Origin: Tsuneonella troitsensis | GTDB lineage: Bacteria > Pseudomonadota > Alphaproteobacteria > Sphingomonadales > Sphingomonadaceae | Reading direction: 5' to 3' | NCBI RefSeq assembly: GCF_001441535.1 | Contig: NZ_LMAU01000004.1 | Span: forward strand, 186,001-250,000 | Length of the DNA stretch: 64,000 bases | In this document: positions 1 to 64,000 of the stretch, one piece after another | Layout: every line of letters starts with the position of its first letter | How positions within the stretch are numbered: the stretch's first letter is position 1 | The notes under the pieces: generated by a model | Told to the model about the DNA's origin: nothing | Seen by the model: only the letters and a program-made list of their open reading frames with translations | Database searches by the model: none | Program-made: the position numbers and the translations under genes

Positions 1-164
1 CGGGCGCGGCGCACGGCGGCAGCCTTTTCGCGGGCGCGCTTCTCGCTCGGCTTCTCGTAGTGGCGGCGCAGCTTCATCTCGCGATAGACGCCTTCGCGCT
101 GCAGCTTCTTCTTGAGCGCGCGGAGGGCCTGGTCGACATTGTTATCGCGAACGATGATCTGCAT
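1..164 (-). CDS. rpsU: 30S ribosomal protein S21 (3' end beyond window)
   Basis: Small basic protein of the 30S subunit that takes part in translation initiation. The minus-strand reading begins [20 protein letters not shown] and continues into an R/K/A-rich tail, which is the S21 family pattern. About 54 codons are visible before the window edge, so the C-terminus and stop codon are missing. The start is the ATG at 162-164, preceded by AGGTG about a dozen bases upstream. It is divergent from crcB across about 200 bp. Confidence 0.93.
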
Positions 165-362
165 AAAAAGTCCAACACCTCACAGCAAAAAGCCCAGAGC
201 CCGCTACATTCGGCGGGATATCGCCCTTTGAAATCATACGAAAAAAGCGGCGCTTCCGTTCCCGGCAGGCACCGAACCGGGGCGCCCTTAACGCGGGTGA
301 TGCGATTCTGCAAGTGCGGGCGACACTTTGCATAGGCACGTCCAGCGGCTAGGGCGCGCGGC

Positions 363-767
363 ATGAGCCAACCCTCTCCCCTTGCCGCGAGCGCACTCGT
401 CTTTGCCGGAGGCGGAGCCGGCGCGGTCTTGCGCTATCAGGTCGGACGCGGGATGTCGCATGCCTTCGGCCCTGCCGCCATGTCCGGATTTCCCTGGGCG
501 ACCCTGGCCGTCAACGTGACCGGCAGCCTCGCGATGGGGGTGCTGGCGGGACGGCTGGCGAAGTTCGGCAGCGGCGGCGAGACCGCGCGCCTGCTGCTAG
601 GCGTGGGGTTGCTGGGCGGCTTCACGACGTTTTCCGCGTTCAGCCTCGAACTGATGCTGCTGATCGAGCGAGGCCAGGCGGGCACAGCCCTGTCCTATGC
701 CGCGATTTCGGTGCTCGCGGGCCTCACCGGCCTCTATATCGGCCTTATCGCGATGAGGCTGGCATGA
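363..767 (+). CDS. crcB: Fluoride channel CrcB/Fluc
   Basis: Small four-helix membrane protein that exports fluoride as a dual-topology dimer. The 134-residue length is typical. Visible hallmarks are an NVTGS segment near residue 50 and GGFTTFSAFSLE near residues 83-94, the region of the family's conserved pore-lining residues. The stop overlaps the next gene's start as ATGA, so it is probably translated with the pseudouridine synthase downstream. No fluoride riboswitch could be recognised in the upstream 198 bp. Confidence 0.93.
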   Translation: MSQPSPLAASALVFAGGGAGAVLRYQVGRGMSHAFGPAAMSGFPWATLAVNVTGSLAMGVLAGRLAKFGSGGETARLLLGVGLLGGFTTFSAFSLELMLLIERGQAGTALSYAAISVLAGLTGLYIGLIAMRLA

Positions 768-1945
768 CCGCGCCCGAGACCACTCCTGCAACCGCAAACG
801 TCCGCCAGTTCACTGTCGGAGAAGACGACGACGGTGTGCGGCTGGATCGCTGGTTCAAGCGGCATCTCCCGCAAGTCGGCTTCGCGACGGTCAGCCGCTG
901 GGCCCGCACCGGGCAGATCCGCGTGGACGGCAAGCGCGCCAAACCCGAAGACCGCCTGGCCACCGGGCAGGTCCTGCGCGTACCGCCGGGCGGAGAACTG
1001 CCCAAGTCCAAGGCGGCGCCCAAGACCCGCGAACTGTCCGAAGAGGAAATGGCCACCGCCGAATCGATGGTCATCGTCCAGACCCCCGCGGCGATCGTGC
1101 TCAACAAGCCGCCGGGCCTCGCGACCCAGGGCGGCACCAAGACGACCAGCCACGTCGACGGCCTGCTCGACGCCTACATGAAGGAAGGCGATCCGCGCCC
1201 GCGGCTCGTCCATCGTCTCGACAAGGACACCTCGGGCGTCCTGCTCGTCGCCCGGACACCCGGCAGCGCGGCATTCTTTTCCCGGCGGTTCTCGGGCCGC
1301 AGCGCGAAGAAGGTCTACTGGGCGCTCGTCGCGGGGGTCCCCGACGTCAATCACGGCATGATCGAGGCGGCGCTTGCCAAGCAGCCCGGCACCGGCGGCG
1401 AGAAGATGCACGTCGACGAGGAGAACGGCCAGCCCGCGAAGACCCGCTACCGCGTGGTCGATCGCGCGGGCAACCGCGCCGCCTGGGTGGAACTCGAGCC
1501 GCTGACCGGCCGCACGCACCAGCTTCGCGCCCACATGGCCGCGATCGGCCACCCCATCGTCGGCGACGGCAAGTACGGCGGGCAGGAGGCGTTCCTGACC
1601 GGTAGCGTCAGCCGCAAGATGCACCTCCACGCGCGCCGCCTGATCATCGACCACCCGAACGGCCAGAAGCTCGACGTGACCGCCGACCTGCCCGATCATT
1701 TCGCGGCCACGATGATCCAGCTCGGCTTCGACGTGAACCTCAGCGACGCCTCCCCCACCGAGGGCCCGCCGCCCCCGACGCGCGAGGCTAAGAAGCAGGC
1801 CGCCCGCCAGCACGCCAAGCAGGTCCGCAAGAGCAAACCGACCCGTCGCGGGCGCGCCGACGCCAACACCCCGCCGAAGAAGAAGCCGTCCGGCAAGCGC
1901 GGCGCCAAACCCGGCACCCCTCCCCCGGGCGGGGCCAAGCGCTGA
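764..1945 (+). CDS. RluC/RluD-family 23S rRNA pseudouridine synthase
   Basis: Isomerises uridines in large-subunit rRNA. An N-terminal S4-like RNA-binding segment (about residues 20-75) precedes the RluA-type catalytic domain, whose motif HRLDKDTSG near residue 150 carries the catalytic aspartate. The TGRTHQLRAH motif follows. The last roughly 70 residues are a Pro/Lys/Arg-rich, low-complexity tail not needed by the core fold. The start overlaps crcB by 4 bp, and its stop shares one base with the next start (TGATG). The exact target uridines (RluC-like or RluD-like) cannot be decided from the sequence alone. Confidence 0.9.
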   Translation: MTAPETTPATANVRQFTVGEDDDGVRLDRWFKRHLPQVGFATVSRWARTGQIRVDGKRAKPEDRLATGQVLRVPPGGELPKSKAAPKTRELSEEEMATAESMVIVQTPAAIVLNKPPGLATQGGTKTTSHVDGLLDAYMKEGDPRPRLVHRLDKDTSGVLLVARTPGSAAFFSRRFSGRSAKKVYWALVAGVPDVNHGMIEAALAKQPGTGGEKMHVDEENGQPAKTRYRVVDRAGNRAAWVELEPLTGRTHQLRAHMAAIGHPIVGDGKYGGQEAFLTGSVSRKMHLHARRLIIDHPNGQKLDVTADLPDHFAATMIQLGFDVNLSDASPTEGPPPPTREAKKQAARQHAKQVRKSKPTRRGRADANTPPKKKPSGKRGAKPGTPPPGGAKR

Positions 1946-2556
1946 TGCATCCCAACCCGCTGTTCCGCAGCGAGGACCGCGCCCTGCTGGAGGCGCTGAT
2001 CGACGAGATCGGCTTCGGCATGGTTTTTCTGACCACGCCCGACGGTCCGCGCGTGGCGCACACACCGCTGCTCTCGACCGGAGACGGCGCGATCCAGTTC
2101 CACCTCGCGCGCGGTAACGGCATCACCAAGCGGCTCGAAGGCGAGACTGCGCTGATAGTGGTCAACGGACCCGATGCCTACGTTTCGCCCAAGTGGTACG
2201 CCGACCGGGCGACGGTCCCGACATGGGACTACGTCGCGCTCGAACTCGAAGGTCGGGTGCGCAAGATGGACGGCGAGGGCCTCGACGCCCTGCTCTACGC
2301 GCTGATCGACAAGCAGGAAGATCGGCTGGCCGAGGCGACCGGCGGCGACCGCTGGCGCTCGGAAGAAACCCCGCCCGACCTGTGGCGAAAGCTACATGGC
2401 GGCATCGTGGGTTTCGAGATGGAAGTGCTCGCCTGGCGGCCGACCATCAAGCTGTCGCAAAAGAAGTCGCCGACCGAACGCGAGACGATCGCGACCGGGC
2501 ACGAAGCGGCAGGTGCCCCTGCGCTGGCCCACCTCATGCGGACGCTGGTGTCGTGA
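1945..2556 (+). CDS. PaiB-type FMN-binding regulator-like protein
   Basis: 203-residue protein of the PaiB/FMN-binding negative transcriptional regulator family, a split-barrel flavin-binding fold. Recognisable segments include an N-terminal MHPNPLFRSEDRALL helix, AHTPLL in the first strands, ARGNGITKRL, and the C-terminal GFEMEV...RPTIKLSQKKS block that family members end with. The physiological role of these proteins outside Bacillus is unclear. The gene lies in a tightly coupled run with an RNA-modification gene upstream and a phosphatase downstream. Confidence 0.85.
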   Translation: MHPNPLFRSEDRALLEALIDEIGFGMVFLTTPDGPRVAHTPLLSTGDGAIQFHLARGNGITKRLEGETALIVVNGPDAYVSPKWYADRATVPTWDYVALELEGRVRKMDGEGLDALLYALIDKQEDRLAEATGGDRWRSEETPPDLWRKLHGGIVGFEMEVLAWRPTIKLSQKKSPTERETIATGHEAAGAPALAHLMRTLVS

Positions 2557-3203
2557 AGCTGGCGGTGTTCGATTGCGACGGAACGCTGGTCGACGGACAG
2601 GCGGCGGTGTGCGAGGCGATGGAACTGGCGTTCGCCAGTGCCGGGCTCCCCGCCCCCGCACGACACGATGTGCGCCGGATCGTCGGCCTCAGCCTGCCGC
2701 AGGCGGTGCGCCATCTCGCGCCCGACGCCCCGCCCGAGCGGCAGGTCGCCGCCGTCGAAGGATACAAGGCCGCCTTCCGCGCCTCGCGCGAGGAAGGCCG
2801 GCTCGAAGAACCGCTGTTCGAAGGGATGGACGCCCTCCTCCGCACCCTTGCCGCCGACGGGTGGACGCTGGCGGTCGCGACGGGCAAGTCCGACCGAGGC
2901 CTTGCCGCATGCCTTGCCGGACACGGTATCGCAGACCTGTTCGTATCCCTGCAGACCGCCGACCGGCATCCCTCCAAGCCGCATCCCGCCATGCTCGAGG
3001 CGGCGCTTGCCGAGGCCGGCGCCGCCACGCACCAGGCCGTGATGATCGGCGACACGACGTTCGACATCGCCATGGCGCGCGCCGCCGGGGTTCGCGCGAT
3101 CGGCGTCGAATGGGGCTATCACACCGCCGCCGAACTGCTCGCCGAAGGGGCCGAGGCGGTTGCGGGCGACACGATCCGGCTGAAGGAACTTCTCGATGGC
3201 TAG
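2553..3203 (+). CDS. HAD-superfamily phosphatase, phosphoglycolate phosphatase-like
   Basis: Haloacid dehalogenase-type hydrolase of 216 residues. Motif I is FDCDGTLVD at residues 6-14, with nucleophile Asp7 and acid/base Asp9. Motif II is the TGKS segment, motif III the Lys in SKPHPAML, and motif IV MIGDTTFDIAMA. An alpha-helical cap sits between motifs I and II, as in Gph/PGP phosphatases. The GTG start at 2553 overlaps the preceding stop, and the DCDGT position leaves no room for a longer N-terminus. Substrate is inferred only; other small phosphoesters are possible. Confidence 0.88.
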   Translation: MKLAVFDCDGTLVDGQAAVCEAMELAFASAGLPAPARHDVRRIVGLSLPQAVRHLAPDAPPERQVAAVEGYKAAFRASREEGRLEEPLFEGMDALLRTLAADGWTLAVATGKSDRGLAACLAGHGIADLFVSLQTADRHPSKPHPAMLEAALAEAGAATHQAVMIGDTTFDIAMARAAGVRAIGVEWGYHTAAELLAEGAEAVAGDTIRLKELLDG

Positions 3204-3432
3204 CCGCCCACCCGAACACGTCCCGCCGACCGCGCAGGAGCGCAACCGCTTTGTGGTGATCAACGTCATCCGGCTGAGCGGCGCGGCGCTGATCCTGATC
3301 GGCATCCTGATCGTCAACGGCGCGATCGATTTGCCCAGGGTCGTCGGCTACGTGTTCATTCCGTTGGGGCTGGTAGAGGTCTTCCTGATGCCGCTGGTCC
3401 TCGCGCGCAAATGGCGGACCCCGCCCGCATGA
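3196..3432 (+). CDS. Small two-helix membrane protein
   Basis: 78-residue protein with a polar N-terminus and two hydrophobic stretches (about residues 22-42 and 48-68), ending in a basic tail. It starts 8 bp inside the HAD gene and its stop overlaps the start of the ATP12 gene as ATGA, so it is embedded in the operon and very likely translated. I do not recognise a family with a known function; small proteins of this kind beside ATP12 genes are seen in sphingomonads. It might affect F1Fo assembly through its neighbour, but that is only contextual. Confidence 0.75.
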   Translation: MASRPPEHVPPTAQERNRFVVINVIRLSGAALILIGILIVNGAIDLPRVVGYVFIPLGLVEVFLMPLVLARKWRTPPA

Positions 3433-4130
3433 AGCGGTTCTGGAAGGACGTCGCGGTAGAGGATCTGGGCAGCGGGTGGCGCGTGCTGCTCGACGGCCGA
3501 CCGATCCGCACGCAAGTCGGCGGCGCGCCGCAAGTCGTGCCCACACGTGCGCTGGCGGAACTGCTCGCGGAAGAATGGGCGGCGCAGGGCGAAGAGATCG
3601 AAGCGGGCGCGTTCCAGTGCCGCGACATGGCGGACTACGCGATCGACAAGGTCGCCGATGCTCCCAATGACACGGTCGACAAGCTGCTGCGCTTCGCCGA
3701 GACCGACACGCTGTGCTATCGCGCCGACCCGGACGAGCCGCTTTGGAAACGCCAGCAATCGGTGTGGGAGCCGATCGTGACCGCGTTCGAGGCGCGCGAA
3801 GGCGTGCGGCTGGAGCGGGTCAGCGGCATCGTCCACCGGCAGCAACCCGAAGCGACGCTGGCCGCGCTGCGCACCCGGCTCGAAGCGCTCGATCCCTTCA
3901 CCCTCGCCGCCCTGGAAGCGATGACCTCGCTCAGCACTTCGCTGTGCGTCGGCCTCTCTGCTCTCGATCCGGCCTCCGATGCCGAAGCGTTGTGGGCCGC
4001 CGCCGAACTTGAAGAAGCATGGCAGGTCGAGCTCTGGGGAAGCGATGCGCTTGCGGAAGCAAGGCGTCAGAAGCGCCGGGCCGATTTCATGCTGGCGGTG
4101 CAATTCGCGAGGTCGATCGCAGACACTTAG
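3429..4130 (+). CDS. ATP12-family F1-ATPase assembly chaperone
   Basis: Homologue of mitochondrial Atp12, which binds the F1 alpha subunit before alpha/beta assembly; the family occurs in alphaproteobacteria and eukaryotes. The N-terminal MKRFWKDVAVE, LLDGRPIRT and ALAELLAEEW blocks and the segment TDTLCYRADP are typical, as is the length of 233 residues. The chosen ATG at 3429 overlaps the upstream stop as ATGA; an in-frame start 18 bp earlier is possible but would overlap more. It closes the coupled run that began at crcB. Confidence 0.9.
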   Translation: MKRFWKDVAVEDLGSGWRVLLDGRPIRTQVGGAPQVVPTRALAELLAEEWAAQGEEIEAGAFQCRDMADYAIDKVADAPNDTVDKLLRFAETDTLCYRADPDEPLWKRQQSVWEPIVTAFEAREGVRLERVSGIVHRQQPEATLAALRTRLEALDPFTLAALEAMTSLSTSLCVGLSALDPASDAEALWAAAELEEAWQVELWGSDALAEARRQKRRADFMLAVQFARSIADT

Positions 4131-4204
4131 TCACTCTGCATGCCGCCGGTTTCGCGTCCCAGCACGACGCGAACACATGGCGGCGCTAGTTCATTTCCAT
4201 CGTT

Positions 4205-4261
4205 ATCGAAATGTGATTGACCGACCCGCAACCGGGCGTCATTTCTAGACTCATCGAAGTG
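4205..4261 (+). promoter_or_regulatory. Candidate ArsR operator region with repeated ATCGAA(A/G)TG
   Basis: The 143-bp leader of the ars operon has two copies of the 9-mer ATCGAA(A/G)TG, at 4205-4213 and 4253-4261, the second just before the arsR start. Autoregulation by ArsR from this region is expected for the family. The exact operator is a guess from repeat pattern only. Confidence 0.3.
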
Positions 4262-4273
4262 AGGTGAGTCGAA

Positions 4274-4615
4274 ATGGAACCGGCATCCGTGATCGAAGCG
4301 CTCGGCGCGTTGGCTCAGGAGCATCGGCTGGCCGTTTTCCGGCAACTGGTGCAAGCAGGCGATCGCGGCATGCCGGCGGGTGCCATTGCAACTGCTCTGG
4401 ATATCCCGAACAGCTCGCTTTCCTTTCACCTCACCCAGTTGCGCAACGCCGGCCTGATCGAGCAGGAGCGGCAGCACCGTTCGCTGATCTATCGCGCCAA
4501 CTATCCGGCGATGAATGCGCTGCTGGGTTACCTCACAGAGAACTGTTGCGCGGGAAGCGGCTGCGAAGCCGAAAGCGCGTGCGAAATCACCGTTATCGAA
4601 GGGAAGTCGGCATGA
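4274..4615 (+). CDS. arsR: ArsR-family arsenical-responsive repressor
   Basis: Winged-helix metalloregulator that should repress this ars operon until trivalent arsenic binds. The HTH recognition region is around residues 35-60 (AIATALDIPNSSLSFHLTQL). The usual alpha-3 ELCVCDL metal motif of plasmid R773 ArsR is absent. Instead the C-terminus carries Cys91-Cys92, Cys97 and Cys103, a layout close to the C-terminal As(III) site known from Acidithiobacillus ArsR (a CC pair plus a nearby Cys). The stop overlaps arsI as ATGA. Confidence 0.92.
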   Translation: MEPASVIEALGALAQEHRLAVFRQLVQAGDRGMPAGAIATALDIPNSSLSFHLTQLRNAGLIEQERQHRSLIYRANYPAMNALLGYLTENCCAGSGCEAESACEITVIEGKSA

Positions 4616-5061
4616 AGCGTCTGCATGTGCATGTGGGAGTGAGTGATCTCCACCAGTCGATCGGATTCTACTCCACGCTGTTCGCGGCAGAGCCGTCTGT
4701 CGTGAAAGACGATTACGCCAAGTGGATGCTGGACGATCCGCGGGTCAACTTCGCAATTTCCTCGGGCAACCACGCCCGCAAGGGGATCGAGCATCTCGGC
4801 ATTCAGGCGGAAAGCCCGGACGAACTGTCGGAGGTCTATGGCCGGCTCAAGGCTGCCGACCGCCCGGTACTCGATGAAGGGACCACCACCTGCTGCTACG
4901 CCAAGTCGGAAAAAAGCTGGATCGCCGATCCGGACGGCGTGGTCTGGGAAGCATTCCACACGAATGGCGAAGCGACCGTTTACGGCGATAGCCCCGCGCT
5001 CGATACGCTGGCGGGCGCACCGGAAGCCGCGAAGTGCTGTGCCCCGTCGGGTGTCGCTTGA
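4612..5061 (+). CDS. arsI: ArsI-type C-As lyase (VOC-fold dioxygenase)
   Basis: Fe(II)-dependent extradiol-type enzyme that cleaves the carbon-arsenic bond of trivalent organoarsenicals such as methylarsenite, releasing As(III). The hallmark vicinal cysteine pair is present in TTTCCYAKSEK (Cys94-Cys95). Likely metal ligands of the VOC fold are His5 (or His7), His61 and Glu113. An extra CC pair sits near the C-terminus (residues about 142-143). The 149-residue length fits ArsI/CadI. Start ATG 4612 overlaps the arsR stop. The CadI label is an older name for similar proteins. Confidence 0.9.
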   Translation: MKRLHVHVGVSDLHQSIGFYSTLFAAEPSVVKDDYAKWMLDDPRVNFAISSGNHARKGIEHLGIQAESPDELSEVYGRLKAADRPVLDEGTTTCCYAKSEKSWIADPDGVVWEAFHTNGEATVYGDSPALDTLAGAPEAAKCCAPSGVA

Positions 5062-5561
5062 GCGAGCCGCCTAACGTCCTGGTCCTGTGCACCGGCAATT
5101 CGGCACGCAGCATACTGGGCGAAGTGTTGTTCAACCGACTGGGTAAAGGCCGGGTGCGCGCGTTCAGCGCTGGCAGCAAACCGGCGGGCGCGGTCAATCC
5201 CGGCGCTCTTCGGCTTCTGAGGCGCGAGGGGATAGATGCATCCGGCCTCCGCTCCAAAAGCTGGAATGAGTTTGCCGCGCCCCACGCACCGCGCATTGAC
5301 ATCGTCGTCACCGTCTGTGGCAGCGCAGCAGGTGAGGCATGCCCCGCATTCCCCGGCAAAGCCGTTCGAACGCACTGGGGGTTAGCCGACCCGGCCGGGG
5401 TAGCGGGTGGCGAAGCGGCAGAGGACGCGGCGTTTCAGCGCACCTGGACCCTGTTGCGCCAGCGCGTCGAGGCGTTCCTCGCGCTCCCCTTCGAAACCAT
5501 GGCGGACGATGAATTGGAGCGGGAGTTGCACGAGATCGGCCAGATGGAAGGCGCGGCATGA
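5058..5561 (+). CDS. arsC: Arsenate reductase, low-MW phosphatase type
   Basis: Reduces As(V) to As(III). The protein begins with the P-loop VLCTGNSARS, giving the CX5R nucleophile Cys11 and Arg17. Two further cysteines, Cys87 and Cys95 (VTVCGSAAGEAC), resemble the cysteine relay of thioredoxin-coupled ArsC, and HWGLADPAG carries the acidic loop. The TTG start at 5058 overlaps the arsI stop and places the P-loop where the family has it. A GTG at 5034 would add eight residues and is the alternative. The stop overlaps aqpS as ATGA. Confidence 0.9.
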   Translation: MSEPPNVLVLCTGNSARSILGEVLFNRLGKGRVRAFSAGSKPAGAVNPGALRLLRREGIDASGLRSKSWNEFAAPHAPRIDIVVTVCGSAAGEACPAFPGKAVRTHWGLADPAGVAGGEAAEDAAFQRTWTLLRQRVEAFLALPFETMADDELERELHEIGQMEGAA

Positions 5562-6238
5562 CCACCTCTCCGCCCCTGGCGCGACGCCTGGTGGCAGAAG
5601 GCCTCGGCTCGTTCCTTCTCTTCGCCTGCGTCATCGGTTCGGGCATCATGGCGACGAACCTGTCGCAAGGTAACGATGCGATCGCGCTGCTCGGCAATAC
5701 GCTGGCAACCGGAGCGATATTGTTCGTGCTGATCACCGTGCTCGGGCCGATTTCCGGCGCGCACATGAACCCGGCGGTGACCATCGTGGTCGCTTCGCGC
5801 GGCGAGCTGAACTGGCGGGACGCATCCGGTTATATCGGTGCGCAATTCGCTTTCGGAATTTTGGGAGCCTGGGCCGCGCACCTGATGTTCGATCTCCCCA
5901 CGCTACAACTCTCGGTCAAGGCGCGAACGGGCCTCGGCCAATGGGTGGGAGAGGGAATCGCGACTTTCGGCTTGATCCTGACCATTCTGGGCACCGTTCG
6001 CGATCGAACAGGATCGGTGGCCGCCGCCGTCGCGCTCTACATCACTGCAGCATACTGGTTCACGAGTTCCACAAGCTTCGCAAACCCCGCGATCACGGTG
6101 GCAAGAAGCCTTACCAACAGCTTTGCCGGCATCGCCCCTCACAACGCTCCGGCTTTCATTGCCGCTCAGTTGATGGGAGCAGCCGTCGCGGCGATCCTGG
6201 CTTCCTGGCTATTTCAAAAAGCTGAGACTGCGAGCTAG
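5558..6238 (+). CDS. aqpS: MIP-family aquaglyceroporin, arsenic-associated (AqpS-like)
   Basis: Six-helix channel of the aquaporin family with both half-helix boxes visible: HMNPAVT in the first half and FANPAIT in the second. In Sinorhizobium meliloti AqpS replaces an ArsB/Acr3 pump and lets As(III) made by ArsC leave the cell down its gradient. Its place as the last gene after arsR-arsI-arsC supports the same role here. There is no arsB, acr3 or arsJ in the window. 226 residues, normal for the family. Confidence 0.87.
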   Translation: MTTSPPLARRLVAEGLGSFLLFACVIGSGIMATNLSQGNDAIALLGNTLATGAILFVLITVLGPISGAHMNPAVTIVVASRGELNWRDASGYIGAQFAFGILGAWAAHLMFDLPTLQLSVKARTGLGQWVGEGIATFGLILTILGTVRDRTGSVAAAVALYITAAYWFTSSTSFANPAITVARSLTNSFAGIAPHNAPAFIAAQLMGAAVAAILASWLFQKAETAS

Positions 6239-6268
6239 ATCGGCTCGCCCGCCCTTGAACCGCGGTCG

Positions 6269-6634
6269 CTAGTCGTCCGGCGCCGAACGTAGGTCCTCGA
6301 TGGCGCGCGCGGTGCGTTCCGCCGGGTCGGTGGCGATCGTCTCGAGAGTGGCCACGCGCTCCTGCAGCCTCGTGACCAGATTGCGCAGGCGCTCGTTCTC
6401 GTCGTCGATCGCCTTCAGCGTCTTGACCGGCTTGGCATCGGTATCGACGTAGAATTCCACGAAGCCGCAGGATCCGCACCTCTTGCACGTAAGCTCGGCG
6501 GACTTCGCGCCGATTCCCATCATGCTTTTCCAGAAGCCGGGCGCGCCATCCATCCATTTAATCCGTCCGCCGGTATCGGGCAGGAACAGGTACCCTTGCG
6601 TCATTCGTCCACGACACTTGGGGCAGTCGGTCAT
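6269..6634 (-). CDS. Zinc-ribbon protein with C-terminal coiled coil, unknown function
   Basis: 121-residue soluble protein. The N-terminus has CPKC (residues 4-7) and then CKRCGSC near residues 50-56, a split zinc-ribbon as in the small PF20097-like family. Residues about 75-110 (DENERLRNLVTRLQERV...) are a predicted short coiled coil. It ends convergently with aqpS and follows the Mla-type genes by 6 bp, so it may be the last gene of that unit. No specific function can be assigned. Confidence 0.7.
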   Translation of the reverse strand: MTDCPKCRGRMTQGYLFLPDTGGRIKWMDGAPGFWKSMMGIGAKSAELTCKRCGSCGFVEFYVDTDAKPVKTLKAIDDENERLRNLVTRLQERVATLETIATDPAERTARAIEDLRSAPDD

Positions 6635-6640
6635 CGGGAC

Positions 6641-7228
6641 CTAGCGCACCCAGTCGGCGACTTGCCCCGCCACATCGTTCGCCGCCTGGTTCAGCGCGGC
6701 GCCGACCGGCCCGGCTTCGGGCGTGACCACCGGAACGGTCGCCGAAAAGCGACGGGTCATGACCTGGGTGCCGTTGGTATCGCGCACCGCGTCGAACGTC
6801 ACCACCACGCTGGCGGTGCGCGCGTCGTAGCCGAAATCGATCAGGTTGCCGCGAAGCTGGTTCGTGGGCGTCAACGCCGGATCGTCATGGTCGATCACAA
6901 GTCGCCCGGTCCGGGCCCGGATCGTTTCGCCCAGCAGCTTGCGGAACAGGCGCGTGGGCTTGTCGACCCAGACCGCATCCTCGACATAGGCGACCTGCGT
7001 ATCGTCGATCTGCACCGGCACGCGGTTGACCGCGAGCTTGGCCGGCGCCTCTGGCTCGACCACCTGGATCGCCTGCGCAACGTCGCCATTGATCGCAGTG
7101 CCGGCCGCGACCGAGGAGGTCGGGGTGAGGCTGAGCAGGCTTTCGGGCGGCTTGGCGCCGAAACTGATGCAGCCGGCCAGCAGCAGGCTGGCGGCGGAGG
7201 CAAGGGCGATCCGGGTCGTGGTCATCAT
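6641..7228 (-). CDS. ABC transport auxiliary lipoprotein (PqiC/LptE-like)
   Basis: Outer-membrane-directed lipoprotein of the ABC_trans_aux family, usually found beside MCE transporters, where it links the MCE protein to the outer membrane. A signal sequence with lipobox LLAGC is followed by the mature domain with PVQIDDTQVAYVEDAVWVDKPTRLF, typical of the family. Start is uncertain: ATGs at 7237, 7228 and 7225 and a TTG at 7246 all precede the signal peptide; GAGG lies just before 7228/7225. Last membrane-transport gene of the mlaE-mlaF-mlaD unit. Confidence 0.85.
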   Translation of the reverse strand: MMTTTRIALASAASLLLAGCISFGAKPPESLLSLTPTSSVAAGTAINGDVAQAIQVVEPEAPAKLAVNRVPVQIDDTQVAYVEDAVWVDKPTRLFRKLLGETIRARTGRLVIDHDDPALTPTNQLRGNLIDFGYDARTASVVVTFDAVRDTNGTQVMTRRFSATVPVVTPEAGPVGAALNQAANDVAGQVADWVR

Positions 7229-7247
7229 ATGCCTCATTTCGGCCAAA

Positions 7248-8213
7248 TCACTTGGGCTTGTAGTCGGGCAGCTTCTGGCCGCCGATCAGGCCGCCCGCGC
7301 CCTGCGTTTCTATCTTTTCGGTGACCGAGCGCAGCGAACGGCTGGTCTCGCGCAGGTCGCGCAGGGTCGCTTCGGCGGCGGGCAGCGTGCTTTCGCTGAG
7401 CTGGCGGGCGGCGGGACGCGCGTCGTCGAGCGTGGCCGAGAGCGACTTGGCCGCCGACTCCGCCGAATTGAGCGTCTCGCGCATCTGCGCGGCGAGGTTC
7501 TGGCCTTCCTGATTGAGTAGGCGGTCGGTCGATGCGGTCACTTTTTCGAACTGGTCGAGCGCCTCGCTCGCCTCGCGCAGGGTCACCTGAAGCTCGGCCA
7601 TCGTGCGTTCCACCTGCGGGGTCGCCTGCGCCAGATCGCCGGTCATCCGCTCCGAATTGGCGAGGATGCCGCGCAGCGAGGCCTGGTTCTCGTCCGACAG
7701 CGTTAGCGTCAGCCGCTCGGTCAGCGTGGCCAGCCGTTCGAGCAGCAGCGGCGCATTGGCGAGCAGTTCGCCGAGGCCGCCGGGCTTGGTCGGGATCACC
7801 GGCACGCCTTCGGGACAAGCGGTCTTGCCGATGCCCTCGCCGTTGCAGGTGATCGGCGGCGCACCGCGACGCGCGCCTTCGAGCAGGATAGTCGAGACCC
7901 CGGTGAACGAGCCCTGGATGGTGGCGGTGGTGCCGACGAGGATCGGCGTGCCCTCGTCCACCTTGACCCGCACGCGCACGAACTCGGGATCCTTGGCCCA
8001 GAGCTGGATTTCGCTCACTTGGCCCGACGGGACGCCCGCGAAGCTGACTTCGGACCCCTTGGCAAGACCCGAGACGGACTGCTTGAAGAATATGTCGTAT
8101 TCGTTCTGCGCGCCCTTGTTCAGGCCCACGAGCCACACGATCGCGAGCGCGATCGCAACGAGCAGGGCCAACGTGACGGCACCCACCCAGACATGATTGG
8201 CTCTGGTTTCCAT
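7248..8213 (-). CDS. mlaD: MCE-domain protein, MlaD family
   Basis: Periplasmic lipid-binding subunit of an MCE transporter. One N-terminal transmembrane helix (about residues 8-30) anchors it; the MCE beta-barrel domain follows (residues about 38-115, with KGSEVSFAGVPSGQVSEI). The remaining 180 residues are helical, with many heptad-like stretches, and probably form the long needle or an interface with the lipoprotein. At 321 residues it is much longer than E. coli MlaD and closer to MCE proteins of the PqiB/Mam1C type. A 9-bp gap separates it from mlaF. Confidence 0.88.
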   Translation of the reverse strand: METRANHVWVGAVTLALLVAIALAIVWLVGLNKGAQNEYDIFFKQSVSGLAKGSEVSFAGVPSGQVSEIQLWAKDPEFVRVRVKVDEGTPILVGTTATIQGSFTGVSTILLEGARRGAPPITCNGEGIGKTACPEGVPVIPTKPGGLGELLANAPLLLERLATLTERLTLTLSDENQASLRGILANSERMTGDLAQATPQVERTMAELQVTLREASEALDQFEKVTASTDRLLNQEGQNLAAQMRETLNSAESAAKSLSATLDDARPAARQLSESTLPAAEATLRDLRETSRSLRSVTEKIETQGAGGLIGGQKLPDYKPK

Positions 8214-8222
8214 GTGCCCGCC

Positions 8223-9179
8223 CTATGCCTTCTTCTCGTCCGATTTGTCCAACGCTTTGACGGCGTTGAGCGCGATCGGCTTGTCCATGTGCTTGCGCAG
8301 TTCGTCGAGTGCCTGTGCGGTAAGTGCAGCGCGCCCGCGCGGCCCGTTGAAGTATTCCTGGATCCACGGGTGATCGAGCTTCATCAGGTTGGGCACGGTA
8401 TCGACCGCGATCACCTTGCGATCGGCGATCACCGCCACGCGGTCGCAGATCTCGTGCAGCGTATCGAGGTCGTGGGTGATGAGGAAAACGGTCAGCCCCA
8501 GCGTCGCCTGCAGTTCCTTGGTCAAGCGGTCGAACGCCGCCGCGCCGATCGGGTCGAGGCCCGCGGTCGGCTCGTCGAGGAACAGAAGCTCGGGATCGAG
8601 CGCGAGCGCGCGGGCCAGGCCGGCGCGCTTCTTCATGCCGCCCGAAAGCTCGCTCGGATACTTCGCGACCGCCTCTTCGGGAAGGCCTGACAGCATGATC
8701 TTGTACCGGGCGATCTCGCGCGTCAGCGCCGGGTGGATATCGGGGTAGAACTGCTTGAGGGGCACTTCGACGTTCTCGCCCACCGTCAGGGTCGAGAATA
8801 GCGCGCCGCCCTGGAACAGCACGCCCCAGCGATTGCGGACGCCGACGACGTCTTCCGGATTGCCGCGGGTAATCGAACGGCCGAAAACCTCGATCTCGCC
8901 CTCGTCGGGTGTCTGCAACCCGATGATCGATCGCATCAGGACCGACTTGCCGGTTCCCGATCCGCCGACGACGCCGATGATCTCGCCGCGATTGACCTCG
9001 AGCGAAAGCCCTTCGTGGACGACCTGCTCGCCGAAGCAGTTCTTGAGGTCCTTCACGACGATCGGATACTTGCCGCGATAGCGTTCGAACGCGCGATTGA
9101 CGTCGGGGTCGCCGAATGCCTCGACCGCGACCGGATCGACGACGGGATCATCCGCCCGGTCGATGTCCTGCCCCGCCAT
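8223..9179 (-). CDS. mlaF: ABC transporter ATP-binding protein, MlaF family
   Basis: Cytoplasmic ATPase of the MCE/Mla lipid transporter. Walker A GGSGTGKS, signature LSGGMKKRAGLARAL and Walker B LLFLDEPTAGLDP are all intact, followed by the H-loop ITHD. The N-terminus is about 40 residues longer than E. coli MlaF and acidic. Start ATG 9177-9179 shares a base with the permease stop (TGATG), so the two are coupled. The open frame extends far upstream antisense to valS, but the coupling and conservation fix this start. 318 residues. Confidence 0.92.
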   Translation of the reverse strand: MAGQDIDRADDPVVDPVAVEAFGDPDVNRAFERYRGKYPIVVKDLKNCFGEQVVHEGLSLEVNRGEIIGVVGGSGTGKSVLMRSIIGLQTPDEGEIEVFGRSITRGNPEDVVGVRNRWGVLFQGGALFSTLTVGENVEVPLKQFYPDIHPALTREIARYKIMLSGLPEEAVAKYPSELSGGMKKRAGLARALALDPELLFLDEPTAGLDPIGAAAFDRLTKELQATLGLTVFLITHDLDTLHEICDRVAVIADRKVIAVDTVPNLMKLDHPWIQEYFNGPRGRAALTAQALDELRKHMDKPIALNAVKALDKSDEKKA

Positions 9180-10291
9180 CACGCCCACCCTATGTTGGTG
9201 AAGAACACCGCAAAGAAGGCGTCGAGCACGATCACCGCGAAGATCGCCACGACGACCGCCTTCGTGGTCCGCTTGCCGACTTCTTCGGAATTGCCTTCGA
9301 CCTGCATGCCCTGGAAACAGCCGGTCATTCCGACGATGAGGCCGAACACCGGGGCCTTCACCAGCCCGACGTAAAGGTCGTAGGCCGGCACGACGTCCTG
9401 GACCCGGGCCAGGAACGTGAGAAACGGGATGCCCAGCGTAAGGTCGCTGACGAACGCGCCGCCGATGATCGCCATGACGGACGAGTAGAAACCCAGCAGG
9501 ATCATCATGAACGTGACGGCCAGCACGCGCGGGATCACCAGCGCTTCCATCGGCGAGATGCCGATCGTGCGCATCGCGTCGATCTCTTCGGTCAGCTTCA
9601 TCGTGCCGATCTGCGCGGCGAATGCGCTGCCGGACCGGCCCGCGACCATGATCGCGGTCATCAACACGCCGAGTTCGCGCAGGGTTATGCGACCGACGAG
9701 GTTCACCGTCAGCGTCTCGGCGCCGAACTGGGCGAGCTGGACCGCGCCCTGCTGCGCGATGACGATGCCGATCAGGAAGCTCATCAAGCCGATGATCCCG
9801 AGCGCCGACACGCCGACCAGTTCGAGCTGGCGGACGAAGGCGGTGGTCCGGAAGCGCCGCGGATGGCGGATGACCGATCCCGTGGCGACGATGAACTGTC
9901 CGATGAAGGCCACCGCCTTGGTCGTTCCGCGCTGAGCGATGCCCACCTGCTGGCCGGTCGATTCGAGCACGCGGGCGACCGCGCCGGGCCGATCGGGATG
10001 CAGGTTGCCCTCGCTCGCCTCGATCCCGTCGAGCGCGCCGATCAGCCGGGCAGCGCGGTTGCTCGCCCCCACGATCTTGCCGCCGGTGGTGCGCGACAGG
10101 CCCAGCGCGACCCACGCGCCGACGGTGTCGATCTCGCGCACGCCCGAGAGGTCGATCTCGCTGATCGGCTCTTCGATCGCGCGCAGTTCGTCGTCTGCGA
10201 CACCGATCGTGGAAACGAGGTAATTGCCGGACAGCACCAGGCGGCGCCCGTCCTTTGCGTCCTCGATCGCGAATTCTGCCCCATCGCTCAT
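9179..10291 (-). CDS. mlaE: MlaE-family permease with N-terminal STAS domain
   Basis: Inner-membrane permease of the lipid ABC transporter. Residues about 10-95 form a STAS-like domain ([19 protein letters not shown]), a job done by separate MlaB in E. coli, so MlaB and MlaE are fused here. The permease part (residues about 115-370) has five or so hydrophobic helices and the conserved block [23 protein letters not shown]. The start is the ATG at 10291; upstream frame is open but lies in the promoter region shared with valS. First gene of the unit. Confidence 0.9.
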
Positions 10292-10388
10292 GCTGGGGCG
10301 CGTATGGGGCGAAAAGCGCGTCGCGACAAGCGGATGCGTGAAGCCCTGTTGCACCTGCGAAAAGGCGCTGGCATGGCCCGTTCCCACG
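10292..10388. promoter_or_regulatory. Divergent promoter region mlaE / valS
   Basis: 97 bp separate the starts of mlaE (minus) and valS (plus), so both promoters must lie here or within the 5' ends of the genes. I see no clear T-box (not expected in this phylum) or operator. Confidence 0.4.
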
Positions 10389-13154
10389 ATGACCCAGGAA
10401 ATATCCAAGACCTTCGACCCCGCCGCCATCGAGGCGCGCTGGTACCTGCATTGGGAAGCGAACGGACTGTTCCGCCCGGACCGGCCCGAGGCGCAGCCGT
10501 ACACGATCGTGAACCCGCCGCCGAACGTGACCGGCAGCCTGCACATCGGGCACGCGCTCGACAACACGCTGCAGGACGTCGTCATCCGGTACGAGCGGCT
10601 GCGCGGCAAGGACGCGCTGTGGGTGGTCGGCATGGATCACGCCGGCATCGCCACGCAGATGGTGGTCGAGCGCCAGATGGCCGAACGCCAGGACAAGCGA
10701 ACCAACTATTCTCGCGACGAATTCGTCGAGAAGGTCTGGCAGTGGAAGGCGGAAAGCGGCGGCGCGATCACCGGCCAGCTTCGCCGCCTGGGATGCTCGA
10801 TGGACTGGTCGCGCGAACAGTTCACGATGGACCCGCACTTCAGCGCGGCCGTCACCAAGGTGTTCGTCGACCTCTACAACCAGGGCCTGCTTTACCGCGA
10901 CAAGCGGCTGGTTAACTGGGACCCGGCGCTCAAGACCGCGATCTCCGACCTCGAGGTGGAAAACCGCGAGGTGCCGGGGCACATGTGGCACTTCAAGTAC
11001 CCGCTCGCGGGCGGCGAGACCTATACCTACGTCGAGCGCGATGCGGACGGCAACGTGACGCTCGAGGAAGAGCGCGACTACATCGCGATCGCCACCACCC
11101 GGCCCGAGACGATGCTGGGCGACGGCGCGGTGGCGGTGCACCCTTCGGACGCGCGCTACGGCCCCATCGTGGGCAAGCTGTGCGAAATCCCCGTGGGCCC
11201 GAAGGAGCACCGCCGCCAAATCCCGATCATCACCGACGAATACCCCGATCCCGACTTCGGATCGGGCGCGGTGAAGATCACCGGCGCGCACGACGAGAAC
11301 GACTATGGCGTCGCGAGCCGCAACGGCATCCCGATGTACCGGCTGATGGACGAAGTCGCCGCGATGCGGACCGACGGTGTGCCGTACGCCGAGGCGGCCG
11401 CACGGGCGCGTGAGATCGCCCAGGGCGCCTCGTTCGACGCCAAGGAGATCGACGCGCTCAACCTCGTCCCCGACGAATATCGCGGGCTCGACCGGTACGA
11501 GGCGCGCAAACGCGTGGTCGCCGACATCGACGCCGATGGCCTGATGCTGATGGTCGAGGACAAACCGATCATGCAGCCGTTCGGCGACCGTGGCGGCGTG
11601 GTGATCGAGCCGATGCTGACCGACCAGTGGTACGTCGACGCCAAGACGCTCGCGAAAGCGCCAATCGAGGCGGTGCGCGATGGGCGGATCGAGATCGTCC
11701 CCAAGACCTGGGAAAAGACCTTTTTCAACTGGATGGAGAACATCCAGCCGTGGTGCGTCAGCCGCCAGCTCTGGTGGGGCCACCGGATTCCCGCATGGTA
11801 CGATGCGGAGGGCAAGTGCTACGTCGCCGAGACCGAAGCCAAGGCGCTGGCGCTGGCCGGTCCTGGCGCGGTACTCACGCGCGACGACGACGTTCTCGAC
11901 ACGTGGTTCTCCAGCGCGCTGTGGCCCTTCGCCACGCTCGGCTGGCCCGAGCAGACCGAGTTGCTTGCCCGCCACTACCCCAACGACCTGCTGATTTCCG
12001 GCTTCGACATCCTGTTCTTCTGGGACGCGCGCATGGCGATGCAGGGGATGCATTTCATGCAAGAAGTGCCGTGGAAGCGCTTGTATCTTCACGGTCTCGT
12101 CCGCGCGGCGGACGGCGCGAAGATGTCCAAGTCCAAGGGCAACGTCGTCGATCCGCTGGGCCTGATCGACCAGTACGGCGCCGATGCGCTGCGCTTCTTC
12201 ATGTGCGCCATGGAGAGCCAGGGCCGCGACGTGAAAATGGACGAGAGCCGGGTCGAGGGATACCGGAATTTCACCACCAAGCTGTGGAACGCGACCCGCT
12301 TCTGCCAGGCCAACGGCATCGGCGCATCGCAGACGCTCCACGCACCCCAAGCCACGCTGGCGGTGAACAAGTGGATCGTCGGCGAAGTCGTCGACACGCT
12401 CGCCGCGATCGACAAGGCGATGGCAGACCTGCGCTTCGACGCGGCGGCAAACACGATCTATCGCTTCACGTGGGACACCTTCTGCGACTGGTATCTGGAA
12501 CTGATCAAGGGTCAGGTCGACGAAGAGACCAAGGCTGTCGCCGGTTGGGTGCTCGACCAGATCCTGGTCATGCTGCACCCGTTCATGCCGTTCATCACCG
12601 AGGAGCTATGGCACGCCCAAGGGACGCGGCCGTACGAGCTGATCGTCGCCAAGTGGCCCAAACCTGCCGCAAGCGCCGATGCGGCGGCGAAAGCCGAAGT
12701 CGAGTGGTTGATCGACCTCACCCGGTCGCTCCGCACTGCGAAGAACGAGCTCGGACTCGCCCCCGGCGCGAAGCTCGAGGCTTGGCTGGCGACCCCGTCC
12801 GACACCGCGAGCAAGGTGCTGGCGGGCAACACGGCAGGCCTCGAACGCGTGGCGCGGCTCACCGCGGTCCATGTCGCCCCGGCCCCCGATGGCGCGGCGA
12901 TGCAGGTTGGCGCGGGGTCCGACGCGCTGGTCATCCCGCTCGAAGGCCTGATCGACATCGCGGCTGAAAAGGCCCGGCTGACCAAGGCGCTTGCGGTTTC
13001 CGAGAAGGAAGCCTCGGCGCTGGCTGGACGCCTGTCGAACGCCGCCTTCGTCGAGCGGGCCAAGCCCGAGGCGGTCGAAAAGGCCCGCGCCGATCACGCG
13101 CATCACGCTGCCGAGGCGGAACGGCTCAAGGCGGCGCTGGCGCGGCTGGGATGA
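10389..13154 (+). CDS. valS: Valyl-tRNA synthetase
   Basis: Class I aminoacyl-tRNA synthetase that charges tRNA-Val; the window also holds a tRNA-Val. The HIGH motif is in [13 protein letters not shown] near residue 50 and the KMSKS motif in AKMSKSKGN in the second half. The CP1 editing domain carries [11 protein letters not shown] and the Asp-containing [11 protein letters not shown]-terminal coiled coil ([15 protein letters not shown]...) is complete. 921 residues, normal. The start ATG at 10389 gives [11 protein letters not shown]; longer in-frame starts run into the mlaE promoter region. Confidence 0.96.
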
Positions 13155-13212
13155 TTCCTCCCCCGATGGGGCAGAAATTTCCTACACCGCGCGAATGTGC
13201 CAAAGCCGCGGC

Positions 13213-13332
13213 ATGATCGCCCTCGCCGCATTCCTCGCGCCTCTCGCGCTCATGGTGACGCTTTCCGGCGCAAGGCCAAATCCTTCCTCTGGACAGTGTG
13301 ACAAGTGTGACATGCCCTCGGTGAACCGATGA
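13213..13332 (+). CDS. Possible 39-residue exported or membrane peptide before queE
   Basis: Small open frame with a hydrophobic N-terminal half (MIALAAFLAPLALMVTL) and a CDKCD motif in its second half. Its TGA overlaps the queE start as ATGA, which hints at translational coupling. No clear ribosome-binding site is visible and I know of no family. It could simply be leader sequence. Confidence 0.3.
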   Translation: MIALAAFLAPLALMVTLSGARPNPSSGQCDKCDMPSVNR

Positions 13333-14063
13333 ACCTGACCCTTGCCACCGACGACCGGGGTGAGCCGGAAATCTTCGCCTCGCTGCAGGGCGAAGGTCCC
13401 TCGGCGGGCAAGCCGTGCAGCTTCATCCGGCTGTCGCGCTGCAACCTGGCGTGCGTGTGGTGCGACACCGCCTACACCTGGCGCTTTGCGGGCGATGAGC
13501 GTCCGCACCGCGACGGGATCGCTTATGACCGCAAGGCGAACCAGGTCTCGCTGTCCCCGCTCGAAGCGGCGCGCGCGATCGACCGGCTGCCGCCGCGCCG
13601 CCTCGTGGTGACCGGGGGCGAGCCGCTGCTGCAAGCGGCCGCTCTGGCAGAGATGGCCGCACTGCTGCCCGATCACGCGATCGAGGTGGAAACGAACGGC
13701 ACGGTGGAGCCGTCGGCAAGGATCGATGCGTTCGTCGAACAGTACACAGTCAGCCCCAAGCTGGCGCACAGCGGCAACGCCGCGAGCCTTGCCTTACCGC
13801 CTCAGCGCCTTGTCGACTGGGCCGCCGAGCCGCGTGCGTTCTTCAAGTTCGTGATCGCCCAGCCCGCCGACGTGACGCAGGTGCTGGCGCTTCAGGCGGG
13901 TTTCGGTATCGCGAGCGAGCGGATTTTCCTCATGCCCGAGGGCATCGCCAGCCCGGTCCTGCGGGAGCGTGAACAATGGCTGGCGCCTTTGTGCGTCGAA
14001 CACGGGTTCCGCCTGTCGGACCGCCTGCACATCCACCTCTACGGGGACACCCGGGGCACCTGA
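13329..14063 (+). CDS. queE: 7-carboxy-7-deazaguanine synthase (radical SAM)
   Basis: Third step of the queuosine/7-deazapurine pathway: converts 6-carboxytetrahydropterin to CDG. The family's shortened radical-SAM cluster region is visible as the cysteines in SFIRLSRCNLACVWCDT (CX3-CX2-C: Cys, then ACVWC), preceded by the EIFASLQGEGPSAGKP block. VTGGEPLLQ is the SAM-binding GGEP motif. 244 residues is at the longer end, as in alphaproteobacteria. Other queuosine genes are not in this window. Confidence 0.93.
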   Translation: MNLTLATDDRGEPEIFASLQGEGPSAGKPCSFIRLSRCNLACVWCDTAYTWRFAGDERPHRDGIAYDRKANQVSLSPLEAARAIDRLPPRRLVVTGGEPLLQAAALAEMAALLPDHAIEVETNGTVEPSARIDAFVEQYTVSPKLAHSGNAASLALPPQRLVDWAAEPRAFFKFVIAQPADVTQVLALQAGFGIASERIFLMPEGIASPVLREREQWLAPLCVEHGFRLSDRLHIHLYGDTRGT

Positions 14064-14120
14064 CGCGGCTTCTGCCATGTGCTATGGCGCTGAACGGGTC
14101 GCTTGCTGGAGACCGCCGCC

Positions 14121-14420
14121 ATGAAGGATCGTGTGATCGCGGAGTTCCCCGTCAAGGCGGGCAAGCGCGACGAGTTCGAAACGGCACTCAGGGCGGCGCT
14201 GCCCGATACCCGCGCCTTCAAGGGTTGCCGCGGCATCAAGGTCTTTCACGACGCGCAGCGCGATACCTTCGTGCTGATCGAGAAATGGAAGAGCTTCGAG
14301 CATTACGACGCCTACCTCGCCTGGCGCATGGAAACGGGCCTCGCCGAAATGCTGGAGCCGCTGCTCAAGGGCGGCGCGAAGGCGCTGAAGATCACCAAGC
14401 TGAAAGCGACCGACATCTAG
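14121..14420 (+). CDS. ABM-domain monooxygenase-like protein
   Basis: 99-residue ferredoxin-like fold protein of the antibiotic-biosynthesis monooxygenase / quinol monooxygenase (YgiN) type. Recognisable are VIAEFPVKAGKRDEFETALR at the N-terminus, GCRGIKVFHD in the middle and VLIEKWKSFEHYDAYLAWR near residue 65. These proteins act on small aromatic or quinone substrates without cofactors, but many are uncharacterised. Chosen ATG at 14121 has GGAG about ten bases upstream; an in-frame TTG at 14103 is the alternative. Confidence 0.8.
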   Translation: MKDRVIAEFPVKAGKRDEFETALRAALPDTRAFKGCRGIKVFHDAQRDTFVLIEKWKSFEHYDAYLAWRMETGLAEMLEPLLKGGAKALKITKLKATDI

Positions 14421-14444
14421 CCGGCCGCTTCGCACGGTTCGTCG

Positions 14445-16130
14445 CTACCGGCCCTGGCTGCGCCAGCGCTGGACGATGCGGTGGACCCGCTCTTCCTCGC
14501 CGCCGTGCTGGCGCCAGAGTTCGACGAAGCTCGGATCTTCGGATGCTGGACGCTTCTGTTCTTCGAGGTTGTCGAACGCTACGCGGATCGGGATGGCGAC
14601 ACCCTCGCCGCAGATGATGCACTCGCGATTGCGGAGCGCGGGAATGGAATCGAGAAAACCGCGCGCGCCTTCGGGCATGGCGGCCTTCACGAACGCCTGG
14701 TCGCGGTCGTTGTTGAGGCGCATCGAGATGATCGTGCCGCACTGCGACAGCACGCCTTCGGCAAGGTCGGACGGACGCTGGGTGATGAGGCCGAGCGAGA
14801 TGCCGTACTTGCGCCCTTCCTTGGCGATGCGGCTGAGGATCTTGCCCACCGACGATCCGTCGGCGTTCTTCTCGTTCGGCACGTACCGGTGCGCTTCTTC
14901 GCAGACGAGCAGGATCGGGCGGGTCTTTTCCTCGCGGCCCCAGATCGCGAAGTCGAACACCAGGCGCGCCAGCACCGCCACCACGGTCGAGGTGATGTCC
15001 GACGGCACGCCCGACACGTCGATGATCGCGATCGGTTTGCCGTTGGACGGCATCCGGAAGATCTTGCCGAGGAAGTCGGCCATCGTATCGCCGACGAGCA
15101 TTCCGGAAAACATGAACTGGTAGCGCGGATCGGCCTTGAGCTCATCGAGCTTGGACTTGATCCGCTGGTACGGCGCAGTGTTCGTCGCCTTGTCGAGTTT
15201 GCCCATCTCGTTCTGGATCTCGTTGGCGAGATCGGAAAGGAGGTACGGCACCGGGGAATCGACCGTCAGCTTGCCCATCGTTTCGGACAGCCGGTTCTTC
15301 ATGCGCGCCTTCAGCAGGCACTTGGCAAGGATGTCGCCGTCGATCTGGCGATCGTTCCCGTTGGTGGTGAGCAGCACTTCGCAGTGCTCCTCGAAGTTCA
15401 TCAGCCAGTACGGCATCTGCAGGTTACTGACGTCGAGGATCAGGCCGGTGTTGCGGAACGCTGCCGAATACTCGCCGTGCGGATCGATCATCACGATGTG
15501 CCCATCGGGCGCGGCATCGCAGATGCGGTGCAGGATCAGCGCGGCACTGGTGGACTTGCCGGTACCGGTAGAGCCGAGGAGCGCGAAGTGCTTTCCGAGC
15601 ATGGCATCGACATAGAGGCCCGCGCGAATGTCCTTGGTAGGATAGACGGTGCCGATCTGAATGTTCGCGCGTCCGTCGCTGGCATAGATTTGCCGGAGGT
15701 CGGCGGTCGTCGCGGGATAGATCATCGCGCCGGGGATCGGGTACCGCGTCACACCGCGGCGGAAGCCGTTAATCCGGCCGGTGAGCTTCTCCTCGTTCCC
15801 CTCGCCCAGGAAGTCGATGTTGGCGAGCACGCCGCCGCCCCGGCGGTCCTGCTTCTGGTTACGCACGCTGGCGAGCAGCCAAGAATTGCCGACGCGGATC
15901 TTGACCTGGCTGCCGACCTGTCCGGCCAGCGCAACCGAGGGGTCCTCGTCCTCCATGCACTCGTTCAGGCGCTCCAGATCGAGCGCGATCTGCGAACCCG
16001 AACCCGCGATTTCCAGGACGACGCCGATCGGTTGCATGGCGTTGTCGCCTGCGACGCGCGCAGGCGCAGCCTCTCCCGAACCGTCAGCCGGCGTGAAATC
16101 CTGGAAACTCTGCTTGTCCATGTCGCCCAT
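14445..16130 (-). CDS. HerA/DUF87-type hexameric ATPase
   Basis: 561-residue P-loop ATPase related to HerA and FtsK. An N-terminal HAS-barrel-like part (residues about 30-130) leads to Walker A LLGSTGTGKSTS near residue 188; Walker B is PILLVCEEAHRY; the sensor/arginine-finger region is GLITQRPSDLAEGVLSQCGT. HerA in archaea works with NurA in end resection, but no nuclease gene is adjacent here, and bacterial members are implicated in DNA translocation or anti-phage defence. An alternative start is the ATG 9 bp downstream (MDKQSF). Confidence 0.85.
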   Translation of the reverse strand: MGDMDKQSFQDFTPADGSGEAAPARVAGDNAMQPIGVVLEIAGSGSQIALDLERLNECMEDEDPSVALAGQVGSQVKIRVGNSWLLASVRNQKQDRRGGGVLANIDFLGEGNEEKLTGRINGFRRGVTRYPIPGAMIYPATTADLRQIYASDGRANIQIGTVYPTKDIRAGLYVDAMLGKHFALLGSTGTGKSTSAALILHRICDAAPDGHIVMIDPHGEYSAAFRNTGLILDVSNLQMPYWLMNFEEHCEVLLTTNGNDRQIDGDILAKCLLKARMKNRLSETMGKLTVDSPVPYLLSDLANEIQNEMGKLDKATNTAPYQRIKSKLDELKADPRYQFMFSGMLVGDTMADFLGKIFRMPSNGKPIAIIDVSGVPSDITSTVVAVLARLVFDFAIWGREEKTRPILLVCEEAHRYVPNEKNADGSSVGKILSRIAKEGRKYGISLGLITQRPSDLAEGVLSQCGTIISMRLNNDRDQAFVKAAMPEGARGFLDSIPALRNRECIICGEGVAIPIRVAFDNLEEQKRPASEDPSFVELWRQHGGEEERVHRIVQRWRSQGR

Positions 16131-16214
16131 CGCGATTTGACCCCGATAATTGCCCGCGCGGACATTGCCCGCACGCGGTTAAGATCGGGTCAACGATAGT
16201 TGGCAGGGTCTTCG

Positions 16215-16985
16215 CTAGACGAGTGCGAACAGGCGGCCTGCCATCCACCCCATCGAAACCGACAGAGCGACCGCAAGCAGTCCGTAGAAGAAGGAATTCT
16301 CCTGCGAAAAAATCTCGACCAGCCGCTCGAACCCTACTTTGCGCACTTCCACTTCGGCGACTGCCGAGGAGACGACCCGCCCGTCGGCCACCGCGAAGGT
16401 TTCGGCGGTATAGGTACCGGTCGTCACGTTCGAAGGCAGCGATATGCGCGCCTGATAGAGCACCTGCTCGCTGATCGAGACGCCGTTCATGTCTTCCTTG
16501 TAGAGGCCTTGGCGCTGTTTGAAATCGACAAGGCCCGACGAGAACCGCGCCTGTTCTTCGGGGTCGATCTCTCCGGTCGGGGACAACTGGATGAAGCGAG
16601 TACCGAATTCGTAAATCGCGGCGGTCTTCTCGTCGACGATCTGGTCGACCGGGCGCGATGCTGCGACCGCGAAATAGGACGGTGCCGAACGGAAGTCCGT
16701 GCTCGCTGCGTTGATCCAGATTCCGCCGATCTTGGACTTCTCGCGCAGTCGGATCGCCTGGGCCGGTCCCTTGAGGACCACGACCACGTCGTATCCCCGC
16801 GCAGATCGCGTGCCCGCCGGATCGAGAATCGCGCCGAACAGAAGCAGCTCGGTGCCGGTAAAGCCCTGGCGCACGCGAACTTCGTGCTGGCTGACTTCGG
16901 GCACGAGGATGGGATCGCGCTGCGCGGACGCGGGAGTCGCCGATGCCAGCAGGATTATCACAAAAAGGGCCAGCAAGCGCCTCAC
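16215..16985 (-). CDS. TIGR02186-family exported membrane protein
   Basis: 256-residue protein with a cleavable signal peptide (…SATPASAQ) and one transmembrane helix near the C-terminus (YGLLAVALSVSMGWMAGRLF), so most of it faces the periplasm. It matches the alphaproteobacterial TIGR02186 family, which is nearly always encoded next to a TauE/SafE exporter. Here its start overlaps the exporter's stop by the ATGA junction. Likely an accessory of that transporter; no catalytic motif is evident. Confidence 0.85.
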   Translation of the reverse strand: MRRLLALFVIILLASATPASAQRDPILVPEVSQHEVRVRQGFTGTELLLFGAILDPAGTRSARGYDVVVVLKGPAQAIRLREKSKIGGIWINAASTDFRSAPSYFAVAASRPVDQIVDEKTAAIYEFGTRFIQLSPTGEIDPEEQARFSSGLVDFKQRQGLYKEDMNGVSISEQVLYQARISLPSNVTTGTYTAETFAVADGRVVSSAVAEVEVRKVGFERLVEIFSQENSFFYGLLAVALSVSMGWMAGRLFALV

Positions 16986-17896
16986 AGCGGGCTCACCGTA
17001 TATATCTCGTCGGGGCGCACGCCGAGACCGAACAGCATCCGTAGCGCGACGAGAAGCACGATTCCCGCAAGGACGAGGCGTAGCGACTCGGGACGGGCCT
17101 TCTGCGCAAGCTGAGTGCCGATCTGCGCGCCGGAAACCGATCCCAGGAGCAGCAATCCAGCCAGCACGATGTCCACCGCCTTGGTCGTGAGCGCGTGCAT
17201 CATCGTGGTGACCATCGTCACGAACAGGATGTTGAACAGGCTGGTGCCCACCACCACTCCCGCGCTCATGCCGAGGATATACAGCATCGCCGGAACGAGG
17301 ATGAAGCCGCCGCCGACGCCCATCAACATCGTGAGAATGCCCACCGCCACGCCTAGGATCAGCGGCGCCAGCGGCGAGATGTAGAGCCCCGAGCGGTAGA
17401 ACCGCCAGCGCATGGGCAGCGCGGCGATCAGAGGATGATGGCGCCGCTTGGCGACCGGCGGCTGCGCGCCACCCTTGGTGGCACGGATCGCGGTCCAGGC
17501 TTCGCGCGCCATCAGAATGCCGATGGTCCCGAGCATCACGACATAGAGGATCGAGATCACCGTATCGATCTGGCCGAGCGACTGGAAAAAGCGGAATAGA
17601 AGCGCTCCGATGGCGCTGCCTATGCCGCCACCGACCACCGTGACCATGCCCATCCGGTAATCGACCCCGCCACGCCGGTTGTGCGCCAGAACCCCCGAAA
17701 CGCTGGCCCCGGTCACCTGGGTAGAAGCCGAAGCCGCCGCGACCGTTGGAGGAATGCCGTAGAAGATCAGCAGCGGCGTGGTGAGGAATCCGCCGCCGAC
17801 CCCGAAAAGGCCCGACAGCACGCCGGTCAGAGCGCCGAGCGCGACGATGAACAGTCCGTTGACCGAAAGGTTCGCAATCGGAAGGTAGACGTCCAT
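16982..17896 (-). CDS. TauE/SafE-family sulfite or anion exporter
   Basis: 304-residue membrane protein with two repeats of the TauE/SafE motif: SGLFGVGGGFLTTPLLIFYGIP near residue 29 and LMGVGGGFILVPAMLYILG in the second half. About eight hydrophobic helices are visible. Family members export sulfite, sulfonates or related organic anions; the substrate here is not known. It is first in the two-gene unit with TIGR02186. The ATG at 17896 is followed by a normal membrane N-terminus; the frame stays open upstream but with arginine-rich, non-conserved sequence. Confidence 0.88.
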   Translation of the reverse strand: MDVYLPIANLSVNGLFIVALGALTGVLSGLFGVGGGFLTTPLLIFYGIPPTVAAASASTQVTGASVSGVLAHNRRGGVDYRMGMVTVVGGGIGSAIGALLFRFFQSLGQIDTVISILYVVMLGTIGILMAREAWTAIRATKGGAQPPVAKRRHHPLIAALPMRWRFYRSGLYISPLAPLILGVAVGILTMLMGVGGGFILVPAMLYILGMSAGVVVGTSLFNILFVTMVTTMMHALTTKAVDIVLAGLLLLGSVSGAQIGTQLAQKARPESLRLVLAGIVLLVALRMLFGLGVRPDEIYTVSPL

Positions 17897-17943
17897 CGCG
17901 GTCCGCTTACGCGACTGGCGCAGCGAGCGAAAGGCGCGGCGCC

Positions 17944-19041
17944 CTAGAATCCGGTCGAAAGTGTGACCGCGATTCCATCGCCCGGACTGGCGTCTCCGGC
18001 GACCTTGAAACGGTAGTCCACCGACACTCTCGCCGGCACCCCTCCATCGCGCAAGTCGAGCGTCAGTCCCGGCCCGGCGTCGAGCCTTTCGGCGGACTTC
18101 TGCGCGCCGCCCCAAACGCCCCCGCCAAGCCGCAGTTCGACAGGACCCGCATGCAATACGCGCCGGTCCAGGCGGAGCTGTCCGTCGACGAACGGCGTAG
18201 CGAAATCGCCCCCGACCCAGCCTGCCTGACCGTAGGCCTCGCCGCTGAACCCGAGCGGAAGGTCGAAAGCGGGCAATTCGCTGATCGCCAATACAGCCGG
18301 GGCGACCGAAGTGCGTCCCTGGGTATGAAGCGCTCGCGCCTCGGCTTGCATCCTGATCGGGAGGCTGGGGACCGGTCGGAACCCAATCCCGGTGGCGACA
18401 TCGCTTTGCGCGGGCCGATCCGGGGCATGAGTGAAGCGGACATAGGCCTGCGGACGGCGGCGACCGCTGCCGAGATCGTAACGCGCGACCAGGCCTGCCT
18501 GAGTAGCGCCGTAACGCCCTCCGAACTGAGTGTTCGTCCCGCTCGGCAACCCGGACCCGCTTCGCCAGAAGAACCAGGAGTCGACCGACCAGCGTTTGGT
18601 GCCGGTCGTGAATACCGGACGTGCCGGCTCGACAGGAGTTGCCACAGCGACCCGGAGGGAGGCTGGACGGTCTGGTGGCCGGGAAACGAAGGGCGGGGCT
18701 ACAAAGGGCGCGTCGGCAACTTCCCGCGCCTTAGTCGGCGATCCAAGGATCGTCGGGACGGTCGCTTGGGAAACCGCAACGCTGCATCGATCCGCCTCGC
18801 ACACCTCTGTCGGCATATATTCGTCGATCGCGAGTTCGCGCTGGCCTTTGGATGGTTCTGTCGTCGGCGATAGAGCCAGTGTCGGGGACAGAGTACTGGA
18901 TGGCTGATTGTCTCGGATTGCGTCAGGATCGAAAGGCGGATTCCAAAGCAATGCCCGCGCCGAAACCCAGCCGACACACACCGCGGCCAGAACGATGATC
19001 GGCTGCCCTTTTCGGCGAACGGGGGCAACAGCGGACGACAC
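17944..19041 (-). CDS. Inner-membrane-anchored or exported protein, NfrA C-terminal-like
   Basis: 365-residue protein whose GTG start follows the glycosyltransferase stop by 5 bp with AAGG just upstream. Residues about 13-32 are a hydrophobic anchor or signal (PIIVLAAVCVGWVSARALLW); residues 35-150 are a Pro/Thr/Ser-rich linker. The last 220 residues contain alternating short strands beginning WSVDSWFFWRSGSGLPSGT and ending DYRFKVAGD...IAVTLSTGF, which looks like an outer-membrane-type beta structure and resembles the C-terminal domain of phage N4 receptor NfrA. The NfrB-like neighbour supports that reading. No TPR part of NfrA is present. Confidence 0.7.
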   Translation of the reverse strand: MSSAVAPVRRKGQPIIVLAAVCVGWVSARALLWNPPFDPDAIRDNQPSSTLSPTLALSPTTEPSKGQRELAIDEYMPTEVCEADRCSVAVSQATVPTILGSPTKAREVADAPFVAPPFVSRPPDRPASLRVAVATPVEPARPVFTTGTKRWSVDSWFFWRSGSGLPSGTNTQFGGRYGATQAGLVARYDLGSGRRRPQAYVRFTHAPDRPAQSDVATGIGFRPVPSLPIRMQAEARALHTQGRTSVAPAVLAISELPAFDLPLGFSGEAYGQAGWVGGDFATPFVDGQLRLDRRVLHAGPVELRLGGGVWGGAQKSAERLDAGPGLTLDLRDGGVPARVSVDYRFKVAGDASPGDGIAVTLSTGF

Positions 19042-19046
19042 GAGCC

Positions 19047-20441
19047 TTACCCGGACGCCCGCGCAAGCGCCGGGTGGACCATGTGGATCGTCTTGTTCCA
19101 GCGCGGTGAAGCCCCGCGCAAGGTCCCAAGATAGTCGACGAACGCGCGCTTCCCGGCGAGAATCGCGATCATGTTGGTGATCGGGATTCGCAGGATTGCG
19201 CGCACGCCCTCGGCCCAACCATACTCGCGTGCGGTGAACGCGAAGCGCCAAGCCGCACGCCAAACGAAGCTGGCCAAGTTCACCAGAACCAATGAAGACA
19301 AAGCGGCCGAAAGAACGAGCGGCGGGGCAAGATCGGCACGCCGAGCGAGCCATGCGACCGCGAATATCAGGAGAAGAAGGTAGGCAGACGCCATTATCAA
19401 CGCGGCGAGCGGCCCTGTCCGGTCACGCATGCGCATCCACATATCCATCGGACGCGCGCGCCAGCCCAGGCGATCCCACGACTGGAAAGCGATGCCATGC
19501 ACCCATCGGGTCTTTTGCCGCAGCGCGCCTTCCAGCGTATCGGGAAAGCAGGCCCGCGTCGCCACCAGACGTCCGTTGGCGCCCCGGCATCGAACGAAGC
19601 GAGAGCGACCGCCGAGCGCGGCTATGCCAAGACCCAGTTCGTAATCCTCGGTGAGGCATTCGGGCGCGAACGGACCGTCGCCGCCTCGCTTGGTCGAGAG
19701 TTCGGTCAGGATAGGTCTGCGTATTGCGCAGCCCACACCGGCAGTCGGAATGCCCGCGCCCAGCAGATCGCGGACGACCATGGCCTTGCCATGCGCTTCG
19801 GCAAATTCCTCGCAGTAGTGCGAGGCGATCCAGCGCGAATGCGGCAGCGGCTCGGGGAGAACGGGAAGCTGCGCCAGATCGTGCGAGCCGATGGCATCGT
19901 CGAGGAGGCCCAGGGCTGCCGGATCCACCATGTCTTCGGCATCGTGCATGATCACCATGCGAACCGCCTGGCCGCTCCGCCGCTCGTCGAGCTCGAGCGC
20001 TCGGTAGAGGCGGTTGAGACAATCCGCCTTCGTGCTGGGTCCGTCGCAATCGTGAATGACCAGCCTGAGCCGAGTGTCGCCGCCGGCAGCCTCGATTACC
20101 GCCTCGGCCGTCGAAGGGTCGTTGCGATATGTGCCGACATACAGACGCAGTTCGGCCTGTGGCCACGCCGCCAGGGCGTGGCGGACGGTCGCCCCGATCA
20201 CCCCCGCTTCACGCCAGGCGGCAATGAACACCGCTGCTTCGCCGGCTAACGGAACGGGTGCAGCGCCAGTTGCGGGCAGTCGCCGGGTTTTCGCGCGACC
20301 CGACACGCGCATGGCAAGCCAAATCACATCGACGGCAAACTCGTCGATGGCGCCAATGAGGAAAAAGAAGCCGGCGAACAACAGAAGTTCGTGCTCGACA
20401 AGCACAAGCCATTCACCGGGCGTGACTAGCCCATTCGGCAA
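19047..20441 (-). CDS. Processive family-2 glycosyltransferase, NfrB-like
   Basis: 464-residue membrane glycosyltransferase. It has an N-terminal helix (ELLLFAGFFFLIG), a GT-A domain with a DAED metal motif near residue 170, TEDYELG near 260, and the QKTRWVHG block that matches the QxxRW motif of processive GT2 enzymes, then at least two C-terminal helices. E. coli NfrB has an extra C-terminal MshEN c-di-GMP-binding domain, which is missing here. The TTG start at 20441 has AGGGG seven bases upstream, inside a perfect inverted repeat. Likely makes an exopolysaccharide; the sugar is unknown. Confidence 0.83.
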   Translation of the reverse strand: MPNGLVTPGEWLVLVEHELLLFAGFFFLIGAIDEFAVDVIWLAMRVSGRAKTRRLPATGAAPVPLAGEAAVFIAAWREAGVIGATVRHALAAWPQAELRLYVGTYRNDPSTAEAVIEAAGGDTRLRLVIHDCDGPSTKADCLNRLYRALELDERRSGQAVRMVIMHDAEDMVDPAALGLLDDAIGSHDLAQLPVLPEPLPHSRWIASHYCEEFAEAHGKAMVVRDLLGAGIPTAGVGCAIRRPILTELSTKRGGDGPFAPECLTEDYELGLGIAALGGRSRFVRCRGANGRLVATRACFPDTLEGALRQKTRWVHGIAFQSWDRLGWRARPMDMWMRMRDRTGPLAALIMASAYLLLLIFAVAWLARRADLAPPLVLSAALSSLVLVNLASFVWRAAWRFAFTAREYGWAEGVRAILRIPITNMIAILAGKRAFVDYLGTLRGASPRWNKTIHMVHPALARASG

Positions 20442-20447
20442 TTGCGA

Positions 20448-20470
20448 CCCCTGTATTGCCCTTACAGGGG
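20448..20470. repeat. 8-bp perfect inverted repeat at the glycosyltransferase RBS
   Basis: Arms CCCCTGTA (20448-20455) and TACAGGGG (20463-20470) with a 7-base spacer. On the minus strand the proximal arm contains the AGGGG ribosome-binding site of the glycosyltransferase, seven bases before its TTG start. As RNA it would form a hairpin that hides the RBS; as DNA it could be an operator. Confidence 0.7.
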
Positions 20471-20592
20471 AGCTAACGACCTAAAATAGCACTTGCAACG
20501 AAGAATGCAGCTAGGCTTTTGTCTATATTAAGCAATTTTGCCGCCACCGGACGCAATCGAAAAATCGATCACTCAGGAACCGAACGGTCTTC

Positions 20593-20976
20593 TTACGCCG
20601 GACAGCGGCTATCGCGCATCGGCGGCGCGCTGGTGCGCGTCTGCCAGCTGCCATCGGGCGCCTGATACTTTTCGCCCCGAGCGGTCCGCGCGATGGCGAG
20701 GCAGCCTGCAGTCAACGCATATTCCTCGAGCGTCGCGTTGGCCGCGCGCGCCTTTTCGGCATAGACCGCCCGGCGCTTGATGTTGATGTCATCGACGATG
20801 CGCTGGAGCGACGCGTTGCTCGCGCCCACGATCCCCAAGTAGCCGTCCATCTTCTCGCCAACCTGGCCGGCCGAGCGCGCGGCATCGTAAGCCGGGTCGC
20901 GCTGCGCGAGCGCTGGTGTGGCGACCAAAAGGGTCGCGGCAATCCCGGCAATCGCACCGGTCAACAACTTACGCAT
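20593..20976 (-). CDS. ydbL: YdbL-family periplasmic protein (DUF1318)
   Basis: 127-residue exported protein: signal peptide ending ATPALAQ, then the DUF1318 domain with GQVGEKMDGYLGIV and NIKRRAVYAEKARAANATLEEYA. In E. coli YdbL is thought to modulate the YdbH-YnbE lipid bridge, acting as a chaperone-like partner of YnbE. Here the order ydbH-ynbE-ydbL is kept and its start overlaps the ynbE stop by one base (TGATG). Two cysteines near the end could form a disulphide. Confidence 0.85.
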   Translation of the reverse strand: MRKLLTGAIAGIAATLLVATPALAQRDPAYDAARSAGQVGEKMDGYLGIVGASNASLQRIVDDINIKRRAVYAEKARAANATLEEYALTAGCLAIARTARGEKYQAPDGSWQTRTSAPPMRDSRCPA

Positions 20977-21194
20977 CAGAAGATGTCCTCATTCTCGTCG
21001 ATCGTATTGCCCGCGTCAGCCGCGAGCCGGTAGATCACTTCCTGCCGAATATTGACGTTGAGCTCGATCACGATGGGCTTGTCGGGAGCGGTTACCTGCA
21101 CACATCCGCCCACGAACGCCACGCCCAGCATGGCCGCAGCCCGGCTCAACACCGGCACCTTGCGCCATGCGGTCCTCTGCCCTCCCCCGATCAT
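20976..21194 (-). CDS. ynbE: YnbE-family outer-membrane lipoprotein
   Basis: Small lipoprotein with lipobox VGGC and a mature part of about 42 residues (CVQVTAPDKPIVIELNVNI...), the YnbE pattern. In E. coli YnbE forms a beta-stacked oligomer at the outer-membrane end of YdbH. I chose the ATG at 21194, giving a 30-residue signal sequence; the upstream ATG at 21245 overlaps the ydbH stop (ATGA) but would make the signal almost 50 residues long. Either way it is translationally close to ydbH. Confidence 0.82.
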   Translation of the reverse strand: MIGGGQRTAWRKVPVLSRAAAMLGVAFVGGCVQVTAPDKPIVIELNVNIRQEVIYRLAADAGNTIDENEDIF

Positions 21195-21241
21195 GCCGGG
21201 GGTTGTCGCAAGCCCGCAAGGCTTGGTCAATTCGCAGTGCA

Positions 21242-24200
21242 TCATGGATCGGTCTCGCTTTCCGAGGTCTGAACGGGCGGTTGGTCGGGAATAAGGTCAT
21301 CTGGCGTGACAGCTGGCGGCGGCGGCCTTACGGCGCGCTGCAGGACCTTACCGTCGTCGGTCAGCAATCCCAGTTCACGCGGGTCGCGCACGGAGGCCGG
21401 GTCGTACATCGACTTGATCGACGTGATCAGCTGATAAAACGGCGCGGTCACGTTGACGTTGAAGCGGATCGGAAGATTTTCGAACCGCCGGGTGATGAAG
21501 TTGCGCTGCGCCCCGGCGCCTTGCCTGACGCCGTCGAAGCGCACCTTGGTTACGATCTCACCCGTCAAATTGCCGTCCATCGCGATCGACATCTGGCGGT
21601 AATCGAGCGATTTGAGTGCATCAAACGCGAAGTTCGCCATCGTGCCCAGGTTTTCGCGTGTCAGTTCCCCAACGTACGACACGTTGCCGCCCGGCTCCCT
21701 GGCGATCAGGAGGCCGCCTTCGATGCGTCCGTTGCCGTTGCTGTCGAACACGATCGGCATGGTGCCGTCGAAGGTCCCCGTCGCAGCGAGGTTCGACAAT
21801 TCCATCCGCTGCACGAACTGGGCGGCCTCCAAGCCCTCGATCTCGAATATGTAGCGTCGCTCCTCGCTCGCGCCGAGCGTAAGGTTCGTGCTGCGCAATG
21901 TCAGCGTTCCTCCCATGAACGGCCAGGTCGCGCCCTCGACACCCAGTATCTGGCCATTCTGCAAGGCGAATACGAGTTCGCCGTCCGTGACTTCGATGCC
22001 AGGATTGACCGCGCCGATGCGAATCCGCTGACCGGGCGCGGTGGTCAGGTTGATCAGGTCGGTGAATTCGACCGTCCCGCTGGCCCCTTTGACCGGCCCG
22101 AATGCGGCTGCAAAATCGATGCTGTCGCTGCTGAAGCTGCCGGTGCTTGTCACACCTGCAGCGCTCCAGTCGATCCGTCCCGTGCCGCGAACCGATCCGC
22201 GTGCATTCGCCACGACGCCAAGCGCAAGCGGTGTAAGAGTTACGGGTTGCAGGCGCCTATCGAACAGCAGGTCGCGTCCAGCTAGGTCCGCATGGCCCAC
22301 TCCGCTGGCAAGGTTGTGGACGATATCGACCTCGGTCACAGCCCGCCGGGATGCGGGTTCGAGCAGGGTCGCTTCCGCAACGATAACGTTGTCGCGCAGT
22401 GCCAGGGTGGCCGCTTCCGACACCAGCGGATTGAAACGCGGTGACGCCTGCCGGTCGACAAGGCGGAAACTCGCGCCGTCGAGGCTCAACGCGCCGTCGG
22501 CATAACGCCAGTCTCCGGAAGCGTTCTCGAGGTTCATCGGGACCTGGAACAACCGTATGTCCGAGTCCTCGAAGCGGCCCGATATGTCGCGGCCCAGCGT
22601 GGCGGTGAGATCCGAAATGCGGAACGTACTCGCGGTCGCGACCGGCCCCAGGCTCACATCCACCGCCTTCGCGCTCATCGCGCCGGGATAGGCGAAGCCC
22701 ACAGCCCCGGTCTTCAGCCGTATCGGCGTTTCGGCCAGAGTGCCCGCGAGGTCGAGCGAGGGAGCACCGGCGGCAATCCGCAATCCCCGCGCATCCTGGC
22801 GCAAGATAGCCTGACCGGTCGCGGGACACAGGGTCAACCCGCGGCGCTCGAGGTCGAGGGACGCGACCGATAACCTGTCGAATGACACGTCGATACAACG
22901 GTTCCAGAGTGCGAGGCCGCTCTGCGTTGACCAATTGCCGCTGATCGGCAGCGCCAGGTTGCGCGTCTCACCGCCCGGCAGCGGACCGCTGGCAATCACC
23001 CTGCCCGAGAAGCCGAGCGCACCGCCAGCAGACTGAGCCAGGACCAGCTCGGGAACCGTCAGAGAGCTGGCCCCTGCCGCATACTCTGCCATTCGCAGCC
23101 GCAGCACCGCGCTGCCGCCGGTGGCACGCTCCATCCGGCCGACAATCCGCGGTAGACCTTCGCCGCCGGTCGCCAGATTGCCGGAGAGTCGCGGCAGGCC
23201 AGCACCCGAGGAAGTGACCTCGACACGGTTGAGCGACAGCAGCGTCGCCCCGCTCCCGCCGCGCAAAGCGGCCTGGGGCACCTGCAGACTCAGCACGTCA
23301 CCCGTCTTGCGGGCCGAAATCGTGGCGACGAAACTGCTCGCTCGTGCTTCGCGGGAAAGCGCCGCGCGGGTCTGGCTTACAAGTGGCGCGACAAAGGTGT
23401 CCTGCGCCGAACGCGCGGTGCCGGCCAGCAAAGCGTCTAGGCCGTCGCCCAGCCGCACGCCGTTGCCTTCGACATCGGCCTGCGCATCTATGGCGCCGAA
23501 ACCGTCCCGTCCGCGCATCGTACCCTTTGCAGTAACCAGCGCCGCCCGGGCCTGCGGATGGGCCACCCCGCGCGCGGCGAGCGAGTATCGCGTGGTCAAC
23601 GATCCGTCGCGCCATGCCCCAGTCAGCGTGCCGTTGATGCCACTCGCCCGGGTTCCTGCCCCAGACACCGCGCCGGTCTGAAGGCGGCCCTCGCCCTCCA
23701 TACCGGCAAGGTCCTTGTCGGCCGTGGCGTCGACCACGAAACTCGCGTCCGCGAGACTCAGTCCCTGGGTGGGGCAGGACAGCGACCCAACCCTAAGCGG
23801 ACCGTCGATCGTCGGCTTGCCACCCGCCGTGGTCAGTTTGCCATAGAGCGTCGCACCACGTGCAGAGCAACCGCCAGCTTCGATCGCCGGAGCCGTCATC
23901 GCCAGAATACCGGAAAACCCGCTGTCGAGTGGACCCGCTCCGTCGGCCTTGATCCCGATCGGACCCCAGTCGCTTTCCACCACGCCGCGGCCATCGACCA
24001 GCCTGAGGTCCAGTGCCGGCAGTCCGGGCGGTTTTCCTGTCTCCCGGAACAGCGCCTTGTCGAGGCTACCGAAGCTCAGTGTACCGCCGCGCAGCGAGCC
24101 GTAGAGCCGCGGGCGCACGAGCGTGACGCGGCCGAGCGTCGGCGTGCCGAGGCGATAGTGGATCGCCACTTCGGCTCGCTCGATCGTCATGTCGGGGCCT

Positions 24201-24451
24201 GCGGGATCGCCTACGACTATATCGGTCAGGACTTGGCTATAGGGGCCGATCCGCTCGATCTCGTAAGTCGCGGGAATATCGTAGGCGCTCAGCTGGTCCT
24301 CGATGAAATTGCCTGCGATGCGCTCACGCGAAAGCCACAGTGCGCCGAGCGCGACGATCAGCGCAATCGCCACGAACGCGAGCACGCGCGGCCAGCGCCG
24401 ACGCAGTCGGGCTGACACGGCCTGTTCCACTTCGCTTTCGGCCTCGGCCAT
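21242..24451 (-). CDS. ydbH: YdbH-family AsmA-like intermembrane lipid transport protein
   Basis: Large inner-membrane-anchored protein that should span the periplasm as a beta-groove and move phospholipid to the outer membrane, alongside TamB and YhdP. One N-terminal helix (VLAFVAIALIVALGALWL, near residues 25-42) is followed by about 1000 residues of repeating short strands. The C-terminal block with GTFDGTMPIVFDSNGNGRIEGG and the RQGAGAQRNFITRRFENLPI segment matches the DctA-YdbH domain. Start: ATG 24451 with GGGGG upstream; a TTG at 24487 would add 12 residues. 1069 residues. Divergent from radC. Confidence 0.88.
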   Translation of the reverse strand: MAEAESEVEQAVSARLRRRWPRVLAFVAIALIVALGALWLSRERIAGNFIEDQLSAYDIPATYEIERIGPYSQVLTDIVVGDPAGPDMTIERAEVAIHYRLGTPTLGRVTLVRPRLYGSLRGGTLSFGSLDKALFRETGKPPGLPALDLRLVDGRGVVESDWGPIGIKADGAGPLDSGFSGILAMTAPAIEAGGCSARGATLYGKLTTAGGKPTIDGPLRVGSLSCPTQGLSLADASFVVDATADKDLAGMEGEGRLQTGAVSGAGTRASGINGTLTGAWRDGSLTTRYSLAARGVAHPQARAALVTAKGTMRGRDGFGAIDAQADVEGNGVRLGDGLDALLAGTARSAQDTFVAPLVSQTRAALSREARASSFVATISARKTGDVLSLQVPQAALRGGSGATLLSLNRVEVTSSGAGLPRLSGNLATGGEGLPRIVGRMERATGGSAVLRLRMAEYAAGASSLTVPELVLAQSAGGALGFSGRVIASGPLPGGETRNLALPISGNWSTQSGLALWNRCIDVSFDRLSVASLDLERRGLTLCPATGQAILRQDARGLRIAAGAPSLDLAGTLAETPIRLKTGAVGFAYPGAMSAKAVDVSLGPVATASTFRISDLTATLGRDISGRFEDSDIRLFQVPMNLENASGDWRYADGALSLDGASFRLVDRQASPRFNPLVSEAATLALRDNVIVAEATLLEPASRRAVTEVDIVHNLASGVGHADLAGRDLLFDRRLQPVTLTPLALGVVANARGSVRGTGRIDWSAAGVTSTGSFSSDSIDFAAAFGPVKGASGTVEFTDLINLTTAPGQRIRIGAVNPGIEVTDGELVFALQNGQILGVEGATWPFMGGTLTLRSTNLTLGASEERRYIFEIEGLEAAQFVQRMELSNLAATGTFDGTMPIVFDSNGNGRIEGGLLIAREPGGNVSYVGELTRENLGTMANFAFDALKSLDYRQMSIAMDGNLTGEIVTKVRFDGVRQGAGAQRNFITRRFENLPIRFNVNVTAPFYQLITSIKSMYDPASVRDPRELGLLTDDGKVLQRAVRPPPPAVTPDDLIPDQPPVQTSESETDP

Positions 24452-24507
24452 CGACCCCCACTTGCGTGCGCGCCCGCCCGAAGGCAATGCGCTGGCAGAT
24501 CAACGCG

Positions 24508-25023
24508 ATGACGGGGGAAAGGTTGCCGCAGGCTGAAGGCGAGGCGTCCGATAACGGTCATGCGGGTCATCGATCCCGGCTGCGCCAGCGCCTGCTGATG
24601 GGCGGCGCGGAAGCGCTCGCCGATTACGAAGTACTCGAATACCTATTGTTCGCCGCCAATCCACGAGGCGACACGAAACCGCTCGCCAAGGCTCTGCTCG
24701 CGCGGTTCGGGACGCTGGCGGCCGTGCTCAACGCGGAAGCGGGCGCGCTTACCCAGGTCAATGGGATGGGCGAAGGCGGTGCAGCCGCGCTCAAGGCGGT
24801 GGCGCTGGCCGTGCGGCGCATGGCGCGCGGCGAAGTGCAGGACAAGCCGGTGCTGGGCAGCTGGCAAGCCCTGCTGGATTACCTGACGATCGACATGGCC
24901 CACCTGACGGTCGAACGGGTTCGCGTTCTCTACCTCGACACGTGCAATAGGGTTCTGCGCAAACGCGCACAGGTGATAAACCTAGAAGGGCCAGTGTTCA
25001 TTGGCGCGCAGACATTACGGTGA
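24508..25023 (+). pseudogene. radC: radC 5' part, interrupted by insertion
   Basis: N-terminal half of RadC, a JAB/MPN-domain protein long linked to DNA repair. The helix-hairpin-helix-like region (HRSRLRQRLLMGG, ADYEVLEYLLFAANPRGDTKPLAKALL, MGEGGAAALKAV) is intact up to VRVLYLDT. There the sequence leaves RadC: at GACAC (24937-24941) foreign DNA begins and adds about 27 unrelated codons before a stop at 25021-25023. The metal-binding HxH motif is lost from this part. Start is ATG 24508 or 24487 in the same frame. Confidence 0.92.
24937..24941 (+). repeat. Left flanking direct repeat GACAC of the radC insertion
   Basis: Codes for Asp and part of Thr in the RadC LDT(R)NR segment. Identical to 26710-26714. 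Either a 5-bp target duplication or the crossover core of a site-specific recombinase. Confidence 0.75.
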
Positions 25024-25056
25024 TAGTTCGTAAATCACATTGAGTGTGGGGGAACC

Positions 25057-25419
25057 ATGAACAAGCTTAGTGTTGCTCTGGTCTGCATTGCATGCGCGGT
25101 TATGCCCCAAAGTGTTCAAGCTGCGCCCGCTAAGGTCGAGTGCGTTTTCAAGACCGGGATGGGCAAGGATTGGCCCATGACTTTTGTGTTTGATGAGCAA
25201 ACGAAGAGCGTCACTGTGCGGGATGCTCTTATGCCAAAATACGATTCTACAGTTCGTGCGACCTACAATCCAGAGACCGTTGTATTTTCCAAGAACTCGA
25301 TACAGGTCTTCGAGGTTAATCGTGTGACGCTCGTGGCTCGCCGCACGATTCTAGATGAGAAAATGCAGGAGCAAGTCGTCACCTGCAAACTAGGAGACAG
25401 CCCAGCAAGGGCATTTTGA
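25057..25419 (+). CDS. Small exported protein in the radC insertion, unknown function
   Basis: 120-residue protein with a clear signal peptide (MNKLSVALVCIACAVMPQSVQAA, cleavage near residue 22) and a strong GGGGGAA ribosome-binding site eight bases before the ATG. The mature part has two cysteines (in KVECVFKTG and VVTCKLG) that could pair, and a beta-rich look (MTFVFDEQTKSVTVRD). Codon use is less G/C-biased than the surrounding genes, which agrees with transfer. I recognise no family. Confidence 0.72.
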   Translation: MNKLSVALVCIACAVMPQSVQAAPAKVECVFKTGMGKDWPMTFVFDEQTKSVTVRDALMPKYDSTVRATYNPETVVFSKNSIQVFEVNRVTLVARRTILDEKMQEQVVTCKLGDSPARAF

Positions 25420-25448
25420 TTTCGCTTCTTTGCTGTCTCTGAGCGTTA

Positions 25449-25658
25449 TCACCTAAGTAGCGCAACTAATCCTAGCACCCCGAAAATAACCCAGCGGATG
25501 ATGCTGTGCCAAACCCAAGTGTGCTGGTGATGCACAGTGGTTTGTCTCTCTGGGGGAGGCTTGTGGGGCGGCAGGACATACCAGGACACTGCAGGGCGCT
25601 GCGCTTCCTGTGGCTGCTGGGGCAAGTTGTCCTTGGACTTCGGGTTGCGCACTTCCAT
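25449..25658 (-). CDS. Small C-terminally anchored membrane protein in the insertion (tentative)
   Basis: 69-residue frame on the minus strand. The first 45 residues are polar with prolines, glutamines and histidines (PPHKPPPERQTTVHHQHTW), followed by one transmembrane helix at the very C-terminus (IIRWVIFGVLGLVALLR). GAGG lies only about three bases before the ATG, which is close. Convergent with the exported-protein gene before it. No family recognised; might not be expressed. Confidence 0.45.
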   Translation of the reverse strand: MEVRNPKSKDNLPQQPQEAQRPAVSWYVLPPHKPPPERQTTVHHQHTWVWHSIIRWVIFGVLGLVALLR

Positions 25659-26039
25659 TTCCTCGCTCGGTCAGAAGGCGCAGTGCGCCCTTTAATTTCT
25701 GTCCAGTGCGAGGGGATTAAGGAAGTCCTCCCCTCACCCCAAGAAACGCACAGAATCAGCCCGCTTTGCAAGGTAAAGTTTTCCCCACGCGGCCTCTATC
25801 CACAGGCTCCCGCCGGCACTTTGACCTACCGATTAGGAAAAGATGATTTCGTAACAATGCCTTGGTTGTCGTCGAAGGCCAAACGCCACGTGGGGGCAAT
25901 TGCCACCCATTTGTGTCTAACGGCGGTATCACCAATCAAAGACACTGGCGTTCACCCCACTGGTAAATCCCAACGGGTTGCGGCCCTTTGTGAGGTTCAG
26001 ATAGGGTGGGTTCTTCAAAGCCAAAGGAAATGCGCGATA
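25659..26039. other. 381-bp stretch of the insertion without a convincing gene
   Basis: A plus-strand frame is open through here into the next gene, but its sequence has no start signal or protein-like pattern and the downstream gene has its own signal peptide and RBS. The only structure I see is a near-palindrome at 25891-25909 around GGCAATTGCC. It presumably contains the promoter of the 26040 gene. Confidence 0.5.
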
Positions 26040-26570
26040 ATGAGCGGGATTCTCAAATTGGGAATTGCTTTAGCGGCGACAATCCTTGTCTGGCCAACAG
26101 CCAGTCAGGGAGCAGGTGAGCCGTGGAAGCGCTTTTGGCTGCTCGGTGGTCTTCACCAAGGCATGACGGAAGATGAGTTCAACGCTGCGGTCGTGAGCAA
26201 CAAGGCAGTTGTGACAAATCCCATCCCCAACAGCATCACCAAGGGGGTCAAGATTGGCGGCACCGACTATTGGGTTATGTTTTGCAACGGGGAGCTGACC
26301 TACGCATCCTGGATTCTCAATAATAACGATGAGCTTCTCAAATCGATGAGCGAGCGGGTTAACCAACAAGGGTTCAAGCTCTCGAACTACAAGGTGGCCT
26401 CTGGCTACAACGACGCAGCTAAGACCGATAATAATGGGCTGGAAATGAGATTTGAAAACCCAGAGCGCGAATTTTCTGTCACCTATAACCTGTTCCCCGG
26501 CAATGGGCAGATTACACTTCAGGACTCACGTTACGACGATTCTTTTAATTGTGCGAAGGACGCAAAGTAA
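26040..26570 (+). CDS. Exported protein in the radC insertion, unknown function
   Basis: 176-residue protein. The chosen ATG has AAAGGAAA about ten bases upstream and opens a typical signal peptide (MSGILKLGIALAATILVWPTASQG, cleavage near residue 24). The mature part begins GAGEPWKRFWLLGGLHQGMTEDEF; LHQGMTEDEFNAAV resembles the start of small outer-membrane SmpA/BamE-like or other domains in which a G-M/S-T/S-x-x-x-V turn opens a helix, but I would not assign it. Two cysteines are present. A longer frame upstream (from 25506) is rejected because it buries the signal peptide. Confidence 0.72.
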   Translation: MSGILKLGIALAATILVWPTASQGAGEPWKRFWLLGGLHQGMTEDEFNAAVVSNKAVVTNPIPNSITKGVKIGGTDYWVMFCNGELTYASWILNNNDELLKSMSERVNQQGFKLSNYKVASGYNDAAKTDNNGLEMRFENPEREFSVTYNLFPGNGQITLQDSRYDDSFNCAKDAK

Positions 26571-26612
26571 CGCATCGCTGAATTTCGCTATAGCACTTTA
26601 AAATGAGGCGAA

Positions 26613-26648
26613 TGCGTGTATTCTACCGACTCTTGCGGAATACACGCA
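26613..26648. repeat. 11-bp perfect inverted repeat near right end of the insertion
   Basis: Arms TGCGTGTATTC (26613-26623) and GAATACACGCA (26638-26648) with a 14-base spacer, ending about 61 bp before the right boundary. No T-run follows, so an intrinsic terminator is unlikely on the plus strand. It has the geometry of a recombinase or regulator binding site. Confidence 0.7.
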
Positions 26649-26706
26649 CCACTCTCAAGCCGTTGAAAAACAACGAAAATGGCTTGATTTTTTCAGTCGT
26701 AGCCAT

Positions 26707-26994
26707 GTGGACACCCGCAACCGCTTGATAGTGGATCATCACGTCGGCGACGGCTCGATCGACGAGGCGGCGATCCACCCGCGCGAGGTCGTCCGCAAGG
26801 CGCTCGACGTGGGTGCGGCCGCGATGATCCTCGTGCACAACCACCCCAGCGGGAATCCCGAGCCCAGCCGGGCCGACATCGAGATCACACGCCGCATCGC
26901 CGAGGCCGGCCGCCTGCTCGGCATCGTGGTGCACGACCATGTCATCGTCGGTCGAGAGGGCCACTCGAGCCTGAAGGCGAAAGGCCTTATTTAG
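26707..26994 (+). pseudogene. radC: radC 3' part (JAB/MPN domain), separated by insertion
   Basis: C-terminal half of RadC with the complete JAB metalloprotease-like motif: IHPREVVRKAL (Glu side), then VHNHPSGNPEPSRAD (HxHPxG...S..D) and HDHVIVGREGHSSL. It would start at a GTG formed by the last three bases of the insert and has no good RBS, so expression is doubtful. It is kept intact, suggesting a recent insertion or residual use. Its TAG lies 8 bp inside the end of the convergent DUF3857 gene. Confidence 0.9.
26710..26714 (+). repeat. Right flanking direct repeat GACAC of the radC insertion
   Basis: Second copy of the 5-bp repeat; radC resumes here in frame as DTRNRLIVDHHV. Confidence 0.75.
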
Positions 26995-29761
26995 CGCTCA
27001 GCAGACCGTACTGCGCATATTCGGCGCGGAGCCCCGGACGCCGACGGAACGCTTCGGCAAGGTCAACCGCACCGCCCTCGTCGCCCAGCTTCTCACGCAC
27101 CAGCCCTCGCAGCAGCAACGTTTCTTCCTGTCCGGGATTACGGGCGAGGACAGCCTCTGCATCTGCCAGTGCGGCATCGAGCTTGCCCAGGCGCAGATTG
27201 GCAAGCGCACGGCTGTCCAGCACGGCAGGGGAATAGTTCGCAGCGATCACTGCCGCGTCGCAATGCTCTGCGATGGTGTCCAGTCCGATTTCCCAGATGC
27301 CTGACAACCAGCAGCGCTGATTCAGAATGGCGGCATCGCCAGGACGCTCGGCTGCGAGTTCGGCAAGCGTCGCCAACGCCTCGTCGCCCCGGCCCAGCCG
27401 ACTCAAAAGGTCTGCGCGGGCGTTGAGGAGCCGGGGCCGATCGTCTCCGGCGGTTTCCAGCGCACGCTCGACCAAAGCGAGTGCCTCGGCGGCCTGTCCG
27501 CCCAGTCCCATCGAATACGCGAGGTCCACGACCCTTGCGCCGCCAGGCTCCAGTTCGGCGGCCTTGGCATTATCGGCAATTGCTCCGGCAAAGTCGCCCA
27601 GCGCTTCCTTCGCGCTGCTACGCCTAGCGAAATAATCGGCATTCGCGTCGATAGCGATCGCCGCATCCAGGTCCCCAATTGCCCGCTTGAAATCGCGCAG
27701 ACCCGACCAGAAGCTGGCCCTGCCGAAAAGGTACCCGGCTTCGTCCGGATTGTCGGAGATCAGCTTTTCGTAAGCCCTTTGTATCGGCGCAAGGCGCTCG
27801 CGATCCTTCAGCCCCATGTCCCAAGAGCGTTTCGCATTGACCGGCGCACGCAGTCGCAGTCGGTTGGATGACAGCTCGGCAAATCGCGATTTCTCGCCCG
27901 CGATCTGGTCCGGTGCGATCTCGCCGCCGGTCGTAGCGACTTCCTCGACAAGGCGGAGGGTGGAGCCGGAAAGACTGGCGGTGCGGTCGATGGTCGCGCC
28001 GGCAGCATTGCCGCGGAGCGTTGCGCCATCGAGGGTATAGCCTTCGACTGCGGGCAACTTGACCATCAATTCGGTACGGCGGCGATCGGCTTCTCCCAGC
28101 ACGACCGGGATGTCCCGCCAGATCGCGCGACTGCGGTTTCCTTCGAACGAAAGCGACGTCGAGGGAAGGTTCGGAACATATTCGGCCCGCCGCTCCTGGC
28201 GGTTGAAGTATGAATCGGCCATTCCCTTCGCGCGCAGGGTGACGGTTCCGCTGGCAGGATCTGTAGTCAGGCTACGCTCGTAGATCGCAGATTGGCCCAT
28301 GATCGACATGGCCAATTGGTCGAGTATCTCGTCGCGCTCCTTGCTGTCGGGCAATTTCTCGAGCTGCTGGAGCATCGCAGCTCTCTGTCCCGAATAGCTT
28401 GCCGAAAGCTCGAACAAAGCCGGAAAATCGATTCCTGCGGACAGGTCGATGGTGTTGGCGACGATGGACGTCGGCGTTGCCGGCGCAACGTCGGCCAATC
28501 GCATCAATTCGGCGCCTTCCGAGCGAACGGGAAGCGCCCACTTGAAGGGCGGCACGTCTTCAAGCTGTTCCACCGACGAACCCAGCCCGGTTCCGTCGAG
28601 CCACAGGTCGCGCCCATCGATCCGAGCGCGCACGAGGACATGGTCGAAAGCTCCTGGCATCGGTAGCCGTTCGAACACCGAATCGCCGAAGCTGGTGCTG
28701 ACCATGACCGGTTCAGATTCGATGCCCAGTTCGCGCAGCATTGCGATCAGGAGCAGCGTCTTGGCCTTGCAATCGCCGTATCTCATCTCCCAGGTATCGA
28801 CCGCAGTCTGAGGGACATAATTTCCCCCGTCGAGGCCGTTTGCAAAGTAGGCGATGCGGTCCTGCACCAGATTGAGCGCGGCGGCCGCGCGCGTCTTGGG
28901 ATCCGAACTGGCAGCCGCGATGCGCGCGACTTCGGCGGCGATTGGCCCCTCCGGGGCGATTGCCGTGGACGTGTCATAGAGCGGCGCCATCGTCTGCGAT
29001 ACTTGCGCCCATTCGGCGAACGAAGTCATCTGCAGCAGGGTGGGACCGTGATAGCGGGGTGGTGCATCGCCGGGCATCTCTTCCGGCTTGGAACGCGGAA
29101 CCACCACTTCGACCTGCCGATAGCCCGATCGCGTTGTGGGCTCCGGTAATGCGAAGCGTGGACCCGCGGACACCTTGACCTGCTGACCTTCGGGCCAACT
29201 CATCCGCAGTCTGCCGATCCCCGGAGTGATCGGCATGTATGGGACCGCGTTGACCTCCTGAACGAACCCGGCCAGCGCCTTGTCGGACTGCGAAACGGAG
29301 TAGCTTAGACGCAGGATATCGCCGACACGCGCCCCGGCCACGGGCATCGTTGCGGTGAGCAGGCCGGTAAGGGTTCGCTCCTCGAGTTGCTGCTCGCGGC
29401 GCAAAACCGTGAAACGGGCCGTCTCGAGCAGGTCGATTTCTGCCCCGTCACGCACCAGCGCGGCGCGGTGGACGATAAGGTCGCCCTTGTCCGGAAGCCA
29501 TTGCGCGTTGAGCGTGCCAAGCCGTGTAAGCTGCTGGGGCGTCTCGATCTTTATCGCAAGGTCCATGTATTTGGTGACGGTATCGCCGTCCACTCGGACC
29601 TGCATATCCTGAATGATCACCGGACCCCTAGCACGGGGCGCAGCGGCGGTCAGATCGGCAATCTCCACCCAGTCGTGTGCAGCGGCGTACTGCGGAACAT
29701 CCGATGCGTGGCTGGCAGACGCCAACAGGATTGCCGTTACGGCAGCGAAGCGATGAAGCAT
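26987..29761 (-). CDS. DUF3857/transglutaminase-like/TPR periplasmic protein
   Basis: 924-residue exported protein (signal peptide ending SASHASD). Residues about 60-220 form the DUF3857 domain. A transglutaminase-like core follows, with catalytic Cys in MRYGDCKAKTLLLIAML, His in FDHVLVRARI and Asp in WLDGTGLG. After a beta-rich stretch, residues about 660-920 are TPR-like helices (EAGYLFGRASFWSGLRDFKRA and repeats). Such proteins are common in sphingomonads and Bacteroidetes; function unproven, possibly peptide or envelope processing. Convergent overlap of 8 bp with the radC remnant. Confidence 0.87.
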   Translation of the reverse strand: MLHRFAAVTAILLASASHASDVPQYAAAHDWVEIADLTAAAPRARGPVIIQDMQVRVDGDTVTKYMDLAIKIETPQQLTRLGTLNAQWLPDKGDLIVHRAALVRDGAEIDLLETARFTVLRREQQLEERTLTGLLTATMPVAGARVGDILRLSYSVSQSDKALAGFVQEVNAVPYMPITPGIGRLRMSWPEGQQVKVSAGPRFALPEPTTRSGYRQVEVVVPRSKPEEMPGDAPPRYHGPTLLQMTSFAEWAQVSQTMAPLYDTSTAIAPEGPIAAEVARIAAASSDPKTRAAAALNLVQDRIAYFANGLDGGNYVPQTAVDTWEMRYGDCKAKTLLLIAMLRELGIESEPVMVSTSFGDSVFERLPMPGAFDHVLVRARIDGRDLWLDGTGLGSSVEQLEDVPPFKWALPVRSEGAELMRLADVAPATPTSIVANTIDLSAGIDFPALFELSASYSGQRAAMLQQLEKLPDSKERDEILDQLAMSIMGQSAIYERSLTTDPASGTVTLRAKGMADSYFNRQERRAEYVPNLPSTSLSFEGNRSRAIWRDIPVVLGEADRRRTELMVKLPAVEGYTLDGATLRGNAAGATIDRTASLSGSTLRLVEEVATTGGEIAPDQIAGEKSRFAELSSNRLRLRAPVNAKRSWDMGLKDRERLAPIQRAYEKLISDNPDEAGYLFGRASFWSGLRDFKRAIGDLDAAIAIDANADYFARRSSAKEALGDFAGAIADNAKAAELEPGGARVVDLAYSMGLGGQAAEALALVERALETAGDDRPRLLNARADLLSRLGRGDEALATLAELAAERPGDAAILNQRCWLSGIWEIGLDTIAEHCDAAVIAANYSPAVLDSRALANLRLGKLDAALADAEAVLARNPGQEETLLLRGLVREKLGDEGGAVDLAEAFRRRPGLRAEYAQYGLLSAK

Positions 29762-29947
29762 TTGAACGACCCCCTTTTACGGCAACGTGCCGCAAGCATA
29801 TGGTATGTCGCACCAATCCGGCTCGCACAAGTTGGCGCACGCGGTCAGCGGGCTGAGGTCGGACCGTCTCTGGCGGCCCGCTGGGCGGTTGCCTTGCCCG
29901 CCGTGCGCCCCTAGCGGGTCCTCGCACATTCCCAACCGGAGTCGATG

Positions 29948-31258
29948 ATGGTCCCCCGCTACGCCCGCCCCGCCATGACCGCGATCTGGGAGCCGGAGGC
30001 GCGCTATCGCATCTGGTTCGAGATCGAGGCGCACGCGACGGAGAAGCTGGGCGAGCTCGGCGTCGTTCCCGAAAGCGCGGCGAAGGCCCTGTGGGACTGG
30101 TGGGAGACCGATCCGGAGATCGACGTCGCGGCGATCGACGCGATCGAGGCCGTGACCAAACACGACGTTATCGCGTTCCTGACCTGGGTGGCCGAGCAGG
30201 TGGGCGACGAGGCGCGGTTCATGCACCAGGGCATGACCAGTTCGGACGTGCTCGACACGACGCTTGCGATGCAGCTCGCCAAGGCGAGCGATCTGCTGCT
30301 CGAAGACCTCGACCAGCTGCTCGCCGCGATCCGGCGTCGTGCGGAAGAACACAAGTACACGCCCACCATCGGCCGCAGCCACGGGATTCACGCAGAGCCG
30401 GTGACATTCGGGCTTAAGCTGGCGCAGGCCTATGCCGAATTCGCGCGGTGCCGCACCCGGCTCGTCAACGCGCGGGCCGAGATCGCGACCTGCGCGATCA
30501 GCGGCGCGGTAGGCACCTTCGCCAACGTCTCGCCCGAAGTTGAGGCTCACGTCGCCGAGAAGCTCGGCCTTGCTGTCGAACCGGTCAGCACGCAGGTCAT
30601 CCCACGCGATCGGCACGCGATGTTTTTCGCCACGCTCGCGGTGATCGCGGGGTCGATCGAGCGTCTTGCGGTCGAAATCCGCCACCTCCAGCGTACCGAG
30701 GTGCTCGAGGCAGAGGAATACTTCTCGCCCGGGCAAAAGGGCTCCTCAGCCATGCCGCACAAGCGCAACCCGATTCTGACCGAGAATTTGACGGGGCAGG
30801 CCCGCATGATCCGAGCTTATGCCCTGCCCGCGCTCGAGAACGTCGCGCTGTGGCACGAGCGGGACATCAGCCATTCCTCGGTGGAACGGTTCATCGGCCC
30901 GGATGCCACGATCACGTTGGATTTCGCGCTCGCGCGGCTAACCGGGGTCGTCGACAAACTGCTCGTCTATCCCGAACGCATGCAGAAGAACCTCGACCGG
31001 ATGGGCGGCCTGGTTCACTCGCAGCGGGTGCTGCTTGCGCTCACCCAGGCGGGTGTCAGCCGCGAGGACGCTTATTCTATCGTCCAGCGCAACGCGATGA
31101 AGGTATGGGAGTCGGACGGTGCGCTCAGCCTCCTCGAACTGTTGAAGGCCGATCCCGATGTGACCGCGGCGCTTTCGGCGGCGGAGCTCGAAGAGAAGTT
31201 CGACCTCGAGTACCACTTCCGCCAGGTCGACACGATCTTCGCCCGCGTGTTCGGCTGA
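29948..31258 (+). CDS. purB: Adenylosuccinate lyase
   Basis: Purine biosynthesis enzyme of the fumarase/aspartase superfamily; acts on SAICAR and adenylosuccinate. The signature loop GSSAMPHKRNP near residue 260 is intact, as are GMTSSDVLDT and TIGRSHGIHAEP with the catalytic His. Start: ATG at 29948 sits six bases after GGAG and gives the usual MVPRYARPAM; an adjacent ATG at 29945 is possible. 436 residues. Confidence 0.96.
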   Translation: MVPRYARPAMTAIWEPEARYRIWFEIEAHATEKLGELGVVPESAAKALWDWWETDPEIDVAAIDAIEAVTKHDVIAFLTWVAEQVGDEARFMHQGMTSSDVLDTTLAMQLAKASDLLLEDLDQLLAAIRRRAEEHKYTPTIGRSHGIHAEPVTFGLKLAQAYAEFARCRTRLVNARAEIATCAISGAVGTFANVSPEVEAHVAEKLGLAVEPVSTQVIPRDRHAMFFATLAVIAGSIERLAVEIRHLQRTEVLEAEEYFSPGQKGSSAMPHKRNPILTENLTGQARMIRAYALPALENVALWHERDISHSSVERFIGPDATITLDFALARLTGVVDKLLVYPERMQKNLDRMGGLVHSQRVLLALTQAGVSREDAYSIVQRNAMKVWESDGALSLLELLKADPDVTAALSAAELEEKFDLEYHFRQVDTIFARVFG

Positions 31259-31332
31259 ACCAGCCCACCCTTCCCAACTTCCGCCATCGCGGTTAAGCCA
31301 GCCAACAGGCACCACCGGGGAGCAATGCCGAA

Positions 31333-31707
31333 ATGCAGATCGTGCGCACAATATTCTGGGTTCTGTTGCTCGTTCTTCTGCTCGCCTTCAGCTTCTTCAA
31401 CTGGAAGCCGGTCGAGGTGCAGATCTGGGATAACCTGGTCCTGGAAACCAAAGTTCCGGCGCTCGTCATCGTGTCGTTCCTGATCGGACTGGTGCCGATG
31501 TGGCTGATCCACCGCGGCATGAAGTGGCGGCTGCACAGGCGCATAACCGCACTGGAGACGGCCGCCCGCAACAACGCCGTCGCGGCACCGACCACGACCG
31601 TGCCTGCAGACGAGCCGACGCCGGTCTCGCCGTCGCCCGCGCCGCTGCGCACACCGCCAGAGCCGCCTCGCCCGGACCCGCTCGACATCGACGAACCGCA
31701 CCGGTGA
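31333..31707 (+). CDS. LapA-domain membrane protein
   Basis: 124-residue protein with two transmembrane helices (about residues 4-22 and 42-62), the NWKPVEVQIWDNLVLETKVPALVIVSFLIG segment typical of the LapA/DUF1049 family, and a Pro-rich cytoplasmic tail of about 45 residues. LapA/LapB in E. coli regulate LPS synthesis through LpxC stability; whether this relative does so is not known. Its stop overlaps pyrF as GTGA, a pairing often found in alphaproteobacteria. Confidence 0.82.
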   Translation: MQIVRTIFWVLLLVLLLAFSFFNWKPVEVQIWDNLVLETKVPALVIVSFLIGLVPMWLIHRGMKWRLHRRITALETAARNNAVAAPTTTVPADEPTPVSPSPAPLRTPPEPPRPDPLDIDEPHR

Positions 31708-32378
31708 GCAACCCGGTCTACCTTGCGCTCGACCTGCCTCGGCTCGACGACGCCAAGGCCCTTGCGACGCGGGTCAAGGCGCATGTCGGCGGGATCAAGC
31801 TCGGTCTCGAATTCTTCTGTGCCCACGGGCACCACGGCGTGCACGAGATCGCGCACATCGGCCTGCCGATCTTCCTCGACCTGAAACTGCACGATATTCC
31901 CAACACCGTGGCCGGTGCCATGCAGGCGATTCACGTGCTCGAACCCGCCATCGTGACCGTCCACGCCGCCGGCGGACGCGCGATGATGGAGGATGCCAAG
32001 GCAGCGGCAGGCAACGGGACCAAGGTGGTCGCCGTGACGATGCTCACCAGCCTGGACGAGCGCGATCTCATGCGGACAGGCGTCAACGGCAGCGCCCACG
32101 ACCAGGTGATGCGCCTCGCCGAACTGTCCGAGGCGGCCGGCCTCGACGGGATCGTCTGCTCGGGGCACGAGGTCGGCGCGGTTCACAAGGAGTGGAAGCA
32201 GGGGTTCTTCGTGGTACCCGGCCTGCGCCTTCCCGAGGCCAGTGTCGGCGACCAGAAGCGCGTCGTTACCCCGCGCAAGGCGCGCGACGACGGAGCGAGC
32301 GTCCTCGTCGTCGGCCGTCCGATCAGCCGGGCCGACGATCCGGTGATGGCTGCCCGCGCGATCGAGGCGACACTCTGA
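31704..32378 (+). CDS. pyrF: Orotidine 5'-phosphate decarboxylase
   Basis: Last step of UMP synthesis. The catalytic motif FLDLKLHDIPNTV (Lys-Asp charge network) near residue 60 is intact; VVPGLRLP and VVGRPISRADDP bind the phosphate. The GTG start at 31704 overlaps the upstream stop and yields MSNPVYLALDLP, matching the family's N-terminus. 224 residues. trpF follows 4 bp later, so pyrimidine and tryptophan genes share the transcript. Confidence 0.95.
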   Translation: MSNPVYLALDLPRLDDAKALATRVKAHVGGIKLGLEFFCAHGHHGVHEIAHIGLPIFLDLKLHDIPNTVAGAMQAIHVLEPAIVTVHAAGGRAMMEDAKAAAGNGTKVVAVTMLTSLDERDLMRTGVNGSAHDQVMRLAELSEAAGLDGIVCSGHEVGAVHKEWKQGFFVVPGLRLPEASVGDQKRVVTPRKARDDGASVLVVGRPISRADDPVMAARAIEATL

Positions 32379-32382
32379 CGTC

Positions 32383-33018
32383 ATGACGAAGAGACTAGCG
32401 AAAGTGTGCGGGCTCAATACGCCCGAAGCCGTCGATGCGGCAGTCGACGCCGGCGCCGACTATATCGGCCTGGTGCATTACGAGCCGTCGCCGCGGCACG
32501 TGACGCTCGATCAGGCGCGGGCGCTCAAGGCGCGGGTCCCGACCTCGACCAAGGTGGTGCTGCTGCTGGTCAACATGCAGCCCGCGCCCACCGCTCAGGC
32601 GGTCGACGCGGTGAAGCCCGACGTTGTGCAGTTCCACGGAGGCGAATCGGCCCAGTGGCTCGGCCTGCTCAAGCCGCAGGTCCGGCAGGAGCTGTGGAAG
32701 GCGATCGGCGTGAAGAGCGCGGATTCGCTGCAGAACGCACTACGGTTTCGCGGCGCGGTCGATCGGCTGCTCTACGATGCCGCACCGGGCGTGCTCCCGG
32801 GCGGCAACGGGGTCGCGATCGACTGGACCCTGCTCGCCGGGTTCCGGCATGAACTGCCGTGGGGCCTTGCAGGGGGCCTCAATCCCGACAACGTCGCCGA
32901 GGCGATCCGCATTTCCGGCGCCGAACTGCTCGATGCATCGAGCGGGCTGGAAAGCGCACCGGGCGTAAAGGACGCGGGTAGAATCCGGGCCTTCATTCAG
33001 GCGGTCCACGCCGTCTGA
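32383..33018 (+). CDS. trpF: Phosphoribosylanthranilate isomerase
   Basis: TIM-barrel enzyme of tryptophan synthesis. [11 protein letters not shown] at residues 7-17 carries the catalytic Cys; [19 protein letters not shown] holds the second catalytic Asp and phosphate loop; [10 protein letters not shown] and [15 protein letters not shown] complete the site. 211 residues. It lies in the order pyrF-trpF-trpB-trpA as in many alphaproteobacteria. Confidence 0.95.
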
Positions 33019-33068
33019 CAGGAAAGGTCTCTCGACTTCCAGTTCCGCCGACGGCAAGGGACCGTTCG

Positions 33069-34280
33069 ATGGAATCGACACCCAACTCCTTCCGCAACAT
33101 GCCTGACGAGCGCGGGCATTTCGGCGACTACGGCGGGCGCTACGTCGCCGAAACGCTGATGCCGCTCATCCTCGAACTGGAGACCGCCTACCGCGCGGCG
33201 CAGGCCGATCCGGCGTTCGACGCGCAGTTTCAGGACCTTCTGGAACATTATGTCGGGCGTCCCAGCCCTCTCTATTTTGCGGAGCGGCTCACCGAAGCGC
33301 TCGGCGGCGCGCAGGTGTGGTTCAAGCGCGACGAGCTAAACCACACCGGCGCGCACAAGATCAACAACTGCATCGGCCAGATCCTTCTCGCGATCCGGAT
33401 GGGCAAGAAGAAGATCATCGCCGAAACCGGCGCGGGCCAGCACGGGGTCGCCACCGCCACTGTCTGCGCGCGGTTCGGGCTGCCCTGCACGATCTTCATG
33501 GGCGCGACCGACGTCAGCCGCCAACAACCCAACGTGTTCCGCATGAAGCTGCTTGGCGCGGAGGTGATCCCGGTCACCAGCGGCGCGGCGACGCTGAAGG
33601 ACGCGATGAACGAGGCGCTGCGTCACTGGGTCGCAAACGTCGAGGACACGTTTTACATCATCGGCACCGCTGCCGGTCCGCACCCGTATCCGGAGATGGT
33701 GCGCAACTTCCAGAGCGTGATCGGCAAGGAAGCGCGCGAACAGATGGTGAGCCGCACCGGCCGCCTGCCCGACCTGTTGGTCGCGGCGATCGGGGGCGGC
33801 AGCAACGCCATTGGGCTGTTCCACCCGTTCCTCGACGATGCGGACGTGAAGATGCTCGGCGTCGAGGCGGCAGGGCACGGACTCGACAAGGAACACGCCG
33901 CGTCGCTCGCGGGCGGATCGCCCGGCGTGCTCCACGGCAACAAAACCTACCTGCTGCAGGACGCCGACGGCCAGATAACCGAGGCGCACTCGATCAGCGC
34001 GGGCCTAGACTACCCCGGTATCGGACCGGAGCACGCGTGGCTCAAGGAAACGGGCCGCGTCGAATACACCTCGATCACCGACGACGAAGCGCTGGACGCC
34101 TTCCAACTCCTCTGCCGCACCGAGGGCATCATTCCCGCACTCGAACCCAGCCACGCTATCGCCGCGGTCGCCAAGCGCGCCAAGGAGATGGACCGGGACG
34201 CGATCATCCTCGCCAACCTATGCGGTCGGGGGGACAAGGACATCTTCACCGTGGCCGAGGCGCTGGGAGTGGAGATGTGA
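33069..34280 (+). CDS. trpB: Tryptophan synthase beta subunit
   Basis: PLP enzyme joining indole and serine. The Schiff-base lysine is in [10 protein letters not shown], the phosphate-binding loop is GGGSNAIG, and the C-terminal PSHAIA and LCGRGDKD segments are present. 403 residues. The stop overlaps a 65-codon ORF as GTGA, which in turn overlaps trpA. Confidence 0.96.
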
Positions 34281-34474
34281 GGCAGCCCACCTTGGCCGAA
34301 GTGGGCCGCTTCATCTCGATCGTTTTCGGCGTGCTGCTGATAGTCAAGTTGGCCCGGGTCGCGCTTTTCGACGGTGCTGGCGAAGATATCGGCGGTGGCG
34401 ATATCGCTGTCGCGATCGGCGTGGCGGTCGCGATCATGGGCGGATGGCTGAAAAGGCGAAAGATCTCCGAATGA
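34277..34474 (+). CDS. Small membrane protein encoded between trpB and trpA
   Basis: 65 residues from a GTG that overlaps the trpB stop (GTGA), ending in an ATGA overlap with trpA, so both junctions are coupled. Two hydrophobic stretches are visible: [20 protein letters not shown] and [16 protein letters not shown], with a basic C-terminus. No family I recognise. The exact fit between two stop/start overlaps argues for real translation. Confidence 0.65.
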
Positions 34475-35265
34475 CCCGCCTCGCCTCCGCTTTCGCCAAA
34501 GGCCGCCCGGCGCTCGTCTGCTTCATCACCGCAGGCGACGGTGACACCGCCTCGAACCTCGACGCGCTGGTCGATGGCGGCGCGGACGTGATCGAGCTTG
34601 GCATGCCGTTCACCGACCCGATGGCCGATGGCCCCGCGATCCAGGCGGCGAATCTGCGCAGCCTGGGCGTGGGCTCGACCACGCGCGACGTGCTGCTGAT
34701 CGCCAACGAGTTCCGCGAGCGCCACCCCGACGTGCCGCTGGTGCTGATGGGCTATGCCAACCCGATGATCCGTCGCGGGCCCGAGTGGTTCGCCGCCGAG
34801 GCCGCCGCGTGCGGCGTCGACGGAGTGATCTGCGTCGACATCCCGCCCGAAGAGGACGATGCGCTCGGTCCCGCGCTTCGCGCGAAGGGGATCGATCTGA
34901 TCCGCCTCGCCACGCCCACCACCGATACCGCCCGCCTGCCCACCGTGCTCGATGGCTCGTCGGGCTTCGTCTATTACGTCTCGGTCGCCGGAATCACCGG
35001 GCTGCAACAGGCCGCCACCGCCTCGATCGAGGATGCCGTCGCCCGCCTGAAGGCGGCGACCGACCTGCCGATCGCGGTCGGTTTCGGCGTCCGCACGCCC
35101 GAACAGGCCGGCGCCATCGCGCGGGTTGCCGACGGCGTGGTCGTCGGTTCCGCGCTGGTCGAACTGTGCGAAAAGCACGGCACCGCCGCCCCCGAACATA
35201 TCCGCGCATTGACCGCTTCGCTCGCCGAAGCCGTTCACACCGCTCGCAAGGAGATCGCCGCATGA
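34471..35265 (+). CDS. trpA: Tryptophan synthase alpha subunit
   Basis: TIM-barrel subunit that cleaves indoleglycerol phosphate. Catalytic Glu is in [20 protein letters not shown] and catalytic Asp in [11 protein letters not shown]. The ATG at 34471 overlaps the small ORF's stop; the ATG at 34444 in the same frame would overlap it by 31 bp and is less likely. 264 residues. Its own stop overlaps accD as ATGA. Confidence 0.95.
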
Positions 35266-36110
35266 GCTGGCTGAGCCGCGTCCGCAACTCGCTTCCCTTC
35301 GTCGCCAAGCGCGACACGCCCGACAATCTCTGGATCAAGTGCCCGAGCTGCCAGGAGATGCTGTTCGTCAAGGAGTACGAGGACAACCTTAACGTCTGCC
35401 CGCGGTGCAACCATCACGGCCGCATCAATGCCGACAAGCGGATTGCGCTGCTGCTCGACCCGGGTTTCGAACTGCTGCCGCAGCCCACGGTCAAGGAAGA
35501 CCCGCTCAAGTTCAAGGACACGTCGAAATACACCGACCGCCTCAAAAAGGCGCGCGCCGCGAACGCCCACCACGATGCTTTCAGCGTCGGCTCGGGCGCG
35601 ATCGACGGCCGTCCGGCAGTCGTGGGCGTGCAGGACTTCACCTTCATGGGCGGCAGCATGGGCATGGCGGTCGGCACCGCGTTCTGCTCGGGAGCGGAGC
35701 GGGCGCTGACCCGCAAGTGCCCCTACATCGTGGTGACCGCAGCGGGCGGCGCGCGGATGCAGGAGGGCATTCTGTCCCTGATGCAGATGCCCAAGGCGAC
35801 CGTGATGACCCGCCGCCTCAAGGCTGCCGGCCTGCCCTACATCGTGCTGCTGACCGACCCGACGACCGGCGGCGTCACCGCGAGCTATGCCATGCTGGGC
35901 GACATCCACATCGCCGAGCCGGGGGCACTGATCGGTTTTGCCGGCCAGCGGGTGATCCAGGACACGATCCGCGAGCAGCTTCCCGAAGGCTTCCAGCGCG
36001 CCGAATATCTCCACAAGCACGGCATGGTCGACATGGTGGTCGAACGGAAGGACCTGAAGACGACGCTGGCGACGCTGATCGACTATCTGGCTCCCAGCAA
36101 GGCCGCCTGA
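35262..36110 (+). CDS. accD: Acetyl-CoA carboxylase carboxyltransferase subunit beta
   Basis: Beta subunit of the carboxyltransferase that makes malonyl-CoA. The N-terminal Cys4 zinc finger is visible as [10 protein letters not shown] and VCPRCNHHG. The crotonase-like core includes [14 protein letters not shown] and [10 protein letters not shown]. 282 residues. It is coupled to trpA and followed by folC, an arrangement conserved in proteobacteria. Confidence 0.96.
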
Positions 36111-36138
36111 TTTATCCAAGCGGGGGCATGAGCGGCGC

Positions 36139-37464
36139 ATGAAGGACTTCGCCACTTCTTCCGATGCCGCAGTCCAGGCGCAGCTCGACCGGCTCGCCGC
36201 GCTCAGCGTGCCCGACGGGCGGCTGGGGCTGGAGACGATCCGCACGCTGCTGAATCGGCTGGGCAATCCGCATTTGCGCCTGCCGCCGACCTTCCATGTC
36301 GCCGGGACGAACGGCAAAGGGTCGACCTGCGCCTTCCTGCGGGCAATGCTGGAGGCGCAAGGATACCGGGTCCACGTCACTACCAGCCCCCACCTCGTGC
36401 GCTACAACGAACGGATCAGGCTTGCCGGAAAGCTGATCGAGGATGCCCATCTGGCTGCCCTGCTCGACGAGGTCCTCGGGCAAGTCGAGGGGCTCAATCC
36501 TAGCTTCTTCGAAGTCACCATAGCCGCCGCCTTCCTCGCCTTCAGCCGCGCGGAGGCCGATGCCTGTGTCGTCGAGGTCGGCCTCGGCGGACGGTTCGAC
36601 GCGACCAATGTGCTGGGGCCGGAGGTTCTCGCCGCCTGCGGTATCGCCGCCCTGGGGATCGATCACGAACGGTTCCTGCTCGCGCCGGAGGACGGGGTAC
36701 CGATCGAGCCGATGGCGCGCATCGCTTTCGAAAAGGCGGGGATCGCGAAAAGGGGCGTGCCGCTGGTGACACTCGCTCCCGGATACGACTATCCGCCCGA
36801 GGCGGCGGAGGCCATCCGTATCGTCGCGATGCAGGCAGGATCGCCGCTGTTCCAGCGCGGCGAACACTGGGACGCCCAGCCTGTCGATCCGCTCGCGCGC
36901 TCCCCTGCGAGCGTCAGCTATGTCGACGAGCAAGGCCGTTTCATCGTTCACGGCTCGGCGCTGCACGGGCGACACCAGGCGGCGAATCTCGGCCTGGCCA
37001 TTGCGATGCTGCGCCACCAGCGGCGCCTTTCCATCGGACAGGCGGCGCTCGCTTCGGGTCCTTCGAAGGCCGATTGGCCCGCGCGGTTGCAGCGGCTTGC
37101 GGCCGGGCCGCTTACGGGCAACCGCGAGGTCTGGCTTGACGGCGGCCACAATCCGCAGGCGGGTGCAATGCTGGGAGAGCAGTTTGCGAGCCAGCGCCTG
37201 CATCTTGTAATCGGGATGATCGAGGGAAAGGATCCGGGCTCGATCATCGGACCGCTCGCCGGCTCGCTTGCCAGTATCACTGCCGTGCCGGTGCCGGGGC
37301 ACGACTGGCACCGTGCGTCGGCTTTTGGGCCCGAGGCGCGCCCGGCATCCGACGTTGCCAGCGCCATTTTCGCCCTGCCCGACGACGGGCTACCGATCCT
37401 GATCGCCGGTTCGCTTTACCTTGCGGGTGAAGTACTTCGACTGAACGCCGAAGTGCCGAACTGA
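36139..37464 (+). CDS. folC: Bifunctional folylpolyglutamate / dihydrofolate synthase
   Basis: Mur-ligase-fold enzyme adding glutamate to (dihydro)folate. P-loop HVAGTNGKGSTCAF near residue 55, TTSPHLVRYNERI, VVEVGLGGRFDATNV, GIDHERFL and LDGGHNPQAG are all present. 441 residues. It ends the pyrF-to-folC run; convergent with the AmpG-like gene. The 66-bp gap between them has GC-rich dyad sequence but no T-run. Confidence 0.93.
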   Translation: MKDFATSSDAAVQAQLDRLAALSVPDGRLGLETIRTLLNRLGNPHLRLPPTFHVAGTNGKGSTCAFLRAMLEAQGYRVHVTTSPHLVRYNERIRLAGKLIEDAHLAALLDEVLGQVEGLNPSFFEVTIAAAFLAFSRAEADACVVEVGLGGRFDATNVLGPEVLAACGIAALGIDHERFLLAPEDGVPIEPMARIAFEKAGIAKRGVPLVTLAPGYDYPPEAAEAIRIVAMQAGSPLFQRGEHWDAQPVDPLARSPASVSYVDEQGRFIVHGSALHGRHQAANLGLAIAMLRHQRRLSIGQAALASGPSKADWPARLQRLAAGPLTGNREVWLDGGHNPQAGAMLGEQFASQRLHLVIGMIEGKDPGSIIGPLAGSLASITAVPVPGHDWHRASAFGPEARPASDVASAIFALPDDGLPILIAGSLYLAGEVLRLNAEVPN

Positions 37465-37530
37465 CCCGTCGAACCCGGTCGGCGCCGCGGCGGCGACCGT
37501 CGACTTGTTCCCAACGAGGGGTCGACCTTC

Positions 37531-39297
37531 CTACGCCGTCGATGCGGCAATCGCAGGGTCGAGCGCAATCACGCCGCTCTCGCGCCCGGCCCGCGCTTCG
37601 CGGATCCACTCCAACACGCATAGGACCACCGCCACCACGCCGATCAGAGCGGTGAAAATGAACACGTAGTAGTATCCGCGCGTTTCGATCATCTGGCCGA
37701 GCGCGCCGCGGCCCAGTGTGCCGATCAGAAGCGTAAGGGATGCGAGAAGCGCGAACTGCACCGCCGCGTATTTCTTGGCCACGATGCTCGAAAGCCATGC
37801 GATGTAGGCCGCCCCGGCGATGCCGATCGCAAGGTTCTCCCAGAAGATGGTGAACGACAGCCTTGCCAGTCCTTCGGACGGCGGCGCGGCGACGAAGAAC
37901 AGCGGTGCCAGCCAATTCGCCGTAGTGTTCACCAGCCAGGTGAAGCCGATCGCATCGCTGCCTGCCTGCATCGCGGCCCCGCCCACCGCGAGGTTGGCGT
38001 AGAGCAGGTTGGTAGCCGCGGCGATCACCGCACCGAGCGTCAGCATGAACATGCGCCCGAACACGGTGATCAGCCATCCGCCCAGCGCCAGGCCGATCAG
38101 GATGGCGAAGATGCCGAGGATCTTGGAAGCGAACGCCACTTCTTCGCCGGTATAGCCCAGTTCGCCGAGATAGAACGGATAGGCGAACACCCCCCAGACC
38201 GAGTCTGTGATCCGATAGGTCAACACCAGCGCAAGGATGAGCACCAGCGACCAGCCCATGCGGGAAACGAATTCCACCAGCGGTAACACCAGCGCGCGGT
38301 ACAGGTGGTCGGTGAACTTGACCGCGTGGCCCGCCCCGACACCGGGAGCGGCGGCAATCACGTTTATTCCGTCCCGCTTCTGCTTGACCACCCACGCGGC
38401 GATGAAGGCAGGCAGCACGATGGTCGCAAGAACGATCAACGGGCCGAAGGTGGTGGTGAATTCGGTCACGTCGGGACGGTTCTCTGGGGTAGCCGTCATC
38501 GACCAGACCATGAACACGACCACCGTCCCGATCGCCAGCGCCCAAAGGATGCCGACGGCCAGGAGAGCGCGGTTGCGAACCCACTCTACGACTTCGCCCT
38601 GGTTGTGGAGTTCGGCCACCTCGTCATGATTGGCGGCAGCGTTGGCAACCCGGTCGCCCGACACGCGGGCATCGGGCGCGAACAGCGCCGCGACGCCGAT
38701 CGCCAGCATGAAGCCGCCGAACATCACGTACATGAACGGCCAGCCGTATCGTTCTGCGAGGATAAGACCGATCGCCCCGCCGACCAGCGAGGCAAGCCGG
38801 AAGCCCATCTGGGTGATGGTGGACAGGATATCGATCGTCGCCACTTCGTCCGCCACGTCGATCCGCCAGGCGTTGATGCCGATGTCCTGGGTAGCGCTGG
38901 CGAAGGCTCCGATCGCTGCGAGCAGGCTGAACAACCCAAGCGCACTCTTCGGGTCGAGCGAACTCATGACCACCAGCGCGATGCCGATTATCAACTGCAT
39001 CGGCGCGATCCACTGCTTGCGTTTGCCCAGCCTTCTCAGGACCGGAATGTCGACCTTGTCGAGCAGCGGAGACCACAGGAACTGGAAGGCGTAGGCCAAG
39101 CCGACCAGGCTGAACACGCCCATGGTCTCTAGATCGACCTCGGCCTCGCTCAGCCACGCGTAGAGCGTGCCGAGGAACAGCGCGGGAGGTAGCCCTTGGG
39201 CAAAGCCGAACAGCAGCATGAAGCCGCTTTTTCGGTTGTTCATCGCCCGCGCGAGCGTGCGCCAACCCGGCTTCGTCGCTGCTGCTGCTTCGGCCAT
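37531..39297 (-). CDS. AmpG-family MFS muropeptide permease
   Basis: 588-residue major facilitator with about 14 helices. The N-terminal block GFAQGLPPALFLGTLYAWLSEA and FSLVGLAYAFQFLWSPLLDKVD is typical of AmpG, which imports anhydro-muropeptides for wall recycling. It is about 90 residues longer than E. coli AmpG, with an insertion near the middle (residues about 270-300, acidic and Asn-rich) and extra helices. The ATG at 39297 gives a short polar N-terminus; longer in-frame starts add low-quality sequence. Divergent from the Rieske gene by 73 bp. Confidence 0.85.
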   Translation of the reverse strand: MAEAAAATKPGWRTLARAMNNRKSGFMLLFGFAQGLPPALFLGTLYAWLSEAEVDLETMGVFSLVGLAYAFQFLWSPLLDKVDIPVLRRLGKRKQWIAPMQLIIGIALVVMSSLDPKSALGLFSLLAAIGAFASATQDIGINAWRIDVADEVATIDILSTITQMGFRLASLVGGAIGLILAERYGWPFMYVMFGGFMLAIGVAALFAPDARVSGDRVANAAANHDEVAELHNQGEVVEWVRNRALLAVGILWALAIGTVVVFMVWSMTATPENRPDVTEFTTTFGPLIVLATIVLPAFIAAWVVKQKRDGINVIAAAPGVGAGHAVKFTDHLYRALVLPLVEFVSRMGWSLVLILALVLTYRITDSVWGVFAYPFYLGELGYTGEEVAFASKILGIFAILIGLALGGWLITVFGRMFMLTLGAVIAAATNLLYANLAVGGAAMQAGSDAIGFTWLVNTTANWLAPLFFVAAPPSEGLARLSFTIFWENLAIGIAGAAYIAWLSSIVAKKYAAVQFALLASLTLLIGTLGRGALGQMIETRGYYYVFIFTALIGVVAVVLCVLEWIREARAGRESGVIALDPAIAASTA

Positions 39298-39370
39298 TCC
39301 CCGCGCGTCCTTCCCGTGACCTTCAATTCGTGCGACACTTAGCGTGGGAAGAGGAATAGGGAAGCGTCGC

Positions 39371-40528
39371 ATGAACGAGGCCGTAACCGCGCCGGGGAAA
39401 AGGCCGACCGCGGGCCAGCTTGCGCTCGCCGAAGCGCTGGCGTGCGGCGACACGCGGTCGGCAAGCGGCATCACTACGGTGCCCGCCAGCGTCTATACCG
39501 ACCCCGATCATTTCACGCGCGAGAAGGCCGCCTTGTTCGGCCGCTTGCCGCAAGTCCTCATGCCGAGCGCATTGATCCCCGACCCGGGCATGGCGGTGCC
39601 GCACGATCTGTCCGGCAAGCCACTTCTCGTGACCCGCGACAAGGAAGGCGCGGTCCATGTCTTCCTCAACGTCTGCCGCCACCGCGGCACGCGCCTGGTC
39701 GAGGGGCAGGAGGCCGAGTGCGTCGCCCGGCTCGTCTGTCCCTATCACGCGTGGACCTATCGCCTCGACGGTGCTCTGCTCGCCCTGCCCCGCCCGGACA
39801 GCTTCCCGGGCCTCGACAAGGGCGACTACCACCTCGTCGAACTCCCGAGCTGCGAGGCAGGGGGCCTGATCTGGTACTCGCCGATCGAAGACGCGGACTT
39901 CACGTTCGCCCGGACATTGGGCGAGGACATGGATGCGTTTGGAGCGCGCGACCACTTCCTGTTCCGCCGCAAGACCCACACGGTCGCGGGAAACTGGAAG
40001 CTCATCATGGATGCCTTCCTCGAAAGCTATCACGTCACGCGGCTCCACGCGAAGACGATCGGGCCGTTCTTCAAGGACGGCGTGACCAGCGGCGACATGA
40101 TCGGGCCCCACGCCCGCAGCGCAGTGGGGCGGGTAGACGAACTCGACGGGATCGACCTGTCCGACATGGCGGCGCTGCGCCGGCGGGTCACGTTCGCCTA
40201 CCAGCTTTTGCCCGCGACGATCATCATTCCCAGCCCGGATTACATCAACGTGATGGCGCTGTGGCCGCAGGCGGTGGACCACACGCTGGTCGAGGACTTC
40301 ATGCTGATCCCCGAACCGCCCGCGACCGACAAGGCCCGCGACCACTGGGAACGAAGCTGGGCGCTGCTCGACGGCGGGGTCTTCGCAAGCGAGGATTTCC
40401 GCGCCGCCGAGCTCGGCCAGCAGGGCCTTTCGACCGGGGCCGTACCGCACCTGACGCTCGGGTCGCTGGAAGGCGGTATCCGCCGCTTCCACGACACGGT
40501 GAGCGAGGCGTTGCGCGCGGCCAATTGA
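39371..40528 (+). CDS. Rieske-type aromatic ring-hydroxylating oxygenase alpha subunit
   Basis: Non-heme iron oxygenase. The Rieske cluster ligands are CRHRGTRL and CPYHAWTY (CxH...CxxH), near residues 100-125. The catalytic iron motif is FLESYHVTRLH (two His) with the bridging Asp in LIMDAF just before. 385 residues. No beta subunit, ferredoxin or reductase gene is adjacent, so it would rely on partners elsewhere. Substrate unknown. The longer start at 39344 would run into the divergent promoter region. Confidence 0.87.
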   Translation: MNEAVTAPGKRPTAGQLALAEALACGDTRSASGITTVPASVYTDPDHFTREKAALFGRLPQVLMPSALIPDPGMAVPHDLSGKPLLVTRDKEGAVHVFLNVCRHRGTRLVEGQEAECVARLVCPYHAWTYRLDGALLALPRPDSFPGLDKGDYHLVELPSCEAGGLIWYSPIEDADFTFARTLGEDMDAFGARDHFLFRRKTHTVAGNWKLIMDAFLESYHVTRLHAKTIGPFFKDGVTSGDMIGPHARSAVGRVDELDGIDLSDMAALRRRVTFAYQLLPATIIIPSPDYINVMALWPQAVDHTLVEDFMLIPEPPATDKARDHWERSWALLDGGVFASEDFRAAELGQQGLSTGAVPHLTLGSLEGGIRRFHDTVSEALRAAN

Positions 40529-40546
40529 ACGCCTAACCCGCGCGCC

Positions 40547-41344
40547 ATGCCGAAATCCGACAAACCCGCTGGCGTTGCCCCCGCCGGCGACCGCCCTTCC
40601 GGTGAGCGCATCGCCAAGCTCCTTGCGCGCGCGGGCGTGGCGAGTCGGCGCGAGGTCGAGCGGATGATCGCCGAGGGGCGCGTCGCGATCGCCGGCAAGG
40701 TGCTCGATACCCCGGCGACGATCCTGCCCAATCTCAAGGGCGTTACGGTGGACGGGAAAGCGGTCGCGCAGGCCGAACCGGCGCGGGTGTTCGCGTTCCA
40801 CAAGCCCTCTGGCCTGATCACGGCGGAGCGCGATCCCAAGGGACGCCCGACGATCTACACCGCGCTGCGCAACGCCCTTCCCAAGGGTGCGCCGCGAGTG
40901 ATGCCGGTGGGGAGGCTCGACCTCAATACCGAGGGGCTGCTGCTCCTCACCAACGACGGCGAACTGAAGCGCGCGCTGGAGCTGCCCGCCTCGGGCGTGC
41001 CTCGCACCTATCGCGCCCGCACTTTCGGCACCGTCAGCCAAGCCCAGCTCGACGAACTGATCGAGGGCGTGGAGATCGACGGCGTGCGCTACGGCAAGAT
41101 CGAGGCCGATCTGGAACGCGGCGCGCGGGAATCGGGCGGCGGACGCAACCAGTGGATCCTGCTGACGCTGACCGAAGGCAAGAACCGCGAAGTGCGCCGA
41201 GTGCTCGACTATCTCGGTCTGCAGGTCAGCCGCCTGCTGCGCGTGGGCTACGGCCCGTTCAACTTGGGCGACCTGCCCCGCGGCGCCGCGGCGGAAATCC
41301 CCCAGGTGCAGGTCGAAAGGCTGCGCAAGAGTCTGCGGACGTGA
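40547..41344 (+). CDS. RsuA/RluB-family pseudouridine synthase
   Basis: Isomerises a single uridine in rRNA. An N-terminal S4 domain (GERIAKLLARAGVASRREVERMIAEGRVAI) precedes the catalytic domain, with the active-site Asp in MPVGRLDLNTEGLLLLTNDGE near residue 128. EGKNREVRRVLDYLGLQVSRLLRVGYGP is the family's C-terminal motif. 265 residues, RluB-like in length. Coupled to rsmD by GTGA. Confidence 0.92.
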   Translation: MPKSDKPAGVAPAGDRPSGERIAKLLARAGVASRREVERMIAEGRVAIAGKVLDTPATILPNLKGVTVDGKAVAQAEPARVFAFHKPSGLITAERDPKGRPTIYTALRNALPKGAPRVMPVGRLDLNTEGLLLLTNDGELKRALELPASGVPRTYRARTFGTVSQAQLDELIEGVEIDGVRYGKIEADLERGARESGGGRNQWILLTLTEGKNREVRRVLDYLGLQVSRLLRVGYGPFNLGDLPRGAAAEIPQVQVERLRKSLRT

Positions 41345-41889
41345 GGGTCATTGCCGGCGACTGGCGCGGCCGCAAGCTGGTCGCCCCCAAGGGCGTGGCC
41401 ACCCGCCCTACCGCCGACCGCACGCGCGAAACACTGTTCAGCATGCTGACGAGCCGCCTAGGCAGCTTCGACGGATTGAACGTGGTCGACCTGTTTGCAG
41501 GGTCGGGCGCGCTCGGGTTCGAGGCGCTGTCGCGCGGTGCCGCATCGTGCCTCTTCGTCGAACACGACCGTGCCGCGCTCGATGCGATCCGGGCCAATGT
41601 CACCGCGCTCGACGCACGCACCCGCGCGAACGTGATCGCAGGATCGGTGATGACGCTGGGACCGGCAAAAGCGACTTACAACCTGATCATGCTCGATCCG
41701 CCCTACGGCACGGGTGCCGCTGGCGTCGCTCTGGACCGGCTGCTGCGATTAGGCTGGATAGCACCCGGCACCTGGGTAGCGTCGGAGACGAGTGCCAAGG
41801 AAACACTGGAAGTTCGCGGTCTCGAAATCGATGCCGATCGCAAGGTGGGCAAGGCGCGCCTCTGGCTTCTGCGACTGGCCGAGGATTGA
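41341..41889 (+). CDS. rsmD: 16S rRNA (guanine-966-N2)-methyltransferase
   Basis: SAM-dependent methyltransferase of the small subunit rRNA. MRVIAGDWRGRKL is the typical opening, FAGSGALGFEALSRGA binds SAM and LIMLDPPYGTG is the N-methyltransferase catalytic motif. GTG start overlaps the previous stop. 182 residues. Confidence 0.94.
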   Translation: MRVIAGDWRGRKLVAPKGVATRPTADRTRETLFSMLTSRLGSFDGLNVVDLFAGSGALGFEALSRGAASCLFVEHDRAALDAIRANVTALDARTRANVIAGSVMTLGPAKATYNLIMLDPPYGTGAAGVALDRLLRLGWIAPGTWVASETSAKETLEVRGLEIDADRKVGKARLWLLRLAED

Positions 41890-41903
41890 CCCTCATACGA
41901 AAA

Positions 41904-41928
41904 GGGCGCCACCCGGCAGGTAGCGCCC
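41904..41928 (-). terminator. Intrinsic terminator for the 41951-42538 gene
   Basis: Arms GGGCGC (41904-41909) and GCGCCC (41923-41928) with a further partial ACC/GGT pairing inside. Read on the minus strand the stem is followed by TTTTCG. It lies between convergent genes and may also slow transcription from rsmD. Confidence 0.75.
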
Positions 41929-41950
41929 TCATCTCGTTATCGAGAAAGCC

Positions 41951-42538
41951 TCAGTTCTTGGGCTTCATCTCGCTGGCAGGCTGCCCGGGCCAATAGTTGA
42001 GCGGGCGGTTGCCGTAGTTCAGCCCGGCCTCGCGCGGGTTGACGCAGCTATCCTGCATCTCTCCGCGGCACGGAGGATATTCGGCGTTAGCGTTGGCTGC
42101 AGCAGGCGTCGTCTGGACCACCGAGGTGCTGACGAACTGGGGTTCACCCGCAACCGTATTCGTGGCCGCAGCCGTCGTCGCGACCTGTGCGGTCGTCGAG
42201 GCACTGGCCGACGGCATCGTGCTCATCTGCCGTTCGATCGCGGCCCAGGCACTCGTGCGCTGTTCCGGAGCCATGGCGTAGATCTGCGTGCGCTGATCGT
42301 CGGTCAGCATCCACCAGCCTTCCTGCTGGGGTTCTGTGAGCGTCCAGTAGTACACCTTGTAGTCGTTCGGCCACGCAGTGTAGGTTGTTTGGCGGTCCGC
42401 CGGCCAACCATCGTAAATCACCTGCTGGGGCGAGGTCAGCACATACACGTCGCCCGTGGCGGTCACGGCCATGTCCTGGGCAATGGCGGGAGTGGCAAAA
42501 GCCAGTGCCGCGGCACCGGCAAGGATCAGTGTCTTCAT
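41951..42538 (-). CDS. Exported protein of unknown function, W/Y-rich
   Basis: 195-residue protein with a signal peptide (MKTLILAGAAALAFATPAIAQ) and GGAG nine bases before the ATG. The mature part has a Trp/Tyr-rich region (DGWPADRQTTYTAWPNDYKVYYW...GWWMLTDDQRTQIYAM), an Ala/Thr/Ser-rich linker, and a C-terminal segment with two Cys (PPCRGEMQDSCVNPREAGLNYGNRPLNYWPGQP). Seen as a lineage-specific hypothetical in sphingomonads; role unknown. Followed by a good terminator. Confidence 0.75.
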   Translation of the reverse strand: MKTLILAGAAALAFATPAIAQDMAVTATGDVYVLTSPQQVIYDGWPADRQTTYTAWPNDYKVYYWTLTEPQQEGWWMLTDDQRTQIYAMAPEQRTSAWAAIERQMSTMPSASASTTAQVATTAAATNTVAGEPQFVSTSVVQTTPAAANANAEYPPCRGEMQDSCVNPREAGLNYGNRPLNYWPGQPASEMKPKN

Positions 42539-42647
42539 TACAATTCTCCGAACTTCCGATTGCCGCATCTACGCGCACGCTTCGCAGGCGGTTCCTGACG
42601 CCGCCCTTGCGCGAAGGCGCGATGTTCCCTAGCTGTTCACGCCTCCG

Positions 42648-44954
42648 ATGACCCCCGTCCCAGCGCCCTCCTCCCCCCTAGTCGAATCCGACATTCCGCT
42701 TTACGCACAAGGGCTTAACGCGCCTCAGCGCGAGGCTGTGCTAACCACCGAAGGGCCGGTCCTGATGCTGGCCGGAGCCGGAACCGGCAAGACCGCAGCA
42801 CTCACCGCACGGCTTGCACACCTCGTCGCAACGCGCAGGGCGTGGCCGAGCGAAATCCTCTGCGTCACCTTCACCAACAAGGCCGCGCGCGAGATGCGCG
42901 AGCGGGTTGGTCGCCATATCGGCGAGGCGGTCGAGGGTATGCCCTGGCTCGGCACCTTTCACTCGATCGGCGCCAAGATGCTGCGCCGCCATGCCGAACT
43001 CGTGGGCCTGCAATCCAACTACACGATCGTCGACACCGACGACCAGTTGCGCCTTCTGAAAGCGCTGATCGTGGCGGAGGGGCTTGACGAGAAGCGCTGG
43101 CCCGCCCGCCAACTGGCCGGATTGATCGACCGCTGGAAGAACCGCGGTCTCAATCCGGAAGACCTCGATGCGGTCGAGAACGAGGCGTACGCCAACGGCA
43201 AGGGCCAGCAGTTCTATCGCCTTTACCAGGACCGGCTGAAAGCACTCAACGCCTGCGATTTCGGCGATCTGCTGCTCCACATGCTCAACATCTTCCGCCG
43301 CGAGCGGGAAGTGCTGGCCATGTACCAGCAGCGCTTCAAGTATATCCTGGTCGACGAATACCAGGACACCAACCAGGTCCAGTACCTGTGGCTTCGCCTG
43401 CTCGCGCAGGAGCGCAAGAACATCTGCGTCGTGGGCGACGACGACCAGTCGATCTATTCGTGGCGCGGCGCGGAAGTCGCCAATATCCTGAAGTTCGAGA
43501 AGGATTTCCCCGGCGCCGCGGTCATCAAGCTGGAGCAGAACTATCGCTCTACGCCGCATATCCTCGCCGCCGCGTCCGGCCTGATCAACGCCAATTCCGA
43601 ACGGCTCGGCAAGACGCTGTGGACGGAAATGCCGGCGGGGGAGAAGGTTCGTGTCATCGGGGTTTGGGACGGCCCGGAAGAAGCGCGGCGGATCGGCGAG
43701 GAGATCGAGCGGCTCGAACGCGAAGGCGCGGGCCTCGACCAGGTCGCCATCCTCGTGCGCGCGCAATACCAGACGCGCGAGTTCGAGGACCGGTTCATCC
43801 AGATCGGGCTCAATTACCGCATCATCGGCGGCTTCCGGTTCTACGAGCGGGCCGAAATCCGCGATGCGCTGGCCTACCTGCGGGTCATTGCGCAACCGGC
43901 CGACGACCTGGCGTTCGAGCGGATCTACAACCAGCCCAAGCGCGGCCTTGGTGCCAAGACCCTCGAGCAAATGCATCGCCATGCGCGCGCGACCGGCATG
44001 CCGCTGGCCGCTGCATCGCTGCAACTGGCGGACAGCGACGAACTGTCGCCACGCGCTCGCGGGACCATCGCCGGGCTGATGGGCCAATTCCTGCGCTGGC
44101 GCGAGCTGGCGGAGACGACATCGCCTGCCGAACTGATCCGCACGGTTCTCGCCGAAAGCGGATACGAGGCGATGCTAAAGGCGGAGAAAAGCGCCGAGGC
44201 GGCGGGACGCCTCGAGAACCTGTCCGAACTTGCCCGTGCGATGGAAGAGTACGACACACTCGGCGACTTCCTCGAACACGTAGCGCTCGTGATGGACAAC
44301 GAGCGCGCCGACGAGGGCGAGAAGGTCACCATCATGACCATCCACGCCGCGAAGGGCCTGGAATTCGACCACCTGTTCCTGCCCGGCTGGGAGGAAGGGG
44401 TGTTCCCCTCGCAGCGCGCGCTGGACGAGGGCGGCCTCGCCTCGCTCGAGGAGGAACGCCGCCTCGCCTACGTCGCGATCACCCGCGCTCGGCGGCGGTG
44501 CACCATCGTCCATGCCGCGAACCGGCGCATCTACGGGCAATGGACCAGCAGCATCCCCAGCCGTTTCGTCGGCGAACTGCCGGCGGATCACGTGACCGAG
44601 GAAACGACCCTCACGGGCGGCGCCTCGCTCTGGCGCGCGCAGATGAGCGAGCACGACGACCCGTTCGCGCACCTCGCCCGTGCCCAGCCTGCCCGTACCC
44701 TCACGCGCGGCCCAGGATGGCAACGCGCGCTGACGACGGGGTATGATTCGACGCCATCACGGGTGAAGGAGAACACGCGCAGCGCAGCCAGTTTCGCAGC
44801 GAAGCCGCGCGGCGACATAGAGGTCGGCCAGCGGGTGTTTCACGACAAGTTCGGGTATGGGGAAGTAGTCGGACAGGAAGGCAACAAGCTGGAAATAGAG
44901 TTCGAGGCCGCGGGCCGAAAGCGGGTCATCGACAGCTTCATCAGCCCCGCCTGA
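42648..44954 (+). CDS. uvrD: UvrD/PcrA-type superfamily I DNA helicase
   Basis: 3'-5' DNA helicase for repair and fork restart. Motifs in order: Q-motif LNAPQREAV, I AGAGTGKT near residue 43, Ia TFTNKAAREM, II VDEYQDTN, III GDDDQSIYSWRGA, IV LEQNYRS, V TIHAAKGLEFDHLFLPGWEEG, VI RLAYVAITRARRR. The C-terminal part ends in a Tudor-like VFHDKFGYGEVVGQEGNKLEIEF domain that in PcrA/UvrD binds RNA polymerase. 768 residues. Confidence 0.94.
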   Translation: MTPVPAPSSPLVESDIPLYAQGLNAPQREAVLTTEGPVLMLAGAGTGKTAALTARLAHLVATRRAWPSEILCVTFTNKAAREMRERVGRHIGEAVEGMPWLGTFHSIGAKMLRRHAELVGLQSNYTIVDTDDQLRLLKALIVAEGLDEKRWPARQLAGLIDRWKNRGLNPEDLDAVENEAYANGKGQQFYRLYQDRLKALNACDFGDLLLHMLNIFRREREVLAMYQQRFKYILVDEYQDTNQVQYLWLRLLAQERKNICVVGDDDQSIYSWRGAEVANILKFEKDFPGAAVIKLEQNYRSTPHILAAASGLINANSERLGKTLWTEMPAGEKVRVIGVWDGPEEARRIGEEIERLEREGAGLDQVAILVRAQYQTREFEDRFIQIGLNYRIIGGFRFYERAEIRDALAYLRVIAQPADDLAFERIYNQPKRGLGAKTLEQMHRHARATGMPLAAASLQLADSDELSPRARGTIAGLMGQFLRWRELAETTSPAELIRTVLAESGYEAMLKAEKSAEAAGRLENLSELARAMEEYDTLGDFLEHVALVMDNERADEGEKVTIMTIHAAKGLEFDHLFLPGWEEGVFPSQRALDEGGLASLEEERRLAYVAITRARRRCTIVHAANRRIYGQWTSSIPSRFVGELPADHVTEETTLTGGASLWRAQMSEHDDPFAHLARAQPARTLTRGPGWQRALTTGYDSTPSRVKENTRSAASFAAKPRGDIEVGQRVFHDKFGYGEVVGQEGNKLEIEFEAAGRKRVIDSFISPA

Positions 44955-45045
44955 CAGTCTCCATCTCCGCTTTTGATAGACGCAATCGAACACAGTTACG
45001 CATCAAACGTGCGGAACCCCCGCCTGATTGGGTCGTTAGTCCGGT

Positions 45046-45450
45046 ATGACCCAGAGTATCCTCATCGTCGAAGACGAGTTTCTCGTCGCGCTCGAGATGC
45101 AATGCATCCTCGAAGATGCAGGGTATGAAGTCGTCGGCGTTGCAGCCGACCTTGAAGGTGCCATGAGCTTCGCCGAGCGCGAGATAGATCTCGCTCTTGT
45201 CGACCTTAACCTGCGTGATGGACTGACCGGCCCGCAGATCGGACAGCGGCTCGCCAACGAGCACAATGCCGCGGTATTGTTCGTAACTGCCAACCCTCGC
45301 CTTCTGGGCGATGGGGTCGCGGGAACGATCGGCGTGCTGACAAAGCCGACCGACGAGGACAGCCTGCTCACCGCCGTCGCCTATGCGTCGCGTCGTCGGA
45401 GCGGTGACGAACAGGTAGAAGCTCCTCCGTTCATCCGCTGCTTCGGATAG
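45046..45450 (+). CDS. Single-domain response regulator
   Basis: 134-residue receiver domain with no output domain. Phospho-acceptor Asp53 is in LALVDLNLRDG, acidic pair in IVEDEF, Thr in LFVTANP and Lys in GVLTKPTDED. It converges with an HWE kinase gene that begins its stop codon on the very next base. Such stand-alone receivers commonly partner HWE/HisKA2 kinases in alphaproteobacteria, so the two may be a signalling pair, but this is inferred from position. Confidence 0.87.
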   Translation: MTQSILIVEDEFLVALEMQCILEDAGYEVVGVAADLEGAMSFAEREIDLALVDLNLRDGLTGPQIGQRLANEHNAAVLFVTANPRLLGDGVAGTIGVLTKPTDEDSLLTAVAYASRRRSGDEQVEAPPFIRCFG

Positions 45451-46467
45451 TCAGTCGCGGCTGAGCCGCTTTTCGGCAACTTCTACCTTCACCCACAGCC
45501 CTTCCGGCCGCCATTCTCGCTCGATCTTTCCGCCGAGTTGCTCGGTGATGCTGAGATCGGTCAGGCGGGTTCCGAAGCCTGCTGCTGCGGGATGTTCCGT
45601 CAGGCGCGGGCCGCCAGCTTCCTCCCAGGTGATCGTTACTTGGCCATTGCGAGCGACGGTCGCGATGCGCACTCTTCCGTCCGGCACGGACAAGGCACCG
45701 TATTTGGACGCATTGGTCGCGAGTTCGTGAAATACCAGTCCGATGGGTGTCGCGCCGCGATCGTCCACTTGCACGTCGTCGCCGTCGATCGTCAGACGAC
45801 CCTCGTCCAACGCAGGATAGGGCGACAACAGCCGGTTCAGCAGTTCGGAAAGCGTGCGCGGGCCGTCGTGCGGCGCGCTTTCCTCGCTGTGCGGTCGAAC
45901 GTAATCGTGTGCCCTGCCAAGCGAAGCGACGCGCGCCTGCAGTTGCCGGGCGAAAGCCTTGGCATCGGGAAATTGACGCGCCGACAGCCCGACCAGTCCG
46001 TTGATCACCGCGAAGATGTTCTTGATGCGATGGCTCAGTTCCCGGCTCAGGATTTCGTTCTGGTCAGCCGTCTGCTTGTGCTCGTGGATGTCGGTGCACG
46101 TTCCAACCCAGCGGATGATCGCACCATCTTCGCCCCGAACCGGCAAGGCTCTGCCGAGTGTCCACCGATACTCGCCCGACCGGTGCCGCAAGCGGTATTC
46201 GATCTCGTATGGCTCGCCAGTTTCCAGGCTGTGACGCCAGACGCCCCAAGCGCGGTCCTGGTCGTCAGGGTGGAACATGTCGTTCCAGCCCTCGCCGTCT
46301 GTCGATCCTTCGGGGACGCCGGTGAACGCATACCACTGCGCGTTGTAGTAGTCGTGCGATCCATCGGGCAGCGTCGACCAGATCATCTGCGGCATGGCAT
46401 CCGCAAGTTGGCGGAAGGAAATCTGGCCAGCGACCTGATCCAGTCGATCGGCAATCGAAGCGCTCAC
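45451..46467 (-). CDS. PAS-domain HWE-family sensor histidine kinase
   Basis: 338-residue soluble kinase. Residues about 18-130 form a PAS domain (MIWSTLPDGSHDYYNAQWYAFTG; WVGTCTDIHEHK). Dimerisation box ILSRELSHRIKNIFAVINGLV has the phospho-His and lacks a normal H-box hydrophobic pattern; HWE signature residues follow (FHELATNASKYGAL N-box, then GFGTRL). No transmembrane segment, so the input is cytoplasmic, perhaps light or redox through PAS. The stop abuts the stop of the response regulator. Confidence 0.87.
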   Translation of the reverse strand: MSASIADRLDQVAGQISFRQLADAMPQMIWSTLPDGSHDYYNAQWYAFTGVPEGSTDGEGWNDMFHPDDQDRAWGVWRHSLETGEPYEIEYRLRHRSGEYRWTLGRALPVRGEDGAIIRWVGTCTDIHEHKQTADQNEILSRELSHRIKNIFAVINGLVGLSARQFPDAKAFARQLQARVASLGRAHDYVRPHSEESAPHDGPRTLSELLNRLLSPYPALDEGRLTIDGDDVQVDDRGATPIGLVFHELATNASKYGALSVPDGRVRIATVARNGQVTITWEEAGGPRLTEHPAAAGFGTRLTDLSITEQLGGKIEREWRPEGLWVKVEVAEKRLSRD

Positions 46468-46599
46468 ACGCGACCTTTCACATCGAGGCGAGGGACACGC
46501 GCTCGGCCCGCCAGATTAAGCCACCGAAATTACGACGAGATGAAGTGATTGCCAAGCACGGCGTCTGCGCAGGAGATCGCGGTGTCCCGCAGTCGCCTT

Positions 46600-48009
46600 T
46601 CACCCGAAGCCGACGTCCAGGAAACCGGGCACGGGTCCGTTCCACTCGCCGGGCTTGCCCGGAGGGCCATCGTCGCGGTCGTCGCGGCGCGGACGATCTT
46701 CGCGCGCCGCTCGTTCCGGACGCGGAGACCGTTCGGCACGCGGTTCGCGCTCGGTCCGCGGACGCTCGGGTCGGTCGTCGCGGGTCCGGCGCGGGCGGCT
46801 TTCGCGCTTCGGGGCCGGCTCGTCGACCGAATCGTCAGCGCGCTCGACCACCTTTTCGGCAACCGGCTCTGGCGCCTTGAGTTCGACGCGCACGTCGTTC
46901 TTGCCGAAAACCGGCACCGGCGATCCGGTCAGCTTCTCGACGTTCTCGATCGCTTCGGCATCGTCTTCCGAAACGAGTGTGAAAGCCCGTCCCTTGTTGC
47001 CTGCACGGCCGGTCCGGCCCACGCGGTGGACGTAATCGTCGGGATGCCACGGCGTGTCGAAGTTGAACACGTGGCTGACGCCCTTGATGTCTAGCCCGCG
47101 GGCCGCGACGTCGCTGGCGACGAGGATGTTCACCTCGCCGTTCTTGAAGCGGTCGAGTTCCTTGATCCGGCTGGACTGGTCCATGTCTCCGTGGATCTCG
47201 CTCGAAGCGAAGCCATGGCTCTGCAGGCTCTTGTTGATCTCGCGCACAGTGGTCTTGCGGTTGGCGAAGATGATCGCGGTTTCGACCATGTCGTTGCGCA
47301 GCAGCCAGCGCAGCGTGTCGCGCTTGTCGCGCGCCTTCACCGGCACCTTGAACGCGGTAATGTTCTCGTTGTTCGAAGCGCGGCGGCCGACCTCGATCCG
47401 CTTGGGATTGGTCAGGAACTTCTTCGCCAGCTTCTCGATCGGCGGGGGCATCGTGGCCGAAAACAGCATCGTCTGCCGCCCTTCGGGCAGCTTGGAGCAG
47501 ATGAATTCGATATCGGGGATGAACCCCATGTCGAGCATCCGGTCGGCTTCGTCGATGACCAGCAGGTCGCAACCGTTGAGCATGATCTTGCCGCGCTCGA
47601 ACAAGTCCATCAGGCGGCCGGGGGTCGCGATCAGCACGTCGACGCCTTCGTTCAGCGCCTTAAGCTGATCGCCCATCTGCACGCCGCCGATGAGCAGCGC
47701 CATCTTGAGATCGTGATTGGTGCCGTACTTCTCGAAGTTCTCGGCGACCTGTGCGGCCAGTTCGCGCGTGGGTTCGAGAATCAGTGAGCGCGGCATGAGC
47801 GCACGGCGACGGCCGTGGCTGAGGATGTCGATCATCGGCAGAACGAAGCTGGCGGTCTTGCCGGTGCCGGTCTGGGCGATACCGACGATGTCCTTCATCA
47901 TGAGCACCGGCGGGATCGCCTGCGCCTGGATCGGCGTGGGCTCGGTATAGCCGGCCGCTTCGACCGCCTTGAGCAATTCGGGAGAGAGGCCGAGATCGGC
48001 AAATGTCAT
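46600..48009 (-). CDS. DEAD-box RNA helicase
   Basis: RNA-remodelling ATPase of the RhlE/CsdA type. Q motif FADLGLSPELLKAVEAAGYTEPTPIQ, motif I AQTGTGKT, PTRELAAQ, motif II VIDEADRMLD, III SATMPP, and VI HRVGRTGRAG are present. The C-terminal roughly 70 residues are Arg/Asp/Pro-rich (RPRRTRDDRPERPRTER and on), a low-complexity RNA-binding tail. 469 residues. It has a 146-bp leader with a GC-rich hairpin at 48112-48133. Confidence 0.93.
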   Translation of the reverse strand: MTFADLGLSPELLKAVEAAGYTEPTPIQAQAIPPVLMMKDIVGIAQTGTGKTASFVLPMIDILSHGRRRALMPRSLILEPTRELAAQVAENFEKYGTNHDLKMALLIGGVQMGDQLKALNEGVDVLIATPGRLMDLFERGKIMLNGCDLLVIDEADRMLDMGFIPDIEFICSKLPEGRQTMLFSATMPPPIEKLAKKFLTNPKRIEVGRRASNNENITAFKVPVKARDKRDTLRWLLRNDMVETAIIFANRKTTVREINKSLQSHGFASSEIHGDMDQSSRIKELDRFKNGEVNILVASDVAARGLDIKGVSHVFNFDTPWHPDDYVHRVGRTGRAGNKGRAFTLVSEDDAEAIENVEKLTGSPVPVFGKNDVRVELKAPEPVAEKVVERADDSVDEPAPKRESRPRRTRDDRPERPRTEREPRAERSPRPERAAREDRPRRDDRDDGPPGKPGEWNGPVPGFLDVGFG

Positions 48010-48111
48010 GCGGTTGGGATTTCCGGAAATAATGAGGACCGTTGGGTCCGGTTATAGGGCGTCTGGCGCCCGGCGCGCATCCTGAAGGAATAACCAGTCA
48101 ACGCGCCGCGG

Positions 48112-48133
48112 GCGCCCTTGCCCTTCAGGGCGC
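48112..48133. repeat. GC-rich hairpin between 48156 gene and DEAD-box gene
   Basis: Arms GCGCCCT (48112-48118) and AGGGCGC (48127-48133), loop of eight bases. No T-run on the minus strand, so it is either a Rho-assisted stop for the upstream gene or part of the 5' UTR of the DEAD-box gene. Confidence 0.5.
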
Positions 48134-48155
48134 GAAAAGTCAAGGTTGAGCGGGG

Positions 48156-48713
48156 TCAGTCGGCTTTCGCAACGACCTGCCGCATCCGGCTTATCTTGCA
48201 ACTCGCGCCGGCGCGCGAATGAAGCCTGTCCCGATCCACGCACAGCAGCCCGTCGCCGTTCCGCTCGAGGTAGAACCCTGCGTAGAATTCGCGGGCCCTG
48301 CAGGATTTTTCCAGACCCGCCGAAACCAGTCGCTGATCGCGCATGAACAGGAGGAGACGGCCCGATTCCGGTTGAACCGCCGCGATCCCGGAAATGGGCA
48401 CGCACTTGCCCATCTTCCGCTCGGTCGTCTGTGCGGGACCGCCCGACCGAGGGGCCATTTCGGCGAGCATGGACGGGCGGACTGCGGGATCGCGGGGCGC
48501 GATGCGGATGGTTACCCGCTGTTCGATCCGAACCTGCTGCACATTGGCACCATCGACAAAGTCGAACACCTCGATCGTCTCTCCGACTGCAGGGTTCGCC
48601 GCAGTGGAATCTGGTGCCGGAAGCAGGCCCTGCTCCGCCGACGGGTCCGTATCCCCCCCGACGACGGGGAGAAAGAGGGCTAGCGGGCCGAGAAGAGCGA
48701 GCAACGGGTGCAT
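48156..48713 (-). CDS. Exported protein of unknown function
   Basis: 185-residue protein with an N-terminal hydrophobic signal (MHPLLALLGPLALFLPVVGG) but no clear cleavage motif. The rest is soluble; four cysteines in the second half (KCVPISG, KSCRAREF, LLCVDRD, ASCKISR) suggest two disulphides in the periplasm. I recognise no family. It is read away from the divergent FAD-oxidase gene and towards the DEAD-box gene. Confidence 0.7.
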   Translation of the reverse strand: MHPLLALLGPLALFLPVVGGDTDPSAEQGLLPAPDSTAANPAVGETIEVFDFVDGANVQQVRIEQRVTIRIAPRDPAVRPSMLAEMAPRSGGPAQTTERKMGKCVPISGIAAVQPESGRLLLFMRDQRLVSAGLEKSCRAREFYAGFYLERNGDGLLCVDRDRLHSRAGASCKISRMRQVVAKAD

Positions 48714-48830
48714 GGTTGATTTGGTGAACGTTAGTCCAGATAGGACGCAGGGTTGAATACCGGCTTAATCCCCGCGTGAAAGCCCGCGAACCGCTGGCAT
48801 CCCCAGCCGCCCTCATGCCATAAAGCTGCC

Positions 48831-50282
<1,452 letters not shown>

Positions 50283-50349
50283 AGCGCCCGCTTCCGTGCG
50301 CGGCCGCCCGCTGCTGCGCGACCCGACATTCAGCTCACCGGAGAGTCCC

Positions 50350-51132
50350 ATGGCCAGCGCGCCGCAGCCCACCCTGCCCCTGTTCTACAACGACCTTATG
50401 CCGCTTAACAGCCGCGACCACGCCAAGTGGACCAGTAGGCCGCTCGACTCCATCGACTGGCTCAAGGGCCAGCACGCGGTTCCGCTGACCGTCGAGGAAT
50501 TCATCCAGGCGCAACGCGACTTTCCGATCATCTTCAGCGCCGGCGACCAGCCCGTTCCGCTGGCCTTGATGGGCCTGAACGAAGGCGTGAACACCTTCAT
50601 CGACGACGAGGGCAAGCCGGTCGGCGAATTCTACCTGCCGGCTTACGCCCGCCGGTATCCGTTCCTGCTCGCCCGCCTCACCCCCGATGCGCAGGACCTG
50701 TCGCTGTGCTTCGATCCGACCTGCGATGCCCTTGGCGAGCACAAGGACGGCGAGGCGCTGTTTACCGATGACGGCCAGCCTGCTGCGCCCGTTCAGGCGG
50801 CGCTCGAATTCTGCGAGCATTTCGAACAGGCCGGCGCCAGGACTCAGGCCTTCATGGAAGAGCTGGCCAAGCACGAGCTACTGATGGAGGGCGAAGTCGC
50901 CATCACGCAAAACGACAAGCCGGACACGCCCTATATCTACCGGGGCTTTCAGATGGTGAACGAGGAGAAATTCCGCGCGCTCGACGCCGCCGTGATCAAG
51001 GAATGGAGCGAGAACGGCCTACTCGCGCTGCTCTATGCGCACCTCTTCTCGCTCGACCGCATGCGCGTCGTTTTCAACCGCCAAGTGGCGCAGGGCAAAG
51101 TGCCCGAGCAATCGGCCCAGCCGAGCGCCTGA
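50350..51132 (+). CDS. SapC-family protein
   Basis: 260-residue soluble protein of the SapC family, named after a Campylobacter S-layer-associated gene but without known activity. Matching blocks: LFYNDLMPLNSRDHAKW near the N-terminus, RDFPIIFSAGDQPVPLALMGL and FYLPAYARRYPFLLAR. In caulobacters and sphingomonads SapC genes sit by TonB receptors and tryptophan halogenases; not here. The ATG at 50350 is the family start; an open extension upstream is not conserved-looking. Ends with a strong terminator. Confidence 0.85.
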   Translation: MASAPQPTLPLFYNDLMPLNSRDHAKWTSRPLDSIDWLKGQHAVPLTVEEFIQAQRDFPIIFSAGDQPVPLALMGLNEGVNTFIDDEGKPVGEFYLPAYARRYPFLLARLTPDAQDLSLCFDPTCDALGEHKDGEALFTDDGQPAAPVQAALEFCEHFEQAGARTQAFMEELAKHELLMEGEVAITQNDKPDTPYIYRGFQMVNEEKFRALDAAVIKEWSENGLLALLYAHLFSLDRMRVVFNRQVAQGKVPEQSAQPSA

Positions 51133-51242
51133 ACGCGGCAGAACGCCCCGTCCGGGCGACCGGACGGGGGTTGAAACGCCCATATTTCAAGCCTACTTAT
51201 GGCGTGCCCGGTTCGCGCTTCCCTCATGGCCGGATCGGGCTT

Positions 51243-51260
51243 GGTGCACTGCGGTGCACC
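51243..51260 (+). repeat. First of two tandem hairpins after the sapC gene
   Basis: Arms GGTGCAC (51243-51249) and GTGCACC (51254-51260) with a 4-base loop, ending 17 bp before the terminator hairpin and sharing its GGTGCA core. Confidence 0.6.
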
Positions 51261-51277
51261 TCCTCCCTGAACCTTGG

Positions 51278-51308
51278 CCACCTGGTGCATTGCACCAGGT
51301 GGTTTTTT
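51278..51308 (+). terminator. Rho-independent terminator of the sapC gene
   Basis: Perfect 12-bp arms CCACCTGGTGCA (51278-51289) and TGCACCAGGTGG (51291-51302) around one T, followed by TTTTTTC. Strongest terminator in the window; it lies just before the convergent amidohydrolase stop. Confidence 0.92.
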
Positions 51309-51316
51309 CTTGGCAC

Positions 51317-52276
51317 CTACTCTGCTGCGAGCGGAAAGCGCGATCCACTCATCAGGGAGACGTCGGCCGCGAGCGTTCGCACAAGTGACGCCAGTGTACG
51401 CGCGACGCTGCCGAAGCGCGCGCTCGGCTCCGCCAGCCGCGCATCGAGGTAGCTCGTTCGGCAAATCTCCACCTGCAGGGCATGTATCCCGCGCGCCGGC
51501 GCTGCGTGACGATCGAGGACATACCCGCCGGCGTAGGGACGGTTGTGGACCGCCACGCGTCCCCCGCGCGCGAACCAGTCGAGTGCGGTGGCCGACAGGC
51601 GATGGCTGCAGCTCGCTCCGAAGCGATCCCCTACGACGAATTCGGTCGGGCGATCGCCCGGATGGCGCAATCCGAGCGGCGGCATCGAGTGCAGGTCGAT
51701 CAGCAGTACCGCGCCCCACCGGTCGCGCACGTCCTCCAGCGTCTCGGCAAGCGCCGCGTGATAGGGACGGTGAACACCCGCGACTCGCGCGTCGAGTTCG
51801 GCGGTGGTCAGCCGCGATTTCCAGATTTCGCCCAGACCGGGCAATCGCCTCGGGACTAGGCCCAGCCCGCTGCGTGCGCGGCGGTTGGCGGCCGAATGGC
51901 GTGTGCCTGGCGGTGCGCTGTCCGAAACCATCGACCAGTCCATGTCTTCCGGCGCGCGATTGAGGTCGAGCATGGCGCGCGGCGCATGCGCGACGAGCAG
52001 CGCGGCGCCGGTCGCGGCGGCGACGGCATCGGCCATGCGATCGACGTGCCTGTCCTCCAGCCGGAGCGACGCGAACGCCGGGTCGCGCATTCGGTCCGTC
52101 AGAGCCTCGGGATAGGCGCGCCCGCCGTGAGGTGCGGCGATGACCACCGGGATCGGCGCACCCGCCGGCCGGCGCAGGGTGAAAGCCGGGATCGCAAGAC
52201 CCGGTATATCGCCCCCTCCGACGCCCTTGATCGCCCAGCTTTCGGTTTCGCCGTTCATTACGCGAAGGGTAACCAT
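51317..52276 (-). CDS. N-formylglutamate amidohydrolase family protein
   Basis: Zinc hydrolase of the HutG/FGase family (PF05013). Segments seen: PVVIAAPHGGRAYPEAL near residue 45 with metal-binding His, LEDRHVDRMAD, HAPRAMLDLNRAPEDMDW, and LLIDLHSMPPLG in the second half. In histidine breakdown it frees glutamate from formylglutamate, but there are no hut genes nearby. Starts at 52276 (MVTLRVMNG) or 52258 (MNGETES); neither has a strong RBS. Divergent from cpdR by 77 bp. Confidence 0.85.
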   Translation of the reverse strand: MVTLRVMNGETESWAIKGVGGGDIPGLAIPAFTLRRPAGAPIPVVIAAPHGGRAYPEALTDRMRDPAFASLRLEDRHVDRMADAVAAATGAALLVAHAPRAMLDLNRAPEDMDWSMVSDSAPPGTRHSAANRRARSGLGLVPRRLPGLGEIWKSRLTTAELDARVAGVHRPYHAALAETLEDVRDRWGAVLLIDLHSMPPLGLRHPGDRPTEFVVGDRFGASCSHRLSATALDWFARGGRVAVHNRPYAGGYVLDRHAAPARGIHALQVEICRTSYLDARLAEPSARFGSVARTLASLVRTLAADVSLMSGSRFPLAAE

Positions 52277-52353
52277 GACAGCCCGCCTGTCAAAGCCGAT
52301 CCGGATGACGACTGCGAAAGATTTCTTAAACTGATGCTGCTAGCGATAGCGGC

Positions 52354-52743
52354 ATGAACGACCAGCCTTCCATCCGCATCCTGCTCGCCGAAGACGAAGA
52401 AGCGATGCGCACATACCTTGCCCGCGCACTCGAGAATGCCGGTTATTCGGTGGTCGCCGTCGACCGCGGGACCGAGGCGATACCGCATCTCGAATCGTCG
52501 CACTTCGACCTGCTCCTGTCGGATATCGTCATGCCGGAGATGGATGGAATCGAACTCGCCCAGCGCTGCAACGAAATTTCGCCCGCGACGAAGGTGATGT
52601 TCATTACCGGATTCGCCGCCGTCACCCTGAAGGCGAGCCGTGAGCAGCCGCGCGCCAAGGTGCTGTCGAAGCCCTTCCATCTCAAGGACCTCGTGCTCGA
52701 GGTTGACCGGATGTTCCAATCGGAAACCGCTGCGCGCGTCTGA
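52354..52743 (+). CDS. cpdR: CpdR-like cell-cycle response regulator
   Basis: 129-residue single receiver domain very close to Caulobacter CpdR, which when unphosphorylated sends ClpXP to the pole to degrade CtrA-path and other proteins. Visible: LLAEDEEAMRTYLARALENAGY, phospho-acceptor Asp57 in LLLSDIVMPEMDGIELA, MFITGFAAVTL, and SKPFHLKDLVLEVDRM. The CckA-ChpT phosphorelay controls it in relatives. The tRNA gene follows 54 bp downstream. Confidence 0.92.
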   Translation: MNDQPSIRILLAEDEEAMRTYLARALENAGYSVVAVDRGTEAIPHLESSHFDLLLSDIVMPEMDGIELAQRCNEISPATKVMFITGFAAVTLKASREQPRAKVLSKPFHLKDLVLEVDRMFQSETAARV

Positions 52744-52797
52744 CCCCCCTTGCCTAGCGGCAGGACCCTCGCTAGATGCGCGTCCGCTCGATGGTGT

Positions 52798-52872
52798 GGG
52801 CGTATAGCTCAGTGGTAGAGCACTATGTTGACATCGTAGGGGTCGCAAGTTCAATCCTTGCTACGCCCACCA
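52798..52872 (+). tRNA. tRNA-Val (anticodon GAC)
   Basis: Complete cloverleaf: acceptor GGGCGTA pairs with TACGCCC, D-arm AGCTCAGTGGTAGAGC, anticodon arm CTATG-TTGACAT-CGTAG with anticodon GAC, T-arm with the GTTCAATC loop, and an encoded CCA end. A terminator hairpin begins 18 bp downstream. Reads GUC/GUU valine codons. Confidence 0.95.
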
Positions 52873-52889
52873 TCGAAGCCTCGGCGAAG

Positions 52890-52914
52890 GGCCCCGGATT
52901 TCCGGGGCCTTTTT
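52890..52914 (+). terminator. Rho-independent terminator after tRNA-Val
   Basis: Arms GGCCCCGGA (52890-52898) and TCCGGGGCC (52901-52909) followed by TTTTT. Confidence 0.88.
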
Positions 52915-53009
52915 CGTATCCGCCAAGTGCTGTCCGGAGGTGCCCTTGCACCCCCTGCGTGCCCTGCTAAAGCGCGCGCAACTCCCCTTCAGGCAGCAGC
53001 AGGATGCAC

Positions 53010-54233
53010 ATGCAAAAGATCAAGGTAGCGAACCCCGTCGTCGAAATGGACGGCGACGAGATGACCCGCATCATCTGGCAATGGATTCGCGAGCGGCTGA
53101 TCCTGCCCTACCTCGATATCGACCTGAAGTATTACGACCTCTCGGTCGAAAAGCGCGACGAGACCGACGACCAGATCACCGTCGACGCCGCCAACGCCAC
53201 CAAGCAGTACGGCGTGGCGGTCAAGTGCGCCACGATCACGCCCGACGAAGCACGCGTCGAGGAATTCAGCCTCAAGAAAATGTGGAAGAGCCCCAACGGC
53301 ACGATCCGCAACATCCTGGGCGGCGTGGTCTTCCGCGAGCCGATCGTGATTTCCAACGTGCCGCGGCTGGTGCCCGGCTGGACCGATCCGATCGTGGTCG
53401 GCCGCCATGCCTTCGGCGACCAGTACCGCGCCACCGACACGCTGATCCCCGGCCCCGGCAAGCTGCGCCTGGTGTTCGACGGCGAGGACGGCACGAAGAT
53501 CGATCTCGACGTGTTCGACTTCCCCAGCGCTGGCGTCGCGATGGCGATGTACAACCTCGACGATTCGATCCGCGACTTTGCCCGCGCCAGCTTCAACTAC
53601 GGCCTCAACCTCGGCTGGCCGGTGTATCTGTCGACCAAGAACACCATCCTCAAGGCTTACGACGGCCGCTTCAAGGACCTGTTCCAGGAGGTGTTCGACA
53701 CCGAGGGCTTCGCCGAGAAGTTCAAGGAAAAGGGCATCGTCTACGAACACCGCCTGATCGACGACATGGTCGCCTCGGCGCTCAAGTGGTCGGGCAAGTT
53801 CGTATGGGCGTGCAAGAACTACGACGGTGACGTGCAGTCGGACACCGTCGCCCAGGGCTTCGGCTCGCTCGGCCTGATGACCTCGGTGCTGATGGCGCCC
53901 GACGGCAAGACCGTGGAGGCGGAAGCCGCGCACGGCACCGTCACCCGCCACTATCGCCAGCACCAGCAGGGCAAGGCGACCAGCACCAACCCGATCGCCA
54001 GCATCTTCGCCTGGACGCAGGGCCTTTCTTATCGTGGCAAGTTCGACGGCACGCCCGACGTGGTCAAGTTCGCCGAAACGCTGGAGCGGATCTGCATCGA
54101 GACCGTCGAGAGCGGCAAGATGACCAAGGACCTTGCGCTGCTGATCGGGCCCGAGCAGCCCTGGATGACCACCGAAAAGTTCTTCGAGGCGATCGTCGAG
54201 AACCTCGACAAGGAAATGGCCGCCTGGGCGTGA
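53010..54233 (+). CDS. icd: NADP-dependent isocitrate dehydrogenase
   Basis: TCA-cycle enzyme of the homodimeric, eukaryote-like type II subfamily: [19 protein letters not shown] at the start, [20 protein letters not shown] with substrate-binding Ser/Asn/Arg, KYDG-like SYDGRFK region, [15 protein letters not shown], and [12 protein letters not shown]. 407 residues. ATG 53010 lies six bases after AGGA; the ATG at 53004 in frame is the other option. Own terminator follows at 54293. Confidence 0.95.
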
Positions 54234-54292
54234 ATTGCCTGCGGGGGAAACCAACCCGCCTCTCGGTCATTCCCTTGACCATGTGACGAAAC

Positions 54293-54326
54293 GACCGGGT
54301 CGGCGAGGAGCTGCACCCGGTCTTTT
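54293..54326 (+). terminator. Rho-independent terminator after icd
   Basis: Arms GACCGGGT (54293-54300) and ACCCGGTC (54315-54322), 14-base loop, followed by TTTT. Lies between icd and the GNAT-nitrilase gene. Confidence 0.8.
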
Positions 54327-54353
54327 CGTATCGAACGAACAGTAAGGACGATC

Positions 54354-56033
<1,680 letters not shown>

Positions 56034-56309
56034 TCGCCTCGTCGCGCAGCAGGACGGTCGCCATGAACCTGCTTCAGTCGGTAGAGAATGGCGGACAAGG
56101 GCATATTTGCTTTTCCTACCGGGGCCGGAACAGGTTAGCAGGCAAGCCATGTCCGGTTGGCCAACAGCGATGTCGTTTTCGGGTCGGAAGGGCGCAATTC
56201 CGGAAGGTCACACCGCAGGGCGCTACGATGGCCGTTTTACGGATGCGGCGGGGGTCGAACAGAGTTTTGAAAATACCCCGAAAAGCGTGACACGAAAGCT
56301 TGGTGCGAC
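56034..56309. other. 276-bp gap before the antiporter gene
   Basis: Holds no conserved gene I recognise. A 54-codon frame (56149-56313) ends in a GTGA overlap with the antiporter start and is listed separately. Promoter elements are not obvious. Confidence 0.4.
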
Positions 56310-56313
56310 GTGA
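56149..56313 (+). CDS. Possible 54-residue ORF coupled to the antiporter gene
   Basis: Frame from an ATG to a TGA that overlaps the antiporter GTG start (GTGA). The residues (MSGWPTAMSFSGRKGAIPEG...) are polar and give no family match or membrane helix. The weak antiporter RBS would fit coupling to an upstream leader ORF, which is the only support. Confidence 0.25.
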   Translation: MSGWPTAMSFSGRKGAIPEGHTAGRYDGRFTDAAGVEQSFENTPKSVTRKLGAT

Positions 56314-58073
56314 CGGAGGGCCTCACCGATTCCACCACGCTGTCCGATGCGCTGGTGATCCTCGGCGCTGCCGGGATCGTCATCCCGGTCTTCCACCGAT
56401 TCCGCATCACCCCGGTGATCGGCTTCATCCTGATCGGCCTGCTGGTCGGGCCGTTCGGCCTCGGGCGGCTCGTGGCGGAGGCACCCTGGCTCTACCATGT
56501 CACGATCACCGATACGGAGGCCCTCGAACCCTTTGCCGAGTTCGGCATCATCCTGCTGCTGTTCACCATCGGACTGGAGCTTTCGTTCAACCGTTTGTGG
56601 TCGATGCGGAAACTGGTGTTCGGGCTCGGCGCGCTCGAACTGCTGCTGATCGGGGCGCTACTAGCGGGCGTCCTGTCGCTCACCGGGCTCGGCGCCACAG
56701 CGGCGCTCGCGCTCGGTTTTGCGCTAGCGCTGTCATCGACCGCGATCGTCCTGCCGATATCCGGAACATCCAGCCCGGTGGGGCGCGCCGCCCTGTCGAT
56801 GCTGTTGTTCGAGGATATCGCGATCGTGCCGATGATCTTCGTGCTCGGCGCATTGGCTCCCTATGCACAGGCGGACGGGTGGGAGGGCCTTGTCGGCACG
56901 CTGTGGCAGGGCCTGCTGGTCATCGTCGCGCTGCTGGTGATCGGGCGCTTCGGCCTGCCCCGCCTTTTCGCGCAGGCCGCGCGCACGAAAAGCCCGGAGC
57001 TGTTCCTTGCCGCCAGTCTTCTGGTGGTAATGGGCGCCAGCCTTGCCACCGCAGCAGTCGGGCTTTCACCCATAGTCGGCGCGCTGATCGCGGGCCTGCT
57101 GATCGCGGAAACCGAATATCACGGCGAGGTGGAAGGGATCATCGAGCCGTTCAAGGGGCTCGCGCTGGGCATATTCCTCATCACCATCGGGATGAGCATC
57201 GACCTGAAGGTCGTGTGGGAGCAGATCGGATCGATCGCGATCGCCGTCGTTGGCGTCCTGACGCTCAAGGCAATCGTCACCGGCTTCCTGCTGCGCCTGA
57301 TGGGCGCACGGCGCAGCACGGCGGCGGAAACCGGTATGCTGATGGCAAGCCCCAGCGAGACGACGCTAATCGTCCTCGCCGCCGCGTCCGCTGCGCTGAT
57401 CATCGACCGCGAGACCGCGCAATTCTGGCAGATCGTCACCGCCATCGGCCTCACCGTCACGCCGTTGCTCGCGCGGTTGGGCCGGATCGCTGCCCGCAAT
57501 GTCGAAACTCCCGCCGAACTGGCCGAGAACCAACCGGGCGATGCGCGCGTCATCATCGTGGGCGCAGGCCGCGTCGGCCGCCTCGTTGCCGACATGCTGA
57601 CGGTGCACGGCAAGCCCTATGTCGCGATCGACAGCGATTCCGATCTCATCGCCCGTGCACGGCGCAAGGGATACAAGGCCACGTTCGGCGATGCCGCGCG
57701 CGGCCGGGCGCTCGACCGGCTTGGCATCAATACGGCGCCGGCCGTCATCCTGACGATGGACGAGCCGGTGCTCGCCCAGCGGCTCACCGCCAAGCTGCGG
57801 CGCGAATATCCCGACCTGCCGATCATCGCGCGGGCGCGCGACCTCAACCATGCCACCGCGCTCTATCGCGCCGGTGCCTCGCACGCCGTCCCCGAAACGC
57901 TTGAGAGCTCGCTCCAGCTCAGCGAGGCGGTGCTCGTCGATCTCGGTGTGGCGATGGGCCCCGTTATCGCTTCGATCCACGAAAAGCGCGATGAGTTCCG
58001 CGAGCAAATTCGCCGCGAGGCAGAGCTGGAACACAAGCCCAAGCTACGCACCGGACCCGCGGAGGCGGGATAG
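56310..58073 (+). CDS. CPA2 cation:proton antiporter with TrkA-N domain (KefB/KefC-like)
   Basis: 587-residue membrane antiporter. About 12 helices in residues 10-390, beginning VILGAAGIVIPVFHRFRITPVIGFILIGLLVGPFG, a family signature. A soluble Rossmann TrkA-N domain follows (VIIVGAGRVGRLVADML, then AIDSDSDLIARARRKG and FGDAARGRAL). Fits potassium/proton exchange gated by nucleotide or thiol ligands; no KefF/KefG-like partner is adjacent. GTG start overlaps a small upstream ORF. Confidence 0.9.
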   Translation: MTEGLTDSTTLSDALVILGAAGIVIPVFHRFRITPVIGFILIGLLVGPFGLGRLVAEAPWLYHVTITDTEALEPFAEFGIILLLFTIGLELSFNRLWSMRKLVFGLGALELLLIGALLAGVLSLTGLGATAALALGFALALSSTAIVLPISGTSSPVGRAALSMLLFEDIAIVPMIFVLGALAPYAQADGWEGLVGTLWQGLLVIVALLVIGRFGLPRLFAQAARTKSPELFLAASLLVVMGASLATAAVGLSPIVGALIAGLLIAETEYHGEVEGIIEPFKGLALGIFLITIGMSIDLKVVWEQIGSIAIAVVGVLTLKAIVTGFLLRLMGARRSTAAETGMLMASPSETTLIVLAAASAALIIDRETAQFWQIVTAIGLTVTPLLARLGRIAARNVETPAELAENQPGDARVIIVGAGRVGRLVADMLTVHGKPYVAIDSDSDLIARARRKGYKATFGDAARGRALDRLGINTAPAVILTMDEPVLAQRLTAKLRREYPDLPIIARARDLNHATALYRAGASHAVPETLESSLQLSEAVLVDLGVAMGPVIASIHEKRDEFREQIRREAELEHKPKLRTGPAEAG

Positions 58074-58113
58074 ATCGTCCCCCTCGCTCGTTTGTAAAGC
58101 GAAGGAGACGATC

Positions 58114-58278
58114 ATGAGCGATGCAAAACAGCGGCCCGAAGCCGACCCGCACAACCAGGCCGGCGAGGAAAAGGGGCAGATCAAGAAGCCGCAACGCACC
58201 GACGACAACACGCAAGTCGTCGATACCGCGCGGGGTAGCGAAACGGTGACGCGAATCGCCAGCGGCCACAGGGGCTAA
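58114..58278 (+). CDS. Small hydrophilic protein, unknown function
   Basis: 54 residues, rich in Gln, Asp, Glu and Lys (MSDAKQRPEADPHNQAGEEKG...), no cysteine or hydrophobic stretch, probably disordered. A strong AAGGAG lies nine bases before the ATG, which supports real translation. It converges with alaS 9 bp away. No family recognised. Confidence 0.6.
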   Translation: MSDAKQRPEADPHNQAGEEKGQIKKPQRTDDNTQVVDTARGSETVTRIASGHRG

Positions 58279-58287
58279 GCTCCGCCG

Positions 58288-60957
58288 TCAGGCGGGCGCT
58301 GCGGCCCCCGCCAGCACGGCGCGCACTGCGGCGATCGCTTCGGTACCCTTGGTGCAATCCGGACCGCCGCCCTGCGCCATGTCGGGGCGGCCTCCGCCGC
58401 CCTTGCCGCCTAGTGCCTCGACGCCCGCGCGGACGAGATCGACCGCGCTGATCCTGGAAGTCAGGTCGTCGGTGACCGCAGCCGCGATGGTTGCCTTGCC
58501 GTCGTTGACCGCGACGATGGCGGCAACCCCGGAACCCATGCGGGTCTTGGCCTCGTCCAGCAGGCCGCGGAGCGCCTTCGCCTCGAGCCCGTCGATGACC
58601 TGGCCCGAAAACGCGATGCCAGCCACATCCTCTCCGAGCGTCGCGGGCTTGCCCGCGCTGCCTCCTCCAAGAGCCAGCGCCTTGCGAGCCTCCGCGAGTT
58701 CCCGCTCCAGCCGCTTGCGCTCGTCGAGCAGGGCCGCGATCCGACCCGGCACTTCTTCCGGCGTGGCGCGAATGGCCGCCGCAGCATCCTTGAGCGCATC
58801 CTCGCGAGCGACGAGCCACTGCCGCGCAGCCTCTCCCGTCAACGCCTCGATCCGCCGCACGCCCGAGCTGACCGCACTCTCCGAAACAATGCGGAATACC
58901 CCGATATCGCCGGTGGCGCGCACGTGCGTCCCGCCGCACAACTCGACGGAGTAATGCCGACCTTCGTCGCCCGCGCGGCCCATGCTGAGCACGCGAACTT
59001 CGTCGCCGTACTTCTCGCCGAACAGCGCCATCGCCCCGGCCTCGATGGCATCGTCAGGGCTCATCAGGCGGGTCGTGACGTTTTCGTTGGCACGGATTTC
59101 CGCGTTCACCTCGGCCTCGACCGCGGCAATATCGTCCGGGGTCAACGGCTTTGGGTGGGAAAAGTCGAAACGGAACCGTTCGGCAGCGACAAGCGAACCC
59201 TTTTGCGTGACATGCTCGCCCAGCCGATGGCGCAGGGCCGCATGGACGAGGTGGGTCGCCGAATGATTCGCGCGAATGCGATCGCGCCTGTCCGCGTCGA
59301 CCTGCAAGTGAACCACGTCGCCAACCTTGATCGTCCCGGCTTCGACCGTGCCCTGGTGCGAATGCAACCGGCCGAGCGGCTTGCCGGTATCCTCGACCGC
59401 GATTCGCAGACCCTCGGGCGTGCTGATCGTTCCGGCATCGCCAGACTGTCCGCCGCTCTCGCCGTAGAACGGCGTCTGGTTGGTGAGCACGGTGACCATG
59501 TCCCCCACACCGGCCGCCGACACTTCCGCGCCGTCCCTAACCAGCGCCACAACCCGTCCCTCGCCTTCGGTCGACGAGTAACCGGTGAATTCGGTACCGC
59601 CTTCGCGTTCGGCGATGTCGAACCACAGTTCGCCGTCGGCAGCCTGACCGCTGCCCTTCCACGCCGCGCGTGCCGCTGCCTTCTGGCGCGCCATCGCCGC
59701 GTCGAAGCCAGCGCGGTCGACGGCGATGCCACGGCTACGCAGTGCGTCCTCGGTCAGATCGTAAGGAAAGCCGTAAGTGTCGTAGAGCTTGAAGGCGGTT
59801 TCGCCATCCAGCTCGCCGCCCTCGCCCATCGCTCCCGTCGCATCGTCGAGAAGCCGGAGCCCGTTTGCCAGCGTCCGACGGAACTGAGCTTCCTCGCGCT
59901 CGAGCGTCTCCTCGATCAGCGGCTGAGCGCGGCCAAGTTCGGGATATGCCTGTCCCATCTCGGTTACGAGCGCGGGGACGAGCCGATGCATCAGCGGCTC
60001 CTTCGCACCGATGAGGTGCGCGTGACGCATCGCGCGGCGCATGATCCGCCGAAGGACATACCCGCGGCCCTCGTTCGAGGGCAGCACGCCGTCGGCTAGA
60101 AGGAAGCTCGTGGAGCGCAGGTGGTCGGCGATGACGCGGTGGCTGGCCTTGTAGTCGCCCTGAGCGGGAACCCCGGTCAGGCTTTCGCTCGCCGCGATCA
60201 GCGCCTTGAAAGTATCGGTGTCGTAATTGTCGGGTACCCCCTGCATGACAGCGGCAATGCGCTCGAGGCCCATGCCGGTATCGATGCTGGGCTTAGGCAG
60301 TTCGCCGACGATCTCGTCGGCGGCCTGCTCGTATTGCATGAACACCAGATTCCAGATCTCTACAAAGCGGTCGCCGTCTTCGTCCGGGCTACCGGGTGGG
60401 CCACCGAATATGTGGTCTCCGTGGTCGTAGAAGATTTCGCTGCAGGGGCCGCACGGACCGTCCGACCCCATCGCCCAGAAATTGTCCTTCGTCGGGATGC
60501 GGATGATCCGGCTGTCGGGCAGTCCTGCAATCTTTCGCCAAAGGTCGAACGCCTCGTCGTCGGTGTGATAGACGGTGGCGGTCAAGCGGTCGGGATCGAG
60601 GCCCCACTCCTTCGTCAGCAGCGTCCACGCGTGGGTGATCGCCTGCTCCTTGAAGTAATCGCCGAAGCTGAAATTGCCCAGCATCTCGAAGAACGTGTGG
60701 TGCCGCGCGGTGTAACCCACGTTGTCGAGATCGTTGTGCTTGCCGCCCGCCCGAACGCACTTCTGGCTGGAGGCGGCTGTCGCACTCGGCGGGGTCTCGA
60801 GACCGGTGAAAATGTTCTTGAACGGGACCATGCCCGCGTTGACGAACATGAGCGTCGGATCGTTGTAAGGAACGAGCGGTGCACTGCTCACCACGCGGTG
60901 GCCGGCGGACGCGAAATAGTCGAGGAAGCCCCGGCGGATGTCGTTGGTAGTGGTCAT
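58288..60957 (-). CDS. alaS: Alanyl-tRNA synthetase
   Basis: Class II synthetase for tRNA-Ala. Start block [20 protein letters not shown], catalytic [17 protein letters not shown]-like motif 1 ([13 protein letters not shown]), [14 protein letters not shown] motif 2. Editing-domain zinc ligands are in [12 protein letters not shown] and [15 protein letters not shown]; a C-terminal DHHA1 domain ends [15 protein letters not shown]. 889 residues. ATG at 60957; an earlier in-frame start would add 13 residues without match. Confidence 0.96.
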
Positions 60958-61029
60958 GGCATCAGCGCAGGTAAATGCTGCGACAGCGAGCGACAAGGTA
61001 ATTAAGGTCGAAAAATGGCAGGTCCGCCA

Positions 61030-61854
61030 TCACGCCGCCCGGGCCGTCACGATCCACGCGGCTCCTTGGAGGGCAACGATCGATCCGTCCCGGTGTTCGG
61101 CGAGGAATCCCTCCAGTCGGTCGATGAACACAGACCGTTGTGCCGGTTCGAGTTCGGCAGCCGCCGCAGCGGCAGGGCCGATGGCCAGGAAATAGGTCAG
61201 GGCATCGCTTACCGGATCGCCGCCGGCCCCTGCGACGTAGGCGAAATCGACCTTCTCGAACTGGATATCGCGCCATCCTGCCGAAGACAGGATCCCACCC
61301 ACGTAAGCCGGATCGGCGAAGGCGAATGGTCCCGGAGCGCCCGGCTCCGGCAGTGATTGGACCCCGGTAGGCAGCAACGCGGCAATCCCGTCCGCCCATT
61401 GATTCTCGCGCCGATCGCGAAAGCACGAGAATAGAATACGTCCCTTCTGGTCGGCGACCGAACGAAGGTGGCCGAACGCTGCGACAGGATCATCGAAAAA
61501 CATGACTCCGTGGCGCGACATCAGCAGGTCGGGTCCCCGACCACCAGATTCCCAGGTCGCAGCGTCAGCCAGGGCGAAGCTGACGTTGGACAGGTTACCG
61601 CCGCGCTCGCGGGCTGCGGCGATCAAAGGTTCGCTGATATCGATGCCGACGACCGTGGAATCAGGATGCTCTCTTGCGAGGGCGAGGGATAATTCGCCCG
61701 CCCCGCAGCCGATGTCGAGAATTCGGTCGAGGGAACCGCCTCGTGCCTTGCGAAGCAGGTGCTCGGTCAGGCCGGCAAAGCTGCGATCGGTGCGCCGCCA
61801 TTCGTCGGCCCATTTGCGGCCGATCCGACCCTCCCAGTCGCTGCGATCCGTCAT
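61030..61854 (-). CDS. Class I SAM-dependent methyltransferase
   Basis: 274-residue soluble methyltransferase with the SAM-binding motif ILDIGCGAGELSLALA near residue 43 and acidic loop VVGIDISEPLI. NVSFALADAATWE and GVMFFDDPVAAFGHLRSV follow, as in ubiquinone/menaquinone- or phospholipid-type methyltransferases. The substrate cannot be told. It lies between alaS and recA on the same strand. Confidence 0.82.
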   Translation of the reverse strand: MTDRSDWEGRIGRKWADEWRRTDRSFAGLTEHLLRKARGGSLDRILDIGCGAGELSLALAREHPDSTVVGIDISEPLIAAARERGGNLSNVSFALADAATWESGGRGPDLLMSRHGVMFFDDPVAAFGHLRSVADQKGRILFSCFRDRRENQWADGIAALLPTGVQSLPEPGAPGPFAFADPAYVGGILSSAGWRDIQFEKVDFAYVAGAGGDPVSDALTYFLAIGPAAAAAAELEPAQRSVFIDRLEGFLAEHRDGSIVALQGAAWIVTARAA

Positions 61855-61927
61855 CGAGTCCCCCGCTCACAACTGCATCATCCCGAGCCGGAAGCTTGTG
61901 ACACACAAGTTTGAGCGAACAAACGGA

Positions 61928-61967
61928 AAAGCCGGTGCGGACCCCGAGGGACGCTCGCACCGGCTTT
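61928..61967 (-). terminator. Rho-independent terminator of recA
   Basis: Arms AAAGCCGGTGCG (61928-61939) and CGCACCGGCTTT (61956-61967), 12 bp perfect, 16-base loop; on the minus strand the stem ends in TTTTCC. Directly after the recA stop. Confidence 0.9.
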
Positions 61968-62010
61968 CCGGTTTCCGGGCGCTAAACTGGCGCGCGCCCG
62001 CGCTTGAGGA

Positions 62011-63081
62011 TCAGGCGTCGTCGTCCGCGTCCGGACCCGTCATCATCTCCTCGGCGACTGCGTCGGTCCGGCCGCGGATCGCGGCTTCCAACTTGTCGCA
62101 AACTTCGGGATTTTCCTTGAGGTACGTCTTGGCATTTTCGCGGCCCTGACCGATCCGGATGCTGTCGTAGCTGAACCAGCTGCCCGACTTCTCAACCAGT
62201 CCGGCCTTTACGCCCAGGTCGAGGATCTCGCCGATCTTCGAAATGCCCTCGCCGTACATGATGTCGAATTCGACCTGCTTGAACGGAGGGGCGACCTTGT
62301 TCTTCACCACTTTGACCCGCGTGGTGTTGCCGACGATGTCGTCACGGTCCTTGATCTGTCCGGTGCGGCGAATGTCGAGACGGACGCTGGCGTAGAACTT
62401 GAGCGCGTTGCCGCCCGTCGTGGTCTCCGGATTGCCGTACATCACGCCGATCTTCATGCGCAGCTGGTTGATGAAGATCACCATGCACTTCGACCGGTTG
62501 ATGGAGCCGGTCAGCTTGCGCAGCGACTGGCTCATCAGGCGGGCCTGAAGCCCGACGTGACTATCGCCCATCTCACCTTCGATTTCTGCGCGCGGAACGA
62601 GCGCGGCAACCGAATCGACCACCAGCACGTCGATCGCGTTCGAACGCACCAGCGTGTCGACGATCTCGAGCGCCTGCTCACCGGTGTCGGGCTGCGAGAC
62701 GATCAACTCGTCGATGTTAACACCCAGCTTCTTCGCGTAGCCCGGATCGAGCGCATGCTCGGCATCGACGAAGGCGACCGTGCCGCCCATCTTCTGGGCT
62801 TCGGCGAGAACGTGAAGCGCCAGAGTAGTCTTGCCCGAGCTTTCGGGGCCGTACACCTCGATCACGCGGCCCTTGGGCAGGCCACCCACGCCGAGCGCGA
62901 TGTCGAGCCCGAGGCTGCCGGTCGAGATCGTCTCGACCTGCATCGTTTCCTTCTGGCCGAGCTTCATCGCCGAGCCCTTGCCGAACGCGCGGTCGATCTG
63001 TGCTAGCGCGGCGTCGAGCGCCTTCTGACGATCCGTATCCAAGTTCTTGCCTTCCACCAGCTTTAGATTCGAAGCCGCCAT
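62011..63081 (-). CDS. recA: Recombinase RecA
   Basis: Strand-exchange ATPase that also triggers LexA cleavage. Walker [41 protein letters not shown] and the L2 loop [25 protein letters not shown] are all intact. 356 residues with the acidic C-terminus (TGPDADDDA). ATG at 63081; the frame is open upstream into the leader. A GTTC-N7-GTTC SOS box lies about 80 bp upstream. Confidence 0.98.
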
Positions 63082-63159
63082 GACACACCCTTTCGCGTTT
63101 TGACTAGGCCCGCAGGCCACCTGTCACCCGAAGGACGATGTATCTGGTTTGTTCCAAGA

Positions 63160-63174
63160 GAACAAGTGGGGAAC
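63160..63174 (-). promoter_or_regulatory. Alphaproteobacterial LexA (SOS) box of recA
   Basis: On the minus strand GTTC-N7-GTTC (plus strand: GAAC at 63160-63163, seven bases, GAAC at 63171-63174). This is the consensus LexA site of alphaproteobacteria and sits about 79 bp before the recA start. Confidence 0.88.
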
Positions 63175-63204
63175 GTGAATATTTTCAACAACCCTGCGAA
63201 AGGC

Positions 63205-64000
63205 TTATTCGTTGACGATGGTCCAGCGCAGTTCCCGCGTTCCGTTTGCGGGCAGGGATGTTTCGTAGATGCGCGCGCCGTCCTTGATCCGCACGCCGCG
63301 CAGGCCGCCGATTTTGGCCGCCGCCCCCCCGAGCGTCAGGCGCAGCTTCGCGGGTGCAGGGTTGGCGTTCGTCACGACCAAGCGCATCGGCACCTTGTCA
63401 CCGGACTGGCGGCGTTCGAGATCGTCTTCCACCGAGCACGCAACTGTAACCTGAGAGCTGGCCCCAAGTGCGATATCGACGTCCTGGCCCGAAGCGTAGT
63501 CGCGCAGCCGCTCTTCTCCTACGAGCAACTCACCATCCGTCGTCGATTCGAAAACCGTTATCCCGCCGGTCGGTAGCGCGACCCCGAGGCCGCTGCGCGC
63601 ATCGTTGACCGTCGCGAGAACCAGCCGGGCTGGCTGCGGATCTTCCTCCAGCGCCCACGGCGTGCACGTTGTGGTATGCCAGAGCTTGCCCTTCACCTCG
63701 TCGCGCTCGAGGAATGCGATCTGCTTCTGGCTCTGCGCCGCAACGGTCACCCGTTCGGGAACGCGGTATAGCTTGAGATCGGCCAGGTCCTCTTCGGTGG
63801 TGACCATAGCCGCTCGCGAGACACGCGATCCGGTCAACACGATTGCCTCGGACCGGTCCGAATAGGCGACCGGCGCAGCCATGGGCGGAGGCGGCGGAGG
63901 AGGCGGCACAGGACGCGGTCCCATGTAAGGATCGGGCGATCCGCGTGCGGTACTACCGATCGGAAAGCACGTTATCCGCAGCGACTTGCCATTCGGCGGA
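63205..64000 (-). CDS. DUF4139-like exported or membrane protein, N-terminus beyond window
   Basis: The frame remains open from the stop at 63205 to the window end; at least 264 codons are inside. A Pro-rich linker (PRPVPPPPPPPP near residue 240 from the end) precedes a beta-rich C-terminal part (YRVPERVTVAAQSQKQIAFLERDEVKG; DVDIALGASSQVTVACSV) like the C-terminal region of DUF4139 proteins, which have mucoidy-inhibitor or sugar-related roles in some cases. Real start is outside the window. Confidence 0.7.
   Translation of the reverse strand, partial: PPNGKSLRITCFPIGSTARGSPDPYMGPRPVPPPPPPPPMAAPVAYSDRSEAIVLTGSRVSRAAMVTTEEDLADLKLYRVPERVTVAAQSQKQIAFLERDEVKGKLWHTTTCTPWALEEDPQPARLVLATVNDARSGLGVALPTGGITVFESTTDGELLVGEERLRDYASGQDVDIALGASSQVTVACSVEDDLERRQSGDKVPMRLVVTNANPAPAKLRLTLGGAAAKIGGLRGVRIKDGARIYETSLPANGTRELRWTIVNE

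Follow-up and report, generated by a model that had tools for sequence, protein, structure and literature searches.

The radC gene of Tsuneonella troitsensis was found to be interrupted by a recently arrived, small and foreign-looking segment of 1768 bp, located at positions 24942–26709 of the window, i.e., of the whole stretch of 64,000 nucleotides that was analyzed. A copy of GACAC lies on each side of this insert, whose length is 1773 bp when one repeat copy is counted in. The features of the locus, with their basis in brackets, are as follows:

24487–24941, forward strand: left part of radC (N-terminal domain, HHH-like region and start of the JAB domain), ending at LDT (sequence, Pfam, congener match).
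24937–24941: left copy of the 5-bp direct repeat GACAC (sequence).
24942–26709: insert, 51.5% G+C, single copy in the genome (sequence, composition, genome search).
24942–24966, forward strand: left end of the insert, reading CNRVLRKR in the radC frame, RadC-like (scoring against radC sequences).
25057–25419, forward strand: ORF P0002, 120 aa, signal-peptide-like start by eye, eight predicted strands, distant relatives beside phage genes (ORF list, search, model).
25449–25658, reverse strand: ORF P0003, 69 aa, perhaps spurious, with a membrane helix suspected by eye (ORF list).
26040–26570, forward strand: ORF P0001, 176 aa, signal-peptide-like start by eye, relatives not found (ORF list, searches).
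26613–26648: perfect 11-bp inverted repeat near the right end (sequence, folding).
26655–26694, forward strand: another hairpin with a run of T behind it, resembling a terminator by eye, unreported by the terminator scan (sequence, folding).
26710–26714: right copy of the 5-bp direct repeat GACAC (sequence).
26715–26994, forward strand: right part of radC (remaining JAB domain, including HNHPSG) (sequence, Pfam, congener match).

The left half of the gene reads ...VLYLDT, with ...CTC GAC AC as its last bases at 24941, and after the second GACAC the RadC reading picks up as CCGCAACCGC. Joining 24487–24941 (455 nt) to 26715–26994 (280 nt) yields 735 nt in frame, which corresponds to a RadC of 244 aa with the ATG at 24487, or of 237 aa with a start at 24508, where the protein start MTGERLPQ of genome G006 aligns. 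A radC cut by a 1.77-kb insert with a restorable frame, and a fused protein of about 237 residues, had been claimed in an earlier note on this DNA, and both were borne out. In Pfam searches, the left ORF matched UPF0758_N above its cut-off, and HHH_5 and part of RadC below theirs, while the right ORF matched RadC/JAB far above the cut-off. At a blunt junction, five bases would be repeated exactly by chance in about 1 of 1024 cases; beyond these 5 exact bp, the similarity continues less strictly to GACACnnGCAA, in which 9 of 11 positions agree. The host genome (G000) also contains two further RadC-like matches, with 37% identity each (G000:C3:242258-242836 and G000:C7:84280-84537), so that some RadC-type protein may remain in this organism.

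All 10 other congeners showed two radC match pieces on a single contig with an overlap of 6–17 bp (11 or 12 bp in eight of them), the left piece ending at query position 456–462 and the right piece beginning at 2219 or 2224. Moreover, each of the ten encodes one uninterrupted RadC in which LDTRN spans the junction, and carries the GACAC site once (as GAYAC) with no codons lost. These observations establish insertion rather than decay, in agreement with the earlier note. With regard to the origin of the two halves, G006 was the best DNA match of both (81% identity to the left half and 90% to the right half) and also showed the lowest dS to both (0.941 and 0.484, respectively), which rules out that they derive from two paralogues; by dN alone, the left half was closer to G009 (0.056) than to G006 (0.067). 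When G000 was compared with eight congeners, dN/dS ranged from 0.050 to 0.129 for the left half (125 codons) and from 0.029 to 0.060 for the right half (86 codons); the pairs without G000 gave means of 0.090 (39 pairs, maximum 0.214) and 0.063 (37 pairs, maximum 0.137), respectively, with saturated-dS pairs, among them those of G000 with G010 and with G005, excluded throughout. Private residues in G000 amounted to 0 and 1 in the two halves. Neither half is therefore under relaxed constraint, which indicates that the insertion is recent and that the halves belong to one gene. Hence, of the two alternatives named in the earlier note, i.e., relatives without an intact radC and halves from different paralogues, neither was encountered in the congener comparison. 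The composition of the insert is also at odds with its surroundings, since its G+C content is 0.515 versus 0.68 (left) and 0.638 (right) in the 2-kb flanks.

None of the three ORFs of the insert had a convincing family match in Pfam, PHROGs, NCBIfam or PADLOC; the best ones, both of P0002, had E values of 0.043 and 0.045, far below curated cut-offs. Family-profile searches of these ORFs revealed no recombinase match within the insert, PADLOC gave no match to defense genes, and the sole RNA-family find was a tRNA elsewhere in the window. Structure prediction gave a useless model for P0001 (pLDDT 40.7) and a good one with eight strands for P0002 (pLDDT 81.8), for which no match at E ≤ 0.001 was obtained in the PDB or among viral structures. 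Judging from the signal-peptide-like starts seen by eye, the cargo apparently includes small exported proteins.

No second copy of the insert was found in its own genome, and as DNA the whole insert matched in 0 of 248 other family genomes and in no plasmid or phage; here and below, the plasmid, phage, viral and genome contig searches may omit records very near the window's own genome. Relatives of P0001 were absent from the 248 other family genomes as well as from genome contigs, plasmids, viral contigs and phages. In contrast, P0002 had relatives in 2 of 247 other family genomes, namely G131 (35% identity, E = 2.5e-7) and G206 (29%, E = 2.5e-5), and none in plasmids, viral contigs or phages when searched as a single sequence; a profile scan of viral contigs added one further locus, whose adjoining ORFs begin like those of G131. 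In G131 (L112), the neighbors are an S24 repressor, a Mu-type transposase matching rve and Mu-transpos_C, and a tail tube protein; in G206 (L113), a tyrosine integrase and a capsid protein are found together with an AAA protein. On the basis of this gene content, P0002 relatives appear to travel with phage-type genes. The P0002 relative of G206 lies about 3.4 kb from a RecF-like gene.

We also analyzed the ends of the insert. Terminal inverted repeats were not detected above shuffled sequences (265 of 300 shuffles scored at least as high), and Mu-type TG...CA ends were absent at the repeat boundaries. The right 144 nt, with its two hairpins, folded more stably than shuffled versions, only 2 of 200 of which equalled it, and the left 120 nt did not (31 of 200 equalled it). 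Used as queries, the ends had some match in 221 of 248 genomes (G000 included) at E values up to 5; in the 247 other family genomes these were weak, short matches and no convincing relatives, the best outside G000 being of 27 bp (E = 5e-4). Five of the best end matches (L083, L089, L091, L095 and L096) coincide with a single A-rich hairpin at the right end; the sequences flanking them are not alike, and they are read as probable chance matches. Among the 11 loci outside the host for which reading frames were listed, eight had a stop-to-stop frame of more than 300 aa across the match, read as conserved coding words or chance, and the remaining three (L089, L095 and L096) had frames of just 84–177 aa. 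The left-end pattern had 0 matches in the genome contigs collection.

The left end itself resembles radC. When its eight codons were compared with 26 radC sequences, an equal or higher score was reached by 45 of 35485 frames in 20 kb of the window and by 6 of 2571 within the insert (itself included), and among 3486 other insert 25-mers its mean DNA identity to radC was equalled by 10 and its best single identity by 64. This corresponds to frequencies of 0.001–0.003 on three measures and of 0.018 on the fourth, all obtained post hoc. A first test with a noisier set, the only one in which 12 RadC-like viral loci were used, had given 3 other frames of 2571 and 47 of 56121. Given that the idea arose after viewing the sequence, we regard this resemblance as a lead rather than as proof.

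Insertions into radC were also observed elsewhere in the family. Two RadC screens, both weak, bear on a further LDT-site insertion. The first, of 396 genomes, gave 383 with a match and 13 without, G000 itself passing on its right half alone, and, among the matches listed, only that of G000 starts later than query residue 4. The second, of 248 genomes, yielded 243 with a match, and the matches listed all cover residues 19–236 except those of G000 (1–151) and G089 (2–204). Close inspection comprised 20 of these 248 genomes, i.e., G000 and 19 picked for low scores or several matches. In 3 of those 19, radC is split at HNHP, with both halves on one contig, by islands (L067–L072):

G219:C1:150395-249000: radC halves about 98 kb apart, core of 11 exact bp.
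G123:C1:3793596-3909760: radC halves about 115 kb apart, core with two C/T differences in 11 bp.
G182:C11:179303-258909: radC halves about 79 kb apart, core of 13 exact bp.

About 12 kb of sequence was read at each end of these islands, and a tyrosine-integrase gene was located near the left junction in all three, by Pfam in G219 and G182 and by 78–90% identity to those two in G123. The family therefore uses radC repeatedly, at a site other than LDT. G222 may hold a fourth HNHP-type split, with its radC pieces on separate contigs. In G184, a short contig (L058, G184:C282) joins other coding-like sequence to radC at the NRLM stretch; this candidate for a second LDT-site insertion was rejected as a probable chimera, the right piece lying on a 3.7-kb contig of a fragmented assembly. 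In the literature searched, in part as excerpts, insertions into radC at its LDT codons were not described. The consulted sections of PMC3401170 mention RadC only as a gene carried on islands, and the main text of PMC8407400 has no radC passage.

The earlier note had tentatively placed the core of Tn554-type transposons in the same LDxxN codon region, which was not supported. According to passages of PMC9616846, the Tn554 relative Tn558 targets GATGTA in radC; the inverse complement is given there as TACTCA, a mismatch, and GATGTA was therefore taken as the core. Since GATGTA reads Asp-Val and the solved RadC 2QLC shows HNHPSGDV, we infer that the Tn554 site lies just after HNHPSG. In Listeria radC, Tn6188 lies between bp 540 and 541, which corresponds to the relative site of the Tn554 family (an extract of PMC3788773). 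In the G006 RadC, LDT is at residue 143 and HNHPSG at 186, their starts being 43 residues apart, so the Tn554 site would be about 47 codons downstream of the LDT insertion site. Tn554-type targeting was rejected on site (LDT versus the probable HNHPSG) and on gene content (no TnpA, TnpB or TnpC match).

Taken together, the best-supported mechanism is site-specific recombination by a recombinase absent from the insert, followed by transposition and then by microhomology capture. It is about an even bet that the insert is a non-autonomous element, or an eroded phage or satellite remnant without integrase, which recombined site-specifically into radC at LDT. The exact repeat GACAC, within GACACnnGCAA, would represent the attL/attR core and the left end a short radC-like arm; since no recombinase lies in the insert, the enzyme would have acted in trans or been lost later. 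The insertion cuts off the catalytic JAB half from the remainder of the protein, with a presumed loss of RadC function, and small, apparently exported proteins came in with it, one of a kind found beside phage genes. Established in this are the insertion, its recent date, its deviating composition, the lack of a recombinase match and the phage-associated relatives of P0002, whereas the recombination mechanism, the functional loss and any role of the cargo are interpretation. The direct repeat together with an empty site without lost codons in 10 of 10 congeners, the lack of detected terminal inverted repeats, the neighbors of the P0002 relatives in G131 (Mu-type transposase and S24 repressor) and G206 (tyrosine integrase and capsid protein), the integrase islands at another radC site and the above-chance likeness of the first codons of the insert to radC favor this mechanism. 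On the other hand, the exact repeat has just 5 bp, compared with 11 and 13 exact bp in two of the HNHP-site islands, the left-end likeness is a post hoc one over eight codons that is weaker on one measure (64/3486), and searches of its own genome, family genomes, plasmids and phages yielded neither an autonomous partner nor a related att site. Possible trans-acting sources in the host are 12 tyrosine-recombinase matches, of which one is a stop-containing 59-aa frame, and two large serine-recombinase matches (L117, G000:C1:16000-26000, and L118, G000:C3:130000-139000). The insert ends were compared with nine host stretches holding 10 of the 12 tyrosine-recombinase matches and with the two around the serine ones; the only similarity was a 24-bp match to a word also found in long reading frames of other genomes, and L117 and L118 gave none.

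Transposition of the Mu, Tn7 and Tn3 types is compatible with a duplication of 5 bp, and transposons of this kind have conserved ends (TG...CA or terminal inverted repeats). GACAC could accordingly be the target duplication of a DDE-type transposase acting in trans on a defective element, e.g., a deletion derivative of a transposable phage, in keeping with its single occurrence in the congeners and with the Mu-type transposase near the P0002 relative in G131. However, neither type of conserved end was detected, there was no second copy in the genome, in 248 relatives (whole insert) or in 247 (ends), and the radC-like left end would be a coincidence; we consider transposition possible but rather improbable. 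Illegitimate capture, in which a phage or plasmid fragment joined radC through 5-bp microhomology during repair or uptake, would need no dedicated recombinase and fits the lack of a recombinase match, of inverted repeats and of a whole-sequence relative. Nevertheless, the same 5-bp repeat at both ends, with no target bases lost relative to the congeners, suggests dedicated recombination, and the left end again resembles radC, so that capture seems unlikely. A Tn554-family or RIT-type element, as proposed in the earlier note, is largely refuted and highly improbable. It is true that radC is the classic Tn554 target, that the insert resembles Tn6188 in its lack of terminal inverted repeats, and that a RIT6 insertion in the radC of Tn6054 has been published as data not shown (an excerpt of PMC3414803), but the insert has no TnpABC or RIT trio match, the site differs from the probable Tn554 one, and the tyrosine-recombinase matches of the host include no adjacent intact pair or trio, the closest two being 2.6 kb apart on C3 with the 59-aa frame as the second.

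The significance of this case lies in a radC freshly disrupted away from the probable Tn554 site by a very small, foreign-looking insert. A fuller version of the site-specific reading, which we put forward as doubtful, is that the LDT codons are a second radC attachment site beside the HNHPSG site of Tn554 and the islands, recognized by an as yet undescribed integrase with a radC-like attP; the insert would then be a trans-mobilized, non-autonomous passenger with phage-type accessory genes, and its precise excision would restore the frame. If site-specific recombination is correct, radC has two separate attachment sites, one of which can be used by tiny integrase-less passengers, which bears on the spread of small accessory phage genes; if not, this is an ordinary recent insertion. 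With a target gene already familiar, it is a real but fairly ordinary case of mobile DNA.

Among known systems, mobile insertion cassettes and MITEs carry passenger genes and no transposase. The insert shares this trait, but it has no detected terminal inverted repeats and is single-copy, with no autonomous partner found. The islands of G123, G182 and G219 likewise target radC and have a short direct-repeat core, a part that GACAC may play in the insert; unlike the insert, which lies at LDT and has no integrase, they carry their own tyrosine integrase near the left junction, are far larger and occupy HNHP, where their core measures about 11–13 bp. radC is also the target of ICEs and IMEs of Mesorhizobium, an alphaproteobacterium, as already published (sections of PMC8627217). 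Tn6188, as described in part of PMC3788773, resembles the insert in being without inverted repeats, and differs in its 5117 bp with tnpABC, compared with 1.77 kb and no recombinase match. Finally, the Tn554 family (Tn554, Tn558, Tn559 and Tn6188) also interrupts radC with a short core, which would be GATGTA just after HNHPSG in these transposons, whereas it would be GACAC at LDT in the insert.
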